In this document: in pieces, positions 1-56,369 of the stretch
Numbering within the stretch: the stretch's first letter is position 1
Layout of the letters: the number at the start of each line of letters is the position of its first letter
The notes under the pieces: model-generated
Database searches by the model: none
What the model was told of the DNA's origin: nothing
Seen by the model: only the letters and a program-made list of their open reading frames with translations
Translations under genes and position numbers: made by a program
Virus record (IMG/VR): IMGVR_UViG_3300027573_000035
Coordinates: 1-56,369 of that record
DNA: 56,369 bases
DNA from: a virus
Reading direction: 5' to 3' (one strand)

Positions 1-192
1 GGATTTGATAAGGTGCCAATGACAAATGGAAAGGAAACAAGTGTCATTTTGTGCTTTCAGGCTGAAATATTTCCAAATGATTATGTTGATGCAAGCATTT
101 ATGAATTTATCATTTTTGATGAATTTTCTGATGATGTCCTTGATGCCTATAATGAAGTTGTTTCACTGATTAAAGAAAATAAAAAATCATGA
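1..192 (+). CDS. Hypothetical protein, C-terminal part (gene cut by window edge)
   Basis: Sixty-three codons are open from base 1 and end at TGA 190-192. The product is acidic with a Lys/Asn-rich tail and no recognised domain. The open frame at the far end of the window (from ATG 56220) is in phase with base 1, so the two parts would join into one protein of about 113 residues on a circular molecule. The stop overlaps the start of the next gene at 189, which suggests translational coupling. Function unknown. Confidence 0.7.
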   Translation, partial: GFDKVPMTNGKETSVILCFQAEIFPNDYVDASIYEFIIFDEFSDDVLDAYNEVVSLIKENKKS

Positions 193-344
193 ATAACTTT
201 TTCTGCATGTTAGGTCTTCATGATTGGTATTATGGATATTTTAATGCCAAGGAAAAAAGGTATGAAAGGCACTGCATTCATTGTGACAAAAAACAATATG
301 TGAAAGGTGATGAACAAAAAAGTAAATGGACAACATTCAAATAA
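189..344 (+). CDS. Small Cys/His protein, probable zinc knuckle (51 aa)
   Basis: ATG 189 overlaps the preceding stop and the frame closes at TAA 342-344. The protein is only 51 residues. Cys6, His11 and a CxxC pair at 29-32 could bind one zinc ion; the rest is basic and aromatic. The end overlaps the start of the glycosyltransferase-like gene at 326, so the genes look co-translated. Small CxxC proteins of this layout are common in phage early regions, but no specific role can be given. Confidence 0.65.
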   Translation: MNNFFCMLGLHDWYYGYFNAKEKRYERHCIHCDKKQYVKGDEQKSKWTTFK

Positions 345-1036
345 AAATTCCACTGCAATCATATGGATTGGGTGACATCATTTTCTGCATGTCAATTATT
401 AATAAATGGATTAATGATGGCTGTCATGTCATTTGGGGTGTTGAACCTGTTTATCTGCCAATTGCCAAACATTTTCCATGGATTATCTTCATTGACAAGA
501 ATTTATTAAATATTGATTATAACATCAAGGAAACAGTGACAACCGGAAATGCAAAAATTATTCCTTTAAGGTGGAGCAATGACATTCAAAAAGTTTCATA
601 TGATTTTGTGATGTCTTCAAAATATGACATGATGGATTTAAATTGGAAGGAATGGAAAAAAGGTTTTTCATGCAACAGGGATTATGAATCAGAACATAAA
701 TTGTATTTTGATGTGTTGGGTTTACAATTAAATGAAAAATATAATCTGATAAGTGAACATTACCAGACAGCAGGAAAAATCCATTCACCATTGCATGTTG
801 ATAATGGTTTGAAAAATGTTCAAATGAAATTTATAAATGGTTTTACCATGTTTGATTGGCTGACGGTTATGCAGAATGCCACCACTATTCATGCAGTTGC
901 ATCAAGTAATATTTATTTATTTGAATTGTATGAAATGGATGCAAAAGAAATTCATCTTTATCCAAGAAAACCTGAAGAAAACAATCATGACCATTATAAA
1001 TATTTACTTACTAAAAAATATCAGTATCATGACTAA
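326..1036 (+). CDS. Putative glycosyltransferase, GT-B / GT9-like
   Basis: The 236-residue protein opens with a nucleotide-sugar-enzyme-like segment (SYGLGDIIF, about residues 12-20) followed by alternating strands and helices. Near residues 180-205 it has an A-T-T-I-H-A-V-A-S-S segment that resembles the donor-binding loop of heptosyltransferase-like GT9 enzymes. This supports a GT-B fold, but the protein is shorter than a typical two-domain GT9 enzyme (about 320-350 residues). The acceptor could be phage DNA, a virion protein or host surface sugar; nothing here decides. It lies in a run of overlapping small genes. Family placement is a judgement from motif shape. Confidence 0.55.
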   Translation: MDNIQIKIPLQSYGLGDIIFCMSIINKWINDGCHVIWGVEPVYLPIAKHFPWIIFIDKNLLNIDYNIKETVTTGNAKIIPLRWSNDIQKVSYDFVMSSKYDMMDLNWKEWKKGFSCNRDYESEHKLYFDVLGLQLNEKYNLISEHYQTAGKIHSPLHVDNGLKNVQMKFINGFTMFDWLTVMQNATTIHAVASSNIYLFELYEMDAKEIHLYPRKPEENNHDHYKYLLTKKYQYHD

Positions 1037-1286
1037 CAAACAATTGTTATATAATAAACTTCATGCATTAAGACTTGAAGTGGATGGTTCAATTGTTGAT
1101 GATATCACTGCAACAGTTGATGCAGTCTTTGCAGAACATGAACAAGATGTCAAAGATGCATTCAATGCAGGCAAGGAAAAGGAAGGAAGGCAAACATTGA
1201 AAGGATTTAATGGTGATAAAGGTTTTATTGTTTTTCCTGATAAATACAAAACATTTGAAGATTATAAAAACCAAAAAAATAAATAA
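1029..1286 (+). CDS. Hypothetical acidic protein (85 aa)
   Basis: ATG 1029 overlaps the previous stop by eight bases. An in-frame upstream extension to 876 would run inside the glycosyltransferase gene and was rejected. The product is helical and acidic, with a Val/Asp/Ala-rich middle and a Gly/Phe-rich segment before a Lys-rich end. No domain recognised. Its TAA shares its last A with the next ATG, so expression is probably coupled. Confidence 0.7.
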   Translation: MTNKQLLYNKLHALRLEVDGSIVDDITATVDAVFAEHEQDVKDAFNAGKEKEGRQTLKGFNGDKGFIVFPDKYKTFEDYKNQKNK

Positions 1287-1609
1287 TGGAAAACATGTTG
1301 CCACCAAAAGAAGTATTTTTTAAAGTATTTGTGTTTGCAAAAAAAGGTTCATCTGAAAAAGTAGTTTTATCAGTGCCAATGACAGAAGATAAAGCTGATG
1401 CAATTGAAAGATTAAGAACATGCACAATGGAACTTGGACGTGATTTAGGTGGTGAATGGCATCAGGTTGATTTTTTGATTTTTGGTGAATTTATCAGGTT
1501 CAATGATAAGGTGATTTTTAATGGCAAAAGGAAAGATTATAAAAGAAACCATGATATTATTCAAATGATAAAAAGTTTCAGACAATTCTTAAATAGTAGA
1601 TTATCATAA
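1286..1609 (+). CDS. Hypothetical protein (107 aa)
   Basis: Starts at ATG 1286 inside the previous TAA (TAATG). The product has a beta-rich N-terminal half and a Lys/Arg-rich C-terminal half that could contact nucleic acid. No known domain is recognised. It is followed by the leader element AAAACCAATAAAA before the next gene, which marks an internal expression boundary. Confidence 0.7.
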   Translation: MENMLPPKEVFFKVFVFAKKGSSEKVVLSVPMTEDKADAIERLRTCTMELGRDLGGEWHQVDFLIFGEFIRFNDKVIFNGKRKDYKRNHDIIQMIKSFRQFLNSRLS

Positions 1610-1620
1610 AACCAATAAAA
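1608..1620 (+). promoter_or_regulatory. Conserved A-rich leader element AAAACCAATAAAA
   Basis: This element overlaps the preceding stop codon and lies ten bases before ATG 1630. The same element precedes many starts in the window, including 3635, 4582, 7542, 44028, 47491, 47962, 48478 and 51468. It probably acts in translation initiation in a host that does not use Shine-Dalgarno pairing, or marks transcript 5' ends. The role is inferred from position only. Confidence 0.55.
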
Positions 1621-1629
1621 ACAAAAAAA

Positions 1630-2034
1630 ATGAAAGTACCTGAAAGGTTTAGAGTAAAGAAAGGAATTTTTGCAAGTGACCGGTCATTTGACAACAATGG
1701 TTGCTTCCTGATTCCACACCAGAAGATTGATGGATATTCATACTGGGTGCAGGCATCAGATGGAAGTCCTGAAGTTCCATGGCAACATGTATCTGTTTCA
1801 TTAAGGACTGCAAAAAAGTTGGTTCACAGGTGTCCAACATGGGAAGACATGTGCTGGATAAAAAATCAATTCTGGGAACCTGAAGAAGCAGTGTTTCAAA
1901 TTCATCCACCTGCTTCACAGAATGTTTCATTGGCTGACTTTTGCCTTCATTTGTGGAAGCCTTTGTCATTTGTCTTTATGTTGCCACCATCAATTGCAGT
2001 TGGTCCTGAATCGGCTATAAAGGCACCTTTATGA
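1630..2034 (+). CDS. DUF7694-like phage protein (134 aa)
   Basis: The protein is Trp-rich and contains the ordered segments W-Q-H-V-S-V-S-L, R-C-P-T-W-E-D-M-C-W-I-K, E-A-V-F-Q-I-H-P-P and F-C-L-H-L-W-K-P. I recognise this series from a small family in phage genomes (DUF7694). No biochemical role is known to me. Several His and Cys residues could bind metal, but the spacing is not diagnostic. The leader element at 1608-1620 supports the chosen ATG, and the end overlaps the next gene by four bases (ATGA). Confidence 0.75.
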   Translation: MKVPERFRVKKGIFASDRSFDNNGCFLIPHQKIDGYSYWVQASDGSPEVPWQHVSVSLRTAKKLVHRCPTWEDMCWIKNQFWEPEEAVFQIHPPASQNVSLADFCLHLWKPLSFVFMLPPSIAVGPESAIKAPL

Positions 2035-2243
2035 TGCAAGCAAAAATGAAACCTGATGACATCATAAAGGATTCAGAAATCATTGGAACAGTTAAGTTAT
2101 GTTTGTGTGACAAGTTGCTTGAATCTGAAAAGTTTGAAAGCAGGACAGAAAGGCAAATCATCATGCTTCAATGGAAAGACAAATACCATCTGAATCAGGA
2201 CCGTGACAACAGTGCATTTTATTTTGTTGTTGAATTATATTAA
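2031..2243 (+). CDS. Hypothetical protein (70 aa)
   Basis: Begins with the ATGA overlap typical of coupled phage genes. The sequence is mixed charge and may form a helix followed by two strands. An I-K-D-S-E-I-I-G segment near the N-terminus is also present in the protein at 48896-49234, which suggests a shared short motif or distant paralogy. No function assigned. Confidence 0.65.
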   Translation: MMQAKMKPDDIIKDSEIIGTVKLCLCDKLLESEKFESRTERQIIMLQWKDKYHLNQDRDNSAFYFVVELY

Positions 2244-2247
2244 AGTT

Positions 2248-2508
2248 ATGGAACAACTGACACAAGAAATCTTGATTAAATATGGATTTAAAGAATATCA
2301 ATCTATTATTCATACAAGATTCAGGATTGATTATGGTGCATTTTATTTTGAATTGATGAAAATGAATGAAGGTGGTTGGCATATTAAAATATCAAACCAT
2401 CCATTTGAAGAAAACCAGCCTGAAGTTGGACTTGGAATCATAAAATACTGCTATCAATTAGCCAATATTTATCATGCAATAACAGGGAATAATTTAAAAA
2501 CCAATTAA
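2248..2508 (+). CDS. Hypothetical protein (86 aa)
   Basis: I place the start at ATG 2248, five bases after the previous stop; an extension to 2203 would overlap the upstream gene in another frame. The product has a beta-rich centre with Tyr, Phe and Trp and an amphipathic C-terminal helix. No recognised domain. It sits in a series of small co-oriented early genes. Confidence 0.65.
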   Translation: MEQLTQEILIKYGFKEYQSIIHTRFRIDYGAFYFELMKMNEGGWHIKISNHPFEENQPEVGLGIIKYCYQLANIYHAITGNNLKTN

Positions 2509-2518
2509 ACAAATCAAA

Positions 2519-3004
2519 ATGAGCAAAAAAGAAAAAATGGAAAATCAGACCAAACAGGAAGAAAGCAATGAAAAAAAAGTATTTAAAAACGTTACAGGTG
2601 AAGACATGCCTGATTATCCTGAAGTGCAGGAAGCTTCCAAAAAACTTCATGCCTTTGTCAATGACCTTAAAAAGCAGATTAAAGATGCAGGTTATGTTGG
2701 TGTTGTGATGATTGGTAATGCAGCAAAAATCAGTATTGAAAAACTGCCTGAAAAAGAAAAAATCAAATGCCTGCTTCAAGTGGTGACCGGCAAAACAATG
2801 ATTGCACCTTTCACCATGTTTTATGAAACTGAAGACAGTCCAATGGAACTGAATCATGATGCAGGAAGGTTTGAAGCCAATGCTTCAATCCACATGGTAC
2901 GGTCATTTATTGAATCCATGGAAGATGAAATGCACCACCACAAGAACCTGCTGATTGGTATGCAGTTGCATAAATTTATGCAGACAATATTGGAAGATGA
3001 ATAA
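2519..3004 (+). CDS. Hypothetical protein (161 aa)
   Basis: ATG 2519 follows an A-rich leader. The first 30 residues are Lys/Glu-rich and probably disordered; the rest is predominantly helical with a central Gly-Val strand pair and a His/Met-rich end. No known domain. A strong intrinsic terminator at 3025-3050 directly follows, so this is the last gene of the first transcription unit. Confidence 0.75.
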   Translation: MSKKEKMENQTKQEESNEKKVFKNVTGEDMPDYPEVQEASKKLHAFVNDLKKQIKDAGYVGVVMIGNAAKISIEKLPEKEKIKCLLQVVTGKTMIAPFTMFYETEDSPMELNHDAGRFEANASIHMVRSFIESMEDEMHHHKNLLIGMQLHKFMQTILEDE

Positions 3005-3024
3005 GGCTAATTGCGTAAACCAAG

Positions 3025-3050
3025 ACCGGCACAACCTGCCGGTTTTTTTT
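3025..3050 (+). terminator. Intrinsic terminator with ACCGGCA/TGCCGGT stem
   Basis: ACCGGCA at 3025-3031 pairs with TGCCGGT at 3037-3043 around a five-base loop and runs into eight T bases. It closes the unit ending at 3004. The stem is the heptamer that is over-represented across the window. Confidence 0.85.
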
Positions 3051-3075
3051 CTGCCTGAAAAAAAGTCAAAATAAA

Positions 3076-3107
3076 TTTGGACGGTAAATCAGGAACAGGT
3101 ATTTTTG
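3076..3107 (+). promoter_or_regulatory. Bacteroidetes-type promoter
   Basis: TTTGG at 3076-3080 is separated by 19 bases from TATTTTTG at 3100-3107, an exact match to the TAnnTTTG -7 element. Transcription would begin a few bases downstream, leaving a short leader before ATG 3132. It directly follows a terminator, as expected for a new transcription unit. Confidence 0.7.
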
Positions 3108-3131
3108 GCAAAACTTTTAAAATTTAAGATT

Positions 3132-3610
3132 ATGACAACATGCACAACTTGTGGACAAATCATCAATGAAGTGGTGACCATTGATGGTCTTCCTTATGCA
3201 CCACATGTGCCGAAAATAAGCTTGGAATCAGGCAGTTTCCTTCATGGTTCAAAACAGGTGATTGGAACAAGGCAAAGGCAGACCATGATGCAAGGCAGGC
3301 AAAGCAGGCAATTGAATTTCAGGAAAGCAGGAAAATCACATCTGAAGCATGGTCTGAATTTATGTTGCTTTCAACAGCATATGTTGAACAATACCTGAAA
3401 GGCAATACATGGGCATTTGAATTTATTTCATCAGTGATGAAGCAGTGTGGATATTACACCATTGCATCAGGTTATTATTTTGACACCATGGAAGAAGCTG
3501 AAGCCAATTGGCAACCATCTTCAGGAAGTTTCCCTTATTTCATTAAACTGCCAAAAAGAATCAGTGACCTTTCACCTAAACAGCAGGCATTGCTGAATAA
3601 ATTCATCTAA
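3132..3610 (+). CDS. Zinc-finger protein with an apparent one-base frameshift
   Basis: The frame from ATG 3132 encodes a Cys-rich start (MTTCTTCG) and continues sensibly only to about base 3197. From there the coding signal moves to the -1 frame, which reads T-T-C-A-E-N-K-L-G-I and then a Trp/Lys/Ala-rich helical region through ATG 3362 to TAA 3608-3610. The first frame beyond 3200 is low quality and ends at 3398. The joined product would be about 159 residues with two CxxC-like pairs forming a plausible zinc site. The junction is not a canonical slippery heptamer. A single lost base near TATGCACC, by mutation or assembly error, explains it best. Confidence 0.6.
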
Positions 3611-3634
3611 TCAAAAACCAATAAAATCACCTTT

Positions 3635-3910
3635 ATGAAACAGACCTTTTTTGCCTTTTGCTTTCCACACATTGCTGAAATGACATCAGATGACCAACAG
3701 GACATCAATGACCTTTGTTTGGTCATTGCACGTTATAATCAGCATGTGTTGGAAGGAAACAACAACCGATATCACATTTCTGAATGGATTAATGGTTTGA
3801 TGCCATGGAAATTCATTTTTGGATATTCAAAACCTGATGAAATCACTGTTGAATTTAGGCAAGTTGGACAGGCAGCAGGCACCATCAAATTTTTTGAAGT
3901 CAATTCTTAA
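3635..3910 (+). CDS. Hypothetical protein (91 aa)
   Basis: ATG 3635 follows a leader element at 3613-3626. The product mixes short helices and strands, with Trp and Tyr residues in the C-terminal half. No known domain. It is one of a set of separately led small genes between the promoters at 3076 and 4514. Confidence 0.7.
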   Translation: MKQTFFAFCFPHIAEMTSDDQQDINDLCLVIARYNQHVLEGNNNRYHISEWINGLMPWKFIFGYSKPDEITVEFRQVGQAAGTIKFFEVNS

Positions 3911-3936
3911 TTTAAAACCAAATAAAAACAAAAACC

Positions 3937-4440
3937 ATGTCAAAAAAAATCACAGTAAAAATCATGACAACAGAAATCAAGTTAATTGAAACAGGCAATC
4001 CTGAAGCCAAAAAATACAGGGTGACCGTGAATGGTTTTGACCAATTCACACCATTTGATGATGAAGTGAAAGCCAAGGCAGCAGCCTTTGACAAAGCACT
4101 TTCAGCACAAATGGACGGCAAAATTCACCTGTCTTATATTTCAAACCTGTTCATTAAAGAACCAACACCTGAACCAACCAAACCTGAAGAAAAGGAACCA
4201 ACCAAAATCATGATGAAATCAGGTGGCAGTGATTATCCATACTTAAGGTTGTGGTGCAGGATGATGGGAAGCTTTCAGTATTACACTGACTTGCAGATTG
4301 AAAAGGCAAGGAAGATGAAGGCACCTGAAACCACCATTTATTTTGAAAGGGATGTTCCACACATTGCTGAAGACATCCAAAATCCTGAAGTCAGGTGGTT
4401 TTTTGAAAACAATGGATTGAAAATTCCTGAAAAGAAGTAA
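3937..4440 (+). CDS. Hypothetical two-part protein (167 aa)
   Basis: The N-terminal 65 residues form a charged alpha/beta segment. A Pro/Glu/Lys-rich linker lies around residues 70-88, followed by a Trp/Arg-rich C-terminal part of about 75 residues. The linker suggests two separately folded units. No family recognised. The leader AAAACCAAATAAAA precedes the ATG, and a terminator follows ten bases after the stop. Confidence 0.75.
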   Translation: MSKKITVKIMTTEIKLIETGNPEAKKYRVTVNGFDQFTPFDDEVKAKAAAFDKALSAQMDGKIHLSYISNLFIKEPTPEPTKPEEKEPTKIMMKSGGSDYPYLRLWCRMMGSFQYYTDLQIEKARKMKAPETTIYFERDVPHIAEDIQNPEVRWFFENNGLKIPEKK

Positions 4441-4449
4441 AACCCTGAA

Positions 4450-4479
4450 GACCGGCACCAAAAATGCCGGTCTTTTTTT
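4450..4479 (+). terminator. Intrinsic terminator, GACCGGCA stem
   Basis: GACCGGCA at 4450-4457 pairs with TGCCGGTC at 4465-4472, followed by seven T bases. It separates the gene ending at 4440 from the promoter at 4514. Confidence 0.85.
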
Positions 4480-4513
4480 GTCCAAAAATATCTTCCAAAA
4501 AGGTCAAAATAAA

Positions 4514-4573
4514 TTTGGTCAACCAAATCAGGAACCTTTATTTTGTACTTTCTTTATTTAAAACCAATAAAAT
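4514..4573 (+). promoter_or_regulatory. Promoter plus leader element upstream of the DUF932 gene
   Basis: TTTGG at 4514-4518 lies 19 bases before TTATTTTG at 4538-4545, one mismatch from TAnnTTTG. The element AAAACCAATAAAA at 4560-4573 then precedes ATG 4582. The same order (promoter, T-rich start, leader element, ATG) recurs at 7485 and 47428. Confidence 0.65.
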
Positions 4574-4581
4574 TTCAAGTC

Positions 4582-5445
4582 ATGAAACAAGAAACTTTCA
4601 ACATCAAGACCATTCAGCAGGACAATGTTTTCATTAATGTTAGCAAGGAACCAATGCAGGCTTTGACCGGCATGCCTGCCACATCAAGGTTCAGTCATGC
4701 CATCATTGCTGAAGGCAGGGTTGTCAATGTGGTGTCAAACAATTATGGTCTGCTGAAAAATGAAAACTTCTTCCTGAAGGCTGAAGAAGCTTTAATCAAT
4801 GCAGACATCAAGTATGACACAAGGTCCATCAACAGGATGAATGAATCATTTGCTGTTGACTACATCCTGAATGATGACAGCTACATCATCAAGGTTAAAG
4901 GTTCAGATGACCAAATTCAACCAATGTTGCGTTATACCAATTCATATGCAGGTGGTCCAACCACTGCCAATTTTGGTTTCTTCAGGAAAATCTGTTCAAA
5001 TGGTTTGACCATCTGCCAAACCAAAATAGGCTTTTCAGTTAGGCACAACAGCATGGTCAATGAAGTGGTCATCCCTAAAATTGCTGAAACCATTGAAAAG
5101 TTCATGGATAATGAATTTTATTCCCTGCACAAAAAATTTGAAGTGTTGGCTGAAACTTCCATCACGGACCTTGAAGGTTTTGTGAAGTATGTTGCCACCA
5201 AGCAAGACTTATTCATGTATGAAATGTCAGAAAAAAACCCTGAACCATCTGCCAATGCACGTTTGGTCCTTGACATCATCAGGAATGAAGCAAAGGCACT
5301 TGACATGCAGCCTTCATTGTGGTTGGGTTATAATGCCTTTAATGAATTTCTTCATGGCAAGTTGAAGAAGTCCTTTGCAGACCAACAAAGGTTGGACAGC
5401 AGGTTGTTCAGTGGTATTGTAGAAATGGCAATGCCTTCAAATTAA
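4582..5445 (+). CDS. DUF932 family phage/plasmid protein (287 aa)
   Basis: The protein has the layout of the DUF932 (phage/plasmid-like, TIGR03299-type) family. Segments include S-R-F-S-H, V-V-S-N-N-Y near residues 50-60, the central F-F-R-K-I-C-S-N-G-L-T-I-C segment near 140-150, and a long helical C-terminal half. Members occur in phages and conjugative elements, often near replication or anti-restriction genes, but the activity is not established. The start at ATG 4582 is preferred over 4543 because the promoter and leader lie between them. A terminator directly follows the stop. Confidence 0.85.
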   Translation: MKQETFNIKTIQQDNVFINVSKEPMQALTGMPATSRFSHAIIAEGRVVNVVSNNYGLLKNENFFLKAEEALINADIKYDTRSINRMNESFAVDYILNDDSYIIKVKGSDDQIQPMLRYTNSYAGGPTTANFGFFRKICSNGLTICQTKIGFSVRHNSMVNEVVIPKIAETIEKFMDNEFYSLHKKFEVLAETSITDLEGFVKYVATKQDLFMYEMSEKNPEPSANARLVLDIIRNEAKALDMQPSLWLGYNAFNEFLHGKLKKSFADQQRLDSRLFSGIVEMAMPSN

Positions 5446-5451
5446 CCAACC

Positions 5452-5478
5452 AAGGCTGCACTGTAAAGGTGCAGCCTT
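5452..5478 (+). terminator. Intrinsic terminator, AAGGCTGCAC stem
   Basis: AAGGCTGCAC at 5452-5461 pairs with GTGCAGCCTT at 5469-5478, followed by a modest T-rich stretch. A closely related stem is used at 54392-54414. Confidence 0.75.
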
Positions 5479-5552
5479 TACCTTTTATCATCCATACCGG
5501 TTAAAGTGCCTTAAAACGGCTTAAAATCAATAATCCAATAAAATCAAAATTT

Positions 5553-5888
5553 ATGCGACACCTTTTAGACATGGGCAATAAAATTGCAGTCATCACTTAT
5601 GAACAGGAAACACATTTTTCAGATGATATTATCAAGCAGTATCAAAAACTGCTTTACAATGGTTATAAGTCAGCAAACAAGGCTGAAGAACTTGGTGCAG
5701 TCATTGGTGAAAACATCATCAAAATTGAAAAGGTTGAAATTGCCTACATAACACCACCACCACCATCTGCAAACATCAGTTTCAGTGGTGAAGATTATGA
5801 CCTTTTTATCAAGACCATTGAAAGTCTGAAAGTCCTGCATGTCAGCAAAAAGCAATTGACCCTTGCTGATTATATGGCTGACTATTAA
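5553..5888 (+). CDS. Hypothetical protein (111 aa)
   Basis: ATG 5553 follows a variant leader (AATCCAATAAAA). The product is helical at the N-terminus, has a short Pro run (four prolines, near residue 70), and ends in a helical segment. No domain recognised. An imperfect hairpin (CAACCTGC/GCAGGTTG, about 5896-5921) follows the stop but lacks a T tract. Confidence 0.7.
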   Translation: MRHLLDMGNKIAVITYEQETHFSDDIIKQYQKLLYNGYKSANKAEELGAVIGENIIKIEKVEIAYITPPPPSANISFSGEDYDLFIKTIESLKVLHVSKKQLTLADYMADY

Positions 5889-5986
5889 AAAAGAACAACC
5901 TGCCATGTGAACATGCAGGTTGACTACTAAAATGGTATAATACTTAAATTCCGAACAAACACAAAAGTAAAATTTAAAAACTGAAT

Positions 5987-6577
5987 ATGAAAATGGAACT
6001 GAAAGACATCCTGATGAAGCAGATTCAGGAAAGCAATGATGCACTTGCCAACCTTATCAGTGAAAAGGAAGATATTAAACATGCACGTTATCAAAAGGAA
6101 TATCATACACTGCTTGATGCAGCATCAAAGGCAAGGATGAAAATTGACACTGAAATCCAATCCCAATTCAGGGAACAGGAAAACGACATCAGGAACAAAC
6201 TATCAACCCTAAAAAGGAAACATGATGCCATTCTAATCAAGGAATCTGAAGATTTGTGGTTTCCATCAGGCACAAGGGTCACCATATGGGAAAAGGTAAG
6301 GTTTCAGAACATTTTTGAACAGGTTGCAACAGGTACAATTGTCGTTTTTGATGGTACACAAGCAGTTCAGGTAAGTGTAAATCAAATGAAGAACCTGAAA
6401 CTGAAGGCAGGTGACATCATTGTCATCAAGGACCGGAAAGACGGCACAAAAGGACTGATGTTTGACCTTGTAAAATACAGGTGTTCATGGCAGGCAGGAA
6501 TTTTCCTTGCAGAAGGTGAAACAATTGAAAACAACAAGCTTGATGAAATCAGGTTAAAACAACTTACAAAATCATGA
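5987..6577 (+). CDS. Hypothetical coiled-coil protein with beta-rich C-terminus (196 aa)
   Basis: Residues 1-90 are rich in Glu, Lys, Gln and Asp with heptad-like hydrophobics and probably form a coiled coil. Residues 95-165 are beta-rich (V-T-I-W-E-K, T-G-T-I-V-V-F-D-G-T) and resemble a small barrel. No known family was recognised. The end overlaps the next start by four bases. Confidence 0.75.
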   Translation: MKMELKDILMKQIQESNDALANLISEKEDIKHARYQKEYHTLLDAASKARMKIDTEIQSQFREQENDIRNKLSTLKRKHDAILIKESEDLWFPSGTRVTIWEKVRFQNIFEQVATGTIVVFDGTQAVQVSVNQMKNLKLKAGDIIVIKDRKDGTKGLMFDLVKYRCSWQAGIFLAEGETIENNKLDEIRLKQLTKS

Positions 6578-6795
6578 AAAAACAAATGAACATGAATGCA
6601 CTTGAATTGCTTGCTGAAGTAGTTCAAAACCGCAACTGGTATGCAGGTCTGGAAATAGACAGACGTTTGGCAGGTGAATATAAAAGGAACCTTGTCAAAG
6701 GAAAAGTGTCATATGGTAAAGCCTGCCAATTGCTTGAATCACTTGGTTTTTCCAAGGTGAAGGAAGAAACATGGAAAATTGGCATGATGCCTTAA
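6574..6795 (+). CDS. Small protein with possible helix-turn-helix (73 aa)
   Basis: Begins in an ATGA overlap. Residues 17-60 contain an Arg/Lys-rich stretch, a Gly turn and a second helix (A-C-Q-L-L-E-S-L-G-F), compatible with a short DNA-binding helical protein. This is a weak structural reading, not a family match. An exact 21-base direct repeat begins seven bases after the stop and reaches the start codon of the next gene. Confidence 0.6.
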   Translation: MKKQMNMNALELLAEVVQNRNWYAGLEIDRRLAGEYKRNLVKGKVSYGKACQLLESLGFSKVKEETWKIGMMP

Positions 6796-6801
6796 ATTAT
6801 T

Positions 6802-6822
6802 AAACTGAAGTCATCCATTATG
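6802..6822 (+). repeat. 21-bp direct repeat, copy 1
   Basis: The 21 bases from 6802 to 6822 are repeated exactly at 7022-7042. This copy spans the leader and start codon of the gene at 6820; the second copy lies inside the 3' end of the same gene. Confidence 0.85.
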
Positions 6823-7065
6823 GCAAATCATAAGCAAAAAAAAATTGAAGATGGTTGGAAGTGTACAAGATGCAATGCATGGATAAAACCATCTTATTGT
6901 GTTTGGTTGGATTTTAGTCAGACAGATGGTAAATATTATTATGATTTGCCTGCCGGTCATGTTTCACAAGGTGGTTTCCCGTTTGGAAAGGATTGCGCCA
7001 AATTGCAAGTCATGGAAGACCAAACTGAAGTCATCCATTATGCAGGAATTGAAACCAATCCTTGA
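6820..7065 (+). CDS. Cys-rich zinc-ribbon-like protein (81 aa)
   Basis: W-K-C-T-R-C at residues 13-18, followed by Cys27 and a G-K-D-C pair near residue 59, suggests a small zinc-binding protein. It resembles in outline the Cys-rich protein at 11274-11525 (GW-x-C-x-x-C start). The 3' end overlaps the convergent HNH gene by 28 bases and contains copy 2 of the 21-bp repeat. A hairpin plus T tract at 7140-7178 lies downstream. No function assigned. Confidence 0.65.
   Translation: MANHKQKKIEDGWKCTRCNAWIKPSYCVWLDFSQTDGKYYYDLPAGHVSQGGFPFGKDCAKLQVMEDQTEVIHYAGIETNP
7022..7042 (+). repeat. 21-bp direct repeat, copy 2
   Basis: Exact copy of 6802-6822, here read as codons near the C-terminus of the 6820-7065 protein. 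The separation is 220 bases. Confidence 0.85.
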
Positions 7066-7388
7066 TGGAACTGAAGATGATGGTCACGGCAAAACCAAAT
7101 GACTTCCAATGGTTTTGAATAATCAGGATGATGTGATTCAGACCTTGCTTCACCACATATGCAGCAAGGTCTTTTTTTAATCAATCCCCGTTTAATATGG
7201 GAATGCAGGTAAGACCTTGCATTTTTCTTCATCTTCTGTTCAGGTGTCAGTTCAGCATATTTTGGACGGTTTAAACGCATATAAGCAGCATGACAGGCTT
7301 TACAATATCCCTGACCAAGCCTGCTTGCTTCAATCGGACTGCCACACTTACAATATTGAAACCTGAACATGACCTTAAAATAATGCAA
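7038..7388 (-). CDS. HNH endonuclease-like protein, reverse strand
   Basis: The product (116 aa, or 110 from the internal Met at 7370) begins with a zinc-finger-like segment (C-K-C-G then C-K-A-C). After a basic helical region it ends with C-C-I-C-G, H-H-P-D-Y and W-F-C-R-D-H-H. This matches small phage HNH proteins in which Cys pairs hold a structural zinc and the His residues form the beta-beta-alpha-metal site. Such proteins nick or cut DNA, sometimes aiding packaging or acting as free-standing homing nucleases. It is one of only seven reverse-strand genes, sits alone between forward genes, and overlaps the 6820 gene tail to tail. Confidence 0.8.
   Translation of the reverse strand: MHYFKVMFRFQYCKCGSPIEASRLGQGYCKACHAAYMRLNRPKYAELTPEQKMKKNARSYLHSHIKRGLIKKRPCCICGEARSESHHPDYSKPLEVIWFCRDHHLQFHQGLVSIPA
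7140..7178 (+). terminator. Forward-strand terminator embedded in the HNH coding sequence
   Basis: AGACCTTGCT at 7140-7149 pairs with AGCAAGGTCT at 7163-7172, followed by seven T bases. On the reverse strand the same bases encode the Lys-Lys-Arg and Cys-rich segment of the HNH protein. It probably ends transcription of the forward genes finishing at 7065. Confidence 0.65.
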
Positions 7389-7484
7389 GCAAGGATAAAT
7401 TGCAACCTGAACAGGAACATTTTTTGATGACCTTCTTCCAATATCCTGTCATTTAATGCATTATAAAAAATAAGTCCAAGAAAA

Positions 7485-7543
7485 TTTGGTCATGTCAATT
7501 TATTTGACTATATTGACCTTGAATCTTTTAAAACCAATAAAAT
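7485..7543 (+). promoter_or_regulatory. Promoter plus leader element for the metallopeptidase-like gene
   Basis: TTTGG at 7485-7489 is followed after 19 bases by TATATTGA (7509-7516), a partial match to TAnnTTTG. The element AAAACCAATAAAA at about 7530-7542 abuts the ATG at 7542. The weak -7 box lowers confidence. Confidence 0.5.
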
Positions 7544-8204
7544 GAAACAGTTTAACAAGGCTGAAGCAGAACAGCACATCAACAAACTGCTGAAGAAACA
7601 CAACATTGAAGTGTATGGTTGGTCTTCCACTTCATCAGGCAGGGCAAAGGTTAAATCAAGGAAAGTCAAAATCCCCAAACCAACCAACATTGACAGGTTT
7701 GCCGTTTGCCTGCATGAAATCTTCCATGTCATCAGCAAGAAAGGAAGCAAGTCATTTGAAAAGGAATTTTATTGTGACATGTATGCACTTGACACCCTGA
7801 AGCAGATGAACCTGCCGGTTGACAGGTGGATTATCAGGATGCGTTGGCATGTCTTAAGCAGAATTGCCATGGCACACAACAGGGGTTTGAACCATGCAAA
7901 CATCAACCAAGAAATCAGGCTTTTCTTTTCTGAAATTGACTTTGCAAAATGGATTGGAAAAAAAGTTTATGTTGGTCATAAATATTGGGAATCCAACAAC
8001 CCTGATGACATTGAACTTTATCCCAACATGTCCTTCATCACCATCCAAGTCAAGCTTCAGGAAAAAGGATTCAAGGTTATCAAATCAACTTGTGATGACT
8101 CAACTTATGGAAATTATATTGTGTCAAAAATTCCGGCACCTGTCAAACATGGTGAAGAATTTGAAACCCTGCATGACATCATCAAAGCTTTTAAACTGTC
8201 ATAA
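7542..8204 (+). CDS. Putative zinc metallopeptidase-like protein (HExxH)
   Basis: The 220-residue protein has an HExxH motif (H58-E-I-F-H62) inside a hydrophobic helix, followed about 14 residues later by E-F-Y-C-D-M-Y-A-L, which could supply a third metal ligand as in ImmA/IrrE-like and similar small metallopeptidases. The rest is helical, ending in a beta-rich segment. It might cleave a host or phage regulator, but no substrate is indicated. It has its own promoter and leader and is followed by another promoter at 8209, so it may form a single-gene unit. Confidence 0.65.
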   Translation: MKQFNKAEAEQHINKLLKKHNIEVYGWSSTSSGRAKVKSRKVKIPKPTNIDRFAVCLHEIFHVISKKGSKSFEKEFYCDMYALDTLKQMNLPVDRWIIRMRWHVLSRIAMAHNRGLNHANINQEIRLFFSEIDFAKWIGKKVYVGHKYWESNNPDDIELYPNMSFITIQVKLQEKGFKVIKSTCDDSTYGNYIVSKIPAPVKHGEEFETLHDIIKAFKLS

Positions 8205-8208
8205 TAAA

Positions 8209-8241
8209 TTTTGACAGTCCAACCCTGAACCCTTACTTTTG
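8209..8241 (+). promoter_or_regulatory. Bacteroidetes-type promoter
   Basis: TTTTG at 8209-8213 and TACTTTTG at 8234-8241 (exact TAnnTTTG) are 20 bases apart. It would drive the small gene at 8272. Confidence 0.7.
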
Positions 8242-8271
8242 CCTTTTCCTTTAAAATCTAAAATTAACCAC

Positions 8272-8508
8272 ATGCAACAAGAACTGTCCATCATCATTGA
8301 AGCAGATTCAAAACAGGAACTTTATGAAATCAAATCCAAACTGATTGAAGTCATCAATGGTCATGAATACCTTGACCAAAAATGCAAACTTGTCTTCTTC
8401 CATTCAGACCTTCAGAAAAATGCAGAACTTCAGGAATTGGAAGACAATTGGAACATGGGATTGATTGACCGGCAGACATATATGGACATGAAAAAAAAGT
8501 TTTCCTAA
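8272..8508 (+). CDS. Hypothetical protein (78 aa)
   Basis: ATG 8272 follows the promoter at 8209-8241; an in-frame TTG at 8239 lies inside the promoter and was rejected. The product is alpha/beta, acidic, with an E-L-E-D-N-W segment near the C-terminus. No domain recognised. A bidirectional hairpin terminator lies about 90 bases downstream. Confidence 0.7.
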   Translation: MQQELSIIIEADSKQELYEIKSKLIEVINGHEYLDQKCKLVFFHSDLQKNAELQELEDNWNMGLIDRQTYMDMKKKFS

Positions 8509-8598
8509 CTTTGAAATAATAGGAAGCAGGCAGGTTTGAAACCCTTGCCCAAATCCTGAACATTGCCTTTTGTTGGTTAGGCAGGAAAGAAATCAACA

Positions 8599-8627
8599 AA
8601 AAAGTCATCCCTGTAAGATGACTTTTT
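8599..8627 (+). terminator. Intrinsic terminator before the packaging genes
   Basis: AAAAAGTCATC at 8599-8609 pairs with GATGACTTTTT at 8617-8627. The A and T tracts on both sides mean it could work in both directions. It isolates the terminase unit from upstream transcription. Confidence 0.8.
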
Positions 8628-8675
8628 TTATGCAATTAATTGATTAACAATACTTATAAAAGTTATCAACAAATG

Positions 8676-8708
8676 TTGCTGCACAAATTGTGTATTAAAT
8701 TAGCTTTG
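8676..8708 (+). promoter_or_regulatory. Promoter for the terminase unit
   Basis: TTG at 8676-8678 and TAGCTTTG at 8701-8708 (exact TAnnTTTG) are separated by 22 bases. Predicted transcription begins only a few bases before ATG 8723. This is probably the start of the late packaging and tail unit. Confidence 0.65.
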
Positions 8709-8722
8709 TTTAAAACTAAACA

Positions 8723-9151
8723 ATGGAAAAGGTTGAACAGGACAATTCGTCAAATAAACGTCTTATCAAAGGTGGCAAGGGTTTATTGAAAGGTGCAAAG
8801 GATGGTGTGCCTTTTACTTCCACCAATCAACCATCAGGTGAAATCAAATCTGCCGGTCAACAGAAAAGAAAATTTTCAAGGCAAATGCTGAAGGAAATGC
8901 TTGACATGCAATACAAGGCAAAGGCACCAATTAAAAAAGAATTGGTTGCTGCATTTGGTCCTGAAATTGAAGGCATGACCATTGGACAAATCATGGGATT
9001 GCGCCAAATGCAAAAGGCTGTCAATGCATGTGATTCAAATGCATTCACTGCTGTCTTAAATCAGGCACTTGGACAACCTAAACAAGAAACTGAAATCACT
9101 GAAAAGAAAATTGTGGTGTCAAGAAAATTAATATCAAGTGAAGGAAGTTGA
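8723..9151 (+). CDS. terS: Terminase small subunit (putative)
   Basis: The 142-residue protein has a basic Gly/Lys N-terminus, a T-N-Q-P-S-G-E-I-K segment like that of small subunits with a DUF5681-type start, and a helical core that could provide DNA recognition and oligomerisation. It directly precedes and overlaps terL by 14 bases, the usual position for the subunit that recognises phage DNA and feeds it to the large subunit. Assigned partly by context; the helix-turn-helix is not sharply visible. Confidence 0.7.
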   Translation: MEKVEQDNSSNKRLIKGGKGLLKGAKDGVPFTSTNQPSGEIKSAGQQKRKFSRQMLKEMLDMQYKAKAPIKKELVAAFGPEIEGMTIGQIMGLRQMQKAVNACDSNAFTAVLNQALGQPKQETEITEKKIVVSRKLISSEGS

Positions 9152-10802
9152 AATTTGTGATGACATATATCTTGACTGCTTTCATCACCTGCTTGACTTA
9201 AATGATGACATTGACATTGAACTGATTTTTGGTGGCAGGGATTCAGGCAAATCAAAATTCCTTGCACAACTGTTCACAACTGCCTGCATGGAACTTGATT
9301 ATTTTCGTGCCTTGCTTATTAAGCAGACATTTGAAAGCATCAAAGACACCCAGTGGCAACTTATCAAGGACAATGCAGAACAGTGGCAGGTTGACCACCT
9401 ATTCAAGTTTTTCACATCACCACTTTCCATCAGGTGTGACAATGGCAACAGTTTTCATTGCAGGGGCATGGACAACCCTGCAAATATCCGGTCCTTTGCC
9501 AATCCTTCACATGCATGGATTGAAGAAGCAACACAAATCAGTGAAGATGGTTTTATCAATGTCTTGACAGGATTGCGGTCTGATTATGGCAGGGTGAAAT
9601 TGTACTTCACTTTTAATCCTGAAGCAGATACACCTGACTTCACTGACTTCTGGCTTTATAAAATGTTTTACAAGAACCATGAACCTGATGTCAATTTTGT
9701 TGGAAGTATTAAATTAAAGTTCATTAATAATTTTGGACATGAACAGGAAGTGTCATTGAAATACAGGTCCACACATGTCACCTATCATCAGAATCCATTT
9801 GTTTCACCACAAAGGATTGCATTTCATGAAAGCCTGAAGGAAAACAACCCTTATTGGTACAGGGTTTTCACATTGGGTTTATGGGGTAACATCCTGAATG
9901 ATTCACCATGGGCATTTGCCTTCAATAAAGCAAAACATGTCAGTGATGGTGCCATGATAAAACACCCAGTGTATGACAGGTCACATGAACTGTATCTTTC
10001 ATGGGATTTTAACCGCAATCCAATGACATGTCTTGTCATCCAACATTATAATTCAACAGTGAAAGTCCTTGAATCAATCAGGGTGCCAAGGACCGGCATT
10101 GATGGTGTCACTGATGTCATCAAAGTAAAATATCCTTATGCACTTTACATCATTACAGGTGACTATAATGGCAACAACACATCATCATTGTTTGCAGAAC
10201 ATGTCACACATTACAAATTGATAAAGCATTTCCTGAAGCTTGCAGACAGTCAATTCAAGGTCAAACCAAATCCATTGCAGGCAAAAAATTCAACACATAT
10301 AAACAATGTTTTATCATATTACAATGTGATTATTCATGGCACTGATGCAGCATCACTGGTCTTTGATTTGGAGAATGTCAGAAGACGTGCAAACGGCACC
10401 ATCATGAAGACAGACCGTGACAACCCTGCACAACAGGCAGACAGTTTGGATTGCTTCAGATATTTTTGCAATGCCTTTCTTGATTGGTTTCAACCAATGC
10501 CTGCACCACCACCAAAGACATCTGTCACTTATGTTTCACCTGTTGCAGATGAAAACAAACCACTGCTTGAAAGTGACCTTAATGGATTGGTACAGTTTAA
10601 TAATTATCATGCTTCAGATATTGAAGCAGGAAGGCAGGTGGTTTGCACACAAGAAGATTATCAAGGGTTTATGCGTAATGAACTGATTAAAAAGGTGAAT
10701 GGATGGATTGCAGTTAGTGATTATATTCGTGCAAGATTTGCAATTGAAGAAATCAAAAGGCTTGATGGTTTGTTCATACCATCAACACTTGATGTTGCAT
10801 AA
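9138..10802 (+). CDS. terL: Terminase large subunit, PBSX-like (Terminase_3 type)
   Basis: This is the packaging motor. Walker A is G-G-R-D-S-G-K-S at about residues 32-39, and Walker B is followed by the catalytic Glu pair in H-A-W-I-E-E-A-T at about 125-132. T-F-N-P-E is the coupling segment after it. The C-terminal nuclease part shows acidic segments L-S-W-D-F, I-T-G-D-Y and D-S-L-D-C-F spaced as in RNase H-like terminase nucleases. The start is a GTG at 9138 inside terS; no upstream ATG fits. At 554 residues it is slightly long, with an extra tail of about 90 residues after the nuclease. Confidence 0.92.
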   Translation: MKEVEICDDIYLDCFHHLLDLNDDIDIELIFGGRDSGKSKFLAQLFTTACMELDYFRALLIKQTFESIKDTQWQLIKDNAEQWQVDHLFKFFTSPLSIRCDNGNSFHCRGMDNPANIRSFANPSHAWIEEATQISEDGFINVLTGLRSDYGRVKLYFTFNPEADTPDFTDFWLYKMFYKNHEPDVNFVGSIKLKFINNFGHEQEVSLKYRSTHVTYHQNPFVSPQRIAFHESLKENNPYWYRVFTLGLWGNILNDSPWAFAFNKAKHVSDGAMIKHPVYDRSHELYLSWDFNRNPMTCLVIQHYNSTVKVLESIRVPRTGIDGVTDVIKVKYPYALYIITGDYNGNNTSSLFAEHVTHYKLIKHFLKLADSQFKVKPNPLQAKNSTHINNVLSYYNVIIHGTDAASLVFDLENVRRRANGTIMKTDRDNPAQQADSLDCFRYFCNAFLDWFQPMPAPPPKTSVTYVSPVADENKPLLESDLNGLVQFNNYHASDIEAGRQVVCTQEDYQGFMRNELIKKVNGWIAVSDYIRARFAIEEIKRLDGLFIPSTLDVA

Positions 10803-10821
10803 GTCTTATTTTATTGGTTTT

Positions 10822-10860
10822 ACGGGGATTGTTTCTACTATCCCCGTTTTTTATTTTTTA
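10822..10860 (+). terminator. Intrinsic terminator after terL
   Basis: ACGGGGAT at 10822-10829 pairs with ATCCCCGT at 10840-10847, with a T-rich tract to 10860. Its position implies that packaging genes can be expressed separately from the tail genes. Confidence 0.85.
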
Positions 10861-10951
10861 TACAGTATCATATATTTACCACCATTCATCTGGCTGTCAT
10901 GCTTTCAGCAGCAGCAAAACCGGCAGACTTCTTTTTAAATTCCCTTTCCTG

Positions 10952-11284
10952 ATGGTGGAAGAACTTGCATTTGTTTTGCTGACATCATTTAAAATCATGT
11001 TTGTGTATGTTGCCATGAAGGAAGGCATGATTTTTCATTTTGTGCCAATCCTGATTGAACATCTTTTTGCTGCATTGTTACCTGCAAAAAATTGGGCATT
11101 GACATTTGCCTGTTATGCAAGGAAACCTTTATATGGTTGTGTCATCTGCATGTCTTCAATTTGGGGTGTTTTATTTTCATTAAACAGGTTTTCCTTCAGT
11201 GTGGAATACCTGTTTTTTTTATTTGCTGTTGGTGGTCTTAATTATTTATTTGATTCAATAATTGCAAAACAAAATGCTGATTGA
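10952..11284 (+). CDS. Membrane protein with C-x-x-C-M-S-S-I-W-G motif (110 aa)
   Basis: The start is placed at ATG 10952; the upstream extension to 10814 runs through the terminator. The product has about three hydrophobic segments and a G-C-V-I-C-M-S-S-I-W-G motif near residues 65-75 between them, in the style of small CxxC membrane proteins such as DUF1360. Membrane location is clear. The role is not: it could be a redox or metal protein, or a lysis-related protein. It lies between terL and the tail genes. Confidence 0.7.
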   Translation: MVEELAFVLLTSFKIMFVYVAMKEGMIFHFVPILIEHLFAALLPAKNWALTFACYARKPLYGCVICMSSIWGVLFSLNRFSFSVEYLFFLFAVGGLNYLFDSIIAKQNAD

Positions 11285-11525
11285 AAAGAAAAATGAAATG
11301 CTTCAGGCAGGATGGATTTGTTCAAAGTGTGCATGTCCATCAGGCAGGGGTTTTGATTGTGTCCATCCACTGCACCAAGGTTTTCTTATATACTTAAGAC
11401 CGGCAGTGGCAAAGCTTATGAAGAAAGGATTTTGCATTGAATCAATGCATCTTTATCAACTCAATGAAATACTTAAAAAACATGGTCTTTCAGAAATTAG
11501 TCAACCGGTTGACCCGAAAAAATAA
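11274..11525 (+). CDS. Cys-rich small protein, zinc-binding candidate (83 aa)
   Basis: ATG 11274 overlaps the stop of the membrane protein gene. Residues near the N-terminus contain W-I-C-S-K-C-A-C and a later D-C-V-H-P-L-H segment, suitable as a zinc site. The C-terminal half is helical. No family recognised. Its 3' end overlaps the next start by about 60 bases. Confidence 0.65.
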   Translation: MLIEKKNEMLQAGWICSKCACPSGRGFDCVHPLHQGFLIYLRPAVAKLMKKGFCIESMHLYQLNEILKKHGLSEISQPVDPKK

Positions 11526-12227
11526 ATGGTCAAATGTTGATGCTGCAATCAAGTATGCCTTCACATGTGGTGGCATTGACTATTATCAATTTGAAGACTT
11601 CAACAACATGCCTGCATTGCGGGGATTGAAGACAATGGTTTTTTATGAAGAAATGAGAATGAAAGTGTCAATGGAATATTTAAAGGAACATGTGAAAGCA
11701 GTGGATGAACAGTTGTTGCAGCATAAGATAAATATTTACAACATCAAGAAGTTGAATGACCAATTGTTTCAAAGACTTGACATTGGAATTGACATGGACT
11801 TGGTGTTGAAAATATCATCCATTGTCTTCTTCACATCTGATGAAAATATAAAGGATTATGATTATGCATACAATGCAAAAAAAGTTGAACATTGGAAGAA
11901 GTATGGTGGTGCAGATTTTTTTTTGCAGCAGCCTTTGTTGGAATTGTTACCTGCTTTAAAAAATACGAAAGTCAATTTGGCGAATTATATAAAAGTTCAG
12001 GAAAAGTTAAATCAAATTCATTTGGATACTTTGTCACAACTGTTGCCACAAGAACAGACAATGAAATTGAAAGGCAAATCTTATTTATCGCTGGCAATGA
12101 TGCAGCCAAAATCAAGGAAGTGATGGAACTGACAATCTGGAGATATTTATTTATCCTGAATGAAAAGATGAAGCAGCCTGTCAAGCAGTTTGAAAGGTCA
12201 AATGGTCAATCACAATTAAAAAAATAA
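11464..12227 (+). CDS. Tail assembly chaperone-like protein with probable -1 frameshift
   Basis: Frame 0 runs from ATG 11464 to a stop at 12123 (219 aa). A run of nine T bases at 11916-11924 gives the slippery form T_TTT_TTT. In the -1 frame the coding signal continues to 12227 with phage-like codon use and ends three bases before the tape measure start. The -1 product would be about 254 residues. Siphophages commonly make two chaperone forms (gpG and gpGT) by -1 slippage just before the tape measure gene. Frame 0 after the slip uses several rare codons (ACG, GCG, TCG), so the fusion is probably the important product. A one-base homopolymer error is the alternative. Confidence 0.7.
11916..11924 (+). 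promoter_or_regulatory. Candidate -1 ribosomal slippery site (T9)
   Basis: Nine consecutive T bases read as GAT TTT TTT TTG in frame 0. Slipping back one base continues into an open frame of 101 codons that ends at the tape measure gene. Confidence 0.6.
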
Positions 12228-12230
12228 ATC

Positions 12231-14948
12231 ATGCCGGTTGAAAATTTAGTTGTCAATATGAAGTTGGAAGCAACAGGACAACAGACGGTTGATGCAGTTG
12301 TTGACAAGATGGTTGAAGGACAGCAGGAAGTCAAGAATGAAGTCAAGCAGACCAATGATGCCTTCAAGGTTCAGGAAGGTGTCATTGACAGTGCAGGTGG
12401 TGCAATGGCAGAATATGCCGGAAAGGTGAAGGATGTTGGCAAGGCAACAACAGGTGCATTTGGTGCCAAGGCATTGAAGGATTTTGAAAAGGCAGGTGTG
12501 CAGGCTTTCAAGAATGTTGTCATTGGTGCATCAAAATCAGGTGCAGCCTTCAAAAGTGTTGGCAAGGATATCAAGGCAGGAATAGGTGATGCACTGAAGG
12601 CAGCAGGTGTCAGTGTGGATGACTTTAATCAGGCATTAAAGGAAGCAGGTGTCACTGCTGATGATTTTGCAGCATCAATTGTGCAGACTGCTTTTAATAC
12701 TGAAGAAATAGTTGAAGCATTTGAAGCTGTTGACAGAACAGGCATGTCATTGAAGACAAGGCTGAAGGAATTGAAGGACCAATTGTCATTGATGGAAGAT
12801 GCAGGATTGGAAGGAACAGCCATGTTTGAAACCATGGCAATTGAAGCTGGTTCCCTTGAAGACCAACTTGGTGACACTGCTGCAAGAATCAGAACATTGT
12901 CAAGTGATACACAAAATATTGATGCTGCTGTTGAAGGTGTGCAAGTGATGGCATCAGGTTTCCAAGTGGCAGCAGGTGCAGCAGCAGTTTTTGGTGCAGA
13001 AGATGAAAACCTTCAGAAAGTCATGGTGAAATTAAATGGCATCATGGCAATCACAACCGGCATTCAGCAATTGATGAATTTCCTGCATGGTCAATCATCA
13101 TTAAGGTTGAAACTTGCTGCTGCTGATAATGCCTTATTTGCAATGTCAAACAGGGTGACAGCAGCAACATTGACAATGGTTGGTTCAGCAGCAACAGCAA
13201 CATCAGTGACCTTTAAAGTTTTAAGGACAGTGATGATGACCCTTGGGATTGGGTTGATAATTGCTGCAATTGGTTTTCTTGTAGATATGATGATGACATG
13301 GTCAGATGAAACTGAAACTGCTGAAGATGCACAAGCAAGATTGGAAACACAAACACAAAAGACCAATGAAGCCATCAAGGACCAGACAGATGCATTGGAT
13401 GATTTGAATGAAACCAATAAATTAAGGGCAAAGCTTGCAGGTGCATCTGAAGAACAACTTTTCAGGATTGAACAGAAAGGCATTCAGGACAGAATCAACA
13501 TCAGGAATAAAGCAATCAATGATGCCATCAATTCAAAATCAAAAGAAATTATTGACACAACTGAACTGATTAAGGCAAATAATGCTGATTTGAATTTGCT
13601 TGAGAACAACAGGCTGAATCATCAGATTGATTTACAACAGGAAGCAGCAGATAAATCAAAAAAAATTGGTGAAGATGCTGCAAAGGATAAAGAAAAAAAG
13701 GCAAAGGAAGATGAAGAAAGGGAACAAAGGCAGGTTGATGCATTGGACACTATCAACAAGAATGCACTTCAGAAGCAGATTAATAATAATAAAGAAATAT
13801 TATCTAATACAACTTTAAATCAGGAAGTAAGGAATAATGCAGAAAAGGACCATCAAATAAAACAGATTGAATTGGCAAATCTTGAAAAAGAAATTTTATT
13901 AAGAAATAAAGAATTGGGCGCAACTGAAATATTGTTGATTGAAGAAGAAACAAATCAAAAGATTGAAGATATCAACAAGGAACATGCAGCAAACATTTTA
14001 AAGATTTGGCAAGACAGTCAAAAAAATCAGGTTGATTTAAAAAAGGCACCTGACATTGTTGATGCCACTGATGAACAGTTGAAAAGTCAATTTGCATCAA
14101 TGATGACAGTGACCACTGAAAATGCAGAAAAGGAAATCAAGACCATTGAAGACACTGAAAAAAAGAAAGCTGAAACAAGGAAGGCAGCAGCAGCAGCAAC
14201 CATCAGTGCAGTCACAGAAGCAGCAAATGCATTATTTGAAGCAGGTGCAGAAAGACGGCAAAAAGAATTAGATGATGCACTTGCAAAAAATCAGGCTGCA
14301 ATGGAAGGTGAATTGAATAATAAGAATTTGACAGAACAGCAGAAAGATGATATTGCAAAAAAGTATGCAGCAAAGGAAAGGTTGTTGAAGATTGCTGCAT
14401 TCAATGATGACAAGAAAGCCAAAAGGACAGCAGCAATCATCAATGGATTGTTAGGTATTACAAATGCATTGGCAACTGCACCAACCATCATTGCAGGTGT
14501 CATCCTTGCAGCATCAGTTGCAGCAACAACAGCAATTGCAGTTGCTAAAATTCAGGCTGCACAACCAGGATTCAAAAAAGGTGGATATACCGGCAATAAA
14601 AGGAAGGATGAAGTGGCAGGTTTTGTCCATGGACAGGAATATGTTGCACATGCTGAAGCATATAAAAGATATAAACCGGCACTTGAAGCAATGAATGATT
14701 TGAAGTTTGAAGACTACATCAAAAGGATTGCACCTGTCTATTCAATGCCGCAAATGGTTGCACTTCCTGAAACTATTAATGGACAACCCTTGTTTAATAT
14801 AGATTATGACAGGATTGGAATTGCAGTGGCAAAGCATTCAGACAGCAAACCAAGGATGATAATGAATGCAGATGCAAATGGACTGTCCATCTTCATGCAG
14901 GAAAAGAACAACATCACCAAGATTCAAAATAAAAGGTACAGTCTTTAA
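12231..14948 (+). CDS. Tape measure protein (905 aa)
   Basis: This long, Ala/Lys/Glu-rich, mostly helical protein sets tail length. It contains extended coiled-coil stretches (about residues 380-680), a hydrophobic region around residues 300-355 with Met/Ile/Gly-rich segments, a second Ala/Gly-rich hydrophobic stretch near 745-785, and a short globular C-terminus starting near K-K-G-G-Y-T-G-N. Length, composition and the position directly after a frameshifted chaperone-like gene are typical for siphophage tape measures. At about 0.15 nm per residue this predicts a tail near 130-140 nm. Confidence 0.88.
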   Translation: MPVENLVVNMKLEATGQQTVDAVVDKMVEGQQEVKNEVKQTNDAFKVQEGVIDSAGGAMAEYAGKVKDVGKATTGAFGAKALKDFEKAGVQAFKNVVIGASKSGAAFKSVGKDIKAGIGDALKAAGVSVDDFNQALKEAGVTADDFAASIVQTAFNTEEIVEAFEAVDRTGMSLKTRLKELKDQLSLMEDAGLEGTAMFETMAIEAGSLEDQLGDTAARIRTLSSDTQNIDAAVEGVQVMASGFQVAAGAAAVFGAEDENLQKVMVKLNGIMAITTGIQQLMNFLHGQSSLRLKLAAADNALFAMSNRVTAATLTMVGSAATATSVTFKVLRTVMMTLGIGLIIAAIGFLVDMMMTWSDETETAEDAQARLETQTQKTNEAIKDQTDALDDLNETNKLRAKLAGASEEQLFRIEQKGIQDRINIRNKAINDAINSKSKEIIDTTELIKANNADLNLLENNRLNHQIDLQQEAADKSKKIGEDAAKDKEKKAKEDEEREQRQVDALDTINKNALQKQINNNKEILSNTTLNQEVRNNAEKDHQIKQIELANLEKEILLRNKELGATEILLIEEETNQKIEDINKEHAANILKIWQDSQKNQVDLKKAPDIVDATDEQLKSQFASMMTVTTENAEKEIKTIEDTEKKKAETRKAAAAATISAVTEAANALFEAGAERRQKELDDALAKNQAAMEGELNNKNLTEQQKDDIAKKYAAKERLLKIAAFNDDKKAKRTAAIINGLLGITNALATAPTIIAGVILAASVAATTAIAVAKIQAAQPGFKKGGYTGNKRKDEVAGFVHGQEYVAHAEAYKRYKPALEAMNDLKFEDYIKRIAPVYSMPQMVALPETINGQPLFNIDYDRIGIAVAKHSDSKPRMIMNADANGLSIFMQEKNNITKIQNKRYSL

Positions 14949-14964
14949 ATAATAGTTGTTTATT

Positions 14965-17562
14965 ATGGATTGGAAATTCACACTGATAAACAGGTTTGAT
15001 GAACCAACTGAAATTGATGAACCTGTTGGTTGGGATGCATGTGAAATCATTGTCAAACGTGACCTTGATAAGCATGGAATTGTTTTTGATTATACAGGCA
15101 ATGACTTCACCTATTATGGACCGGCAATGCATCTGATTCAGGCTGAATATGAATTGTTTGGTGTGCAGGGTAAGATGAAGTTAAAGATTGAATTGAATTG
15201 TGGTGGTGGTGTCATGGAAGAACTGTATCAAGGAAACCTTCTTTTTGGTCAATACAAGTTTACTTGTGCAGATACATGTTTTGTAAAAATCCCAGTGGAA
15301 ACAACAGGTGATGTCATGGCATTCACCAATCGTTATGACCAAAAGGTGAACCTGCTGACAACCACTTCCTTTGATGAATTGACAGCACTTCCTGCTTATG
15401 ATAAGTTAGGAATGGAAATGACCTTGCCAAGTAAAGGAATCTTTATACAGGACCATGCAATCAATGAAACATGGAATGGAACCACCATGGAAGGCATTGC
15501 AACAACCAACATGGAAGATGATGCAAGTGAATATGGCATGATAAGCATTGGCATGAATAAAATATTGGCTGCTGAATTAGGTGGATTTTCATTTGAATCA
15601 TCACCAATATATGATTTTGCAGCAGATGGTGATGGATGGCATGTCACGGACCCGATTCATGAAGTTGCATTGAAAATCACAACCGGCACAAGTGACAATT
15701 ATTTGTGGTTTCCAACCCTGCCACCTGTCCTGAACTATTCTGAAACAATGCCAAATTTTGGACAGGTGAACAATCCTGTTGATATATCATACAGGATAAA
15801 AGGCAGGATTTTTTGCCGTGATTCAGTTGGATTGGACAACATCAAGCTTGTTTTTGCAAGGTTGCCACAAGGTCTTGCAGGTGAAGTCAATGCTGATTAT
15901 GAATACATAATAGGACAGGACATATTTTTTTCCGGCACATCAACCACAACAGGGAATCTTGGAAGTGGTGCCATGAATGAAAATGATGTTCAGGAATTTG
16001 ATTTGTCCTTTACTGAAACAAGGGTTTTGCAGGAAGGTGACCGGTTTTATTTATGTATTTGCCTATTTCATAAAAGAACTGAAGCACAAGCAGATGGTGA
16101 CAACCCAGGACTTGAAATTGTTTTTGATACTGAATCATTTTTCAAGGCATCAACAATCAGCATCACAGACGCAACAGCAGCAAAAGTTTTCATGGTCAAT
16201 GAAACATTAAGCAGGATATCAGAAGCCATCAGTGAAGACCGTTTAAGGGTTTACAGTGATTATTTTGGAAGGACAGACAGTCAGCCATATACAGCAGCAG
16301 CAGATGGATGTGGTGCATTGGAAGTTATTACAAAAGGTTTGTTCATAAGACGTGCAGAAAACAGGATTGAAGGTGAACCATTTTTGATGACCTTAAGCAT
16401 GAAGGATTGTTTTGAAGGATTGGACCCGATTCATCACATTGGTTTCGGCATTGAAGGTGACCCTTACAGAACAGGATTCAAGATGGTAAGAATTGAACCA
16501 TGGAAATATTTCTATAAAGAAGACATCATCCTTGATTGCAGTGCAGTCAGGCAGATTGACAGAAAGTGCATGGAATCTGAAGTGTATGGAACTTTCAAGT
16601 TTGGTTTTGAAAAGTGGGAAGCAGAAGAATATAATGGTCTTGATGAATTTTTGACCAAAAGGACATACAGGACCACATTGTCTGAAGTCAAAAATGAATT
16701 GACCAAAATCAGCAAATTCATTGCAAGTGGTTATGCATGGGAAATCACAAGACGGAAAAATGATGCTGACAGCAAGGACTGGAGATTTGACAATGACAAT
16801 TTCATTGCATGTGTTAAACGTGATACAAGGGAATATTCAGTTGAATTGTCAGGTCACTTCACACCAATTGCATTTGTATCAACAACTGAACCTGTTGGTG
16901 TTGTTGTTGGTGATGTGGTGACCATTACAGGAAGCACTTTCAATGATGGCACTTATACCATCCTTGCCATCACTGAAATCTTCATCATTGGTGGTTGGAG
17001 AATTTACCTTGAAGAACCAACTGTCACTGAAGCAGGTGCCACCATTACAATGTCAAGGGAAAACCCAGGATTCATGATTGAACAAGGCAATGCAAGTGAA
17101 TCTGAAAATGTTATCAGTCCTGAAACTGCATACAATTTAAGGTTGTCACCTGTAAGGAATGCAATGCGCTGGATGAATAAGGTTTTTGCATCATATAAAA
17201 ACTGGGATTATACCAACAAGATTCTTTTCACTGAAGGTGATGGTAATTATTTAGCACAAACAAAATTGGTTTATGAATCGGGTTGTGAATTGGAAGCAGT
17301 GCCAATCAAGGAAAACATGCCAATTGATTATACCTTGTTTTTTGATTTTGCTGACTTATATCCATTAATGCAGGCAGAAAGGATTGAATTTGATTATCCA
17401 ATGTCATTGTATGACTTCAGGAACATCATGTCAAACCCTTATGGATTGATTCAATTTAATAATACTTGTGGAACTGATGCAGGATGGATTGAAACAATCA
17501 GCTACAAGCCAGAAGAAGGACTTGCAAAATTTATATTGATTCCAAAATACATTGTAATATGA
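14965..17562 (+). CDS. Large tail-tip / baseplate protein (865 aa)
   Basis: ATG 14965 is preferred to the in-frame TTG at 14956. The protein is beta-rich throughout with many Thr/Gly/Asp turns. It directly follows the tape measure gene, the usual site for the distal tail or tail-hub protein. No catalytic motif is seen. The stop overlaps the next start by four bases. Proteins of this size and position occur in other Bacteroidetes phages, but I cannot assign a named family. Confidence 0.7.
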   Translation: MDWKFTLINRFDEPTEIDEPVGWDACEIIVKRDLDKHGIVFDYTGNDFTYYGPAMHLIQAEYELFGVQGKMKLKIELNCGGGVMEELYQGNLLFGQYKFTCADTCFVKIPVETTGDVMAFTNRYDQKVNLLTTTSFDELTALPAYDKLGMEMTLPSKGIFIQDHAINETWNGTTMEGIATTNMEDDASEYGMISIGMNKILAAELGGFSFESSPIYDFAADGDGWHVTDPIHEVALKITTGTSDNYLWFPTLPPVLNYSETMPNFGQVNNPVDISYRIKGRIFCRDSVGLDNIKLVFARLPQGLAGEVNADYEYIIGQDIFFSGTSTTTGNLGSGAMNENDVQEFDLSFTETRVLQEGDRFYLCICLFHKRTEAQADGDNPGLEIVFDTESFFKASTISITDATAAKVFMVNETLSRISEAISEDRLRVYSDYFGRTDSQPYTAAADGCGALEVITKGLFIRRAENRIEGEPFLMTLSMKDCFEGLDPIHHIGFGIEGDPYRTGFKMVRIEPWKYFYKEDIILDCSAVRQIDRKCMESEVYGTFKFGFEKWEAEEYNGLDEFLTKRTYRTTLSEVKNELTKISKFIASGYAWEITRRKNDADSKDWRFDNDNFIACVKRDTREYSVELSGHFTPIAFVSTTEPVGVVVGDVVTITGSTFNDGTYTILAITEIFIIGGWRIYLEEPTVTEAGATITMSRENPGFMIEQGNASESENVISPETAYNLRLSPVRNAMRWMNKVFASYKNWDYTNKILFTEGDGNYLAQTKLVYESGCELEAVPIKENMPIDYTLFFDFADLYPLMQAERIEFDYPMSLYDFRNIMSNPYGLIQFNNTCGTDAGWIETISYKPEEGLAKFILIPKYIVI

Positions 17563-19673
17563 TAACATTATCAAGTCCAAGATTGTCATTTATACAATTC
17601 AAGGTAAGTGAAGGATTGCCACCATCAGGAATAATTTTGCCGATTGTGCAGGCTGGTGATTTATATTTTCAGGTATTACTGACTGCTGAAAGTAGTGGTG
17701 AAGCAGACACCATTGATGACAGCACAATCAACTTCAGTATTTACAGTCCTGATGGAACCTTATTGCATGATTATGCAGTTGGAGTTGATAACACATTTTA
17801 TTTTTATCGAATAAATGAATTGCAGGTTCTTGCACATTGGCATAATGGATTCCCAGGATTGCTTTTTTTCGTACCTAATTACACATGCTTTAATATCCTT
17901 TTGACAATTTCAGGTGGTGATGCTTATGCAAGCAATTTTTTAAAATACATTTCAAATGGTTATAATTACACCACCTTGATTGAATATGCATGTGATGAAA
18001 ATTCATATGGTTTCATTTATTGTGCCGGTTTTGCACACAACAGAATCAGGTTGCCAATGTACCTGTTAAAACCACAATTTATTGATGAAGAAGAAGTCTA
18101 TTTTAAATCAGATGGAAGCATCAAGATATTAAAATCAGTTACCCGTAAATTATATGAAGGCAGTGTTGACCATGTGGATGAAGCAACACATGAAAAAATA
18201 AAGGTTGCATTGTCACATGATTATGTTGTGATGGACATACATGATGAAAATGGTCTTTCAATGATTGCTGGTGAATTTAGGAAGTCAGGTCAATATGAAA
18301 TTGAATGGACTGACAGACCAGGTTATTCAACAACTGCACCTGCAAAATTCAAGGCACATCTGACACCTTATCTTGTAAGGAATGATAATTGTGAAGTATG
18401 TGAAGCTGCACCACCACCTGCATTCAATTTATATTGGACTTTTGAAGAACTTGATGGTCAGGAAGGTTATTTGCAGGTGATTCAGGATGGAAGCACAAAT
18501 ATTGTCTTCACATTTGTGACATTGGCATCATCACTTAACGTTCCAATTGGTGCAGTTCTTTTTGTTGCTTGTGGTGCAGATAGTGGAACACCAAATACAT
18601 TTTTGCAAATTGTGAAAGATGGTTTCATCATTTATTCATCAGACAATCCATCAGCAACACCAAACAATTTTGAATTTACCATTGAAGCAGGTTCAACTTA
18701 TAGCATCATTTCAAATGTCCATGCTGCACCACCTGTTTTGCAATGGTTGGTGGACAATGATGATGCAACAGGTGACAATGTTGGCAGGTTAATCATCACT
18801 GTCAATGGTGTGGAACAGGTCAATGAGAATGCAACAGGTGTTGGTTCAATTACACCACCAATTGGTTCAGCAGTTGTCATCACTTTTTATGATGATTTGG
18901 CATCTGCTGCTGATGAAATTTCATTGACCGTGAATGATGATTTGTTGGGTGAATTGTACAATGTTTCAGGTGATGGTTCAACACCACTGTCATATTCATA
19001 CACTGCAACAGGACAAGTCCTTGTTGCATTTGGACGTGCATATGCAGCAGCAGCATGCACACCTGTTGCAGTGGTTGGTACACTTGATGCAATGCCAAAT
19101 GCAATTGCAGGTCAACCATATTTTTATTCATTTGCAATCAACAGTGATGCAACACCAACTGTCAATTTATATCCATCAAGCAAACCATCATGGATGACAA
19201 TTGCCAAGGTTGGAAATGAAATTCATTTTACTGGAATACCATCAACCATTGCAGAAAATGTTGATGTGATGGTTGCAGTTGTGAATTGTGATGGTGCAGG
19301 TTCAATTGAATTTGTTGACATGATAAATATTGTATGGCCAGAACTAACAATCACTGCATTGTATTTTGACACTTCATTCAGTGCTGCATTAAACGTTCCA
19401 ATTGATGTTGATATAAATATAATCAACACTTTTTCAACCTGCTTTGACACTTGTGGTGGCAGTTCAATTGGTTCAATGCAACATGTTCCTGTTGTAACAA
19501 TACCGGCAGGCAGTTTAGGCATCACATATGATTCATTAAGCAATACAGGCACCAATGGTCCACATCAAAGGGTTGATAATGCCATCAATATAAATGGAAC
19601 ACCATACAACAATGGTGCAACAGTGGCAACAGGTGGAATCAGTGTTGTTTTGCATCTTCAACAATGTACATAA
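17559..19673 (+). CDS. Tail protein with immunoglobulin-like domains (704 aa)
   Basis: The first 280 residues resemble a baseplate-associated beta-rich region. After an A-P-P-P linker, several Thr/Val/Gly-rich repeats follow. Around residues 520-585 the segment A-G-Q-P-Y-F-Y-S-F ... F-T-G-I-P-S has the form of a putative Ig (He_PIG) or cadherin-like domain. Such domains in tail proteins often bind sugars weakly at the cell surface. A Cys-rich patch (C-F-D-T-C-G-G-S) lies near the C-terminus. Ends one base before the next start. Confidence 0.72.
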   Translation: MITLSSPRLSFIQFKVSEGLPPSGIILPIVQAGDLYFQVLLTAESSGEADTIDDSTINFSIYSPDGTLLHDYAVGVDNTFYFYRINELQVLAHWHNGFPGLLFFVPNYTCFNILLTISGGDAYASNFLKYISNGYNYTTLIEYACDENSYGFIYCAGFAHNRIRLPMYLLKPQFIDEEEVYFKSDGSIKILKSVTRKLYEGSVDHVDEATHEKIKVALSHDYVVMDIHDENGLSMIAGEFRKSGQYEIEWTDRPGYSTTAPAKFKAHLTPYLVRNDNCEVCEAAPPPAFNLYWTFEELDGQEGYLQVIQDGSTNIVFTFVTLASSLNVPIGAVLFVACGADSGTPNTFLQIVKDGFIIYSSDNPSATPNNFEFTIEAGSTYSIISNVHAAPPVLQWLVDNDDATGDNVGRLIITVNGVEQVNENATGVGSITPPIGSAVVITFYDDLASAADEISLTVNDDLLGELYNVSGDGSTPLSYSYTATGQVLVAFGRAYAAAACTPVAVVGTLDAMPNAIAGQPYFYSFAINSDATPTVNLYPSSKPSWMTIAKVGNEIHFTGIPSTIAENVDVMVAVVNCDGAGSIEFVDMINIVWPELTITALYFDTSFSAALNVPIDVDINIINTFSTCFDTCGGSSIGSMQHVPVVTIPAGSLGITYDSLSNTGTNGPHQRVDNAININGTPYNNGATVATGGISVVLHLQQCT

Positions 19674-19674
19674 A

Positions 19675-19854
19675 ATGAAAAAAGGAATTTTAATCATTGC
19701 ATGTGGTCATCAATATTATGGAAAGATGGCAGCAGCATTGGCAGCATCAATCAGGTTGAAAAGTGACATTGCAATCCATCTTGCATATGCAGGTAATGCA
19801 TTGACACTTTTAAAGGATAATGAATTGAATGTTGTGGTTGAAATTATCACCTGA
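19675..19854 (+). CDS. Glycosyltransferase-like protein, N-terminal fragment (59 aa)
   Basis: The segment M-K-K-G-I-L-I-I-A-C-G-H-Q-Y-Y-G-K-M-A resembles the start of GT-A-like proteins found in Bacteroidetes phages, where a first beta strand and a G-H-x-Y-Y-G turn bind the sugar nucleotide. The frame stops at TGA 19852-19854 just as the next frame begins. The piece is too short to act alone, so it is probably the first part of one gene with 19829-20377. Confidence 0.5.
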   Translation: MKKGILIIACGHQYYGKMAAALAASIRLKSDIAIHLAYAGNALTLLKDNELNVVVEIIT

Positions 19855-20377
19855 TGAACTGATGAATGAACTGTCTGCACATGATATCACCTTTCCAAAT
19901 CATGGTGTGAATGAAACCATGTGGGCAAAAAGTGGTGAAATAAAAGCAGCATATGGTGAAGGAAAATATTATTCCATCCATTCTGAATTGATATACTTCA
20001 AAAAAAATGATAAGGTGAAAAGGTGGTTTGATACTGCAAAAGAAGTGTATGATAATTTGAAGGTGTCACACAAGGTCTTTGCAGGTGCCATCCCTGATGA
20101 ACTGCCATTTTCCATTGCAGGTGCCTTAACTGAAACTTATCCACATGAAGACAATTATAAACCTGTTTACTGGGGTCACATTGAAAAGAAACACAAACAG
20201 ATTTATCAGATTGCCACTGAATATTGGGCATTTTCCATGGGCGGCAATGTAAACACAAATAAGGAAAAAATCATTTATGATATCTTGTCAGAAATGACAT
20301 ACAAAAAATTGGGTTTGCAAGGTTTCCACAAGTGGACAGAAAAAAGAAATTTTTTAAAAGAAAGGAAAAACGTTTGA
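19829..20377 (+). CDS. Glycosyltransferase-like protein, C-terminal part
   Basis: This frame overlaps the previous stop (ATG 19829 or ATG 19862) and continues the same protein: V-V-E-I-I from the first frame joins P-D-E-L-M-N-E here if one base is skipped near ATTATCACC. It contains A-K-S-G-E-I-K-A, H-S-E-L-I-Y-F and a Trp/Tyr-rich C-terminal half. Reinitiation at 19862, eight bases after the stop, is possible. It sits between the tail and portal genes. Substrate unknown; virion or surface glycosylation is speculative. Confidence 0.5.
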   Translation: MLWLKLSPDELMNELSAHDITFPNHGVNETMWAKSGEIKAAYGEGKYYSIHSELIYFKKNDKVKRWFDTAKEVYDNLKVSHKVFAGAIPDELPFSIAGALTETYPHEDNYKPVYWGHIEKKHKQIYQIATEYWAFSMGGNVNTNKEKIIYDILSEMTYKKLGLQGFHKWTEKRNFLKERKNV

Positions 20378-20380
20378 ATC

Positions 20381-22348
20381 ATGCCAACAATTATTAATCC
20401 TGCTGATTTAAAAGCAAGGTTTTCCGGTTTTAAGCTTTCCATTGTTTATCAGGAAGCAGTGGAACTATATACACAACTTAAGGTTCATGCTGAAGGTTTG
20501 GTGCCAATAAAACTGATAAAGACGCAAAGACCAAATGAATCTGATGCTGTTCAGAAATACCGTGAAAGTATTTATGAAAGTGAAACACAAAACCCAATTG
20601 AAAAGGTGATTGGTGTGCTTGAAAAGATAAGACGGTCACCTGATTGGATGATGCAGTTCAGTGATGCAATCCCAAAAATCATCAATGAAGATGAAACCCT
20701 TGAAATATATCTTACAAAACGTTATCCTGTTTATGGTGACATTGAATACTGGCTTTTTGAAGAAGTGTTAAGAACCTTATCATTGGATGCAAATGCAGTC
20801 ATTGCTGTCCTGCCAAAAGATTTTGTTGCTGCTGCTGGAACAGAATATTGGCAACCAATCGGTCAAGTTTTCAATTCACCAAATGTCCTTGAATTTGTTC
20901 CTGAAGATTATGCCATCCTGAAAAGTGATGAACTTTCATCACTGCTTTCACCTGAAAGGCAAGTGCAAATCATGTACAATCAACAGGCATTGCAAACCAT
21001 CACTGCACCAACATACACTTTTGCAAAAGGTCAAGTGTATTATTTAATTACAACATCATCATATCAGAAGTGGGAAGAAAATGAAGAAGGAAAATATTTG
21101 CTGACATCAAGCATTGTTCACAATTTGGGAAAACTGCCGGTCTTCCAAGTCCCAGGAAAATTTGTTGCAAGGAAAGGATTGCACACCCTGAAGAAAACAC
21201 CACTGTTCCCAATGGTGCCACATCTTAACAAAGCTGCACGGGAATCAAATGATTTGGATGCAGGTGTCATCATGCATTTGTATTTGGAAAAATGGAGAAT
21301 CAACAACATCCCTTGCAATGATTGCCATGGAACAGGATATGTCACATCTTCATCAGGTGCAGTGCCTTGTTCAATATGTCATGGCACTGGTTATGCCACT
21401 GGGAAAAGTCCTTTCAATGAAATCCTGATAAAACCATCAGCCATTGGTGAAGGCAACATCCCAACACCACCTGTTGGATATGTTGACAAGAATCCTGAAA
21501 TCCTGAAGGTCCAAAATGAAAGGATTCAGCAACATCTTTATAAAGCATTGTCTGCTGTCAATATGGAACACCTTGCTGAAGCAGGGATGAACCAATCAGG
21601 AACAGCCAAGGCATATGACAGGGATGAAGTAAACAATGTCATTTATACCTTTGCAGGCATGTTGGTCAATGTGGCAAATGCAACAGTATATTTCATCAAT
21701 GAATTGAGATATAAAGGCATTGTTCCCAATGATGAACAAAGGCATGATATGTTGCCAATCATCCCTGTTCCTGAAAAATATGATGTTGTATCAACTTCAT
21801 ACTTGTTTCAGGAATACCAGACAGCAAAAACAGCAGGCATCAATGCCATCATACTGACTGAAATGCAAAAAGAAATAGGTGCAAAAAAGTTTTATGCAAA
21901 CCCTGATGTTGCTGACTTCATAAACACTGTCATGAACCTTGACCCGTTCCCTGACAAGACCACTGAAGAAAAAGGACAGATTGAATCACAAGGATTGGCA
22001 AAAAAAGAAGATGTGGTCCTGTCACTTTATATCAATGATTTTGTCAGACGTGCCATGGAAGAAGACCCTGATTTTGCCAAGAAGACTGACATTCAGAAAA
22101 GGGAAATCCTTGAAGGTTATGCTTCAGAAAAGGTGGAAGAATTGGATTCAGCCAATGAAATATCTGAAGATATCATTGATGATGAAATTCCACCTGCACC
22201 TGCTGCTGCACAACCACCTGCTGCTGCAATTCCTGATGGTCTTCCTGCACCTGCACCACCTGCTGCTGAACCTGCACCTGTTCCACCAAAAACAGGACCG
22301 GCAAAGGCACCTGCAAAGGCTGCTGCACCTGTCAATCCTAAACCTTAA
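20381..22348 (+). CDS. Portal protein with inserted DnaJ-type zinc module (655 aa)
   Basis: The protein has the length and the helical/beta pattern of portal proteins, with a long acidic helical segment in the C-terminal third. It is followed at once by a MuF-like head gene, the standard portal context. Residues 312-319 (C-N-D-C-H-G-T-G) and 330-337 (C-S-I-C-H-G-T-G) are two CxxCxGxG repeats as in DnaJ zinc fingers, so a zinc-bound hairpin is predicted. The last 60 residues are an Ala/Pro-rich, probably flexible tail. The portal role is inferred from order and size. Confidence 0.7.
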   Translation: MPTIINPADLKARFSGFKLSIVYQEAVELYTQLKVHAEGLVPIKLIKTQRPNESDAVQKYRESIYESETQNPIEKVIGVLEKIRRSPDWMMQFSDAIPKIINEDETLEIYLTKRYPVYGDIEYWLFEEVLRTLSLDANAVIAVLPKDFVAAAGTEYWQPIGQVFNSPNVLEFVPEDYAILKSDELSSLLSPERQVQIMYNQQALQTITAPTYTFAKGQVYYLITTSSYQKWEENEEGKYLLTSSIVHNLGKLPVFQVPGKFVARKGLHTLKKTPLFPMVPHLNKAARESNDLDAGVIMHLYLEKWRINNIPCNDCHGTGYVTSSSGAVPCSICHGTGYATGKSPFNEILIKPSAIGEGNIPTPPVGYVDKNPEILKVQNERIQQHLYKALSAVNMEHLAEAGMNQSGTAKAYDRDEVNNVIYTFAGMLVNVANATVYFINELRYKGIVPNDEQRHDMLPIIPVPEKYDVVSTSYLFQEYQTAKTAGINAIILTEMQKEIGAKKFYANPDVADFINTVMNLDPFPDKTTEEKGQIESQGLAKKEDVVLSLYINDFVRRAMEEDPDFAKKTDIQKREILEGYASEKVEELDSANEISEDIIDDEIPPAPAAAQPPAAAIPDGLPAPAPPAAEPAPVPPKTGPAKAPAKAAAPVNPKP

Positions 22349-22351
22349 GCC

Positions 22352-23302
22352 ATGGCACTGACTTTTGATGAAATATTGATTGCAATTCAGGAAGCAGTTG
22401 ACCGATTGGGCAAGGTAGCTGCTGACAAACAGAATCCTTTATTCAGGGAAGTGATGACCATGCTGAAGCAGTTGGAAACAAAAGGTGACACCATCCTGAA
22501 TAATGTAAACAACCTGAAATTAATAAACAATCTTAAGGCTAAAATTGAAAGGATTGTCATTGATAAAAAATATAAGGCAGAACTGAAGACCTTTGCCAAG
22601 GCATTTGAACAAATTGGTAATATGCAAAACCAATATTTTGCAACCTTCAACACCAAGTTCAAACCAAAGGCAGTCATGAATGTCCTGAAGAAAGATGCCA
22701 TCAAAACAACCCTTACAAACTTAACTGAAGCAGGTCTTCAGGCAGGTGTCACTGATGGTTTAAGAAGGATATTGTTGACCAATGTCACAAGTGGTGGCAG
22801 TTATGCAGCATTGACAGACCAATTAAGAAACCACTTAACAAACAATGCAACTGGTGAAGGTGCCTTGGAACGTTATGTGAAGACATATGCAACCACTGCA
22901 ATCAATCAGTTCAGTGCAGAATACAATAAAAAAATATCATCAGATTTGGGTTTAAAATGGTACATGTACACAGGAAGCCTTATCACAACATCCCGTGATT
23001 TTTGCATTCATGCAACTGAGAAGACGTATATGCATGAAAGTGAATTTCCAACCTTATTGAAAGGCAATATTGATGGACAGCAGGTCCACCTGAATAAGAA
23101 GACAGGACTTCCAGACGGCATGATGGAAGGCACCACACCTGACAACTTTCCAAGAAGAAGGGGTGGATGGAATTGCAGACATCAGTTGATTGCAGTGGAT
23201 GATTTAATTGTTCCAAAAAATGTGAAGGACAGGGTTTATTCAACAAGGGAATTTCAAACATGGTCATTGCAGAACAATGTGCCGGTTGAAAACATGCCAT
23301 AA
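22352..23302 (+). CDS. MuF-like head morphogenesis protein (316 aa)
   Basis: The N-terminal 200 residues are helical. The C-terminal part contains S-R-D-F-C near residue 214 and R-R-R-G-G-W-N-C-R-H near 270-280, the signature of the phage Mu gpF / SPP1 gp7 family of minor head proteins that sit at the portal vertex. It begins three bases after the portal stop. The gene converges with the reverse-strand island, and a hairpin lies between the two ends. Confidence 0.85.
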   Translation: MALTFDEILIAIQEAVDRLGKVAADKQNPLFREVMTMLKQLETKGDTILNNVNNLKLINNLKAKIERIVIDKKYKAELKTFAKAFEQIGNMQNQYFATFNTKFKPKAVMNVLKKDAIKTTLTNLTEAGLQAGVTDGLRRILLTNVTSGGSYAALTDQLRNHLTNNATGEGALERYVKTYATTAINQFSAEYNKKISSDLGLKWYMYTGSLITTSRDFCIHATEKTYMHESEFPTLLKGNIDGQQVHLNKKTGLPDGMMEGTTPDNFPRRRGGWNCRHQLIAVDDLIVPKNVKDRVYSTREFQTWSLQNNVPVENMP

Positions 23303-23325
23303 AAAAACCGGCATCAAGTGCCGGT
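23301..23325 (-). terminator. Terminator between convergent genes, ACCGGCA stem
   Basis: ACCGGCA at 23307-23313 pairs with TGCCGGT at 23319-23325; the A run at 23301-23307 becomes a T tract for reverse transcription. The stop of the last island gene lies in the loop. The forward side also meets a T-rich stretch after a few bases, so it may act in both directions. Confidence 0.75.
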
Positions 23326-23517
23326 CAATCCTTTTTCTTTTCTTACAATGTCAATCCTTTTCATCAGGGTTTTGAACCAATTTTGAACAAGCATTTTATC
23401 ATGTCCTGCACGTCTGACCCTGTCAAACATCCAACCAAGATTGGTCAGTTCATCAACTGTCCAATTTCTTATTTCTTCAACTGATGGTGCCTTGTATTTT
23501 GAAGGTTTACTTATCAT
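23314..23517 (-). CDS. Island gene 6: small basic protein (67 aa)
   Basis: ATG 23517 lies two bases beyond the previous gene's stop; a GTG at 23526 is an alternative. The product is helical, Arg/Lys-rich and Trp-containing (N-W-T-V-D-E-L-T-N-L-G-W), consistent with a small helical binding protein. Its stop is inside the terminator hairpin. No family recognised. Confidence 0.65.
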   Translation of the reverse strand: MISKPSKYKAPSVEEIRNWTVDELTNLGWMFDRVRRAGHDKMLVQNWFKTLMKRIDIVRKEKGLTGT

Positions 23518-23518
23518 T

Positions 23519-23725
23519 TTATTCACCTGTTTTTATTGATTTTACAATTGCCCTTGCCATCTTTTCAATTGTTGGATAAATAATCATCTTACCTGAAGCA
23601 GTCAGTTTCATCATCACTTGTCCTTTACTATAAGACCAACCTGCAACTTCATTTGAATATTTTGCACCATTGTTAAGACTTTCAATAACTTCTTTAATTT
23701 CTGCCTGACTGATTGAACATTTCAT
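23519..23725 (-). CDS. Island gene 5: small protein (68 aa)
   Basis: ATG 23725 is chosen because it follows the promoter at 23749-23779; a GTG at 23749 overlaps that promoter. The product starts with a helix, has a W-S-Y-S-K-G-Q-V-M-M-K-L strand region and ends in a basic helix. It is co-transcribed with the 67-residue protein that follows. Function unknown. Confidence 0.65.
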   Translation of the reverse strand: MKCSISQAEIKEVIESLNNGAKYSNEVAGWSYSKGQVMMKLTASGKMIIYPTIEKMARAIVKSIKTGE

Positions 23726-23748
23726 GATTGATTGTGTTTTATAAGACA

Positions 23749-23779
23749 CAAAAATAATGGTTTCTTTTTACTGTCCAAA
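23749..23779 (-). promoter_or_regulatory. Reverse-strand promoter, exact TAnnTTTG
   Basis: Read on the reverse strand, TTTGG (23779-23775) is followed after 18 bases by TATTTTTG (23756-23749). It gives the last two island genes a promoter of their own, just after the terminator of the preceding gene. Confidence 0.7.
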
Positions 23780-23798
23780 TAAATCTTGACAGATTGAC

Positions 23799-23824
23799 AA
23801 AAAAAAACCGGCATTCCTGCCGGT
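23799..23824 (-). terminator. Reverse-strand intrinsic terminator, ACCGGCA stem
   Basis: ACCGGCA 23807-23813 and TGCCGGT 23818-23824 form the stem; the A run at 23799-23807 provides the T tract on the reverse strand. It ends the transcript of the gene at 23845-24051. Confidence 0.8.
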
Positions 23825-23844
23825 CATTAAACAATGGTTGTTTA

Positions 23845-24051
23845 TTATTCATCATCAACCACCTTGAACAGTGGTTGATTTTTGTTTGAAATTTCATACA
23901 CATAAACACCTGCCGGAAAATCTTCAGTTGATGTGGTCACAACTTTTGCAATCAAATCAAGTCCTTCATGCTTGAAAGGTTTGTTGATGATGGTTTGACG
24001 TGAATTGATTTTCAATAATTCAGCTAACTTTTTTCTGTTGATTGTTTTCAT
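23845..24051 (-). CDS. Island gene 4: small protein (68 aa)
   Basis: Starts at ATG 24051 just after a hairpin and an AAAACC-type leader. The N-terminal 30 residues are basic with K-K-L-A-E-L-L-K and could form a DNA-contacting helix; the rest is beta-rich and acidic at the end. No family recognised. Confidence 0.65.
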   Translation of the reverse strand: MKTINRKKLAELLKINSRQTIINKPFKHEGLDLIAKVVTTSTEDFPAGVYVYEISNKNQPLFKVVDDE

Positions 24052-24067
24052 TTTTTTGGTTTTAAGT

Positions 24068-24090
24068 GGACCGGCACTTTCTGCCGGTCC
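24068..24090. promoter_or_regulatory. Leader hairpin GGACCGGCA/TGCCGGTCC, copy A
   Basis: The stem pairs 24068-24076 with 24082-24090. A T run follows on the forward strand (24093-24099), so it could stop antisense transcription. On the reverse strand it sits between two island genes and is followed by ACTTAAAACC and the start at 24051. A near-identical copy lies at 24340-24361. Confidence 0.7.
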
Positions 24091-24097
24091 TGTTTTT

Positions 24098-24310
24098 TTA
24101 TTGATATTTCAAATCTTTTATTGATTCAGCTTCATACTTTTTTAAAACAGTGAAGGCTTTATCAAAGGTCTTGAAAGGTGTTCCTTCCCAACTGTTATAT
24201 CCTTTTGTCGTTTGGAATCCCCAAAAACCATTGTCATCTTGTTCAATGGTAGCAATTTCATTCAATGAAGCTTCAAGTTCAATCCTGATGGTGGTGGTTA
24301 AAAATTTCAT
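24098..24310 (-). CDS. Island gene 3: small protein (70 aa)
   Basis: ATG 24310 is directly preceded on the reverse strand by AAAACCAATAAA, the genome-wide leader element, which decides the start over an extension to 24400. The product has G-F-W-G-F-Q-T-T-K-G-Y aromatic residues in the middle and a Lys/Glu-rich helical end. No family recognised. Confidence 0.7.
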   Translation of the reverse strand: MKFLTTTIRIELEASLNEIATIEQDDNGFWGFQTTKGYNSWEGTPFKTFDKAFTVLKKYEAESIKDLKYQ

Positions 24311-24339
24311 TTTATTGGTTTTAATTTTTGGTTTTAAGT

Positions 24340-24361
24340 GGACCGGCATTCCTGCCGGTCC
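24340..24361. promoter_or_regulatory. Leader hairpin GGACCGGCA/TGCCGGTCC, copy B
   Basis: The stem pairs 24340-24348 with 24353-24361, followed on the forward strand by seven T bases. The flanks match copy A at 24068-24090 apart from the loop, so a whole intergenic module appears duplicated between island genes. Confidence 0.7.
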
Positions 24362-24368
24362 TGTTTTT

Positions 24369-24569
24369 TTAAACAATTGGAATCCATAATTTTTTATCAA
24401 GATACTTTTGAACTGAAGTCAATGCTTCCCGATATTCCTGACCACCTTCTTTTTTAGTTACAAATAAACTTTTATCTGTAATCCTTACAACAATATCAAT
24501 TCCTGATGCTTGACCATTACCATAAAAAGTTTCAAATTTCTGTCCAACCTTAACTTCAGTGCTTTTCAT
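24369..24569 (-). CDS. Island gene 2: small protein (66 aa)
   Basis: ATG 24569 is chosen because the promoter at 24590-24621 lies between it and the longer start at 24620. The product is beta-rich (F-E-T-F-Y-G-N-G, I-D-I-V-V-R-I) with a basic helical C-terminus. Its stop overlaps the A/T run of hairpin copy B. Function unknown. Confidence 0.65.
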   Translation of the reverse strand: MKSTEVKVGQKFETFYGNGQASGIDIVVRITDKSLFVTKKEGGQEYREALTSVQKYLDKKLWIPIV

Positions 24570-24589
24570 ATATTTTTTGTTTTGTTCCA

Positions 24590-24621
24590 CAAAACAAAGC
24601 CTTTTTTCAATACAGTCCAAA
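24590..24621 (-). promoter_or_regulatory. Reverse-strand promoter
   Basis: On the reverse strand TTTGG (24621-24617) is followed after 19 bases by TTGTTTTG (24597-24590), one mismatch from TAnnTTTG. It serves the gene starting at 24569. Confidence 0.6.
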
Positions 24622-24679
24622 TTTATTTTGACAATTTGGAAAGTTTTTTTTCAGTGCCGGTCAAAACAGGACCAATCCA

Positions 24680-24880
24680 TCAGCCTGTTCCAAATACCTT
24701 TTCCTTCAAATCTTTCCATTCCCTTATAATACGGTAATACACTTCTGGTCTTTTCAGGACCAATCCATCATTAAATTCCAATCTGATTTGTTCTTCCTTA
24801 ACAATCCTGCTGATGTCTGATGGCAGGTTCCTTAGCATGCTTGAACAGGCTTTATTATGTTGATTGTTAGATTCTTGCAT
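24680..24880 (-). CDS. Island gene 1: small protein (66 aa)
   Basis: The frame is open to 24958, but the promoter at 24913-24945 lies inside that extension, so ATG 24880 is chosen. The product has a helical core with L-P-S-D-I-S-R-I-V and a C-terminal I-I-R-E-W-K-D-L-K-E-K segment. This pattern resembles small regulatory helical proteins, but no family is named. It is the first gene of the island. Confidence 0.6.
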   Translation of the reverse strand: MQESNNQHNKACSSMLRNLPSDISRIVKEEQIRLEFNDGLVLKRPEVYYRIIREWKDLKEKVFGTG

Positions 24881-24912
24881 AAATTCAGAATTAAGGTTTG
24901 TTTCAAATGTTG

Positions 24913-24945
24913 CAAATGTAGCATCATTCACAAGGCACTTCCAAC
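24913..24945 (-). promoter_or_regulatory. Reverse-strand promoter, exact TAnnTTTG
   Basis: On the reverse strand GTTGG (24945-24941) precedes TACATTTG (24920-24913) by 20 bases. It heads the reverse island and is divergent from the forward gene at 25002. Confidence 0.65.
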
Positions 24946-25001
24946 TTATTCTTGACACTTTTGTTTCAGCATAAAGATTATAATACTAAAAAGGAAGATT
25001 T

Positions 25002-25388
25002 ATGGCAAAGGTCTTGGTTGTCACTGATTATGGTGGTTGGCTGCACATTGTGCCGGTCAACAATAAGAATTGGCATTTGGAAAGGAACAAGGTCATCAAG
25101 GACAAGCAATACAGGCTGAAGGAAATGGAAGAAGAAGAAGCAAATAAGTTTTATGATGATAACAATGGTGCCGACCCGTCATTTGTTTCACCTAAAAAAG
25201 CAAATCAAATGATTGCTTCCAAGGATGATGAAATCAAACAGTTGAAGGAACAGCTTGCAATGACCAATGGTGTCAGTGGACAAAAAAAGTCAGGTCATGT
25301 CATAAAGGAATCACCACTTGAAGCCAATGGTGATGCAGGACCGGCAGTAAAAGCCAATCAATTAAAAGGCAGTATTATAAATCAATAA
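25002..25388 (+). CDS. Hypothetical protein in the head module (128 aa)
   Basis: The N-terminal 30 residues form strands with a G-G-W turn; residues 35-95 are Lys/Glu/Asp-rich with coiled-coil potential; the end is Gly/Lys/Ala-rich and probably disordered. It lies between the reverse island and the scaffold gene and could be a minor head or assembly protein, judged only by position. Confidence 0.7.
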   Translation: MAKVLVVTDYGGWLHIVPVNNKNWHLERNKVIKDKQYRLKEMEEEEANKFYDDNNGADPSFVSPKKANQMIASKDDEIKQLKEQLAMTNGVSGQKKSGHVIKESPLEANGDAGPAVKANQLKGSIINQ

Positions 25389-25440
25389 AGTTTTTGGTGA
25401 TTCTCATTTATATGGTTGAAGTATTACATTATCAATGGTC

Positions 25441-25458
25441 TGATGTTTCCACATTGGA
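25441..25458 (+). repeat. 18-bp direct repeat upstream of the scaffold gene, copy 1
   Basis: TGATGTTTCCACATTGGA occurs here in the leader and again at 25579-25596 inside the scaffold coding sequence. Confidence 0.8.
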
Positions 25459-25483
25459 CCTTCAATAAAAAATAATTTTTGTT

Positions 25484-26404
25484 ATGCCTGCACAATTTGG
25501 AAACCTGATAAAAAGTCTTGCAACAAAGGCAGGGTTGAAATCTGATGATGACACCATTAAAAAGATTTTGGCAATTGCTGATGTTTCCACATTGGAAATT
25601 CCTGATGAATTTAATCAGGCACTTGAAACCAACCTTTTGACAGAACAATCTGCTGCTGCAAATACCAATGTCAGAAGCAGACTGTTTGCTGAAGCTTTAA
25701 ATGGTGTTGATGTTGAACTTGAAAAATTTATTCCTGATTATGAATTTGATGATACATTCAAGAATGAATGGAAAGCCAACAAAAACACCAATGACAAGAT
25801 AAGAAGGCTGCAATCACAACTGAAGACACAAGTTGATAAAATAAAGGAAGCAGCAAAAACAGGAAAGCATGATGCAAATGCTGAAGCACAAGTGTCTGCT
25901 TTAAAAGGACAAATCACAGACTTAAACAAACAGCAGGAAAATTTGAAACTGCTGCATCAGACTGAATTGGATAATTTAAAAAATCAAAGTTTAGTTGACA
26001 AAAAAAATTATCTGCTTCAGACCAAGCTTGCAGGAAAGCCATTGCCCAAAAACGGTCTGGCACCTGAAATCAATATCTTAACGGCAAAGACCTTGCTTGA
26101 ACAAGACCTTGCAAAAAACAATTTGACCATTTCATTTGATGCCAATGGTCAAGCAATCTTGAAACAAAGGAAAGACGGCAGTGAAATTGACTTTTTTGTT
26201 GATAATAAACTGGTGACTTTTGATGGTTTCATTGATGGTGTATTAGCACAAAACAAATTCGTTCAAATTAATGATTCGCAATCCCAACAAGGACCGAATA
26301 AAACGAACTTTCAGCAACCACCACCATCAACACAACATCCATCAAATGCTTCAGTTGTTGCAGATATAGATGCACAACTTATTGAATTAGGTGTGCAGGT
26401 GTGA
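25484..26404 (+). CDS. Capsid scaffold protein (306 aa)
   Basis: The protein is highly charged with a long Lys/Gln/Glu/Leu-rich coiled-coil region (about residues 95-175), a compact segment near 185-255, and a Gln/Pro/Asn-rich linker before a short hydrophobic C-terminus (A-D-I-D-A-Q-L-I-E-L-G-V). It lies directly before the major capsid gene, the classical scaffold position. Residues near the C-terminus would contact the capsid protein in such systems. No protease motif was seen. Confidence 0.75.
   Translation: MPAQFGNLIKSLATKAGLKSDDDTIKKILAIADVSTLEIPDEFNQALETNLLTEQSAAANTNVRSRLFAEALNGVDVELEKFIPDYEFDDTFKNEWKANKNTNDKIRRLQSQLKTQVDKIKEAAKTGKHDANAEAQVSALKGQITDLNKQQENLKLLHQTELDNLKNQSLVDKKNYLLQTKLAGKPLPKNGLAPEINILTAKTLLEQDLAKNNLTISFDANGQAILKQRKDGSEIDFFVDNKLVTFDGFIDGVLAQNKFVQINDSQSQQGPNKTNFQQPPPSTQHPSNASVVADIDAQLIELGVQV
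25579..25596 (+). repeat. 18-bp direct repeat inside the scaffold gene, copy 2
   Basis: Exact copy of 25441-25458, here encoding A-D-V-S-T-L-E of the scaffold N-terminal region. Confidence 0.8.
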
Positions 26405-26453
26405 AGGTGTAAAGTGTTTGCAAAAATGCTTTTTTTAAAAACACCTTATTGTT

Positions 26454-27581
26454 ATGCCAAACGGTTTTGTCGCTGGTTTAGTTCTTACCAGCAAGCAAGT
26501 TTTTCAGGGTGCAAATCCATCTGAAAAAATTACACCACCAGGTTATCTAAAATATTTATTGTCAAACGGGATGCCCAATGTCATCAGCAATGGCATTGCA
26601 GATGGTTCCGGTCATATTCGTGATGTAATAATCAAATACAGACCAAGGACAATCCCAGGGATGTCACATACTGAAGATGATTGTTCAGTGCAGGCATCAC
26701 CTGTTTACAAGGAAATGTCAATTCCTGCATTGATGTTCAGGAAGTATGGTGTTTTCATTGATTATGCAACTATTTCACGTTATGAAAAGGAAGCATCTGT
26801 CACAGTGATGGCAGGAAGACCGGCACCACCACAAGGAATCCTGATGGAAATTTATAATGCAGTTGTTGAAAGTGCAAATGGTTTGTTTGCTGACATCAAC
26901 AATGATTTGCTGACATTACAAGCAGCAGCATTTGGTAAAAACCAAACAACCGGCAACAACACTGCAAAGACCATCAACTTTCCATTATCCACTGCAACCA
27001 ATCCACTGACACAAGGATTGACCATGCTTGCAACAGATGTGATGGCAAATGAAATCAAACCACTTAATTACACCATTGTTGGTGATGGTTTGATAAATGC
27101 TGCTTATACGCAAATGCGTTATAATACGCAAAACACCACACAACAAAATTATCCTTCAACTGTTCCAAACTTTTTTTATGACCCTTACACAACAGTAAAG
27201 TTTGGTGCAAATCAATTTGGTGTCTTTGAAAAAGATGCTGTTCAATTGGTGAACATCAACAAGTTTGCAGGGTTTGTTGGTGGTGATAAAATGTCCACAT
27301 TCTTATTCACCATGAAGCTTCCTGTTGTTGACAGTGCAGGTGACACAACACTTCAGGCATTCACCTTTGATGCACAATTGCGGCATATTGATTGCCCAAC
27401 AGAAATTGCCATTGGCACTGATGCTGGTGGATATCCTGCACTGCAATCAGTTGGGCGTGGTTGGGTGTTGGATTTGATGGCAAATTATACACAAGTAAAC
27501 ATTGCAAATGATGCATACTTGGATGCAGACAGGTTGACCGGCAATAACGGCACTTTGCGTTATACTGCAACCAATGCATAA
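26454..27581 (+). CDS. Major capsid protein (375 aa)
   Basis: The protein follows the scaffold gene and has the size and mixed alpha/beta composition of capsid subunits. Its N-terminal region is followed by a P-G-Y-L-K-Y-L-L helix, a middle region rich in Asn/Thr/Ala, and a C-terminal segment G-R-G-W-V-L-D-L-M-A-N-Y. A HK97-type fold is expected but cannot be proven from motifs. The upstream 49 bases contain an A/T-rich leader with a possible AAGGTGT/ACACCTT pairing, which could help high-level expression. Confidence 0.8.
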   Translation: MPNGFVAGLVLTSKQVFQGANPSEKITPPGYLKYLLSNGMPNVISNGIADGSGHIRDVIIKYRPRTIPGMSHTEDDCSVQASPVYKEMSIPALMFRKYGVFIDYATISRYEKEASVTVMAGRPAPPQGILMEIYNAVVESANGLFADINNDLLTLQAAAFGKNQTTGNNTAKTINFPLSTATNPLTQGLTMLATDVMANEIKPLNYTIVGDGLINAAYTQMRYNTQNTTQQNYPSTVPNFFYDPYTTVKFGANQFGVFEKDAVQLVNINKFAGFVGGDKMSTFLFTMKLPVVDSAGDTTLQAFTFDAQLRHIDCPTEIAIGTDAGGYPALQSVGRGWVLDLMANYTQVNIANDAYLDADRLTGNNGTLRYTATNA

Positions 27582-27593
27582 AAACTTTTTTTA

Positions 27594-28121
27594 ATGGATT
27601 GTTTTCTTAATTATATCGGAATTTTTGCACCAGGTGTCAGTGTTCCACCTGCACCACCAACACCTGCTGCCTTTTCCGGTCTTTATATCAATAAAGATTT
27701 ACCAATTTCTATTCAGGAAATTGATGCATTTGCAGATGCAGAACAGGAAACATTGTGGACTGTCTGGGATGAAGTGCAAAAACGTGGAATCAAAAAGTTT
27801 GTGAATAAAGTGCAGGCATCTTACCGTGAATTATTTGGAACATGTTTCATTGACAGTGATTGGTTTTGTGATAATAAGGAAGCACTTGCATTGCCTTTGC
27901 TTTATTTTTTAGGAATGGAATTGATGATTGAAAAAATTTATACAACAAGAATAAACAGATATACAAGGGCATTTGATTCAGCAAGGGCCAGAGAAATGCG
28001 GGAAGAATTTACAAATGAATTTTACAATCACCTGAAGGATTCACTGATGAACATTGGACAGACTGAAGATAAAGGTTGTGCTGCTGATGGCATCTTCATT
28101 TATTATGAATCAACACCATGA
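27594..28121 (+). CDS. Head-tail connector-like protein (175 aa)
   Basis: After a Pro-rich N-terminal segment the protein is helical with I-N-K-D-L-P-I-S-I-Q-E-I, a T-L-W-x-V-W-D-E-V helix and an Arg/Glu-rich helix pair. It directly follows the major capsid gene, where head-completion or adaptor proteins are found. Assigned by position and fold impression; no signature motif. The stop overlaps the next ATG (ATGA). Confidence 0.6.
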   Translation: MDCFLNYIGIFAPGVSVPPAPPTPAAFSGLYINKDLPISIQEIDAFADAEQETLWTVWDEVQKRGIKKFVNKVQASYRELFGTCFIDSDWFCDNKEALALPLLYFLGMELMIEKIYTTRINRYTRAFDSARAREMREEFTNEFYNHLKDSLMNIGQTEDKGCAADGIFIYYESTP

Positions 28122-28714
28122 ACATTGAAGTCACATCCAATTTGACTGAAGTAAGTGACAGGATAAAAAAGCACTTTCAGGACATTGCAAATGTTGATAT
28201 AGTTGCAAGGTTGATTGCAACAACAATTCTTGGAATGATGAAAGTCAGGATTCACAAGAATGGACTTGCTTCAGATGGTGCAAGGATTGGAACATATTCA
28301 AAAGGTTATATGAAAGTTAGGACAGGTGATTTTGGCAACAGTGCAAGGGTCAGCAGGGGTCCAAATAAAGGCAAGGCAAAAAATGCAGGCACCTTCACTG
28401 AAAGGACAATCAAATTGAACAAGCAGACAGGAACATTTTCAGGTGAAGAAAAGGTTGGAAAGGAAAGACCAAAATACAACAGGACCAATGACCCGAAAGT
28501 GATTATTTCTTTAACATCTGCATTGGAAAATGATGAACATGTCATCCATCTTGGTTTGGGCAATTATGGAATAGGTTTTTTAAACAATGACAACTTCAAG
28601 AAATCACAATGGGTTGAAGAAACATATGCAAAAAGGATTTTTGGAACAAGTCAGGCTGAAAGGGATGCAATTGATGGATTAATTCAAAAACACATACAAG
28701 ATGCCTTTTCTTGA
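28118..28714 (+). CDS. Virion morphogenesis / tail completion-like protein (198 aa)
   Basis: The sequence has an N-terminal helical stretch, then V-R-I-H-K-N-G-L-A-S-D-G-A-R-I-G-T-Y-S-K with many basic residues, a Gly/Lys-rich segment and a C-terminal helix. The K-N-G ... D-G-x-x-I-G-T-Y-S pattern is common in phage virion-morphogenesis (tail completion) proteins. It overlaps the next gene by 14 bases. Moderate certainty. Confidence 0.6.
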   Translation: MNIEVTSNLTEVSDRIKKHFQDIANVDIVARLIATTILGMMKVRIHKNGLASDGARIGTYSKGYMKVRTGDFGNSARVSRGPNKGKAKNAGTFTERTIKLNKQTGTFSGEEKVGKERPKYNRTNDPKVIISLTSALENDEHVIHLGLGNYGIGFLNNDNFKKSQWVEETYAKRIFGTSQAERDAIDGLIQKHIQDAFS

Positions 28715-29300
28715 AAACATAGTTGAATCAATCAACAGCAAAATAAAGGATGGACCCTTGAAATGTTTTCCTGCAAATAAAGTGATGACTTATGGAATCA
28801 CTGAATCAATCCTTGATGCATCAAATCAGGAAGGTCAAAGACCTATAAGATATCCAATAACGGTTGATGATAAAGGTGAAGGAAGGCAGGTGGCAGTGAA
28901 TGACCTTTTTGATATCACCATTTATCACAAGCTTGAATCAATCACAACAACACTTGACCCAAGGAAAGGATTTGGTGACAGTCATGGAACCTTTTTTGAA
29001 ATTGCAAATCTTGCAATGATGGTTCTTGCCTTCAGGGATAAAACAGGCAAAACTGCATCATGGTTGGAAATGGCAATCAAGGACAGTATGCCAAATATTT
29101 ATAGACTTGTTGACAAGCAGGACAGGAAGTTGCAGGATTCTTTTTTGCAACCAACACAATCAAATTTTGATAAACCTTCATTGTTGTCAAGGGAGTATTC
29201 AGATGTTGTTTTGAATTATCCAAGTTTGGTTGTTTTTGAAATCAGATACAGGATTGAAAGCAATTATCAACAAGGTTGTTTTCATTGCAATTGTGCTTAA
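28701..29300 (+). CDS. Tail terminator-like / head-tail joining protein (199 aa)
   Basis: An alpha/beta protein with segments I-T-V-D-D-K-G-E-G and D-I-T-I-Y-H-K-L. It ends in a Cys-rich C-F-H-C-N-C tail that may bind metal. Its place between the completion gene and the tail tube gene fits a tail terminator. No direct family recognition. Confidence 0.55.
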   Translation: MPFLENIVESINSKIKDGPLKCFPANKVMTYGITESILDASNQEGQRPIRYPITVDDKGEGRQVAVNDLFDITIYHKLESITTTLDPRKGFGDSHGTFFEIANLAMMVLAFRDKTGKTASWLEMAIKDSMPNIYRLVDKQDRKLQDSFLQPTQSNFDKPSLLSREYSDVVLNYPSLVVFEIRYRIESNYQQGCFHCNCA

Positions 29301-29331
29301 AAAAAATTATTTAACATTAAAATTTTTCATT

Positions 29332-29937
29332 ATGCCTTATGATAGTTATTATGGCAATTGTGATGAAACAATTGACCCGCATTTTTGCCGTGTTTGTGAT
29401 GACAAAACTGAAAAAGGACGTATCAGAAGGGGTGGATGGTTGAAAAGTTCATCATATGCTTCAGTGATGGCAAATCCAATTGACCCTGCTGTTTGGGCTG
29501 CTGCACTTGCTGCTGGTGAATTTATTGCCTTGCCTGAATTGTCAGGAACCTTTGACGGTGGTGCGCCAAAATATACTGCCGGATATGGTGATGTAAAAGA
29601 AAAGTATGATGGCAGTGATTTTACTGCAACAATCAAAGACCCGTTATACACTGAAAATTGGCAGCATTACAATTCAATTGTTGGAAAAAGCAATTGGCAC
29701 CTTGTTTATTGCACTGAATCACAAACACATGTTTCAGGAAAACCGGTCACAGTTGCACCAAAAAATCCAATCACGGAAAATGTGGATGATGATGTCATCT
29801 GGGAATCTGAAGTGAAGTGGTTTGAATGGTTCACACCTGCACCACATGCAGTGCCACAAGAAGTCTTTGCATGTGAACCACCTGAAGAAGAAGAACCTGC
29901 ATTGATGGTCCGTGAAAGTGAATTGACTGAAAGCTGA
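29332..29937 (+). CDS. Major tail tube-like protein (201 aa)
   Basis: I use ATG 29332; an extension to 29230 would overlap the previous gene. The N-terminus has C-R-V-C-D, then R-I-R-R-G-G-W-L-K-S-S and a Gly/Ala-rich beta segment. The C-terminal part has strands (N-W-H-L-V-Y-C, E-V-K-W-F-E-W-F) and an acidic end. Position, size and the beta-strand pattern suit a tail tube subunit, but another structural role cannot be excluded. A terminator follows. Confidence 0.6.
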   Translation: MPYDSYYGNCDETIDPHFCRVCDDKTEKGRIRRGGWLKSSSYASVMANPIDPAVWAAALAAGEFIALPELSGTFDGGAPKYTAGYGDVKEKYDGSDFTATIKDPLYTENWQHYNSIVGKSNWHLVYCTESQTHVSGKPVTVAPKNPITENVDDDVIWESEVKWFEWFTPAPHAVPQEVFACEPPEEEEPALMVRESELTES

Positions 29938-29960
29938 TATTGGGTTGGTTAAGTAGTGGC

Positions 29961-29982
29961 AGGCAGAAATGTCTGCCTTTTT
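29961..29982 (+). terminator. Intrinsic terminator after the tail tube-like gene
   Basis: AGGCAGA 29961-29967 pairs with TCTGCCT 29972-29978, followed by T bases. It separates the capsid/tube genes from the adhesin module. Confidence 0.75.
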
Positions 29983-30010
29983 AAATATTAATTAATTTTA
30001 ATTTAATGCC

Positions 30011-30184
30011 ATGCAATTAATCACTTTTATCTGCATCATGATGGTTTTTGTTTTCAATGTCATGCAGAAGCTTTATGAATGGGCGCAAAATCCAAACATT
30101 AAGACACTGATGATTTTTGAAATACTGAAGGCACTTGCAGGAATCATTGGGTTTGGTTTACTGATTTTTAAAATACTAACATGA
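30011..30184 (+). CDS. Small two-helix membrane protein (57 aa)
   Basis: ATG 30011 starts a 57-residue frame that ends in an ATGA overlap with the adhesin gene at 30181. Residues 1-17 and about 38-56 are hydrophobic, separated by a short polar loop containing K-L-Y-E-W-A-Q-N-P. This fits a tiny membrane protein with two spans, such as a holin or an envelope-interacting protein. No family assigned. Confidence 0.65.
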   Translation: MQLITFICIMMVFVFNVMQKLYEWAQNPNIKTLMIFEILKALAGIIGFGLLIFKILT

Positions 30185-33100
30185 AGCTGAAAATCACTTT
30201 CAAAGTGCCGGAAAATTGCAAGGCATCTGCTGACATTTATAGTGCTGATAATATCAAGCTTCAAAACTTATGGAATCAAAGGTTGGTATATACGGGAAGG
30301 ACATACACTGAATGGCTTGATACAGACCTTCCTGTTGGCAGTGCATACAAGCTTGTGTTGACCACCAACAACATGAAAACGGTCTGGGAAGGTGTCATTG
30401 GAAACACTTCACTGAAGCAATCAGGACCAACCATTTTCTGGAACATGCAGCAGGCACAAGATTTGGATGCAGGTGTTGATTCTTATTTTTATTGCACTGG
30501 CTACAATGAAGGCAAGACTTCCTGTTTCAGAATGCTTAAAACAAATACAGGTGAATCAAAACCTATCTACCCAAAAAGGGGCATGAATGGTCTGCATGTG
30601 GTGGTTAAAGATGGAATTGTTTATTGGTGTGGCACTGATGGTGGAAGGTGGAAATCATATGCTGATGAATTTATTGAAAGGTGGATTGATAAGAAAATGA
30701 CACTGGCAGCAGCATGTGAAGGAATGGGAGAAGCAACATATGACAAAGTTAAAAAAGGTTTATATGCAGTTGTTGGTGCAGGTGATTTGTTTGCAGGTTA
30801 TAGAAAACCGGAATATAACAAAGCAGGTTTCACACAATGGTTTTCCACATATTGTGTAAAGGATATTTGGTGCAGGACCATGGCAGGCATTTGGGCAAGT
30901 AAGGAATCAGACAACAGTCAGGTGAATTTCTTATTTGGCAAGGCATATCAGCCTTCATTGGGCATGAATTATCCATCAATGATAATATATGAAGGTGACC
31001 TTGCAGACGTGACAGGATTGGCTGTCAGTGACCATTGCATATATGCTTCATTTGGTGGTTTGGCATGGGGCATGCAAAGTGCTGATTTAATCAGGGTTTA
31101 TAATAAGCAAGGTCAACTTATTAATGAAGTCAGTGCAGTGGCACCAAAAAAAATGATTGTGGTTGATGACTTCCTTTATTACTGTTCAAAAAAATCAATT
31201 ATTCGTGCAAAGATTGCTGAAGATGGAACCATTGAAAATGATGCTTCATGGTCAATGGATTTGGATTGGACCATGCTTGATGTTTCATTTGATAAATTGA
31301 CCGGCACCATTTCAACAGCTTCTTCAGATGGTTTAATCAGGTATTATGACCGTGAATTGAATTTGAAATCCAACAAAGGCAATCCTATAAATTACTGGGA
31401 CAATCCAAAAGTTTTTGATGACAAATTTTACTGGGAAGATTGGCGTTTGCAATATGAAGCTTTCCTTGCCACTGACATCAATGGACTTCAATTGATTGGT
31501 GATGGTGGCAATCAAAGGATTCAGATTTTTGACCGGTCATTTGCTTTTCAAAAAAGCATTGGGTGGTTGTCCACTTCTTATCATGTTGGAGTGGTTGACA
31601 ACAGGATTTTTTCTGAATACCTTGAATTTGAACGTGACCTTGCATCACCAACATCATTGAAATGGAAGTTGGTTAATAACTGGGGTTATAATGTCACTTA
31701 TGACTGGGACAACATGTATGTGAAATTGGACATGCCATTTGTGCTTGGTGGAAAGACTTATGCAAGAATGCAGTCACTTCCATATAATAAAATCATGTTG
31801 GTTGAATTGGACCCAGATTATGGAATCAGGTTTTTGAATCAGGTTGCAGCAGCAAATAAATATAATACTTTAATTTATCCTGATGGTTGCATTTATAGTG
31901 ATGTTTCAGGAAGTGGAATGGCAAGGATTAACAAGCAGCAATTTTTGACAGTGAATGCTGATGGCACTTTCAAGTGGGCTGCACTTGTAAGGGTTGTAAA
32001 TTCTGAAGTATTACCGGCAGGAAGTGCATTCAATAACATGTCCAAACGAATTTTTGAAACTTCAGGAAGTAAATTGTTCATGTACAATGCACACAGAACA
32101 ACATCAGGATATCATCTGACTGCTGTTGACATGTCAACAGGAAAACATGTTGTCAGTGAATTTCCTTCAACACATGCCGGTTATAGGGGAGAATATAAGA
32201 ATGACACCTTTGACATTGGAAATGGTGTTGTTTACCCAGGTGGTCAATTTGTGGTCCTTACAGTGATGATAAATGGCAAACCACAATGCTTTATTGCCTG
32301 CAATTATCATGGTGAATTTTGGGGTGCAGGACAGTGTAATAAATGGCACATTTTTGATGGTGACCTTGTTGCCTTACATACACATGGCACTGAATCAAAA
32401 ACCATCAACAAACAAGGCATTCCTAAACCTGCTCCAATGATGGCAGGCAACTCATTTTCAGGAAATTTTGTGCAGGATGGTGAATATTTAAGAATATATC
32501 ACAATGATGAAGGATGGCATTCAGGCATCCATTCAATCAGGGTTGAAGGATGGCAGACGGTAAAAAAATATGAATTTGCTGCACAAGTTTATAATGTTTC
32601 AGACAGTCCTTTCTTAATATTTCCACTGAAAAAACTTCCTGCATATGGTGAAATAAAAGATGGTGATGCAGGATGGACAATGATTCCTGAAGCTTCCTAT
32701 AATATCAATGCTAACAACCGTTATTCAGTGCAATCAGGTTTAAAGTTTTTAAGTAAAACAGAACCACCTGATTTGCATGTGTATTTCAGGACAGCACAAT
32801 CAAGATGCATTGTGTCTTATCCAATTGACCCTGTCAGCATGTCCAAGTGGTCCTTCAACTGCATGATAAATCTTGAAGGAAATTATCATTCAAGGGATAA
32901 TGGAAAGACCATGGCAAACAAGCTGCAATTATTGGACAGTGCCGGAAAGGTAATTTTTGAATTATATCCTGTCATTGATTATGCAAAAAGGATTGTGAAA
33001 TTATGGATGAATGATAAGTTGGTTTTTGAACTGCCTGAAAGCAAGGCAAATAAAATATTGACCTATTTTCAAACGGTTATTTGTTGGTGCAGCAATGGCA

Positions 33101-33252
33101 TCATAAGTGGAAAGTTTGCAAATTATCCTGCTGTTATTCTTGGAACGATTGAAAACAAACCTGCACTGATAAGGGTCTTAATGTATAACACAATCACAAC
33201 CACCTTTGACCAGCATTCAAGTTTGATAAGAATGAAATTCAACAGAAGATGA
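30181..33252 (+). CDS. Large adhesin / tail protein with NHL-like propeller (1023 aa)
   Basis: The protein is beta-rich with Trp/Tyr-rich repeats spaced as in propeller blades. Around residues 430-460 the segment G-D-G-G-N-Q-R-I-Q-I-F-D-R matches an NHL repeat, and D-G-L-I-R-Y-Y-D-R-E-L-N near 380 is another blade-like unit. The last 250 residues form a separate beta-rich part, possibly a lectin-like sandwich. It begins the host-recognition gene block, so a receptor-binding role is likely. No enzymatic motif was found. Confidence 0.65.
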   Translation: MKLKITFKVPENCKASADIYSADNIKLQNLWNQRLVYTGRTYTEWLDTDLPVGSAYKLVLTTNNMKTVWEGVIGNTSLKQSGPTIFWNMQQAQDLDAGVDSYFYCTGYNEGKTSCFRMLKTNTGESKPIYPKRGMNGLHVVVKDGIVYWCGTDGGRWKSYADEFIERWIDKKMTLAAACEGMGEATYDKVKKGLYAVVGAGDLFAGYRKPEYNKAGFTQWFSTYCVKDIWCRTMAGIWASKESDNSQVNFLFGKAYQPSLGMNYPSMIIYEGDLADVTGLAVSDHCIYASFGGLAWGMQSADLIRVYNKQGQLINEVSAVAPKKMIVVDDFLYYCSKKSIIRAKIAEDGTIENDASWSMDLDWTMLDVSFDKLTGTISTASSDGLIRYYDRELNLKSNKGNPINYWDNPKVFDDKFYWEDWRLQYEAFLATDINGLQLIGDGGNQRIQIFDRSFAFQKSIGWLSTSYHVGVVDNRIFSEYLEFERDLASPTSLKWKLVNNWGYNVTYDWDNMYVKLDMPFVLGGKTYARMQSLPYNKIMLVELDPDYGIRFLNQVAAANKYNTLIYPDGCIYSDVSGSGMARINKQQFLTVNADGTFKWAALVRVVNSEVLPAGSAFNNMSKRIFETSGSKLFMYNAHRTTSGYHLTAVDMSTGKHVVSEFPSTHAGYRGEYKNDTFDIGNGVVYPGGQFVVLTVMINGKPQCFIACNYHGEFWGAGQCNKWHIFDGDLVALHTHGTESKTINKQGIPKPAPMMAGNSFSGNFVQDGEYLRIYHNDEGWHSGIHSIRVEGWQTVKKYEFAAQVYNVSDSPFLIFPLKKLPAYGEIKDGDAGWTMIPEASYNINANNRYSVQSGLKFLSKTEPPDLHVYFRTAQSRCIVSYPIDPVSMSKWSFNCMINLEGNYHSRDNGKTMANKLQLLDSAGKVIFELYPVIDYAKRIVKLWMNDKLVFELPESKANKILTYFQTVICWCSNGIISGKFANYPAVILGTIENKPALIRVLMYNTITTTFDQHSSLIRMKFNRR

Positions 33253-33253
33253 A

Positions 33254-33439
33254 ATGAATATTTTCACACTGCTTGCAAAATTGACTGAAAGCCAATTGCA
33301 CATTTTGGTTGAAGTGGTCAAGGCAGTTGTTGCATTAATAATTTTCATCATAATATGGAAGAAGAAAAAAAAAGATAAAAAAAGAATTGACAACCATATT
33401 GAAAAATCAGAAAAACCTGATTCAACAATTGAAAAATAA
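33254..33439 (+). CDS. Small membrane protein with polybasic tail (61 aa)
   Basis: One hydrophobic helix (about residues 17-35) is followed directly by W-K-K-K-K-K-D-K-K-R, then a charged tail. The positive-inside rule places the tail in the cytoplasm. Such tiny proteins are often holins or regulators of lysis, but there is no neighbouring endolysin to support that. It begins two bases after the adhesin stop. Confidence 0.65.
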   Translation: MNIFTLLAKLTESQLHILVEVVKAVVALIIFIIIWKKKKKDKKRIDNHIEKSEKPDSTIEK

Positions 33440-33475
33440 TAATAAATATTTTATAAACAATTTTAATTTAAAATC

Positions 33476-33910
33476 ATGGAACCATTCAAAGCTTTAATTG
33501 TGCCATTGACTAAACCACCTAAACCACCAATAACAGGTGGACCACCTGAAATCAATCATGACCTTCCACTGTTTCCTTTTCATCCAATTGTGGTGCCACC
33601 CAATGGAACATGGCCTGGGGTGCCACCTGTTGAACCACCTGATGGTGTTGAACCACCTTACATTGATATTGGACTTCCTTTATTTCCTTTTCACCCAATT
33701 GCAGGCTTTGACCCTATTCACGGCACATGGCCTGAAGGACCAGAACAACCAACTGACCCAAATGCACCTGCACCAAGTCATCCAATAAACCTGCCACCTT
33801 CAGATTCAGGTTATTGGGTGTTTGTTTATATTCCTGATGTTGGTTGGTCATGGATTGCAATAACACCACAACCATTGCCACCAAACACAACACATCCACA
33901 ACCTAAATAA
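33476..33910 (+). CDS. Proline-rich repeat protein (144 aa)
   Basis: About a third of the residues are proline. The unit L-P-L-F-P-F-H-P-I occurs at residues 30-38 and 67-75, each followed by G-T-W-P (44-47 and 83-86). The C-terminal third contains Y-W-V-F-V-Y-I-P-D-V-G-W-S-W-I, a likely strand pair. An extended, polyproline-like spacer with a small globular end seems likely, perhaps in a fibre. No known family recognised. A separate leader precedes ATG 33476. Confidence 0.65.
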   Translation: MEPFKALIVPLTKPPKPPITGGPPEINHDLPLFPFHPIVVPPNGTWPGVPPVEPPDGVEPPYIDIGLPLFPFHPIAGFDPIHGTWPEGPEQPTDPNAPAPSHPINLPPSDSGYWVFVYIPDVGWSWIAITPQPLPPNTTHPQPK

Positions 33911-33959
33911 ACCAACCTTTAAAGGCACCAATTATTAAACAATTTTAAAATAACCAACC

Positions 33960-35339
33960 ATGCCAAGATTCAGAACAACATCAGGAAGCTTGATTTTCAT
34001 TGAAGATTTTGAAGGTCTGAAATGCTTTCCTGTCAATCAAAATGAAAAGCCAACTTTAAACACAACACATGCCATTGAAAATAATGGTAGTGCTGAAGCA
34101 TTATCATTTCCATTTTATCAAGGAAGTAAGTGTGCAAGGTTCAGGCTGATAAAAACTGAACCACTATTTCAGGGAACCACATACAGGACAGAAGTGACCA
34201 TTGTCAAGGCTGAAGATGATGCAAGGGTCACACCTGAAAGCTGGTATTCATTCAAGTTCCTTTTTCCAACTGATGGTGGTGGTGCAGATGAAAGAAAATC
34301 ATCCATCAACCAATGGTTTGAAGATGGTGGAAATGAACTGACGTTAAGAACAAAAAACGGCATCTGTTTTCTTGAACTTGAAAATGGTGGAAAGGTTTAT
34401 ACATGGGATATTTTCAGCACTGCAAAAAATGTGGTTGATGGAAGTGTTGAAAATATAACAGGTTTTGCAAATCATCCTTTTGATGCATGGAACCAAATTG
34501 TTTTTCACATCAATCACAAGCTTGATGCAACAGGTTTCATTGAAATTTATAAAAATGGTGTGAAGGTTCATGAATACCATGGACCAACCATCCATGATAA
34601 GGTTCCAAAATGGAAACTTGGACTTTATTCAAGTCAGTCACGTTCAACACTGCCATATAAAATCATGTTTTTTGATGACATCAGGGTTGGCAATAACACT
34701 GCAACACTTGGTGACATGGTTGGTGGCACTGGTGGTGGTATTGTTCCACCTGTTCCACCTGTCACTGATGAATTGAACTTGATGGTTGACAATGACCAAG
34801 TGCTTGAACTTCCTGTCAATGCAACAACATTTGTATCAAGAATCAGTGGCATGAAAGCAGGTGCATATGTGGTTAAATTAAGTGCAACCGGTCCTGATGG
34901 TGCAGCAGCAACAGATGAAATCAAAATTGATGTGAAACCTGTTGAAGTGATTCCACCTGAACCACCTGACACAAGTGAACCAATCAAGGCTTTCATCTTG
35001 GTGAATGCTGAAACTGAAAAAGATGTTGTGACCATTGCTGAAGGTGCATCAATCAGCCTTGCAACATCAGGCAATAAATTAAATGTGAAGGTGACCACCA
35101 ATGAGAATGTCAATCGTGTTGAATTTGTTTGTACAGGACCAACACCAAAATCAAGCAATGATAAAGGAACACCATTCACATTGCAGGGTGACAGTTTAAG
35201 GACTGATGGTTCAGTTAATTATAATTATGGTAACTGGGGTCCACCTGCCATTGGTGCCTATAAAATTGTTGCCAAACCTTTTGACTCAACAGGAAAAGAA
35301 ATGACCGGCAAGACAATAAATTTTTCATTCAAAGCTTAA
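33960..35339 (+). CDS. Polysaccharide lyase-like depolymerase with Ig-like C-terminus (459 aa)
   Basis: Residues 1-255 resemble the jelly-roll polysaccharide lyase fold (Polysacc_lyase, heparin/alginate-lyase-like). Supporting segments are Y-R-T-E-V-T-I, S-W-Y-S-F-K-F-L-F-P-T-D, I-N-Q-W-F-E, H-P-F-D-A-W-N-Q-I-V-F-H and K-L-G-L-Y-S-S ending at F-F-D-D-I-R-V-G. After a G-G-T-G-G-G and Pro-rich linker (about 262-280) come Ig-like or bacterial-adhesin-like domains separated by a second Pro-rich linker. The likely role is degrading host surface polysaccharide during adsorption. The sugar is unknown and the catalytic residues were not fixed. Confidence 0.7.
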   Translation: MPRFRTTSGSLIFIEDFEGLKCFPVNQNEKPTLNTTHAIENNGSAEALSFPFYQGSKCARFRLIKTEPLFQGTTYRTEVTIVKAEDDARVTPESWYSFKFLFPTDGGGADERKSSINQWFEDGGNELTLRTKNGICFLELENGGKVYTWDIFSTAKNVVDGSVENITGFANHPFDAWNQIVFHINHKLDATGFIEIYKNGVKVHEYHGPTIHDKVPKWKLGLYSSQSRSTLPYKIMFFDDIRVGNNTATLGDMVGGTGGGIVPPVPPVTDELNLMVDNDQVLELPVNATTFVSRISGMKAGAYVVKLSATGPDGAAATDEIKIDVKPVEVIPPEPPDTSEPIKAFILVNAETEKDVVTIAEGASISLATSGNKLNVKVTTNENVNRVEFVCTGPTPKSSNDKGTPFTLQGDSLRTDGSVNYNYGNWGPPAIGAYKIVAKPFDSTGKEMTGKTINFSFKA

Positions 35340-35521
35340 CAGTAAAAAAAAATAATTCTTTACCGTATTTAATCTTATTTAATCAGTTTCTTTTCTTTTT
35401 ATTAACTGTTTGTTTCTTTTTGTTCATTATTGGTTGATTGATTGATTCATTGTGGTTTTTGGCATTGCAATAATATTATTTTTAGTCATTATCTTAATTG
35501 GTCAATCAACCAATAAAGAAA

Positions 35522-36094
35522 ATGATTAAGCTGAACTATATAAAATTTGATGTCAGTGAAAGATTGTGGAATAGTTGTGCAGATTATGTCAGATTATATC
35601 CACTTGGTTTAAGAAGTCATCACAATGGAAGGTTTGAACAGCAGGTGAATGGATTAGTTACACAAGTTCTTATTCACAGAGATTTGATTGGTAAGTTTCC
35701 AAATTTGCATTTGAAGAAACATGGTGATGATGGTGGAATTGATATTGATTATATTGGAAAAATCATTGATGTGAAATCAACAGGCAGAAATTGCTTTGCA
35801 CAACCACACTTTGAACAGAATGTCCTTCAATGTCAGGCAGGTTATTATAATGACACTTATGTTTTTTGTAATTATAATATAAAAAGACAGATTGTTGAAG
35901 CAGTTGGATGGTTGCCAAAACCAAAAGTGATAAATGAAGAACATTTTTGTCCATCTGGAACAGTCAGAACCCGTGACAATGGTTCATCATTCATCATGAC
36001 TGAACCTTGTTATGAAATTCAATATCATGAATTATATGATTATAATTCTTTAAAAAATGCGCAATCATTTGTGCAGTCAAAATTGATTTTATGA
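35522..36094 (+). CDS. PD-(D/E)XK nuclease-like protein (190 aa)
   Basis: ATG 35522 follows an AAACCAAT-like leader. The motif G-G-I-D-I-D-Y-I-G-K-I-I-D-V-K-S-T near residues 75-92 has the form D-x(n)-D-V-K of the PD-(D/E)XK nuclease core, with a helix preceding it. The C-terminal half contains several Cys residues and strands. A nuclease or a structural derivative is possible; the unusual location among tail genes is noted. A family name cannot be given. Confidence 0.5.
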   Translation: MIKLNYIKFDVSERLWNSCADYVRLYPLGLRSHHNGRFEQQVNGLVTQVLIHRDLIGKFPNLHLKKHGDDGGIDIDYIGKIIDVKSTGRNCFAQPHFEQNVLQCQAGYYNDTYVFCNYNIKRQIVEAVGWLPKPKVINEEHFCPSGTVRTRDNGSSFIMTEPCYEIQYHELYDYNSLKNAQSFVQSKLIL

Positions 36095-36465
36095 ATGAAG
36101 CATGTGAACCAAAAGTGTATGAATATTTTGTTCCCTATCATATCAGGGTCATGCAGAATGATTCAACCAACAATCTTCAGTTCCAATTAAAAGACCCGTA
36201 TTTTTCACAAGGTCTTGAAGATGCAACCATTAAAATGCAAATACGGGATTTGACAACTGATGCCTTGATGAAGGAACTGTCAACTGAAGACGGCACCATC
36301 TTGATTCAGGATGCAACAGAATGCATTTTTGATGTCCTGCCTTATGTATGTGACTTAAATGTGAAGGTGTACAAATATGACATTCAAATCACTTATAACA
36401 ATGGCATGGTGAAAACAAGGTTCAAAGATAAATACACTGTTTTAAAAGATGTAACACATGATTGA
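36091..36465 (+). CDS. Baseplate upper protein-like N-domain (124 aa)
   Basis: The sequence has the pattern of phage baseplate-upper-protein N-terminal domains: a dense series of strands with A-T-I-K-M-Q-I-R-D and [11 protein letters not shown] near the end. These domains attach a fibre to the baseplate. It lies directly upstream of the collagen-like fibre gene and overlaps it by eight bases, so a connector for that fibre is plausible. Confidence 0.6.
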
Positions 36466-38095
36466 AGTCACCATCACTGAAGCAGGCAACATTATTGAAT
36501 CAACCATCAGTGAAAATGGACAGGTGAAGGTTGAAGCAAGTGTTGTTGAAATACCTGTCAAGGCATTTATAAACGGCAATGACCTTGGTGTTGGCATCCC
36601 AGGTCCAATTGGACCGATTGGTGAAACTGGTCCTGAAGGTCCAATTGGTCCTGAAGGTCCACAAGGCATCCAAGGCATTGAAGGTCCAATTGGTCCTGTT
36701 GGTCCTGTTGGACCACAAGGTGAACAAGGCATTCAGGGTGAACAAGGCATTCAGGGTGAAATAGGTCCACAAGGTCCACAAGGCAATGTTGGTGAACAAG
36801 GTGAAGATGGTGGCAGCACAAGCCTTTTTGAATACAATTATTCAACCAATTCAACACCACCACCATCAGCAGGAACTTTCCGGTCAAATGCTGCCACTGC
36901 TGCAACATCCACCATCATTTGGATTCACAGACTTGACATCAGCAATGCAGACAGGAAGATTTTTTTAATGATTGCAAAAACAGGCAGCACTTTTTATGTG
37001 CAGGATGTTGACAATTCAGCAGTTTTTGCAAGGTATTTATTGACAAGTGACCCTGTTGATGATGGCAATTATATCACCATGAACATTGCCTTTCAAGATG
37101 GTGGTGCAGGTTCATTGACAGGCACATCAAGATGCTTGCTTGGTGTTTATGTTCTTGGTCCTGCCGGTCCTGTTGGTCCACAAGGTCCAATTGGTCCACA
37201 AGGTCCGATTGGTGCAACAGGTGTGCAGGGTCCACAAGGTGTGCAGGGTCCAACAGGTCCACAAGGCATCCAAGGTCCAACAGGTGCCACTGGTGCCACT
37301 GGTGCAGCAGGTGGAAGTACAAGCTTATTTGAATATAATTATTCAACAACACATGCTGCACCACCATCAGCAGGAACAGTAAGGTCAAACACCCAACCGG
37401 CACCAACAACCACCATTGGTTGGATTCACAGATTGGACATAACAAATGCAGACAGGAAACCTTTTTTCATGCTTGCACAAACTGACACCATCCTTTATAT
37501 GCAGGACATTGATGATTCAAGCATATATGCAAGGTTTAAGTTGACAGGCAATCCAACTGACAATGGCAATTATATCACCATGCCAATTGTCTGGGTTGAA
37601 GGTGCAGGCACATTGATTGGCAATTTCAGGTGCCTTCTTGGTGTTTATGTCCCAGGTCCACAAGGACCACCAGGTGCTGGTTTCAGTGATGGTGATAAAG
37701 GTGACATGATTATCAGTGATAATGGTGAAACAATTGTGCTTGAACAGAATTTAAAGATTGACAGTAAAGGTGTGACAATTGATGGCATGGGAACAGTCAT
37801 ACTTGCATCAAACACTTCATATGGTTTTTCAATCATTCCATTTGCAGGAAGTGTCACTGGTTGGGATGTTCAGGCAGATGTTTCAGGAAGCATTGTCTTT
37901 GATGTGAAGGTTGGTGGCACTTCCATCATTGGTGCAGGTAATAAGCCAACCTTGTCTTCACAAGTCACCAATGCAGCAAGTGTTTCAGGATGGACAACAC
38001 CTGCCTTTGCACTTAATGATAAACTTGAATTTATTGCTGTTTCAGCATCAACAGTGACAAGGGTCACATTGACTTTATTTTTATTTAGAAATTAA
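36458..38095 (+). CDS. Collagen-like tail fibre protein (545 aa)
   Basis: G-x-y triplets occur at about residues 46-118 and 233-286, often G-P-I, G-P-Q or G-E-Q, so two triple-helical shafts are predicted. Each is followed by a module beginning [13 protein letters not shown] and ending L-G-V-Y-V; the two modules are clear internal duplicates. The last 130 residues form a beta-rich tip. The first 45 residues are a small strand-rich start that could join the preceding baseplate-like protein. Gene fusion or duplication built this fibre. Confidence 0.85.
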
Positions 38096-38102
38096 AAAAA
38101 AT

Positions 38103-39239
38103 ATGGCTGACAGATATTGGGTTGGTGGTGGTGGTAGTACAGCATGGAATGCAAGTCCTTCAAATTGGGGTACTGTTTCAGGTGGTGCAGGTGGTGCAAG
38201 TGTACCAACATCTTCAGATGCAGTCATCTTTGATGGTGCAGGTTCAACTGGTAATCAACAAATGACAATGGTTGCAACCGGAAACTGTTTATCACTTTTG
38301 ATAACAAGTGGATATACAGGAATCTTCAATCACGGCCAGACAATTGTTGCAAACGGAAATGTGACACTGGGTGCAAATTTTGTACAGGCAGGAACAGGAC
38401 AATTGACTGTTGCAGGAAATGCAACATTGACTTCCAATGGTGTCATATGGACTGGGATTTTAGCTTTAATAACAACAAACGGAATAAAAACCCTTGCTGA
38501 TGATTGGGAAATAAACGGGCTTTTAAATGTGGCAAATACGGCAGTCATGAATGGATTCAGCATGAAGGCAAATGGTGTGACCATGACTTCAGCCTTAACA
38601 GGGTCAACACATGTTATTTTAAAGGGTGGCATATGGTCTGGAACCCTTGCAATAAGTAATAATTTGACCTTTGATGGCAATGTGACTATAAGTGGCATTG
38701 TGACTTATAATACAGGAACATTCAAATATTTGTCAGGAAGTATCACAGTGACAGGTTCAACTTTTCAAATCAATGGTAGCTGCACAATTGATGCAACAGG
38801 AATGACATTTGACAGGGTCATCCCAATTTTAACTGCAACAATTACTTTATTAAGTAAATTGGATTCAAACAGGATTGAAAGCAATTTAGGCAACACAACT
38901 TTTGCAGGTGCATATGGTTGGGAATGCAATCTTTTAAATTGGACATTCACAACAGGTTCAACAACTATATTTCAGGAAGGCATTGAATATAAAATCAATA
39001 CACAATTCACCTGCAACCAGACAAGGATTGGCGCAACTGTAACTTTCAGAAGCAGTTCAGGAACCAATAAAGCAATCATCACTTTAAAGAATGGTGCAAT
39101 TTGCAGTGTGCTTGCAAACTTCACAAGGATTGATGCAAGTGGTGGAAGGACAATCACAACCTTTATTGGAACTGTAACTGACTGCATTAATATCATCAGG
39201 TATGATGGAAATTTACCAGATAACGCTTTAACTTTTTAA
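38103..39239 (+). CDS. Beta-helical fibre-like protein, paralog 1 (378 aa)
   Basis: Begins M-A-D-R-Y-W-V-G-G-G-G-S-T-A-W followed by A-S-V-P-T-S-S-D and continues in regular Gly/Thr/Asn/Ile-rich strands typical of beta helices. A similar protein follows at 39243. The shared N-terminal module probably attaches the proteins to the tail or serves as a folded cap; the C-terminal part is probably exposed. No catalytic motif. Confidence 0.7.
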   Translation: MADRYWVGGGGSTAWNASPSNWGTVSGGAGGASVPTSSDAVIFDGAGSTGNQQMTMVATGNCLSLLITSGYTGIFNHGQTIVANGNVTLGANFVQAGTGQLTVAGNATLTSNGVIWTGILALITTNGIKTLADDWEINGLLNVANTAVMNGFSMKANGVTMTSALTGSTHVILKGGIWSGTLAISNNLTFDGNVTISGIVTYNTGTFKYLSGSITVTGSTFQINGSCTIDATGMTFDRVIPILTATITLLSKLDSNRIESNLGNTTFAGAYGWECNLLNWTFTTGSTTIFQEGIEYKINTQFTCNQTRIGATVTFRSSSGTNKAIITLKNGAICSVLANFTRIDASGGRTITTFIGTVTDCINIIRYDGNLPDNALTF

Positions 39240-39242
39240 ACC

Positions 39243-40442
39243 ATGGCTGACAGATATTGGGTTGGTGGTGGAAGCAGCACAGCATGGACTGCAACAGGCA
39301 ACACCAATTGGAGTGCATCAAGTGGTGGTGCAAACAATGCATCTGTTCCAACATCAGCAGACATTGTTTATTTTGATGGTGTTGGTGTCAATGCAAATGG
39401 TACAAGTGCAATCATTTCAAATCAGGCTGCATTGAAACTGATTATGACTTCAGGGTTTACAGGTACTTTAAGCCAGTCTGGTGGCATTAATCTTAATGTG
39501 AATGGTGATACAGTCACACTTGGTGTGAATTGTACCATTTCAGCAGCAGGAACATTGACAAGTTCAGGTGCTTGTACTTTTACATTCAATGGCAAATCTT
39601 GGAACACAATTGTCCTTGCATCAGCATCAACAACAAGAATTTGTGCAGATGATGTCAGGTGTTCATCATTAAGCATTTCAACAACCGGCATTGTAATTAA
39701 TGGCAACAATCTTTATTTTTCAACACTTATTACACCACAATTATTCACTGGAACGACAACCCTAATTCAACAAGGTTCAGGCACATGGTCAGGAAGTGGA
39801 ACAGTTGGATTGAATATGACCATAACAGGAACCTTGACCATCACAAGTGCATCAGCCTTCCAAACAAGGACATTGACAGTTACAGGAACTTTCAATCTTG
39901 GTTCACAAACACTGACTTTAACAAGTATGACCTTTGTTTGTTCAACCGGCACCATCAATGCAGGCACATCAACCATCAGTGCAACAACCTGCACATTCAA
40001 TCTTAATGGTGAACCACTTAATATTGTAAATTTTTCAGGCACCATCACCATCAATTCATCATTGATATTTGAACAAACTAATTCATCAGCAACACCAATT
40101 GTTTTTGCAGGCACTTCAGGTTGGACATGTGATGTTCTTAATGGAAGTGCATATGTTGCAGCAGCAACATGGACCTTTCAAGAAAGTGTTGAATATATCA
40201 TCACAAGCAATTTTTCATGCAGTGCATCAAGGATTGGTGCAACTGTTCTTTTTCAATCAAGCAGTGCATCAAATAAGGCAAAATTGACATTGAATATTGG
40301 TGCCTTGTGCAGTGTCCTTGCAAACTTCACAAGGATTGATGCAGGCAATGGAAGGACAATCAGGACATTCAAAGGTGTTGTGACAGACTGCATCAATATC
40401 CAATCATTTGAAGACATAAAACCGGTTGCAGCAACCTTTTAA
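39243..40442 (+). CDS. Beta-helical fibre-like protein, paralog 2 (399 aa)
   Basis: The N-terminus repeats the pattern of the preceding protein (M-A-D-R-Y-W-V-G-G-G-S-S-T-A-W), and both share an ending with S-V-L-A-N-F-T-R-I-D-A. The central region diverges. Tandem paralogs of fibre-like proteins suggest a duplication that broadened receptor choice. It is the last gene of the structural block. Confidence 0.7.
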   Translation: MADRYWVGGGSSTAWTATGNTNWSASSGGANNASVPTSADIVYFDGVGVNANGTSAIISNQAALKLIMTSGFTGTLSQSGGINLNVNGDTVTLGVNCTISAAGTLTSSGACTFTFNGKSWNTIVLASASTTRICADDVRCSSLSISTTGIVINGNNLYFSTLITPQLFTGTTTLIQQGSGTWSGSGTVGLNMTITGTLTITSASAFQTRTLTVTGTFNLGSQTLTLTSMTFVCSTGTINAGTSTISATTCTFNLNGEPLNIVNFSGTITINSSLIFEQTNSSATPIVFAGTSGWTCDVLNGSAYVAAATWTFQESVEYIITSNFSCSASRIGATVLFQSSSASNKAKLTLNIGALCSVLANFTRIDAGNGRTIRTFKGVVTDCINIQSFEDIKPVAATF

Positions 40443-40564
40443 ACAAGGGTCATTTAATAATCCATGCCGCTATTCAATAAAAGCCATCCTTGATTGCAAT
40501 TATTGCATTAATAAGCCATCCTTTTTCAATCTTTTTTATTTTTGGACAAAATGTTCATAAATAA

Positions 40565-40594
40565 TTGTGCAGTAATGTTTGTACAATATTTTTG
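40565..40594 (+). promoter_or_regulatory. Promoter of the regulator/recombination block, exact TAnnTTTG
   Basis: TTG at 40565-40567 and TATTTTTG at 40587-40594 are 19 bases apart. Transcription would start near 40601, leaving a leader of only about ten bases before ATG 40610. Confidence 0.65.
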
Positions 40595-40609
40595 CCTTTT
40601 ACAATTTAC

Positions 40610-40837
40610 ATGATGGTGACCATGAAAATGAAGCTGACTGATGATGTGATTAATAAAATCAACAATGTACCTGTCAGAAGAAGGATTGGTGAATCACTTG
40701 ACATTGGTGATGCAATGCTTTACCGGCACATCAATCAGAACAAGATAAACGGCAGGCTGACAAAAATTGATGCACTTCAGGTGATTGCATTGGAACTTGG
40801 AATCACAGACATTATGGAACTTGTTGAACATGACTGA
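40610..40837 (+). CDS. Small helix-turn-helix-like regulator (75 aa)
   Basis: The helical sequence V-R-R-R-I-G-E-S-L-D-I-G-D-A-M-L-Y-R-H-I forms a helix-turn-helix pattern of Cro-like type, followed by a basic stretch and a second helical unit. ATG 40610 is the first start after the promoter; 40622 and 40628 are alternatives. It may control the promoter it follows or other early promoters, which is inferred from its place at the head of the block. Confidence 0.55.
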   Translation: MMVTMKMKLTDDVINKINNVPVRRRIGESLDIGDAMLYRHINQNKINGRLTKIDALQVIALELGITDIMELVEHD

Positions 40838-40865
40838 TTGACTTATTAACCTAAAATAAAACCAA

Positions 40866-41165
40866 ATGAAATTGAACAATGAAATTGTGCAAGCAATGGA
40901 AGCAATGGGATTCACTGCCACAAGGAATGATTTTTGCATTCAGTTCCTTTACAATCAACCAAAAAGAAAACATGTCCTGTATCACAGTTTGTTTGATACT
41001 GTTGAATGCTGGCAGTATGATGAAAATGAACAGCATTATCTGTTGGTTTTTTCCGCAAAAAAGAAGCTTGATTATAACTTGACAGAATGGTTGATGCTGA
41101 TGCATGTTGCTGACATGATGCCACTGCCGGAAGTAAAATATCAAATTCAAAAAAACCTTGTATGA
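40866..41165 (+). CDS. Hypothetical protein (99 aa)
   Basis: An alpha/beta protein with a strand region containing Cys, Trp and Tyr and a helical C-terminus. Starts 28 bases after the regulator gene and ends in an ATGA overlap with a tiny membrane protein. No domain recognised. Confidence 0.65.
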   Translation: MKLNNEIVQAMEAMGFTATRNDFCIQFLYNQPKRKHVLYHSLFDTVECWQYDENEQHYLLVFSAKKKLDYNLTEWLMLMHVADMMPLPEVKYQIQKNLV

Positions 41166-41296
41166 TTCTTTACTTACTATCCATTATTTTTTTTATTCCA
41201 TTGTGCAGTGTGGTTGTTGTTATTATTCAACCCTTGTTTATTATGCCGGTCAAAATTGTTTCTTATTTAATCACAAATAAAAAATCCCAAAAATGA
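41162..41296 (+). CDS. Tiny membrane protein (44 aa)
   Basis: ATG 41162 overlaps the previous stop and the frame closes in another ATGA overlap at 41293-41296. Residues 2-28 are almost wholly hydrophobic, followed by a short Lys-rich tail. The double coupling argues it is real in spite of its size. Role unknown; candidates are a lysis or membrane-anchoring peptide. Confidence 0.6.
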   Translation: MILYLLSIIFFIPLCSVVVVIIQPLFIMPVKIVSYLITNKKSQK

Positions 41297-41622
41297 AAGA
41301 TGAAATCAGTCTGAAGACAGACTTGAATGAAATTGCAAATGACATTGTCAGAATTGCAGACAGGATTGAAGCAGACAATTCAGCAAATGAAGTTGAAGAC
41401 ATCAAAAGTGAATTTTCAGAACTGTCTGACAAACTTAAAGCACTTGCAACTTTTGATGATTCAAATGACCTTATTGGTTATGGAGCAGGAAGTGATGCAC
41501 CTGAAGACAATGGTGGCATTAAAGAAGAAGATGGAATCACGGCACAAAAGGCACCACCTGCCGGAAATCCACCAACAGGAAAACAAGAACCAATCATCAG
41601 GACTGAAGCAAAATCAGCCTAA
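41293..41622 (+). CDS. Hypothetical acidic helical protein (109 aa)
   Basis: The first 60 residues are an amphipathic helical region rich in Asp, Glu, Ile and Leu; the rest is Gly/Pro/Lys-rich and probably disordered. The same frame stays open for 36 codons past the TAA, reaching a second stop at 41733, so readthrough is conceivable but unsupported. No domain recognised. Confidence 0.65.
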   Translation: MKDEISLKTDLNEIANDIVRIADRIEADNSANEVEDIKSEFSELSDKLKALATFDDSNDLIGYGAGSDAPEDNGGIKEEDGITAQKAPPAGNPPTGKQEPIIRTEAKSA

Positions 41623-41962
41623 AAAGAAACCACACAAACCACCACACAAGAAGCACTAAACCCAATGAACATGCACTTGCAGCCAAGGGTGCAAAAAAAA
41701 TGCGGTTGTAAAAGGTCACCATCAGTGGATTAAAAGTTTTCGGCAATTAACAATGAAGAAGCTGATGGTGACTTATAACTTGAAGGATGGTGTCAATGGA
41801 AACACAGTTGCATGAAAGCAGCAGATGACAGTTCAACCCTGTTTCCTTCAACTTTGCTTTTCTGTTTTATTTTAGGTTTTAAAGGGTTAATTTTCAAAAA
41901 ACGGCAGTTTGTTTCCACTTACTGCCTTTTTCTATTATTTTACAAATTCAAAAAAAACCAAT
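41623..41962 (+). other. 340-bp stretch without a confident gene
   Basis: Two tiny frames occur here (22 codons from ATG 41665 and 20 codons from ATG 41753), neither convincing. An 11-base inverted repeat (GTCACCATCAG near 41717-41727 and CTGATGGTGAC at 41761-41771) could fold into a stem with a 33-base loop. A terminator-like stem GGCAGT 41903-41908 / ACTGCC 41921-41926 followed by T bases ends the stretch. It may be a decayed gene or an untranslated RNA. Confidence 0.4.
41903..41931 (+). terminator. Terminator-like hairpin before the ATPase gene
   Basis: GGCAGT 41903-41908 pairs with ACTGCC 41921-41926 and is followed by five T bases. It lies about 30 bases before ATG 41963. Confidence 0.5.
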
Positions 41963-43996
41963 ATGAAAAAAGTAATGCTTCAGCAACTAATTCTGAACAA
42001 CTTCAAAGGCATCAGGACAAAGGACATCACCTTTTCCAAACAGACTGACATTTTTGGCGCAAATGAAACAGGAAAATCAACCTTGTACACTGCTTTCATT
42101 TGGTTAATAACCGGCAAGGATGAACAGGACAGGGAAGATTATCAAATCAAGAACACCAATCAAAAGGAATTGAATGAACTGCCACATGAAGTGACCGGTT
42201 TTATCATGGTCAATTCTGAATCCATTAAATTAAAACGGGTTTACAAGGAAAAGTGGCAAAGGGAAAAAGGTCAAAAAGGAAAGACCTTCAAAGGTCATAC
42301 AACTGATTATTATTGGAATGATGTTCCATTAAGTGCAACAGAATATCAGGCAAAAATTAATGACATCATTCATCCATCAAATGTCAGGTTGTTGACCAAT
42401 GTTTCATACTTCAATCAAATGCATTGGGAAAAACAAAGGAATGTCCTGATGACCATTGCAGGCAATATCACCAATGATGAAGTATTTGAAGAACTTGCCA
42501 CACCTGAAGATGATTATGCAACCTTGATTTTTGTTTTGAACAGTGGCAAGACCATTGATGAATATAAAAAAGAATTGGCGGCAAAAAAAGTCCTGCTGAA
42601 GAAGAAATTGTCAAGTTATGAAACAAGGATTGATGAAGCCAAAAGAAATCAGCCTGAAGCAAAGGATTGGGCCGGTCTTCAGGCTAACTTGGATAAAAGG
42701 GAAGAAGACATCACCAAGCTTGATGCAGCCTTAAATGATGCTTCAATTGCCTTGCAGCAGGCATCAACCAATTATTCAGTTAAAACCAAGGAACTGAATC
42801 AACTGCACTTTAAATTGGAAGACATCAGGAACAAGACAAGGAATGAATTGTTCCAAAGGATTAACAAGGTTGAAAATGATATCCAAGCAACTGAAAATTT
42901 GATAAGTCAGTGCAACCTGAAAATATCAAACCTTCAGAATGCATCTGCTAACAATGGCAGGTTCATTGACAACTATAATAAACGACTTCAGGATAATAAT
43001 GAACAAATCATTGCCTTAAGGAAGGAATGGAAGGAAATCAATGCAACTGCCTTTGTCCTGAATGATGCTGACACCATTTGCCCAACCTGTCATCAACCAC
43101 TTCCTGAAGGTGATTTTGAAGCCAAAAAGGAAACCATGTTGAAGCACTTCAATGATGATAAGCAGAAAAAACTGAACCTGCTTGTTAGCCGGTCAAATGA
43201 AATCAAAACAGCCAATGTTGAATGGCAAAAAAATATTGACAACCTTTCTGCTGACAATTCAAAGGAAATTGAAGCATTGACAAATGAAAAGGAAGCAGCA
43301 AAATTCAAACTGATTGAACTGAAAAAGGCAGCAGCAGCCAACAACAATCATGATGAAACTGAAATCAAGGTTGAAGCATTGTTGAAGCTTAATGGTGATG
43401 CAATGAACCTTGTTGATGATATTAAACAGGTTCAATCTGAAATTGAAAGTCTGAAGTTGCAGGAAAACGGCACCATGAAAAATGATGTCATGGTCATTGA
43501 AAGGGATTCAATCAGGTCTGTCATCAACAGCTTAAGAAAGGAACTTGCAATGAAGCAGGTGGTGGAAGAAACTGATAAAAGAATCAAGGAACTGAAGGAT
43601 GAAGAAAGTCAGACAGCACAAGAAATTGCAGATATTGAAAATCATGAATTTCAGGCTGATGAATACATGAAGGTGAAAATGGATATCCTTGAAAAGAAGG
43701 TCAATGGATTGTTCAAATATGTTCACTTCAGGTTGTTTGATAAGCAGGTGAACGGTCAAACCATTGAAGCCTGCATTTGCGAATATAAGCAGGTGCCATT
43801 TCCAACACTTAACACTGCTGCAAAGATTTTGGCAGGTGTGGACATCATCAACACCTTATCAGACTATTATCAGACATATTTGCCTGTATTTATTGACAAT
43901 CGTGAAAGTGTGACCTTCCTGCCTGAAAGTAAAAGTCAAATCATTTCACTTTATGTTTCAGATGCAGACAAAAATTTAAGGATTCAAAATGTTTAA
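41963..43996 (+). CDS. SbcC/Rad50-like ATPase (677 aa)
   Basis: ATG 41963 is favoured over the in-frame start at 41909, which overlaps the terminator hairpin. Walker A is G-A-N-E-T-G-K-S-T at residues 32-40, after an L-x-N-F-K-G-I start. Long coiled-coil stretches surround a CxxC zinc-hook-like C-P-T-C-H-Q-P near residue 372. The Walker B-like V-F-I-D-N-R-E lies near the C-terminus. This fits Rad50/SbcC or phage gp46-type proteins of DNA end processing, though it is shorter than cellular SbcC. No separate SbcD-type nuclease was recognised nearby. RecT follows. Confidence 0.82.
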   Translation: MKKVMLQQLILNNFKGIRTKDITFSKQTDIFGANETGKSTLYTAFIWLITGKDEQDREDYQIKNTNQKELNELPHEVTGFIMVNSESIKLKRVYKEKWQREKGQKGKTFKGHTTDYYWNDVPLSATEYQAKINDIIHPSNVRLLTNVSYFNQMHWEKQRNVLMTIAGNITNDEVFEELATPEDDYATLIFVLNSGKTIDEYKKELAAKKVLLKKKLSSYETRIDEAKRNQPEAKDWAGLQANLDKREEDITKLDAALNDASIALQQASTNYSVKTKELNQLHFKLEDIRNKTRNELFQRINKVENDIQATENLISQCNLKISNLQNASANNGRFIDNYNKRLQDNNEQIIALRKEWKEINATAFVLNDADTICPTCHQPLPEGDFEAKKETMLKHFNDDKQKKLNLLVSRSNEIKTANVEWQKNIDNLSADNSKEIEALTNEKEAAKFKLIELKKAAAANNNHDETEIKVEALLKLNGDAMNLVDDIKQVQSEIESLKLQENGTMKNDVMVIERDSIRSVINSLRKELAMKQVVEETDKRIKELKDEESQTAQEIADIENHEFQADEYMKVKMDILEKKVNGLFKYVHFRLFDKQVNGQTIEACICEYKQVPFPTLNTAAKILAGVDIINTLSDYYQTYLPVFIDNRESVTFLPESKSQIISLYVSDADKNLRIQNV

Positions 43997-44027
43997 TTTA
44001 TATTAGTAAACCAATAAAATTTTAATT

Positions 44028-44882
44028 ATGGAACCATCACCAACCAACCAAGCAGGCAATCAACTTGCCACCACCACCAACAAACCATTGTCCAAAAAAG
44101 ACATCCTGATTAACATGCTTGATGCACCAAGCATCAAGAAACAGTTCAGTGAAATACTGAAGGATAATGCAGCAACCTTTTTAGGGTCCATCCTTGACTT
44201 ATTCAATACTGATTCAACCTTGCAACAGTGTGAACCTTCAGACCTTATTAAAGAAGCTTTAAAGGCTGCTGTCATGAAGCTTCCTATAAACAAATCACTT
44301 GGTTATGCTTATATTATCCCGTATTTTGAAAACAAAAATATCAATGGTCAATGGATTAAAAAGCTTGTTCCCCAATTTCAGATTGGTTATAAAGGACTGA
44401 TTCAAATGGCAATCAGAACACAACAATATAAATTCATCAATGCTGATGCTGTCTTTGAAGGTGAATTTCAAAGGAAGGATAAATTGTCAGGTGAATTTGA
44501 CATGAATGGAACAAAGACAAGTGATGTTGTGACCGGTTATTTTGCTTATATACAGATGTTGAATGGATTCAGCAAAACATTGTTCATGACCAAGGAACAG
44601 GTTTTGATTCATGCAAAAAAATATTCAAAGGCATATGGCAATGCAGGTGGACCATGGCAGAAGGATTTTGATGCAATGGCACTTAAGACGGTCTTAAGGA
44701 ACCTGCTTTCACATTATGGATATCTGTCAATTGAAATGGTTCAGACCATCAGCAAAGACCTTGAAGATGATTCTGTTGAAGATGTGGTTGCAGAAGAAAT
44801 AAAGAACAATGCCAACAGTGAAGTCATGCAATTCACTGATGCTGAAGTTGTGAAGGAAGATGATTCAGAATGTCCAATATGA
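44028..44882 (+). CDS. recT: RecT single-strand annealing protein (284 aa)
   Basis: The order of segments matches RecT proteins: L-P-I-N-K-S-L-G-Y-A-Y-I-I-P-Y near residues 88-102, P-Q-F-Q-I-G-Y-K-G-L-I-Q-M-A near 118-132, and the later G-G-P-W-x-x-D-F-D-A-M-A-L-K-T-V-L-R-N-L-L near 206-227. RecT anneals complementary strands during phage recombination, normally after end resection; here the SbcC-like ATPase precedes it. Size is typical. The leader AAACCAATAAAA at 44008-44019 supports ATG 44028. The C-terminus is acidic. Confidence 0.92.
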   Translation: MEPSPTNQAGNQLATTTNKPLSKKDILINMLDAPSIKKQFSEILKDNAATFLGSILDLFNTDSTLQQCEPSDLIKEALKAAVMKLPINKSLGYAYIIPYFENKNINGQWIKKLVPQFQIGYKGLIQMAIRTQQYKFINADAVFEGEFQRKDKLSGEFDMNGTKTSDVVTGYFAYIQMLNGFSKTLFMTKEQVLIHAKKYSKAYGNAGGPWQKDFDAMALKTVLRNLLSHYGYLSIEMVQTISKDLEDDSVEDVVAEEIKNNANSEVMQFTDAEVVKEDDSECPI

Positions 44883-45094
44883 AAAAAGGAATATCATATA
44901 TCAGTATTTCAGATGAAGACAAAAATCATTCATTAATTAAAGAACTGAATAAAAAAGGTATTTATGAAATTGAATTGATTTATGCATCACATTGGGCAAC
45001 TGATGCAGGATGGACAATGGTTAAATCAACAATTGGTGCAGTTTGGTTGGGTTTTACAAAAAAGGAAGCTATAAAAACAATTATGAAACTTTAA
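44870..45094 (+). CDS. Hypothetical protein (74 aa)
   Basis: Starts inside the end of recT (13-base overlap), so translation is probably coupled. The small alpha/beta protein contains S-H-W-A-T-D-A-G-W-T and a Lys-rich C-terminal helix. No family recognised. It could act with RecT, suggested only by coupling. Confidence 0.65.
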   Translation: MSNMKKGISYISISDEDKNHSLIKELNKKGIYEIELIYASHWATDAGWTMVKSTIGAVWLGFTKKEAIKTIMKL

Positions 45095-45104
45095 AAAATG
45101 AATC

Positions 45105-45740
45105 ATGAAAGTGCTTGTGGCATGTGAAACTTCAGGAACAGTCAGAAATGCATTCATTGCAAAAGGTCATGATGCATGGTCATGTGATTTGGAACCTGCT
45201 GAAGATAATTCAAGCAAGCACTTTCAATGTGATATCAGGGATGTTTTCAGCCTTGGTTTTGATTTGATGGTTGCACATCCACCATGTACACATCTTGCAT
45301 CATCAGGTGCCAAGCATTTCAAACAAAAGATATTGGATGGAAGGCAAAAGGAAGCAATTGATTTTTTCATGCTGTTCACAAAAACCAACATTCCAAGATG
45401 GTGCATTGAAAATCCACAAGGCATCATGTCAACCATTTACAGGAAGCCAGACCAAATTTTTCATCCATACCATTTTGGTGACCCTGCACAAAAGACCACA
45501 CATATTTGGCTGCATGGTCTTCCAAAATTGGTTGCCACTCATTATGATGCACCTTTATTTGGGGAATCAATTGACAAGGGTGAATTTTATAAATTCAGGA
45601 CCAAGGCAGGCAAAATCAAGACACAACCAATGTGGTTTGCAAAGGCATTCCTTCAGGCTGACAATTCCAATCGGGCAAAAGACAGAAGATTCATTTATCC
45701 TGGGTTTGCAGCAGCCATTGCAAATCAGTGGAACTTTTAA
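45105..45740 (+). CDS. C5-cytosine methyltransferase-like protein (211 aa)
   Basis: Residues 4-16 resemble the SAM-binding motif start (V-A-C-E-T-S-G-T-V-R). A-H-P-P-C-T at 57-62 gives the catalytic P-P-C (Cys61), and C-I-E-N-P at 100-104 gives the E-N-P motif. F-G-D-P-A-Q-K-T-T-H-I-W-L is a recurrent segment of these compact phage proteins. A separate target-recognition domain is not visible and the protein is about half the size of a typical methyltransferase, so it may be a truncated, non-standard or host-dependent enzyme. Candidate role: phage DNA modification. Confidence 0.75.
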   Translation: MKVLVACETSGTVRNAFIAKGHDAWSCDLEPAEDNSSKHFQCDIRDVFSLGFDLMVAHPPCTHLASSGAKHFKQKILDGRQKEAIDFFMLFTKTNIPRWCIENPQGIMSTIYRKPDQIFHPYHFGDPAQKTTHIWLHGLPKLVATHYDAPLFGESIDKGEFYKFRTKAGKIKTQPMWFAKAFLQADNSNRAKDRRFIYPGFAAAIANQWNF

Positions 45741-45759
45741 ATAAAACCAATTTAATAAA

Positions 45760-46491
45760 ATGCTTTTAAAAATACTTGGAAGCAATTCAGCAGGCAATTG
45801 TTATATACTTGAATCAACATCTGAAACATTAATCATTGAAGCAGGTGTTGGAATGAAGCAGATTGTGAAAGGATTAAACTTCAATCTGCTGAAAGTGAAA
45901 GGTTGCCTTATTACACATTCACATCAGGACCATTGCAAATCTGCTTTAAAGCTTATGCAGGCAGGTGTGAACACTTACATGACAAGGGGTGAAGCTTCAG
46001 CAATTAACCTGCCTGCATACCATCACAGATTGGCATATATAAGTGCCGGAAATAGTTTCTTCATTGGCAACTTTCAGGTCATGCCATTTGCCATCAAGCA
46101 TGATACACCTGAACCAGTTGGTTTTTTAATCAAGCATGAAGAAATAGGAACAACCCTTTTTCTGACTGATTCTTATTATAGTCAATATAAATTTCCTGCA
46201 CTGAACAACATCATCCTTGAATGCAATTATGATTTAGACATCATCAATGCCAATGAAACACCACAATTTTTGAAGGACAGGATATTTCAGTCACATATGA
46301 ACCTGAAGACGTGCAAGGAACTTCTTGCTGCAAATGATTTGACATCAGTGAACAATATTGTCATCATTCACCTGTCAAACACCAATTCAGATGCAGACAG
46401 GTTCAAAAAGGAAATCAGTGACTTGACAGGAAAGACAATCACCATTGCAGATGCAGGTATGACCATTCAATTTGATAAATTTCCAATATGA
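45760..46491 (+). CDS. MBL-fold metallo-hydrolase (243 aa)
   Basis: The H-S-H-Q-D-H motif at residues 53-58 is the HxHxDH signature of the metallo-beta-lactamase fold. It is preceded by G-S-N-S-A-G-N-C-Y-I and followed by F-L-T-D-S-Y-Y, E-C-N-Y-D and a late I-I-H-L-S-N segment. In phages such YycJ-like proteins are of unknown use; phosphodiesterase or nucleic-acid hydrolase activity is common in the fold. The protein lies between two methyltransferase-like genes. Its stop overlaps the next start. Confidence 0.85.
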   Translation: MLLKILGSNSAGNCYILESTSETLIIEAGVGMKQIVKGLNFNLLKVKGCLITHSHQDHCKSALKLMQAGVNTYMTRGEASAINLPAYHHRLAYISAGNSFFIGNFQVMPFAIKHDTPEPVGFLIKHEEIGTTLFLTDSYYSQYKFPALNNIILECNYDLDIINANETPQFLKDRIFQSHMNLKTCKELLAANDLTSVNNIVIIHLSNTNSDADRFKKEISDLTGKTITIADAGMTIQFDKFPI

Positions 46492-46709
46492 TTGATGATA
46501 CATTTTTAAAAGAAAATGGTTTTGTTAAAGAAGAAAAAGATGGTGTTTATGATTTATGGATGTTTAAAGGCACCAACATTTTATTCAGGCAAAAGAAAGG
46601 TGCCAAATTTGGAACCATTGGAATTGACTTGAATGGTTGTTTCTTTTTTGCAATCAGCAAGAAACTTTTTTTTAAATACGAATTAAAACAAATAATTGAT
46701 TCTTTATGA
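46488..46709 (+). CDS. Hypothetical protein (73 aa)
   Basis: Starts in an ATGA overlap and ends in another. It contains a beta-rich middle with Gly/Thr and a Phe-rich C-terminal helix (F-F-F-A-I-S-K-K-L-F-F-K). No domain. It lies between the MBL hydrolase and the methyltransferase genes. Confidence 0.65.
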   Translation: MIDDTFLKENGFVKEEKDGVYDLWMFKGTNILFRQKKGAKFGTIGIDLNGCFFFAISKKLFFKYELKQIIDSL

Positions 46710-47368
46710 TGGAAGGTGTTTATGACTTGTTTAAGGACAAGGAAGAAAAAGGAAGTGCAACCATTAAAAGGTTCACCATTAATGACAAAGATGCAAGATT
46801 CCACAACATCAGTTGCATGATGAATGATGGTGGTGCAATTGATTTTGTAAAAGCAGGCAATTATGTCAAACTGATAATTGACCGTGAAATTTTCATGTCA
46901 GATACACCAATGGAAAGAAGGTCAAATATTCAGTTTGTTTCAAATGCAAATGGCAGGGTCTTCATTGCTGGTTTAGGCATTGGATTGATTGTCCACAACA
47001 TCCTGAAGAAAAAGGAAGTGACTGAAGTGGTGGTCATTGAAAGCAATCAGGATGTCATTGATTTGGTTGGTCCTAAATTCAGCCATGACAGCAGGGTGAA
47101 GATTGTCCATGGTGATGTGTTGGAATTTATGCCGGTCAAAGGTGACTTGTATGATACAGTTTATTTTGACATATGGTGTGACATCAGTGACAGGAACTAT
47201 CCACAAATGAAACTGCTTCATAAAAGGTGGAAGTATAATTTAAACAGGCAGAATCCAAATGCCTTCATTGATTCATGGTCAAAGGACAGGGTGAAAAAAA
47301 TGGCAAGGCAGGACAAATATGAAAGCTTCAATTCAATAATTGAACGATTGTCCAAAAAAATATCTTGA
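46706..47368 (+). CDS. SAM-dependent methyltransferase, spermidine-synthase-like fold (220 aa)
   Basis: Residues 85-95 (V-F-I-A-G-L-G-I-G-L-I) form the glycine-rich SAM site, V-V-V-I-E-S-N-Q near 108 provides the acidic ribose-binding residue, and V-K-I-V-H-G-D-V-L-E-F plus Y-D-T-V-Y-F-D-I-W complete the Rossmann methyltransferase pattern seen in spermidine-synthase-like proteins. Substrate unknown: polyamines, small molecules or macromolecules are possible. A terminator follows. Confidence 0.78.
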   Translation: MMEGVYDLFKDKEEKGSATIKRFTINDKDARFHNISCMMNDGGAIDFVKAGNYVKLIIDREIFMSDTPMERRSNIQFVSNANGRVFIAGLGIGLIVHNILKKKEVTEVVVIESNQDVIDLVGPKFSHDSRVKIVHGDVLEFMPVKGDLYDTVYFDIWCDISDRNYPQMKLLHKRWKYNLNRQNPNAFIDSWSKDRVKKMARQDKYESFNSIIERLSKKIS

Positions 47369-47381
47369 TGAAATGTCCAAG

Positions 47382-47405
47382 GCAGGCAGCAATGCCTGCT
47401 TTTTT
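47382..47405 (+). terminator. Intrinsic terminator after the methyltransferase block
   Basis: GCAGGCA 47382-47388 pairs with TGCCTGC 47393-47399, followed by six T bases. It precedes a new promoter at 47428. Confidence 0.8.
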
Positions 47406-47427
47406 CTTTTTCAATTGTCCAAAAATA

Positions 47428-47481
47428 TTTGGTAGTATCAATAAATCACTTATTTTTGGTCTTTCTTTAAAACCAATAAAA
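47428..47481 (+). promoter_or_regulatory. Promoter plus leader element, exact TAnnTTTG
   Basis: TTTGG 47428-47432, 18 bases, then TATTTTTG 47451-47458, followed by AAAACCAATAAAA at 47469-47481 and ATG 47491. It starts the block of small genes leading to replication. Confidence 0.75.
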
Positions 47482-47490
47482 CAGACAGTC

Positions 47491-47934
47491 ATGCATTCCT
47501 TACCGGTTAAAAGTCAGAAAAAGTTTGAAGCAGCAGTTGAAGCACTTGCACCATTTGCAGGTTCAATTGACCCTTATGTGAAAAAATATCATACATATTA
47601 TTCAGGATGGTGCAAGTCACTTGCAGCAGGTGGATTCAAGACCAAATTTTCTGCAACACTTCATGCACAAAATGACCCGAAAGAAATTGTTGAAACTGTA
47701 TGCAGACTTGCATTCTTTAACAGCATTCAGAATAATTGGATGGCACCTTATCTAACAACAGGTTTATACAGTATTGATTTGCAAAACATGCTGCTGACAT
47801 TGGTCAAGGTGATTGACCCTGCAAAACAATATATTATCAAGACCATTCCTTCATCATGGGAAAGGGTTGATGCAAAGCACAATATTTTGAAAGTCATCCT
47901 GAATCAAGAAGACTATTATTCAAAATTCATTTAA
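47491..47934 (+). CDS. Hypothetical protein (147 aa)
   Basis: ATG 47491 follows the promoter and leader; an upstream extension to 47365 would run through the terminator. The protein is mostly helical with H-T-Y-Y-S-G-W and W-M-A-P-Y-L segments. No family recognised. Confidence 0.7.
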   Translation: MHSLPVKSQKKFEAAVEALAPFAGSIDPYVKKYHTYYSGWCKSLAAGGFKTKFSATLHAQNDPKEIVETVCRLAFFNSIQNNWMAPYLTTGLYSIDLQNMLLTLVKVIDPAKQYIIKTIPSSWERVDAKHNILKVILNQEDYYSKFI

Positions 47935-47961
47935 TAACCAAACCAATAAAATCAAATCATC

Positions 47962-48180
47962 ATGGAAAAAGGGAATATCATAAAACGGAAAATGAAATGT
48001 CATGATGGTAAAGTCAGAACAGTTGATTGCATGTTAATTTCAATCTTTAAAACCCAATCAAGACAGATGAACCCTGATACATTGCAACCTGTTGGTGATT
48101 GGGAAGATTGCTTTTCATGTGTTGTTAAATGGACTGACACAAACGGTATATTGAGAACAGATAATATAACATTAAAATAA
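47962..48180 (+). CDS. Hypothetical small protein (72 aa)
   Basis: A leader element at 47940-47951 precedes ATG 47962. The product is beta-rich with a basic N-terminus and Cys residues. No family recognised; it belongs to a run of separately led small genes. Confidence 0.6.
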   Translation: MEKGNIIKRKMKCHDGKVRTVDCMLISIFKTQSRQMNPDTLQPVGDWEDCFSCVVKWTDTNGILRTDNITLK

Positions 48181-48191
48181 AATCAAAAATC

Positions 48192-48419
48192 ATGACAAGC
48201 AATCAAATGAAAAAAGGTCTTAATGCTGAAATCAAATCAGCAGGCTTTTCCAACACAATCAAGGAAGTATCTGAAGTAGGTGTCAACACCTGCCTGAACT
48301 TCAATTTTCATGTCAGTCCTGAATTGAAACAATGGCTGAATAAAAGGTTCATCCATGGCATTTATCACATTGATACAATGCAATCCTTTGTTGTCATCAA
48401 AACACCAAATCAAAAATAA
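48192..48419 (+). CDS. Hypothetical small protein (75 aa)
   Basis: Begins 11 bases after the previous stop. The sequence has a mixed alpha/beta pattern with a Phe/His-rich middle. A hairpin (GGCAGGC 48427-48433 / GCCTGCC 48440-48446) follows without a clear T tract. Function unknown. Confidence 0.6.
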   Translation: MTSNQMKKGLNAEIKSAGFSNTIKEVSEVGVNTCLNFNFHVSPELKQWLNKRFIHGIYHIDTMQSFVVIKTPNQK

Positions 48420-48477
48420 AAAAACCGGCAGGCTGAAATGCCTGCCATTTTCATCAAACCAATAAAATCAAATTACA

Positions 48478-48702
48478 ATGCAACTTCAAAATTTTGGCAA
48501 TGCAAAAATCAAATTAATCAATCATTGTTTTAAACAAGGTATGACAACAGAACAAACTGATGATGTTGTTGAATTAGCTTTCAGGATGGCATCTGCCTTG
48601 GTTGCAGATACAACTTCAAGACTTGGAAAAGAACTTGAAAATATTGACAGTTATATTGGTGCCTACCAATGGGAATTGTCAACTGAAAAATCAAAATCTT
48701 AA
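48478..48702 (+). CDS. Hypothetical small helical protein (74 aa)
   Basis: ATG 48478 follows a leader element at 48456-48466. The product is helical with hydrophobic and acidic residues alternating and could be a coiled-coil partner. No domain recognised. Confidence 0.6.
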   Translation: MQLQNFGNAKIKLINHCFKQGMTTEQTDDVVELAFRMASALVADTTSRLGKELENIDSYIGAYQWELSTEKSKS

Positions 48703-48705
48703 ACC

Positions 48706-48879
48706 ATGGAAAAAAAATATCTTCATTGCACTGTCATCAATAATGGTGGCACCATGTTCACCAATCCTTTAAAATTAAGTGAAGCACATTATATCAGTCA
48801 ACTTGCACAAGAAAATAAACAAGTTCTTGTTAAGCTGATGATTTGCAGTGCAGCACAATACAAATCAATTTTTGGATAA
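48706..48879 (+). CDS. Hypothetical small protein (57 aa)
   Basis: A 57-residue frame starts three bases after the previous stop. It contains two Cys residues, a G-G-T-M-F turn and a helical C-terminus. The short length makes it easy to miss, but its spacing matches the neighbours. No function. Confidence 0.6.
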   Translation: MEKKYLHCTVINNGGTMFTNPLKLSEAHYISQLAQENKQVLVKLMICSAAQYKSIFG

Positions 48880-48895
48880 TTAAAATCAATCAATC

Positions 48896-49234
48896 ATGGA
48901 CATTCAAGGACATTTAATCAAGGACAGTGAAATCATTGGCATTGGACCATTGATGAACATTCAATCAGAAAGTCAAATTGGCAAAATCTACAATTCAAGA
49001 AAATTGTTTTATGACATCCACCTGAAGGAAAGGTCAATCAGTATTGAAAGCAATTATCTGAATATTGGTTATGATAAAGCAAGCACTGAAGAAGAACAGG
49101 CAAGGGAAAAATGGTATGAATTTATAAAAGATTATAGTGGTGTGAAGAAGGTCATTGAAGGATTAATCAACCCAATCAAAAATGATTTGAATAAAATATT
49201 GAATGAACAAAAAAACCAAACACATGAAAAGTAA
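48896..49234 (+). CDS. Hypothetical protein (112 aa)
   Basis: An N-terminal I-K-D-S-E-I-I-G-I-G segment is shared with the early protein at 2031-2243. The rest is helical with a Lys/Asn-rich end that overlaps the next gene. No known domain. Confidence 0.65.
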   Translation: MDIQGHLIKDSEIIGIGPLMNIQSESQIGKIYNSRKLFYDIHLKERSISIESNYLNIGYDKASTEEEQAREKWYEFIKDYSGVKKVIEGLINPIKNDLNKILNEQKNQTHEK

Positions 49235-49457
49235 ATTTGAATTTAAAACTGAAAATGATTGGAATGAATATTTGGTGCAGTATTATGCAGGACTTGCCAT
49301 GGCTGCAATGCTGTCCAATCCAAGAACAATTGAACTGATGGAAATGCAAACGGCACCTGCTGACAAGACAAGGCAGGTTGCAAATCAGGCTGTTCTTTAT
49401 GCAGCAAATTTGGCTTATGTTATTGATAAGTTTCACATAAAAGATGAAGCAGCATGA
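49224..49457 (+). CDS. Hypothetical helical protein (77 aa)
   Basis: ATG 49224 overlaps the previous stop; ATG 49203 is an in-frame alternative adding seven residues. The sequence is helical and Ala/Met-rich. It ends in a four-base overlap with the following gene. No function assigned. Confidence 0.6.
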   Translation: MKSKFEFKTENDWNEYLVQYYAGLAMAAMLSNPRTIELMEMQTAPADKTRQVANQAVLYAANLAYVIDKFHIKDEAA

Positions 49458-49867
49458 AACCAACCAACATTGCCACCAAGGAAGGCATTTATAAGCTTAT
49501 TGATGAAGTCCAATCCTTTTTGGAAGCACATTATGCTTCAGACAATATAACAGCCTGTTTGGACCGTTTAAGAAGCTTGGAAGGATATCTTGCAACAACC
49601 GGCAAGGCACTTGCTGATGCCAAATATCTTTTAAGGGAAATGACTGAAGCTTCAATCTCAACAATTAAAACCCTGCATCCTGAACTGTCACCTTCAATAC
49701 TTTCAAAACTTATTGAAAGTTTGTGCCGTGAAAATGCCTACATGGTGGACAGGTTGGACCGGCAAAATTCCGGTTGTGTTCATCAGATTGATGCAACAAG
49801 GACCACAATATCAACCCTTAAGGAAGAAATGAAAATAAGTTCTTATTTTGAAGGAAAAGGACCATAA
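49454..49867 (+). CDS. Hypothetical helical protein (137 aa)
   Basis: Starts in an ATGA overlap. Long Leu/Glu/Arg-rich helices and a central L-S-P-S-I-L-S-K-L segment suggest a coiled-coil or helical bundle. No family recognised. It is followed by a terminator and inverted repeats before the replication genes. Confidence 0.65.
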   Translation: MKPTNIATKEGIYKLIDEVQSFLEAHYASDNITACLDRLRSLEGYLATTGKALADAKYLLREMTEASISTIKTLHPELSPSILSKLIESLCRENAYMVDRLDRQNSGCVHQIDATRTTISTLKEEMKISSYFEGKGP

Positions 49868-49953
49868 ATTGCCATCCCTTTTCAATTTTAGTTGCCATGC
49901 AGGAAGCTTATCAATTAACAGATAATTCACCACCTTTCCGGCAGATATTAAAA

Positions 49954-49990
49954 ATCCCTTTCAGTAAAAACTGAAAGGGATAATTTTTTT
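49954..49990 (+). terminator. Strong intrinsic terminator, 11-bp stem
   Basis: ATCCCTTTCAG 49954-49964 pairs with CTGAAAGGGAT 49971-49981 and is followed by a run of seven T bases. It separates the small-gene block from the replication genes. Confidence 0.88.
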
Positions 49991-50003
49991 AAAACCAATA
50001 AGG

Positions 50004-50046
50004 AAAATTGATGTGACAATCATCAATTTTCAAACAACAGTTGTTT
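50004..50046 (+). repeat. Clustered inverted repeats upstream of replication genes
   Basis: AAAATTGATG 50004-50013 is the exact inverse complement of CATCAATTTT 50021-50030. It is followed at once by the palindrome-like AAACAACAGTTGTTT at 50032-50046. The stretch lacks a convincing gene and lies just before the initiator-like gene, making it a candidate replication origin or operator. Confidence 0.5.
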
Positions 50047-50124
50047 AATAACAGATTGAATGACTGAAGACCCTGCCTTTTAAACTGATTGAAACAACTA
50101 TTATTCAAATTCAAAAATAAAGAT

Positions 50125-51333
50125 ATGTCAAAAAGATTTATTGACACTAATCTGAAAAAAGAAGATTGGTATTTGGCAATGCCTGCTTCATATAAGCTTT
50201 TTTGGACTGAACTATTCACTGAATGCAATCATGCAGGAATTTACAGGGTAAACACTTTACAGTTCAACAGGCTGAATCGTTTAAAGGTTATTGCTGACAA
50301 GGCATTGACCTTTTTTAATGCCGGAAAAGAAAGGATTCAAGTCATCAGAAAAGGTTTGTGGTACATCAAAGGTTTTGTCAGGTTTCAATATGGAAATGTA
50401 AGCAAATCAACCAACCGGTTTTTCAGTTCTATTCAAGACATTCACAATCAATATGATATAAACATGCCCCCAATTTGGGGTGCAAATACAAATACTACAT
50501 TATATACTAATTCAGTATTTAATACAGTAAAGACAGAAATACAAGAAGTTGAAGATTTAAGAAAGGAAGCTGAAGCATTAAGAAAGGAAATTGAAGCTTT
50601 AAAAAAGCAACAACCTGAACCATTAAAAACTGAAGAAAATGATTCAGAAAAAAAATCACTGGACAATTCAAAAATTGAAAAAATTGCGCCAAAAGTTTTT
50701 TTGGAATCCAATCTACTTCCCGCCAATCAAGGAAAAGAAGAAAAAGCTTTCTGCCTGAACAGTGCAGGACCGGCATATGAACCTGAACAACAACCACCCA
50801 ACCCTGAACCATTACCGGCACCACCTGCCAAAAGAATCAGCCAATTTCCAACCATGGACCAATTCACCCTGCCATTGAACAGGATGACCGGCAGGTTGGC
50901 ACAAGAAATCTACAAAAGGACAAAAGGGAAGTTCCTGACAAGGGAAGAAATCTTGAACTATTTTGAATTGTTTAAGCTTCAGAACCTTAACGGCAAAAAG
51001 TTTTATGAAAAACCTGATGATGTCTTCACACATTTCACCAATTGGATAAAATTTCAAAAGTATGTTCCTGTTGAACAGGAAAGGGTTTCAGTGTCTTATG
51101 CTGAAGCCAAGGCAGGTCAGGAAAAATATCAAGCAGAATGCAGCAGGATTGCCAAGGCACATATGGAACAAGCAGAAGCAGAAAGACCATTCAGGGAAGC
51201 AGAACAAAAAAGACAGGAAGCAGAAGCCTTGATTGAAGAAAACCGGAAAAAGGCTGAAAGACGCAAATTTGAAGATGAAAGGTCAAATTTTTTCATGAAT
51301 CTGTTTAAAAGAAAAGAAATGGCTGCTGCATGA
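50125..51333 (+). CDS. Replication initiator / replisome organizer-like protein (402 aa)
   Basis: The first 100 residues (M-S-K-R-F-I-D-T-N ... P-A-S-Y-K-L-F-W-T-E-L-F) resemble the winged-helix start of phage replisome organizers. A Lys/Glu/Pro-rich linker around residues 140-240 leads to a second folded part with L-T-R-E-E-I-L-N-Y-F-E-L-F near 270. The C-terminal 80 residues are a charged coiled coil. The DnaB gene follows at 51468, so a role in origin recognition and helicase loading is likely. ATG 50125 is preferred to the upstream in-frame start at 50089. Confidence 0.7.
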   Translation: MSKRFIDTNLKKEDWYLAMPASYKLFWTELFTECNHAGIYRVNTLQFNRLNRLKVIADKALTFFNAGKERIQVIRKGLWYIKGFVRFQYGNVSKSTNRFFSSIQDIHNQYDINMPPIWGANTNTTLYTNSVFNTVKTEIQEVEDLRKEAEALRKEIEALKKQQPEPLKTEENDSEKKSLDNSKIEKIAPKVFLESNLLPANQGKEEKAFCLNSAGPAYEPEQQPPNPEPLPAPPAKRISQFPTMDQFTLPLNRMTGRLAQEIYKRTKGKFLTREEILNYFELFKLQNLNGKKFYEKPDDVFTHFTNWIKFQKYVPVEQERVSVSYAEAKAGQEKYQAECSRIAKAHMEQAEAERPFREAEQKRQEAEALIEENRKKAERRKFEDERSNFFMNLFKRKEMAAA

Positions 51334-51445
51334 ATTTCTGCATGACTTCCTGCCTTTATCCTTGCAAGGAATGAAGGTTTGTATTATCTTGAATGAAAAT
51401 GGCTTAAAACGGCTAAAAATGCCTTTTAATACAGAACAGATTTTT

Positions 51446-51457
51446 AAACCAATAAAA
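51446..51457 (+). promoter_or_regulatory. Leader element AAACCAATAAAA before dnaB
   Basis: The element lies ten bases before ATG 51468. No exact promoter was found directly upstream, so it may act at translation. Confidence 0.5.
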
Positions 51458-51467
51458 TATTTCAATC

Positions 51468-52925
51468 ATGGACTTCCAAAAAGGTAGGCATTATGATTAT
51501 GCCTTGGAAATGGCAATCATTGGGGCATGTATGCTTGAAAGTGATGCTGTTGACAAAATTTATGGTCTTATCCAATCAAAACACTTTTATGATGAAAAAA
51601 ATCAATTCCTGCTGAAAAGGATTTTCATGATGAAAACAAATCATCAGGCAATTGACCTTTTGACGGTCACATTTGGTGCAGGTGTAAACATGAAGGAATG
51701 GAACAAAATTTCACCAACCATTAATCTTCCTGCATATGCTTCACTGACAATGAATGCTGTTGTCAGCACTGCACACATGCAGGAACATTGCAGGCAGTTG
51801 CACCAACTTTTTGTGAATAGGAAAGCACTTGAAATCCAAATGAATGTCGGCAAAAATCCTGATGGTGTGGAAGCCATGTATCTTTTAAAAAAAGAAATTG
51901 ATGAACTTTTTGTTGATGTTACCTTGGATGATTTTGATGAAGGTGATGATGGAATAGTTCAGGATTTGTTTCCACATATTGATGAAAGGAAAGACAAACC
52001 AATGATTGGTCTTCCAACAGGGTTTGCAAGAATCACTGAAGCAATTGGTGGACTTCAAAACGGTCACCTGATTGTCGTTGGTGCAAGACCATCTGTTGGA
52101 AAAACTGCATTTGCTGAAACAATTGCACTTGCTGCATCAAAATTTGTTCCTGTTGGAATCAACCTGCTTGAAATGCCAAAAAAAGAATATTTGGCAAGAC
52201 TGCTTGCACAAAAAACAGATTTTACTTTTAAACAAATCTGGGAAAATAAAATGACTGATGATGAATACAAGACATTTATGCAGCAGGCATATTTGGGTGG
52301 AAAAATTTATATTAATAGCAATATTTATATAACCATGACCGGCATTGAATCAGGTGCAATGAGATTAAAAGAAAAATACAACCTTGGATTGCTTATCATT
52401 GATTATTTGCAACTGATAACAAGTGAAATAAAAGGCAAGGAAGAAAACCGTGAAAGGGAAGTGTCAAAAATATCAAGAAGGTGCAAACAACTTGCAATGG
52501 ATTTGGACATACCGGTTGTGTTATTGGCACAACTGAATCGTGCAAGTGAATTGACAGGTGATAAAAAACCAAGGCTGCATAATTTAAGGGAATCAGGTGC
52601 AATTGAACAGGATGCAGATGATGTCATCTTGCTTCACCGTGACCGTGAAAAAGAAAAAATATTAATTAGGTCTGGGCAAACAAAAGACCTTCCTGCATTT
52701 GCCATGGTTGAAAAAGCAAGGAATGGTCATTGCAATGATTATGATTTGCTGTTCAATGGACCAAAAATGCTTTTCACTGAACCACCTGAAGACATAAGAC
52801 AACCGGCACAATTGACCATTGTTGGTCTGCCAAAAATTGAACTGCCTGCTTCAAAAAATTGGTATGAAAAGGATGATGATGACAATGGTTTTGATGATGG
52901 CTTTAATGAAGAACAATTGTTTTAA
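51468..52925 (+). CDS. dnaB: Replicative DNA helicase, DnaB family (485 aa)
   Basis: An N-terminal helical domain is followed by the RecA-like ATPase core. Walker A is G-A-R-P-S-V-G-K-T at residues 205-213, Walker B is L-L-I-I-D-Y-L-Q at 308-315, and the later L-L-A-Q-L-N-R, L-R-E-S-G-A-I-E-Q-D-A-D and V-I-L-L-H-R-D segments match DnaB motifs, including the Arg and Gln that contact nucleotide and DNA. It unwinds DNA ahead of the fork. The C-terminal 30 residues are acidic and may be a flexible tail. Length is typical. Confidence 0.92.
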   Translation: MDFQKGRHYDYALEMAIIGACMLESDAVDKIYGLIQSKHFYDEKNQFLLKRIFMMKTNHQAIDLLTVTFGAGVNMKEWNKISPTINLPAYASLTMNAVVSTAHMQEHCRQLHQLFVNRKALEIQMNVGKNPDGVEAMYLLKKEIDELFVDVTLDDFDEGDDGIVQDLFPHIDERKDKPMIGLPTGFARITEAIGGLQNGHLIVVGARPSVGKTAFAETIALAASKFVPVGINLLEMPKKEYLARLLAQKTDFTFKQIWENKMTDDEYKTFMQQAYLGGKIYINSNIYITMTGIESGAMRLKEKYNLGLLIIDYLQLITSEIKGKEENREREVSKISRRCKQLAMDLDIPVVLLAQLNRASELTGDKKPRLHNLRESGAIEQDADDVILLHRDREKEKILIRSGQTKDLPAFAMVEKARNGHCNDYDLLFNGPKMLFTEPPEDIRQPAQLTIVGLPKIELPASKNWYEKDDDDNGFDDGFNEEQLF

Positions 52926-53010
52926 AATAAATGTCCAAAAGTTTTTGGCAGTTCAAATAATAGTCTTCAATATTGTCAGACTTTTTAAAACCAAATAAAA
53001 TCAAAAAACA

Positions 53011-53352
53011 ATGGCAAGTGAAGAACGTTTTAAGGAAATGCAGAATATTTTTCAAGCAATGGCAAAGGCTGCAAATGTTTCCATGATGTGCATTTTCATT
53101 GACATCAAGGAAAAAGACCTTGATGAAAGACAGGCTGTCAATGTGAAAGGAAAGATGGTCAATGGTGTTGGTGCAACCTTGCAGGTGCATGGTTCATCAA
53201 TCAGGGTCATGCAGGAAGGTTCCATCCCGTTAAGAATCTGCACCATCCAATCCATGATGAACAGGATGAAGGATGAACAGGCAAGGCTGCTGAAGTTATG
53301 GCAGGATGTTGAACAGGATTTTGAAGTGACTGCCATCACCAAGAATGATTGA
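53011..53352 (+). CDS. Hypothetical protein (113 aa)
   Basis: An alpha/beta protein with an N-terminal helix, V-S-M-M-C-I-F-I-D-I strand, a middle hairpin (V-H-G-S-S-I-R-V) and a C-terminal helical segment. It is preceded by an AAAACCAAATAAAA leader. No family recognised. Confidence 0.65.
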   Translation: MASEERFKEMQNIFQAMAKAANVSMMCIFIDIKEKDLDERQAVNVKGKMVNGVGATLQVHGSSIRVMQEGSIPLRICTIQSMMNRMKDEQARLLKLWQDVEQDFEVTAITKND

Positions 53353-53374
53353 TTTTTAAACAAGGGTTGTTTAA

Positions 53375-53399
53375 AAGGTTGCATCAGCAGCCTTTTTTT
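53375..53399 (+). terminator. Intrinsic terminator, one G-T pair
   Basis: AAGGTTGC 53375-53382 pairs with GCAGCCTT 53387-53394 (one G-T wobble) with a four-base loop, and runs into T bases. Confidence 0.75.
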
Positions 53400-53508
53400 G
53401 TGTCAGGTATATAAAATGAAATTTTGTTTCAAAAGAAATATTTTAAAAAAGTTTACAAATTCAAAACAATTCCTGATATTTGTGTTTTAAAATTAAAAAT
53501 CACCATTT

Positions 53509-53859
53509 ATGAAGCTTTCAATTTATCGTGCAGACTACAAAAATCCAAATGACCTTGGTCTTCCTTGCCTGCCAACCCTGAACAAAGTGTCTGATATTAC
53601 TGATATCAATGAAATTGATGCCATCAGTGCTGAATTTGATGACATGGATGAAGCAAAGTGGTTTGTTTCACATTTTCCAAAATATCTGAAATTAAGGATT
53701 GGCACTGTTTCAGGTTCAAGGGATGGTGTATGGTACACAAGACCAATTGTATCAAAATCCTTCAACACTTTTTGGATGAACGGCACAACCAAGGAAGTGA
53801 ATGAAACAGCAGTGAAAAACAGGAACAAAATGATTGAAATTCTTGACAACTTATCATAA
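53509..53859 (+). CDS. Hypothetical protein (116 aa)
   Basis: An acidic N-terminal half (D-I-T-D-I-N-E-I-D-A) and a basic, aromatic C-terminal half (V-W-Y-T-R-P). No known domain. A possible weak promoter (TATTTGTG near 53477) precedes the gene, but it does not match well. Confidence 0.65.
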   Translation: MKLSIYRADYKNPNDLGLPCLPTLNKVSDITDINEIDAISAEFDDMDEAKWFVSHFPKYLKLRIGTVSGSRDGVWYTRPIVSKSFNTFWMNGTTKEVNETAVKNRNKMIEILDNLS

Positions 53860-53907
53860 AAACAGGGTGTCGGTCATCAACAACCGGCACCACAAAACCA
53901 ACCAAAA

Positions 53908-54132
53908 ATGAGAATCAACACAACCGGCAGACCTTGCAGCATTAAGACCGTTAAGGAATTAGAACAGGACCGGCAGGCAAAAATTGAAGCATTGACTGCT
54001 GACATCAAATACTGCAATGAAAAGATAAGTGATGCAGCCTTCATCAATGCAGCAACACCTGAAAACCTGAAAGCACTGCTTCAATTCAGGCTGATGCAGT
54101 TGACCGAAAAACAAGCTTTAATCAACCAATAA
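53908..54132 (+). CDS. Hypothetical helical protein (74 aa)
   Basis: A charged, helical protein with Q-A-K-I-E-A-L-T-A-D-I-K and L-K-A-L-L-Q-F-R-L-M-Q-L segments, likely two helices folding as a hairpin. No known family. It resembles the following gene product in general design but not in sequence. Confidence 0.65.
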   Translation: MRINTTGRPCSIKTVKELEQDRQAKIEALTADIKYCNEKISDAAFINAATPENLKALLQFRLMQLTEKQALINQ

Positions 54133-54154
54133 TAAACAACTTCAATTTAATACC

Positions 54155-54385
54155 ATGGAAAATCAATCAAATCAGTCAGAAGTTAAGACAGCATTTATTG
54201 CCTATTTAGAAAAAAAGATTGCTGCATCTGAAGCAAGAAGAAGCAGTCTTGAAGCAGATGCAGATGACCCTGAAATTTGGCAAGAATCAGGATATTATCT
54301 TCAACAGCAAATCCATGCTGAAGCAGAATATTGTGATGTGCTTTATAAAAAGCTTCACAGATTGCAGGAAACATCCAACCAATAA
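54155..54385 (+). CDS. Hypothetical helical protein (76 aa)
   Basis: Helical and acidic with Ala/Glu-rich heptads and Q-E-S-G-Y-Y-L-Q-Q-Q in the middle, consistent with a coiled coil. It is followed immediately by a terminator. No function assigned. Confidence 0.65.
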   Translation: MENQSNQSEVKTAFIAYLEKKIAASEARRSSLEADADDPEIWQESGYYLQQQIHAEAEYCDVLYKKLHRLQETSNQ

Positions 54386-54391
54386 AAAAAC

Positions 54392-54420
54392 AAGGCTGCT
54401 GAAAATGCAGCCTTTATTTT
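54392..54420 (+). terminator. Intrinsic terminator, AAGGCTGC stem
   Basis: AAGGCTGC 54392-54399 pairs with GCAGCCTT 54407-54414, followed by a T-rich stretch. The stem closely matches that at 5452-5478. Confidence 0.8.
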
Positions 54421-54469
54421 TGAAAAAAGTTTTGAAATTGTAAACATTGTCATAATTTAAACACCTGAA

Positions 54470-54655
54470 ATGAAAAAGAAGAAAATTGAAAATAGGGGTG
54501 GTGCAGGCAGGAACCAAGGCAGGCACACCAAATATGATGAAGAAACAGTCATCTTTTCTTGTCGTGTTCCTGCTTCCAAGAAGGCTGAATTGGCAGCATT
54601 GGTTGCTGCTGAACTGAAAGGTTGGATGAAGGCTGAAACAATCATAAATCAATAA
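54470..54655 (+). CDS. Small basic protein, ribbon-helix-helix-like candidate (61 aa)
   Basis: An N-terminal Gly/Arg/Lys-rich stretch (R-G-G-A-G-R-N-Q-G-R) is followed by T-V-I-F-S-C-R-V-P-A-S-K-K-A-E-L-A-A-L. This is the strand-then-helix pattern of small RHH-type DNA-binding proteins. It could be a transcription regulator or chromatin-like protein. No operator was identified. Confidence 0.6.
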   Translation: MKKKKIENRGGAGRNQGRHTKYDEETVIFSCRVPASKKAELAALVAAELKGWMKAETIINQ

Positions 54656-54657
54656 CC

Positions 54658-55203
54658 ATGATGCAGGAAGTCATTGATGAAACAACTGAAGTTGAAGTTG
54701 GCAAATATTACCTTGTCAGGTGTGCAAAGATGAAATATGGTGGCACTGACAATGATGCCGGTTTTGTTCCTGTTTATGGACATTCACACAAGGACATGCA
54801 GTTTGGATTGAATGTCATGCATTATCATGTGGATGGAAGGTTCATGCCGGTTAATAATGGTTGGTTGGTTGATGAAAATGGAAGGACCAATTTGATTTTG
54901 ATGGAAGGCAAAGACCAAAAAGCAAATTTGAATTATGTGGATGAAATTGTCATCAAAAGAAGGAAATGCAGACGGTTGACAACCGGCATAAATCCACCAT
55001 CTTTCACCAAGGAAAATCATAAATATATCATTTGGTATAACAGCATGATTGGAAAGTCCTGCAAAGGCAGGAAATGTCCACATTATGGAACTTTGATGAA
55101 GATGGTTGATGGTGTCCTTGAATGTCCTTTGCATGGTCTTAAAGGTCATCCAATTGAAGAAAAAATCATTCCATTAAATTTCAACATTAAAGGCATAAAA
55201 TGA
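54658..55203 (+). CDS. Rieske-like [2Fe-2S] domain protein (181 aa)
   Basis: C-P-H at residues 140-142 and C-P-L-H-G at 156-160 form the C-x-H ... C-x-x-H pattern of Rieske iron-sulfur sites, with 13 residues between H142 and C156. The preceding W-Y-N-S-M-I-G-K-S-C-K-G-R-K-C is conserved in style with other phage proteins of this kind. The N-terminal 110 residues are beta-rich. The role is unknown; an electron-transfer or metal-structural function is possible, and a zinc-bound version cannot be excluded. The gene overlaps the next by four bases. Confidence 0.6.
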   Translation: MMQEVIDETTEVEVGKYYLVRCAKMKYGGTDNDAGFVPVYGHSHKDMQFGLNVMHYHVDGRFMPVNNGWLVDENGRTNLILMEGKDQKANLNYVDEIVIKRRKCRRLTTGINPPSFTKENHKYIIWYNSMIGKSCKGRKCPHYGTLMKMVDGVLECPLHGLKGHPIEEKIIPLNFNIKGIK

Positions 55204-55508
55204 AACATTATCTGAAGCAGGACATTTATTGTCCAAACTGTAAAACAAGGATTAATGGTGCAATGAACATTGGCAAGGAAGATGAACCACCTGAAAATGG
55301 TGATGTGACTTTCTGCATTCACTGTTATTCATTTTTGACTTATGTTGGCAGTGAAGGAAATTTTATCATGTCAGCATTAAATGAAGATGATATTTTGAAA
55401 CTAAAAGAAGATGAACCTGAAGTCTTTCATCAATTGATGGATGCATTTTTTGATTTTGTTGGAATAAAAATTGATTCACCATGGACTTCAAAAATTTCAC
55501 CAAACTGA
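55200..55508 (+). CDS. Zinc-ribbon protein (102 aa)
   Basis: Residues 11-14 (C-P-N-C) and about 39-42 (C-I-H-C) form a two-knuckle zinc ribbon. The C-terminal part is helical and acidic. Such proteins often act as adaptors in nucleic-acid complexes; no target is evident. It overlaps the next small gene by 28 bases. Confidence 0.7.
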   Translation: MKHYLKQDIYCPNCKTRINGAMNIGKEDEPPENGDVTFCIHCYSFLTYVGSEGNFIMSALNEDDILKLKEDEPEVFHQLMDAFFDFVGIKIDSPWTSKISPN

Positions 55509-55636
55509 AGAAGCTTTATGCATATGCAGTTGAACATGATAAAAAAGAAATCAGGTTCCAAGGTCAAACCATCCTGACTGTTTATGCAAAATATTTGATT
55601 GAATATCTGACACCAAAATTCAAAAATCATCATTGA
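55481..55636 (+). CDS. Hypothetical small basic protein (51 aa)
   Basis: ATG 55481 lies within the end of the zinc-ribbon gene and the frame closes at TGA 55634-55636, which overlaps the TTG start of the next gene. The product is rich in Lys, Tyr and His and likely helical. Its coupling to both neighbours supports it. Function unknown. Confidence 0.6.
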   Translation: MDFKNFTKLKKLYAYAVEHDKKEIRFQGQTILTVYAKYLIEYLTPKFKNHH

Positions 55637-56052
55637 GAAGATTTAAAATTGATACTGATTATTTAAACAGGATGAAGGAAAAAGGATTCATCAAGGGTTT
55701 CTTCATTAATCCTGATAAGCACAAAAAGTTGGTGCCATATAATAAATTCAGAAACATTAAAGTTGTCATTGATGGAAAAAGGTTTGCATCAAAAAAAGAA
55801 GCAAGAAGGTATGTTGAATTAAGAATGAAACAAACAATTGGTGAAATATCTGAACTTGAATGTCAGGTCAAATATGTCCTGATTGAAAAAAGTGCCACTG
55901 AAAAACAATGTGCATATTTTGCTGACTTCAGATACAGGAACAGGAATGATGAAGTGATTGTTGAAGATACAAAAGGGAAGAAGACAGACCTTTATATCAT
56001 GAAAAGGAAACTGATGCTTGAAAAGTTTGGAATAAAAATAAATGAATTATGA
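55633..56052 (+). CDS. DUF1064 nuclease-like protein (139 aa)
   Basis: The pattern V-V-I-D-G-K-R-F-A-S-K-K-E-A-R-R-Y near residues 44-60, L-E-C-Q-V-K-Y-V-L near 74-83, and Y-F-A-D-F-R-Y then E-D-T-K-G-K-K-T matches DUF1064 phage proteins, a PD-(D/E)XK-like fold often linked to Holliday-junction or recombination nucleases. TTG at 55633 begins the frame; ATG 55672 (residue 14) is the alternative start. It probably acts in DNA processing late in replication. Confidence 0.78.
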   Translation: MRRFKIDTDYLNRMKEKGFIKGFFINPDKHKKLVPYNKFRNIKVVIDGKRFASKKEARRYVELRMKQTIGEISELECQVKYVLIEKSATEKQCAYFADFRYRNRNDEVIVEDTKGKKTDLYIMKRKLMLEKFGIKINEL

Positions 56053-56216
56053 AAACTGAAGAAGAAGCAAGTCAGGAAGCTTGCAGACTTTTAAGGGAAC
56101 ATTTTATTGGCATGGACCATCCAAACATAAATACATATGATGATGATTATGTCATCAGGAATTATCCTTTTGAATGGTCATTGTTTATGGATGGATGGAA
56201 ATTTCAAAATAAATGA
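56049..56216 (+). CDS. Hypothetical small protein (55 aa)
   Basis: ATGA-overlapped start. The product is acidic and aromatic (F-E-W-S-L-F-M-D-G-W) with an N-terminal helix rich in Glu. No known family. Its stop lies four bases before the next ATG at 56220. Confidence 0.6.
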   Translation: MKTEEEASQEACRLLREHFIGMDHPNINTYDDDYVIRNYPFEWSLFMDGWKFQNK

Positions 56217-56219
56217 ATT

Positions 56220-56369
56220 ATGAATCAGAAATTGGAAAGGGAACAGGCAGAAATTTTATTCACTGAAAATCAGTTGAAATATTTCTTCAGCAGGGTTGTC
56301 AATTATATCAATAACTATATTATTGAAAATGGAACTGATGAAAAATTAATCATTGGAACCATTGGATTT
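56220..56369 (+). CDS. Hypothetical protein, N-terminal part (gene cut by window edge)
   Basis: Fifty codons from ATG 56220 run to the last base without a stop. The frame is in phase with the open frame at base 1, so the complete protein would be about 113 residues. The N-terminal part is helical (Q-K-L-E-R-E-Q-A-E-I-L) and then Tyr/Asn/Ile-rich. No domain recognised. Confidence 0.65.
   Translation, partial: MNQKLEREQAEILFTENQLKYFFSRVVNYINNYIIENGTDEKLIIGTIGF

Follow-up and report, generated by a model that had tools for sequence, protein, structure and literature searches.

Why would a phage carry six very small genes on the opposite strand in the middle of its late head operon? The question is raised by a viral DNA of 56,369 nt (IMG/VR record IMGVR_UViG_3300027573_000035; this whole stretch is referred to as the window) from an uncultured phage whose host is probably a member of the Bacteroidota.

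Layout of the island

Six minus-strand ORFs with ATG starts, g1 (24680–24880, 66 aa), g2 (24369–24569, 66 aa), g3 (24098–24310, 70 aa), g4 (23845–24051, 68 aa), g5 (23519–23725, 68 aa) and g6 (23314–23517, 67 aa), form an island between a MuF-like head gene and the o128 and scaffold-like genes. The MuF-like gene (22352–23302, plus strand, 316 aa, with relatives identified by tblastn) lacks a toxin tail, and its stop codon converges with that of g6 at a distance of 12 bp, with a hairpin in between. On the far side of the slot lies o128 (25002–25388, plus strand), a small head-region gene with homologues at the same place in two relatives, L035 and L033, followed by the scaffold-like gene (25484–26404, plus strand), whose homologues adjoin the MCP-like gene in relatives and for which family searches gave no convincing match. 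A codon-usage gene caller applied to the whole window returned 70 genes, 64 of them on the plus strand, and the remaining six are exactly g1–g6, all with positive codon-usage scores, in agreement with the island of tiny inverted genes described in the first-pass annotation. The same caller placed minus-strand genes only within the slot in the two relatives that were read almost whole, G001 (59 kb, 3 of 67 genes) and G002 (60 kb, 1 of 88). The similar size of the six products had been taken, together with the inversion and the dense regulation, as a sign of a separately controlled cassette; it holds in the window, but slot genes of the relatives range from about 53 to 264 aa, and because the uniformity is not conserved there we rejected it as a signal that, on this comparison of sequences, carries no information. 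Elsewhere in the window, a tRNA-like gene without an assigned anticodon is found at 41781–41852.

Promoters

Bacteroides promoters recognized by sigma-ABfr have a −33 element TTTG and a −7 element TAnnTTTG (PMC7366714), and both types of element are found in three predicted minus-strand promoters of the island, P1 upstream of g1 (24913–24944, TTGG-N-TACATTTG, a consensus match), P2 upstream of g2-g3-g4 (24586–24633) and P5 upstream of g5-g6 (23745–23791). The phage promoters differ from those of Bacteroides in having an extended upstream element, GTCAAAATAAATTTGGAC, which is common to this phage group. The earlier proposal that at least three genes have promoters of their own thus holds, with the class being sigma-ABfr rather than sigma-70; a scan for sigma-70 promoters remained at chance level (14 found, 13.7 expected) and that class was discarded. 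The P1 element is kept in place upstream of g1 in G001, with a −7 sequence of TACTTTTG, and its −7 element is also kept in G002, as TACCTTTG.

To score promoters of the early type, we used a two-block position weight matrix (PWM) whose training set consisted of seven early-region promoters of G001 and no others; 'early' is here assigned by position, beside the replication and small-gene regions. Seven sites in the window score 15 or higher, compared to 0.9 expected: P2 with the top score of 37.8, P5 with the second-highest of 33.3, four plus-strand sites in non-structural regions (3064, 4502, 8197 and 47416) and a weak minus-strand site overlapping 4502. Across 200 second-order Markov shuffles no score exceeded the maximum of 25.3, and in the structural region no site reached 15, the top score being 13.2. 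With P2 and P5 as the two top early-type sites and no such site among the structural genes, the island probably belongs to the early regulon as an outlying part of it. Two island promoters of G001 that were outside the training set score 47.5 and 42.8, the latter being the orthologue of P2. P1 fits the core consensus, not the extended early matrix. In G002, several slot and early promoters (L056–L058: 9634, 9913, 43758, 44366, 44724, 49495, 50211 and 53421) have a common spacer palindrome, GTGTA-N-TACAC, a candidate operator for a phage regulator, and none was seen in the structural genes of that genome.

Terminators and hairpins

The hairpins that had been said to separate several of the genes were located at four positions (23306–23326, 23806–23825, 24068–24090 and 24340–24361), with folding z-scores from −3.8 to −7.8. 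A predicted minus-strand terminator follows g4 (23797–23825, GACCGGCA..TGCCGGTT followed by T9) and lies directly upstream of P5; two sub-threshold Rfam matches over it were judged to be due to chance. The hairpin between the MuF and g6 ends (23299–23326), the predicted terminator after g6, resembles the one after g4 in its strong minus-strand U-run and has a weaker one on the plus strand. The inner pair of hairpins, between g3 and g4 (24068–24090) and between g2 and g3 (24340–24361), have T-runs on the plus strand only and are therefore not minus-strand terminators; they could instead block antisense late transcripts that cross the island. Taken together, the predicted minus-strand units are P1-g1, P2-g2-hairpin-g3-hairpin-g4-terminator and P5-g5-g6-terminator. 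The arrangement of a terminator followed by a promoter, seen in the early region (3026/3064 and 4452/4502), recurs in the island (23825/23791). In the early region, CCGGC terminator hairpins lie directly upstream of the promoters, at 3026–3107 and 4452–4550. With early-class promoters of its own, terminators and the opposite strand, the description of the island as a separately controlled cassette is well supported.

Conservation and coding status

Orthologues in the same slot and on the same strand were found by tblastn for g1 in L035 (the G001 contig, a 73–88% relative; 80% identity) and L033 (a 52–76% relative; 55% identity), and for g2 in L035 (72% identity). Comparison of the window with G001 gave dN/dS of 0.13 for g1, with dS saturated, and 0.27 for g2; for the flanking MuF, scaffold and MCP-like genes the values are 0.10–0.13, with dS high or saturated. 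By this measure, purifying selection acts on both g1 and g2. The orphans g3–g6 were otherwise found only in two near-identical contigs, with no diverged homologue among the relatives searched (none of g4 in those examined), and a match of g3 in L048, extending over 15 residues only, is probably due to chance. The coding status of these four genes therefore rests on codon usage and the fit of promoters, leaders and terminators. No relative of g1 or g3 was found among GTDB genome contigs, no isolated phage matched the slot DNA, MuF, g1, g2 or g3, and a search for paralogy among the six genes or with early genes revealed none.

Properties of the products

As anticipated from the first reading, none of the products belongs to a recognizable family: searches of g1–g6 against Pfam, PHROGs, NCBIfam and PADLOC, the last covering defence systems rather than counter-defence, gave no known anti-defence or other family, and weak sub-threshold matches were judged to be due to chance. 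The AF2 model of g2 (pLDDT 46) is too poor for use. For g1, which is divergent from o128 and is the conserved member of the island across lineages, we sought a ribbon-helix-helix (beta-alpha-alpha) fold; the AF2 model (pLDDT 82) shows three helices and no strand, with low confidence for the N-terminal helix and good confidence for the other two, and neither structure nor profile comparison with the PDB, nor Pfam, gave a match. Inverted repeats cover the −7 element of the g1 promoter in G001 (GTTACTTTTG-N12-CAAAAGTAAC, L035 about 6584–6710) and, as a different repeat, in G002 (GGTAACC-TGG-GGTTACC, L066 about 12650–12745); both are candidate operators. A protein weakly similar to g1 is found at the same place in L069. 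The repeats and the L069 protein fit a small autoregulator, so that g1 may tentatively be considered a candidate DNA-binding regulator, although no such regulator emerged from the fold test.

The slot in related phages

Among relatives collected by searches with the MuF and MCP-like proteins, the flanks are syntenic and the contents of the slot change wholesale. Judged from these alignments, the slot between MuF and o128/scaffold is a conserved hot-spot with variable content. In L074, L075 and L080 it is empty. On the short contig L075 (1–4268), scaffold- and MCP-like genes lie in reverse orientation between a pair of MuF-like genes, which could be an assembly artefact. In G001, an ORF resembling a methyltransferase (PF13578, L035:3811–4443, plus strand) directly follows MuF and precedes reverse-strand genes that include g2 and g1. 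In G002, MuF is part of a 565-aa protein that has an HExxH motif; a convergent 72-aa ORF, a plus-strand array of small genes and a reverse-strand g1 follow. Because this slot has its genes mostly on the plus strand, a reverse orientation is not a requirement.

More distant relatives carry toxin domains fused to MuF, an ADP-ribosyltransferase (ADPrib_exo_Tox, PF03496; L009, L010, L072 and L022/L081), a papain-fold toxin (Gln_amidase, PF15644; L008/L068) or, as a weak match in L018, CdiA_C. The L072 protein is a relative of the window MuF and matches Phage_Mu_F at 0.0017. Facing these genes, the slot may hold a reverse-strand ADP-ribosylglycohydrolase (PF03747 tested in L022, with clear sequence homologues in L010, L070 and L072), a reverse-strand HTH_3 protein or small genes without a family. 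In L077 and L079 the MuF toxin is present and the reverse-strand gene absent, so that the pairing of toxin and reverse-strand gene is a tendency rather than a rule. In L069, the slot has a reverse-strand RNA ligase (PF09414, 2.9e-20; 7369–8106), possibly acting in RNA repair against host defence.

Comparison with MuF toxin and immunity loci

The content of these slots suggests an alternative that had not been considered in the first reading, immunity to MuF toxins. Small ORFs beside muf are a hallmark of MuF toxin–immunity loci, and the island has g6 in that position. In PhiBxa, a prophage of Bacteroides stercoris, the head region carries the gene for the MuF-ADP-ribosyltransferase Bxa next to three ORFs. 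An immunity function is proven for two of the three products, the hydrolase BAH and the inhibitor Bsi, and polyimmunity has been discussed for this locus (PMC11699363). The window resembles it in the place beside MuF in the head region, and its distant relatives do so in combining a MuF-ADP-ribosyltransferase with small ORFs and an ADP-ribosylglycohydrolase gene on the reverse strand; the window differs in having a MuF without a toxin tail, six unrelated small genes with early-type promoters and no hydrolase. The MuF polymorphic toxins of temperate phages likewise have small ORFs downstream of muf, directly after the portal gene. According to Jamet et al. (2017, PMC5576092), these ORFs are associated with MuF genes that encode a toxin domain rather than with short ones, whereas the window combines a short, toxin-less MuF with six neighbours.

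The island could thus be an immunity or polyimmunity locus in which g2–g6 neutralize MuF-type toxins of competing or ancestral phages, the phage having lost its own toxin tail or never had one. The toxins facing reverse-strand genes in the relatives and the Bxa precedent speak for this. On the other hand, the 316-aa MuF of the window has no toxin family match, compared to about 533–841 aa for toxin-bearing relatives; no island protein resembles the candidate immunity proteins of the relatives or any known immunity family; and g1 persists whatever the MuF tail. We consider this explanation unlikely, if conceivable. A specific version, in which a toxin-less phage keeps an early-expressed poly-immunity array so that the infected cell would survive MuF toxins injected by competitors until replication is complete, appears quite unlikely.

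Comparison with phage morons

Classical morons are typically expressed from a prophage and dispensable for lytic growth. The island resembles phage morons and accessory loci as extra genes between conserved operon genes that are variable or absent in relatives, with in silico promoters (P1, P2 and P5) and terminators (after g4 and g6) independent of the operon, and antisense to lytic genes, a placement typical of accessory loci (PMC7067206). It differs from the described morons in having six genes in three units, the early promoter class of the phage itself and no sign of lysogeny in the lineage. These likenesses would also suit a classical lysogenic-conversion moron, expressed from the prophage and benefiting the host cell, but the promoters are of the same class as those of phage early genes, and the window, G001 and G002 gave no match to integrase, resolvase or HTH_3; prophage expression is therefore not supported, nor is lysogeny, though conceivable, and we regard such a moron as improbable.

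That the island is a non-coding or antisense regulatory region with incidental ORFs is highly improbable, for although g3–g6 lack diverged homologues and the region has strong hairpins in an antisense position, codon usage is positive in all six ORFs, g1 and g2 are under purifying selection, the ORFs tile the island with leaders and terminators in register, and Rfam gave only the two sub-threshold matches over a terminator.

A probable early outpost in the head operon

In our view the island is likely to be an early-regulon outpost, set backwards in the late head operon and encoding small, host-directed accessory products. The PWM scores of P2 and P5, the G001 island promoters, the G002 palindrome and the recurring terminator–promoter module argue for this reading, as do the restriction of minus-strand genes to the slot in the window, G001 and G002 and the variable or empty slot between syntenic flanks; the misfit of P1 to the extended matrix, the lack of diverged g3–g6 homologues and the mostly plus-strand slot of G002 argue against it. 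According to the proposed mechanism, the outpost would have been inserted backwards at the variable slot between MuF and o128/scaffold, and host RNA polymerase with a sigma-ABfr-type factor would read P1-g1, P2-g2-g3-g4 and P5-g5-g6 early, while the surrounding late head genes are still off. The terminators and hairpins would keep the two directions of transcription apart, g1 would be a possible local regulator, and the products would be small accessory proteins acting on the host or on competitors, in counter-defence, host takeover or toxin immunity.

The suggestion of anti-defence or host-takeover genes fits the predicted early expression and the RNA ligase, ADP-ribosylglycohydrolase and MuF toxins in the relatives' slots, but finds no family match in the island itself. 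An early-made accessory locus for defence, counter-defence or immunity is the most likely role, and the island is best read as moron-like, with early accessory genes occupying a slot for MuF toxins and immunity. It is a new form of moron-like or MuF-associated accessory locus in a kind of slot that is already known.

Between MuF and scaffold lies a single addressable slot whose cargo, in this phage group, ranges from toxin tails and immunity enzymes to an RNA ligase and small orphan proteins, in part with early promoters. Because such cargo is swapped there, the slot is a place to seek new counter-defence or immunity proteins, and g2–g6 are short, ready candidates for such screens. If the poly-immunity explanation were true, the island would represent toxin immunity of phage versus phage in a lineage without a sign of lysogeny.

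Follow-up and report, generated by a model that had tools for sequence, protein, structure and literature searches.

A gene in a tailed-phage genome encodes a protein with a compact Rieske-like motif near its C terminus. The four putative cluster ligands are conserved among relatives, the module that carries them is akin in sequence to Rieske modules, the predicted architecture has two parts, and relatives in soil bacteria are associated with SOS-type genes. On balance, we lean toward a reading wherein the protein, carried by phages and conjugative elements, holds a [2Fe-2S] cluster and serves as an accessory in the tolerance of DNA damage or in the processing of DNA, with its metal, redox activity, and role inferred from comparative and modeling data.

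Under this reading, the protein would comprise an N-terminal, probably SH3-like barrel bearing a His/Asp cluster, a helix, and a compact Rieske-type hairpin near the C terminus, wherein C140, H142, C156, and H159 most likely hold a [2Fe-2S] cluster. The protein would probably act in the replication/recombination region of the phage as a redox-active accessory, either a sensor or an electron donor. Its relatives would act likewise inside the SOS mutagenesis cassettes of conjugative elements, possibly with a direct role in repair. Because the soil-bacterial mobile-element relatives sit among damage-repair genes, the family may represent a redox component of mobile-DNA repair that has been overlooked. 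If a [2Fe-2S] cluster is bound, then a Rieske-type cluster occupies an unusual setting, held by a compact terminal hairpin that follows an SH3-like barrel. This arrangement opens the testable question of what a redox cluster does in mobile-DNA damage tolerance.

The phage gene and its motif

The DNA analyzed here, called the window, is the whole of virus record IMGVR_UViG_3300027573_000035 (56,369 bases). Because its genes include those for terminase, portal, tape measure, and tail-fiber proteins, the window represents a tailed phage. The open reading frame (ORF) with the C-P-H...C-P-L-H-G pattern was found exactly where the original prediction had placed it (Table 1). Its product belongs to phrog_10072, a phage protein family that carries neither a functional nor a Rieske label, with residues 12 to 164 of the protein aligned to profile positions 3 to 159 of 178. 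An identical protein is encoded on two further viral contigs, L001 and L002 (IMG/VR 3300034147_000148 and 3300011409_000032).

The gene looks like a member of an operon because it is separated by a 2-nt gap from the small ORF upstream and its stop codon overlaps the start of the next ORF by 4 nt. Indeed, the 61-codon ORF and the Rieske-like gene probably share a transcript. A scan for promoters and terminators gave counts within ~1 standard deviation of those in shuffled sequences. The downstream ORF contains CPNC and CIHC pairs, which make it zinc-ribbon-like at scores under every cut-off.

The sequence AGGAGG occurs 0 times on the two strands of the window versus a mean of 10.5 in shuffled sequences, as is the case for hosts that do not rely on Shine–Dalgarno sites. 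This absence, together with the presence of relatives in Bacteroidota, suggests that the phage host belongs to this phylum. Elsewhere in the window, positions 36458 to 38095 encode a tail-fiber-like protein with matches to many tail families, some of them collagen-like. At positions 41781 to 41852, ARAGORN calls a tRNA with an anticodon of two bases and an undetermined type; this tRNA is possibly degenerate or false.

Table 1. Positions in the window of the Rieske-like gene, its parts, and neighboring genes.
Feature	Position	Strand	Basis
SbcC-like and RecT-like annealing proteins, recombination, upstream	41909..44882	+	phrog_77 E 3.9e-56; phrog_148 E 2.9e-65
DnaB-type replicative helicase, upstream	51468..52925	+	PF03796 E 1.5e-68
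Upstream small ORF, 61 aa	54470..54655	+	Ends 2 nt before the Rieske-like gene; weak phrog_6696 match, E 3.5e-4
Rieske-like protein gene, 181 aa, phrog_10072 family	54658..55203	+	ORF; phrog_10072 E 4.2e-32
N-terminal part, residues ~6-105, SH3-like small beta-barrel (modeled)	54673..54972	+	AlphaFold2; weak VIA matches, best Z 3.0
Invariant His/Asp cluster, H44-x-D46...H55-x-H57-x-D59-x-R61	54787..54840	+	33/33 rows of alignment A5
C-terminal Rieske-like cluster-binding module (putative), residues 136-173	55063..55176	+	VIA overlay, Z 2.5-2.9
Four putative cluster ligands, C140, H142, C156, H159, spacing 13	55075..55134	+	Motif scan, A5 conservation, spacing count
Downstream ORF, 102 aa, CxxC...CxxC zinc-ribbon-like	55200..55508	+	Sub-threshold zinc-ribbon matches only
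DUF1064 / Holliday junction resolvase-like protein, downstream	55633..56052	+	PF06356 E 9.9e-18; phrog_190 E 2.7e-31

The motif reads C140-P-H142-x13-C156-P-L-H159-G-L (CPHYGTLMKMVDGVLECPLHGL, starting at position 55075). The 13 residues between its first His and second Cys make it compact, since the Rieske consensus CXHX15-17CX2H calls for 15 to 17 (PMC4814904, PMC7907043). When the protein sequence was shuffled 200,000 times, the pattern C.H-x13-17-C..H arose 182 times and the pattern CPH-x13-17-CP.H arose once. A looser version, C.H-x8-30-C..H, has six other six-frame matches genome-wide, all on the minus strand, and the motif by itself is weak evidence on that scale. The Pfam Rieske profile (PF00355) matches the window protein with 13.9 bits (E 0.053), a value that does not reach the gathering cut-off of 20.3. 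The motif nonetheless appears to be more than chance because it is conserved among relatives, and a chance origin was rejected on the basis of this conservation and of the profile matches described below.

Ligand conservation and kinship with Rieske proteins

To avoid circularity, the IMG/VR collection was searched with patterns from an alignment of the N-terminal part of the protein only (A3). The 34 loci recovered comprise 30 full-length ORFs and four truncated ones (L066, L068, L078, and L079). All 30 full-length viral ORFs, a set that includes the window protein itself twice along with several near-copies among the Leptospira-type rows, retain CPH-x13-17-CP.H, with a spacing of 13 in 19, 16 in five, and 17 in six. 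Scanning with the C-terminal motif yielded 40 loci. Full-length family ORFs are present at 18 of these and partial ones at two (L022 and L037); the others were judged to be chance frames or unrelated proteins. HxHxDxR[FW] is present in each of these 18 full-length ORFs. Thus, the family has two co-conserved regions, since a search with either region recovers the other. Among bacterial genomes, a first scan (A2) found no relative and a second (A4) found 15. No match was obtained when the window protein (E ≤ 10) and relatives L065, L072, L048, and L070 were compared by tblastn with 50,697 phage records.

Alignment A5 was assembled from 33 rows (the window protein, 14 bacterial-genome loci, and 18 viral loci) without near-copies or broken genes, and its rows are 23 to 51% identical to the window protein. 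Thirteen positions are invariant in all 33 rows: H44, D46, H55, H57, D59, R61, F62, C140, P141, H142, C156, P157, and H159. The invariance of HYHxDxRF is partly imposed because HYHxDxRF also served as a search pattern. The four C-terminal ligands were absent from these N-terminal search patterns, with whole-protein tblastn confirmation in the genome scans adding a mild bias. A spacing of 13 characterizes 23 of the 33 rows, which constitute the clade of the window protein, and a spacing of 16 to 17 characterizes the 10 rows of a sister clade. The two spacing classes lie on opposite sides of one supported branch (99/95) of the unrooted A5 tree, and both include members that match phrog_10072, as does the window protein.

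The number of residues after the last ligand ranges from 11 to 48 across A5 and is 22 in the window protein. Of eight pairs compared, the six with unsaturated dS have dN/dS values of 0.08 to 0.23, five of these six being pairs within the Leptospira rows. The gene appears to decay in some lineages, because truncated, split, or stop-containing copies occur (the four truncated viral ORFs named above and L113, L155, and L156). A more distant member at L012:933-1835, on a 148-kb viral contig, carries HWHTDGRW and CPHHP...CPSHG followed by a long C-terminal extension.

Profile comparisons link the family to Rieske proteins more directly than does the window protein by itself. Six of 10 relatives scanned pass the Pfam Rieske cut-off (L065, L067, L069, L072, L074, and L076; 23.5 to 32.1 bits). 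All six have a spacing of 16 to 17 and are drawn from seven sister-clade proteins scanned, whereas L070 (spacing 16-17) and three spacing-13 proteins fall below the cut-off; L111 (spacing 13) gave no Pfam Rieske match at E ≤ 1. All 20 A4 members match the profile at E ≤ 1. When the A5 profile was compared with PDB sequences, each of the 12 matches at E ≤ 1 was a Rieske protein (about eight distinct proteins), and these matches cover the C-terminal module only. The best PDB match of the A4 profile is SxtDIOX (E 9.8e-5), and two of its 18 matches at E ≤ 10 are not Rieske proteins (RUN1, E 1.1). A nitrate reductase (E 1.3) was the lone match of a single-sequence PDB search and was taken as chance. 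One match (E 1.6) came from comparing the N-terminal alignment with the PDB and was not used, and NCBIfam gave nothing above its cut-off.

The family shares with the PF00355 Rieske domain, as found in SxtDIOX, DdmC, and T4moC, the CxH...CxxH ligands and their CP-H and CP-x-H contexts. It differs in the spacing of 13 in the window clade, in the position of the module near the C terminus, and in having a distinct N-terminal part that is probably SH3-like. In Rieske non-heme iron oxygenases, an N-terminal Rieske domain is followed by the catalytic domain, whereas the module of the window protein is C-terminal. One Rhizobium member with a spacing of 16 has already been annotated as “Rieske 2Fe-2S domain-containing protein”, and thus recognition of the motif is not new for family members with a spacing of 16 to 17. 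Each of the four listed members from Leptospira plasmids bears the name “hypothetical protein”.

Predicted two-part architecture

An AlphaFold2 model computed on A5 (pLDDT 88.9, pTM 0.83) places a small barrel in front of the putative cluster-binding module. In VIA comparisons, parts of residues 1 to 109 match small SH3-like barrels, the name of the fold being our reading of the matched chains. The invariant residues H44 and D46, along with H55, H57, and D59, alternate at the ends of model strands E33-46 and E51-58. Because they alternate along two strands, these His and Asp residues perhaps lie on one face, and in the model they could form a second metal site.

The C-terminal module overlays Rieske chains 1q90_C (37 residues, 2.0 Å), 9rk4_A (34 residues, 1.7 Å), 3azc (36 residues, 1.8 Å), 7qrm_D (35 residues, 1.7 Å), and 9rk3 (33 residues, 1.7 Å), and three further Rieske chains overlay poorly (4.3 to 4.9 Å). 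Rieske chains make up eight of the best 30 VIA rows, covering residues 136 to 181 at most with Z values of 2.1 to 2.9. The zinc protein RNF216 (7m4n) also appears among the rows (Z 2.0, 2.8 Å over 43 residues). All VIA Z values are ≤3.0, a range that may reflect merely a common arrangement of elements. No VIA row aligned the N-terminal part with a Rieske base domain, a result that does not extend to families outside the rows. For an earlier structure model, VIA listed no match with Z ≥ 2, and Foldseek found nothing at E ≤ 0.001 against the PDB and viral models. The model suggests that an SH3-like barrel is linked to a cluster-binding hairpin of the Rieske type.

These findings bear out the original prediction insofar as it described a Rieske-like motif with compact spacing. 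The ligands are conserved, most of the sister-clade proteins, which have normal spacing, exceed the Pfam cut-off, the PDB profile matches at E ≤ 1 are uniformly Rieske proteins, and the modeled module overlays Rieske subdomains, albeit at low Z. Loss of the ligands in homologs, which the prediction had named as one outcome that would speak against it, was seen in none of the 30 full-length viral ORFs. The roles that it had proposed in hydroxylation, modification chemistry, or sensing found no direct evidence. The genes that surround some of the relatives suggest DNA damage tolerance.

Genomic neighborhoods and the candidate role

Members occur in 13 of 149 Mucilaginibacter genomes, three of 395 genomes in a phylum sample, 12 of 399 in a family sample, and six of 222 from the taxonomic family that includes G001, a genome whose locus (L104) carries the label Spirosomataceae in the tree. 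All 13 Mucilaginibacter loci have genes for SRAP, ImuA/ImuB, DnaE/DnaE2, or DinB within 8 kb, and no copy in this genus was found outside such an SOS-type neighborhood. These neighbors were called by BLASTP to representatives; Pfam confirms SRAP, IMS, DNA_pol3_alpha, and PHP in those scanned, and the name ImuA, whose representative has no Pfam match, is our reading. Five loci carry ImuA-ImuB, with DnaE2 in view in four (L108, L110, L112, and L114) and L116 ending at a contig edge. Seven others (L109, L111, L115, L118, L152, L153, and L154) carry DinB and a DnaE. In L155, the copy is split into two ORFs, with a DnaE2 fragment and SRAP nearby. SRAP is found in 11 of the 13 loci, L112 and L116 being the exceptions, and in L111, L118, and L152 the ATG of the Rieske-like gene overlaps the SRAP stop codon by one base. 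An AlkB-type 2OG-Fe(II) oxygenase gene lies ~0.3 kb upstream of the Rieske-like gene in L112 and L114.

The 13 loci are not independent because the nine Mucilaginibacter rows in the A5 tree form one clade (99/98). Both loci checked for conjugation genes contain them (TraM and TraJ in L118, and ArdC and a coupling protein in L115), which suggests that these loci are integrative conjugative elements. The cassette genes are far commoner in the genus than the Rieske-like gene (ImuA-type in 118 and L118-type SRAP at E ≤ 1e-40 in 43 of 149 genomes, versus 13), and thus the latter looks like an optional accessory.

Outside Mucilaginibacter, a search of 40 loci with the cassette proteins covered the whole window and varying flanks elsewhere (≤5 to 10 kb for viral loci), with some elements fetched twice. 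Matches occurred only in L117 and L156, both from bacterial genomes; neither in the window nor in any other viral locus covered were cassette genes found beside the Rieske-like gene. An SRAP-like gene lies 3.3 kb from the Rieske-like gene in L117. In L156, from the family of G001, the copy is interrupted by two in-frame stops and adjoins IMS+DUF4113 (UmuC-like), Peptidase_S24 (UmuD-like), and SRAP genes. The neighbors outside Mucilaginibacter are otherwise further genes of DNA metabolism alongside many of unknown function. Cytosine-5 methylases account for five of the 111 neighbor proteins scanned, which were picked from 198 listed, and DnaB (2), NinG (2), and DUF5131 (1) are also among the families listed (25 of 57).

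SRAP has been described in SOS operons with ImuA-ImuB-DnaE2, DinB, or UmuDC (PMC3765255), and the Rieske-like genes of the Mucilaginibacter loci and L156 sit among such genes. The main text of this description (Aravind et al. 2013, PMC3765255) does not contain the words “Rieske”, “ferredoxin”, or “iron-sulfur”; two zinc-chelating domains are noted there as neighbors of Ku and DUF159 genes. The involvement of a Rieske protein in regulation has a precedent in ThnA3, a ferredoxin in a regulatory cascade (PMC4814904), which differs from the present family in having CXHX15-17CX2H and in serving aromatic catabolism, not DNA. ThnA3 absorbs maximally at 320 and 461 nm and has a shoulder at 580 nm (PMC4814904). 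Titles and abstract openings in the open-licence literature did not report the family or a Rieske association with SOS genes or SRAP. To our knowledge, a link between a Rieske-type protein and SRAP with error-prone polymerases has not been described.

The main rivals to a [2Fe-2S]-holding accessory are zinc binding and cargo clustering, which are not mutually exclusive. The protein might be a zinc-binding structural or nucleic-acid-binding protein, wherein the CPH...CPxH hairpin, perhaps of Rieske ancestry, holds zinc and has no redox function, while DNA, RNA, or a protein is the ligand of the barrel. The compact spacing of 13, the modeled SH3-like barrel, the CxxC pairs in the next ORF, and the presence of RNF216 among the structural matches are all consistent with this idea, and a binding protein would suit a DNA-metabolism context equally well. 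We nevertheless consider it rather unlikely: no zinc family reaches its cut-off, the only one to appear being zf-MIZ at E 0.54 in one member as against Rieske at E ≤ 1 in all A4 members, the PDB profile matches at E ≤ 1 name Rieske proteins exclusively, and the sister clade keeps normal Rieske spacing. The SOS association, for its part, might reflect the sorting of cargo on conjugative elements, with the protein performing an unrelated task such as anti-defense or electron transfer to another enzyme. Such sorting would fit the conjugation genes of L115 and L118, the different neighbors outside Mucilaginibacter (cytosine-5 methylases, DnaB, NinG, and DUF5131), and the single clade of Mucilaginibacter rows. 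It accords less well with the three kinds of polymerase genes (ImuAB-DnaE2, DinB-DnaE, and UmuDC-like) that accompany the gene in differing orientations, with the one-base SRAP overlap in three loci, or with the finding of every Mucilaginibacter copy in an SOS-type neighborhood, and cargo sorting is in our estimate a doubtful, if serious, explanation.

A miniature Rieske oxygenase, wherein H44, D46, H55, H57, and D59 hold a mononuclear iron that is fed by the [2Fe-2S] cluster and the enzyme oxidizes damaged or modified bases or some other substrate, strikes us as improbable. The five residues are invariant and perhaps share a face, Rieske oxygenases are the top PDB profile matches, and AlkB-type oxygenase genes are near in two loci. 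However, the PDB matches are confined to the C-terminal module, this module is C-terminal rather than N-terminal in a protein of 181 residues, and the neighbor families listed, which were sampled non-systematically (25 of 57 in one set), include no reductase partner. We likewise see little likelihood that the family constitutes an unrecognized, minimal class of Rieske enzyme on phages and conjugative elements in which a [2Fe-2S] cluster is coupled to a second iron site in the SH3-like barrel. Such an enzyme would oxidize or sense damaged DNA bases, and in some elements would have been recruited to SOS mutagenesis.

Several neighboring ORFs merit mention. The term “DUF5131” was not found in the open-licence papers searched. 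A DUF5131 (phage Gp37/Gp68) ORF at L157:8560-9513 overlaps the Rieske-like ORF in a genome from the family of G001, and another at L162:7970-8905 is located near the family gene on a Leptospira plasmid that also carries RusA. Directly 3′ of the Rieske-like gene in L112, a 642-aa ORF (L112:8489-10414) has no Pfam match at E ≤ 0.001.
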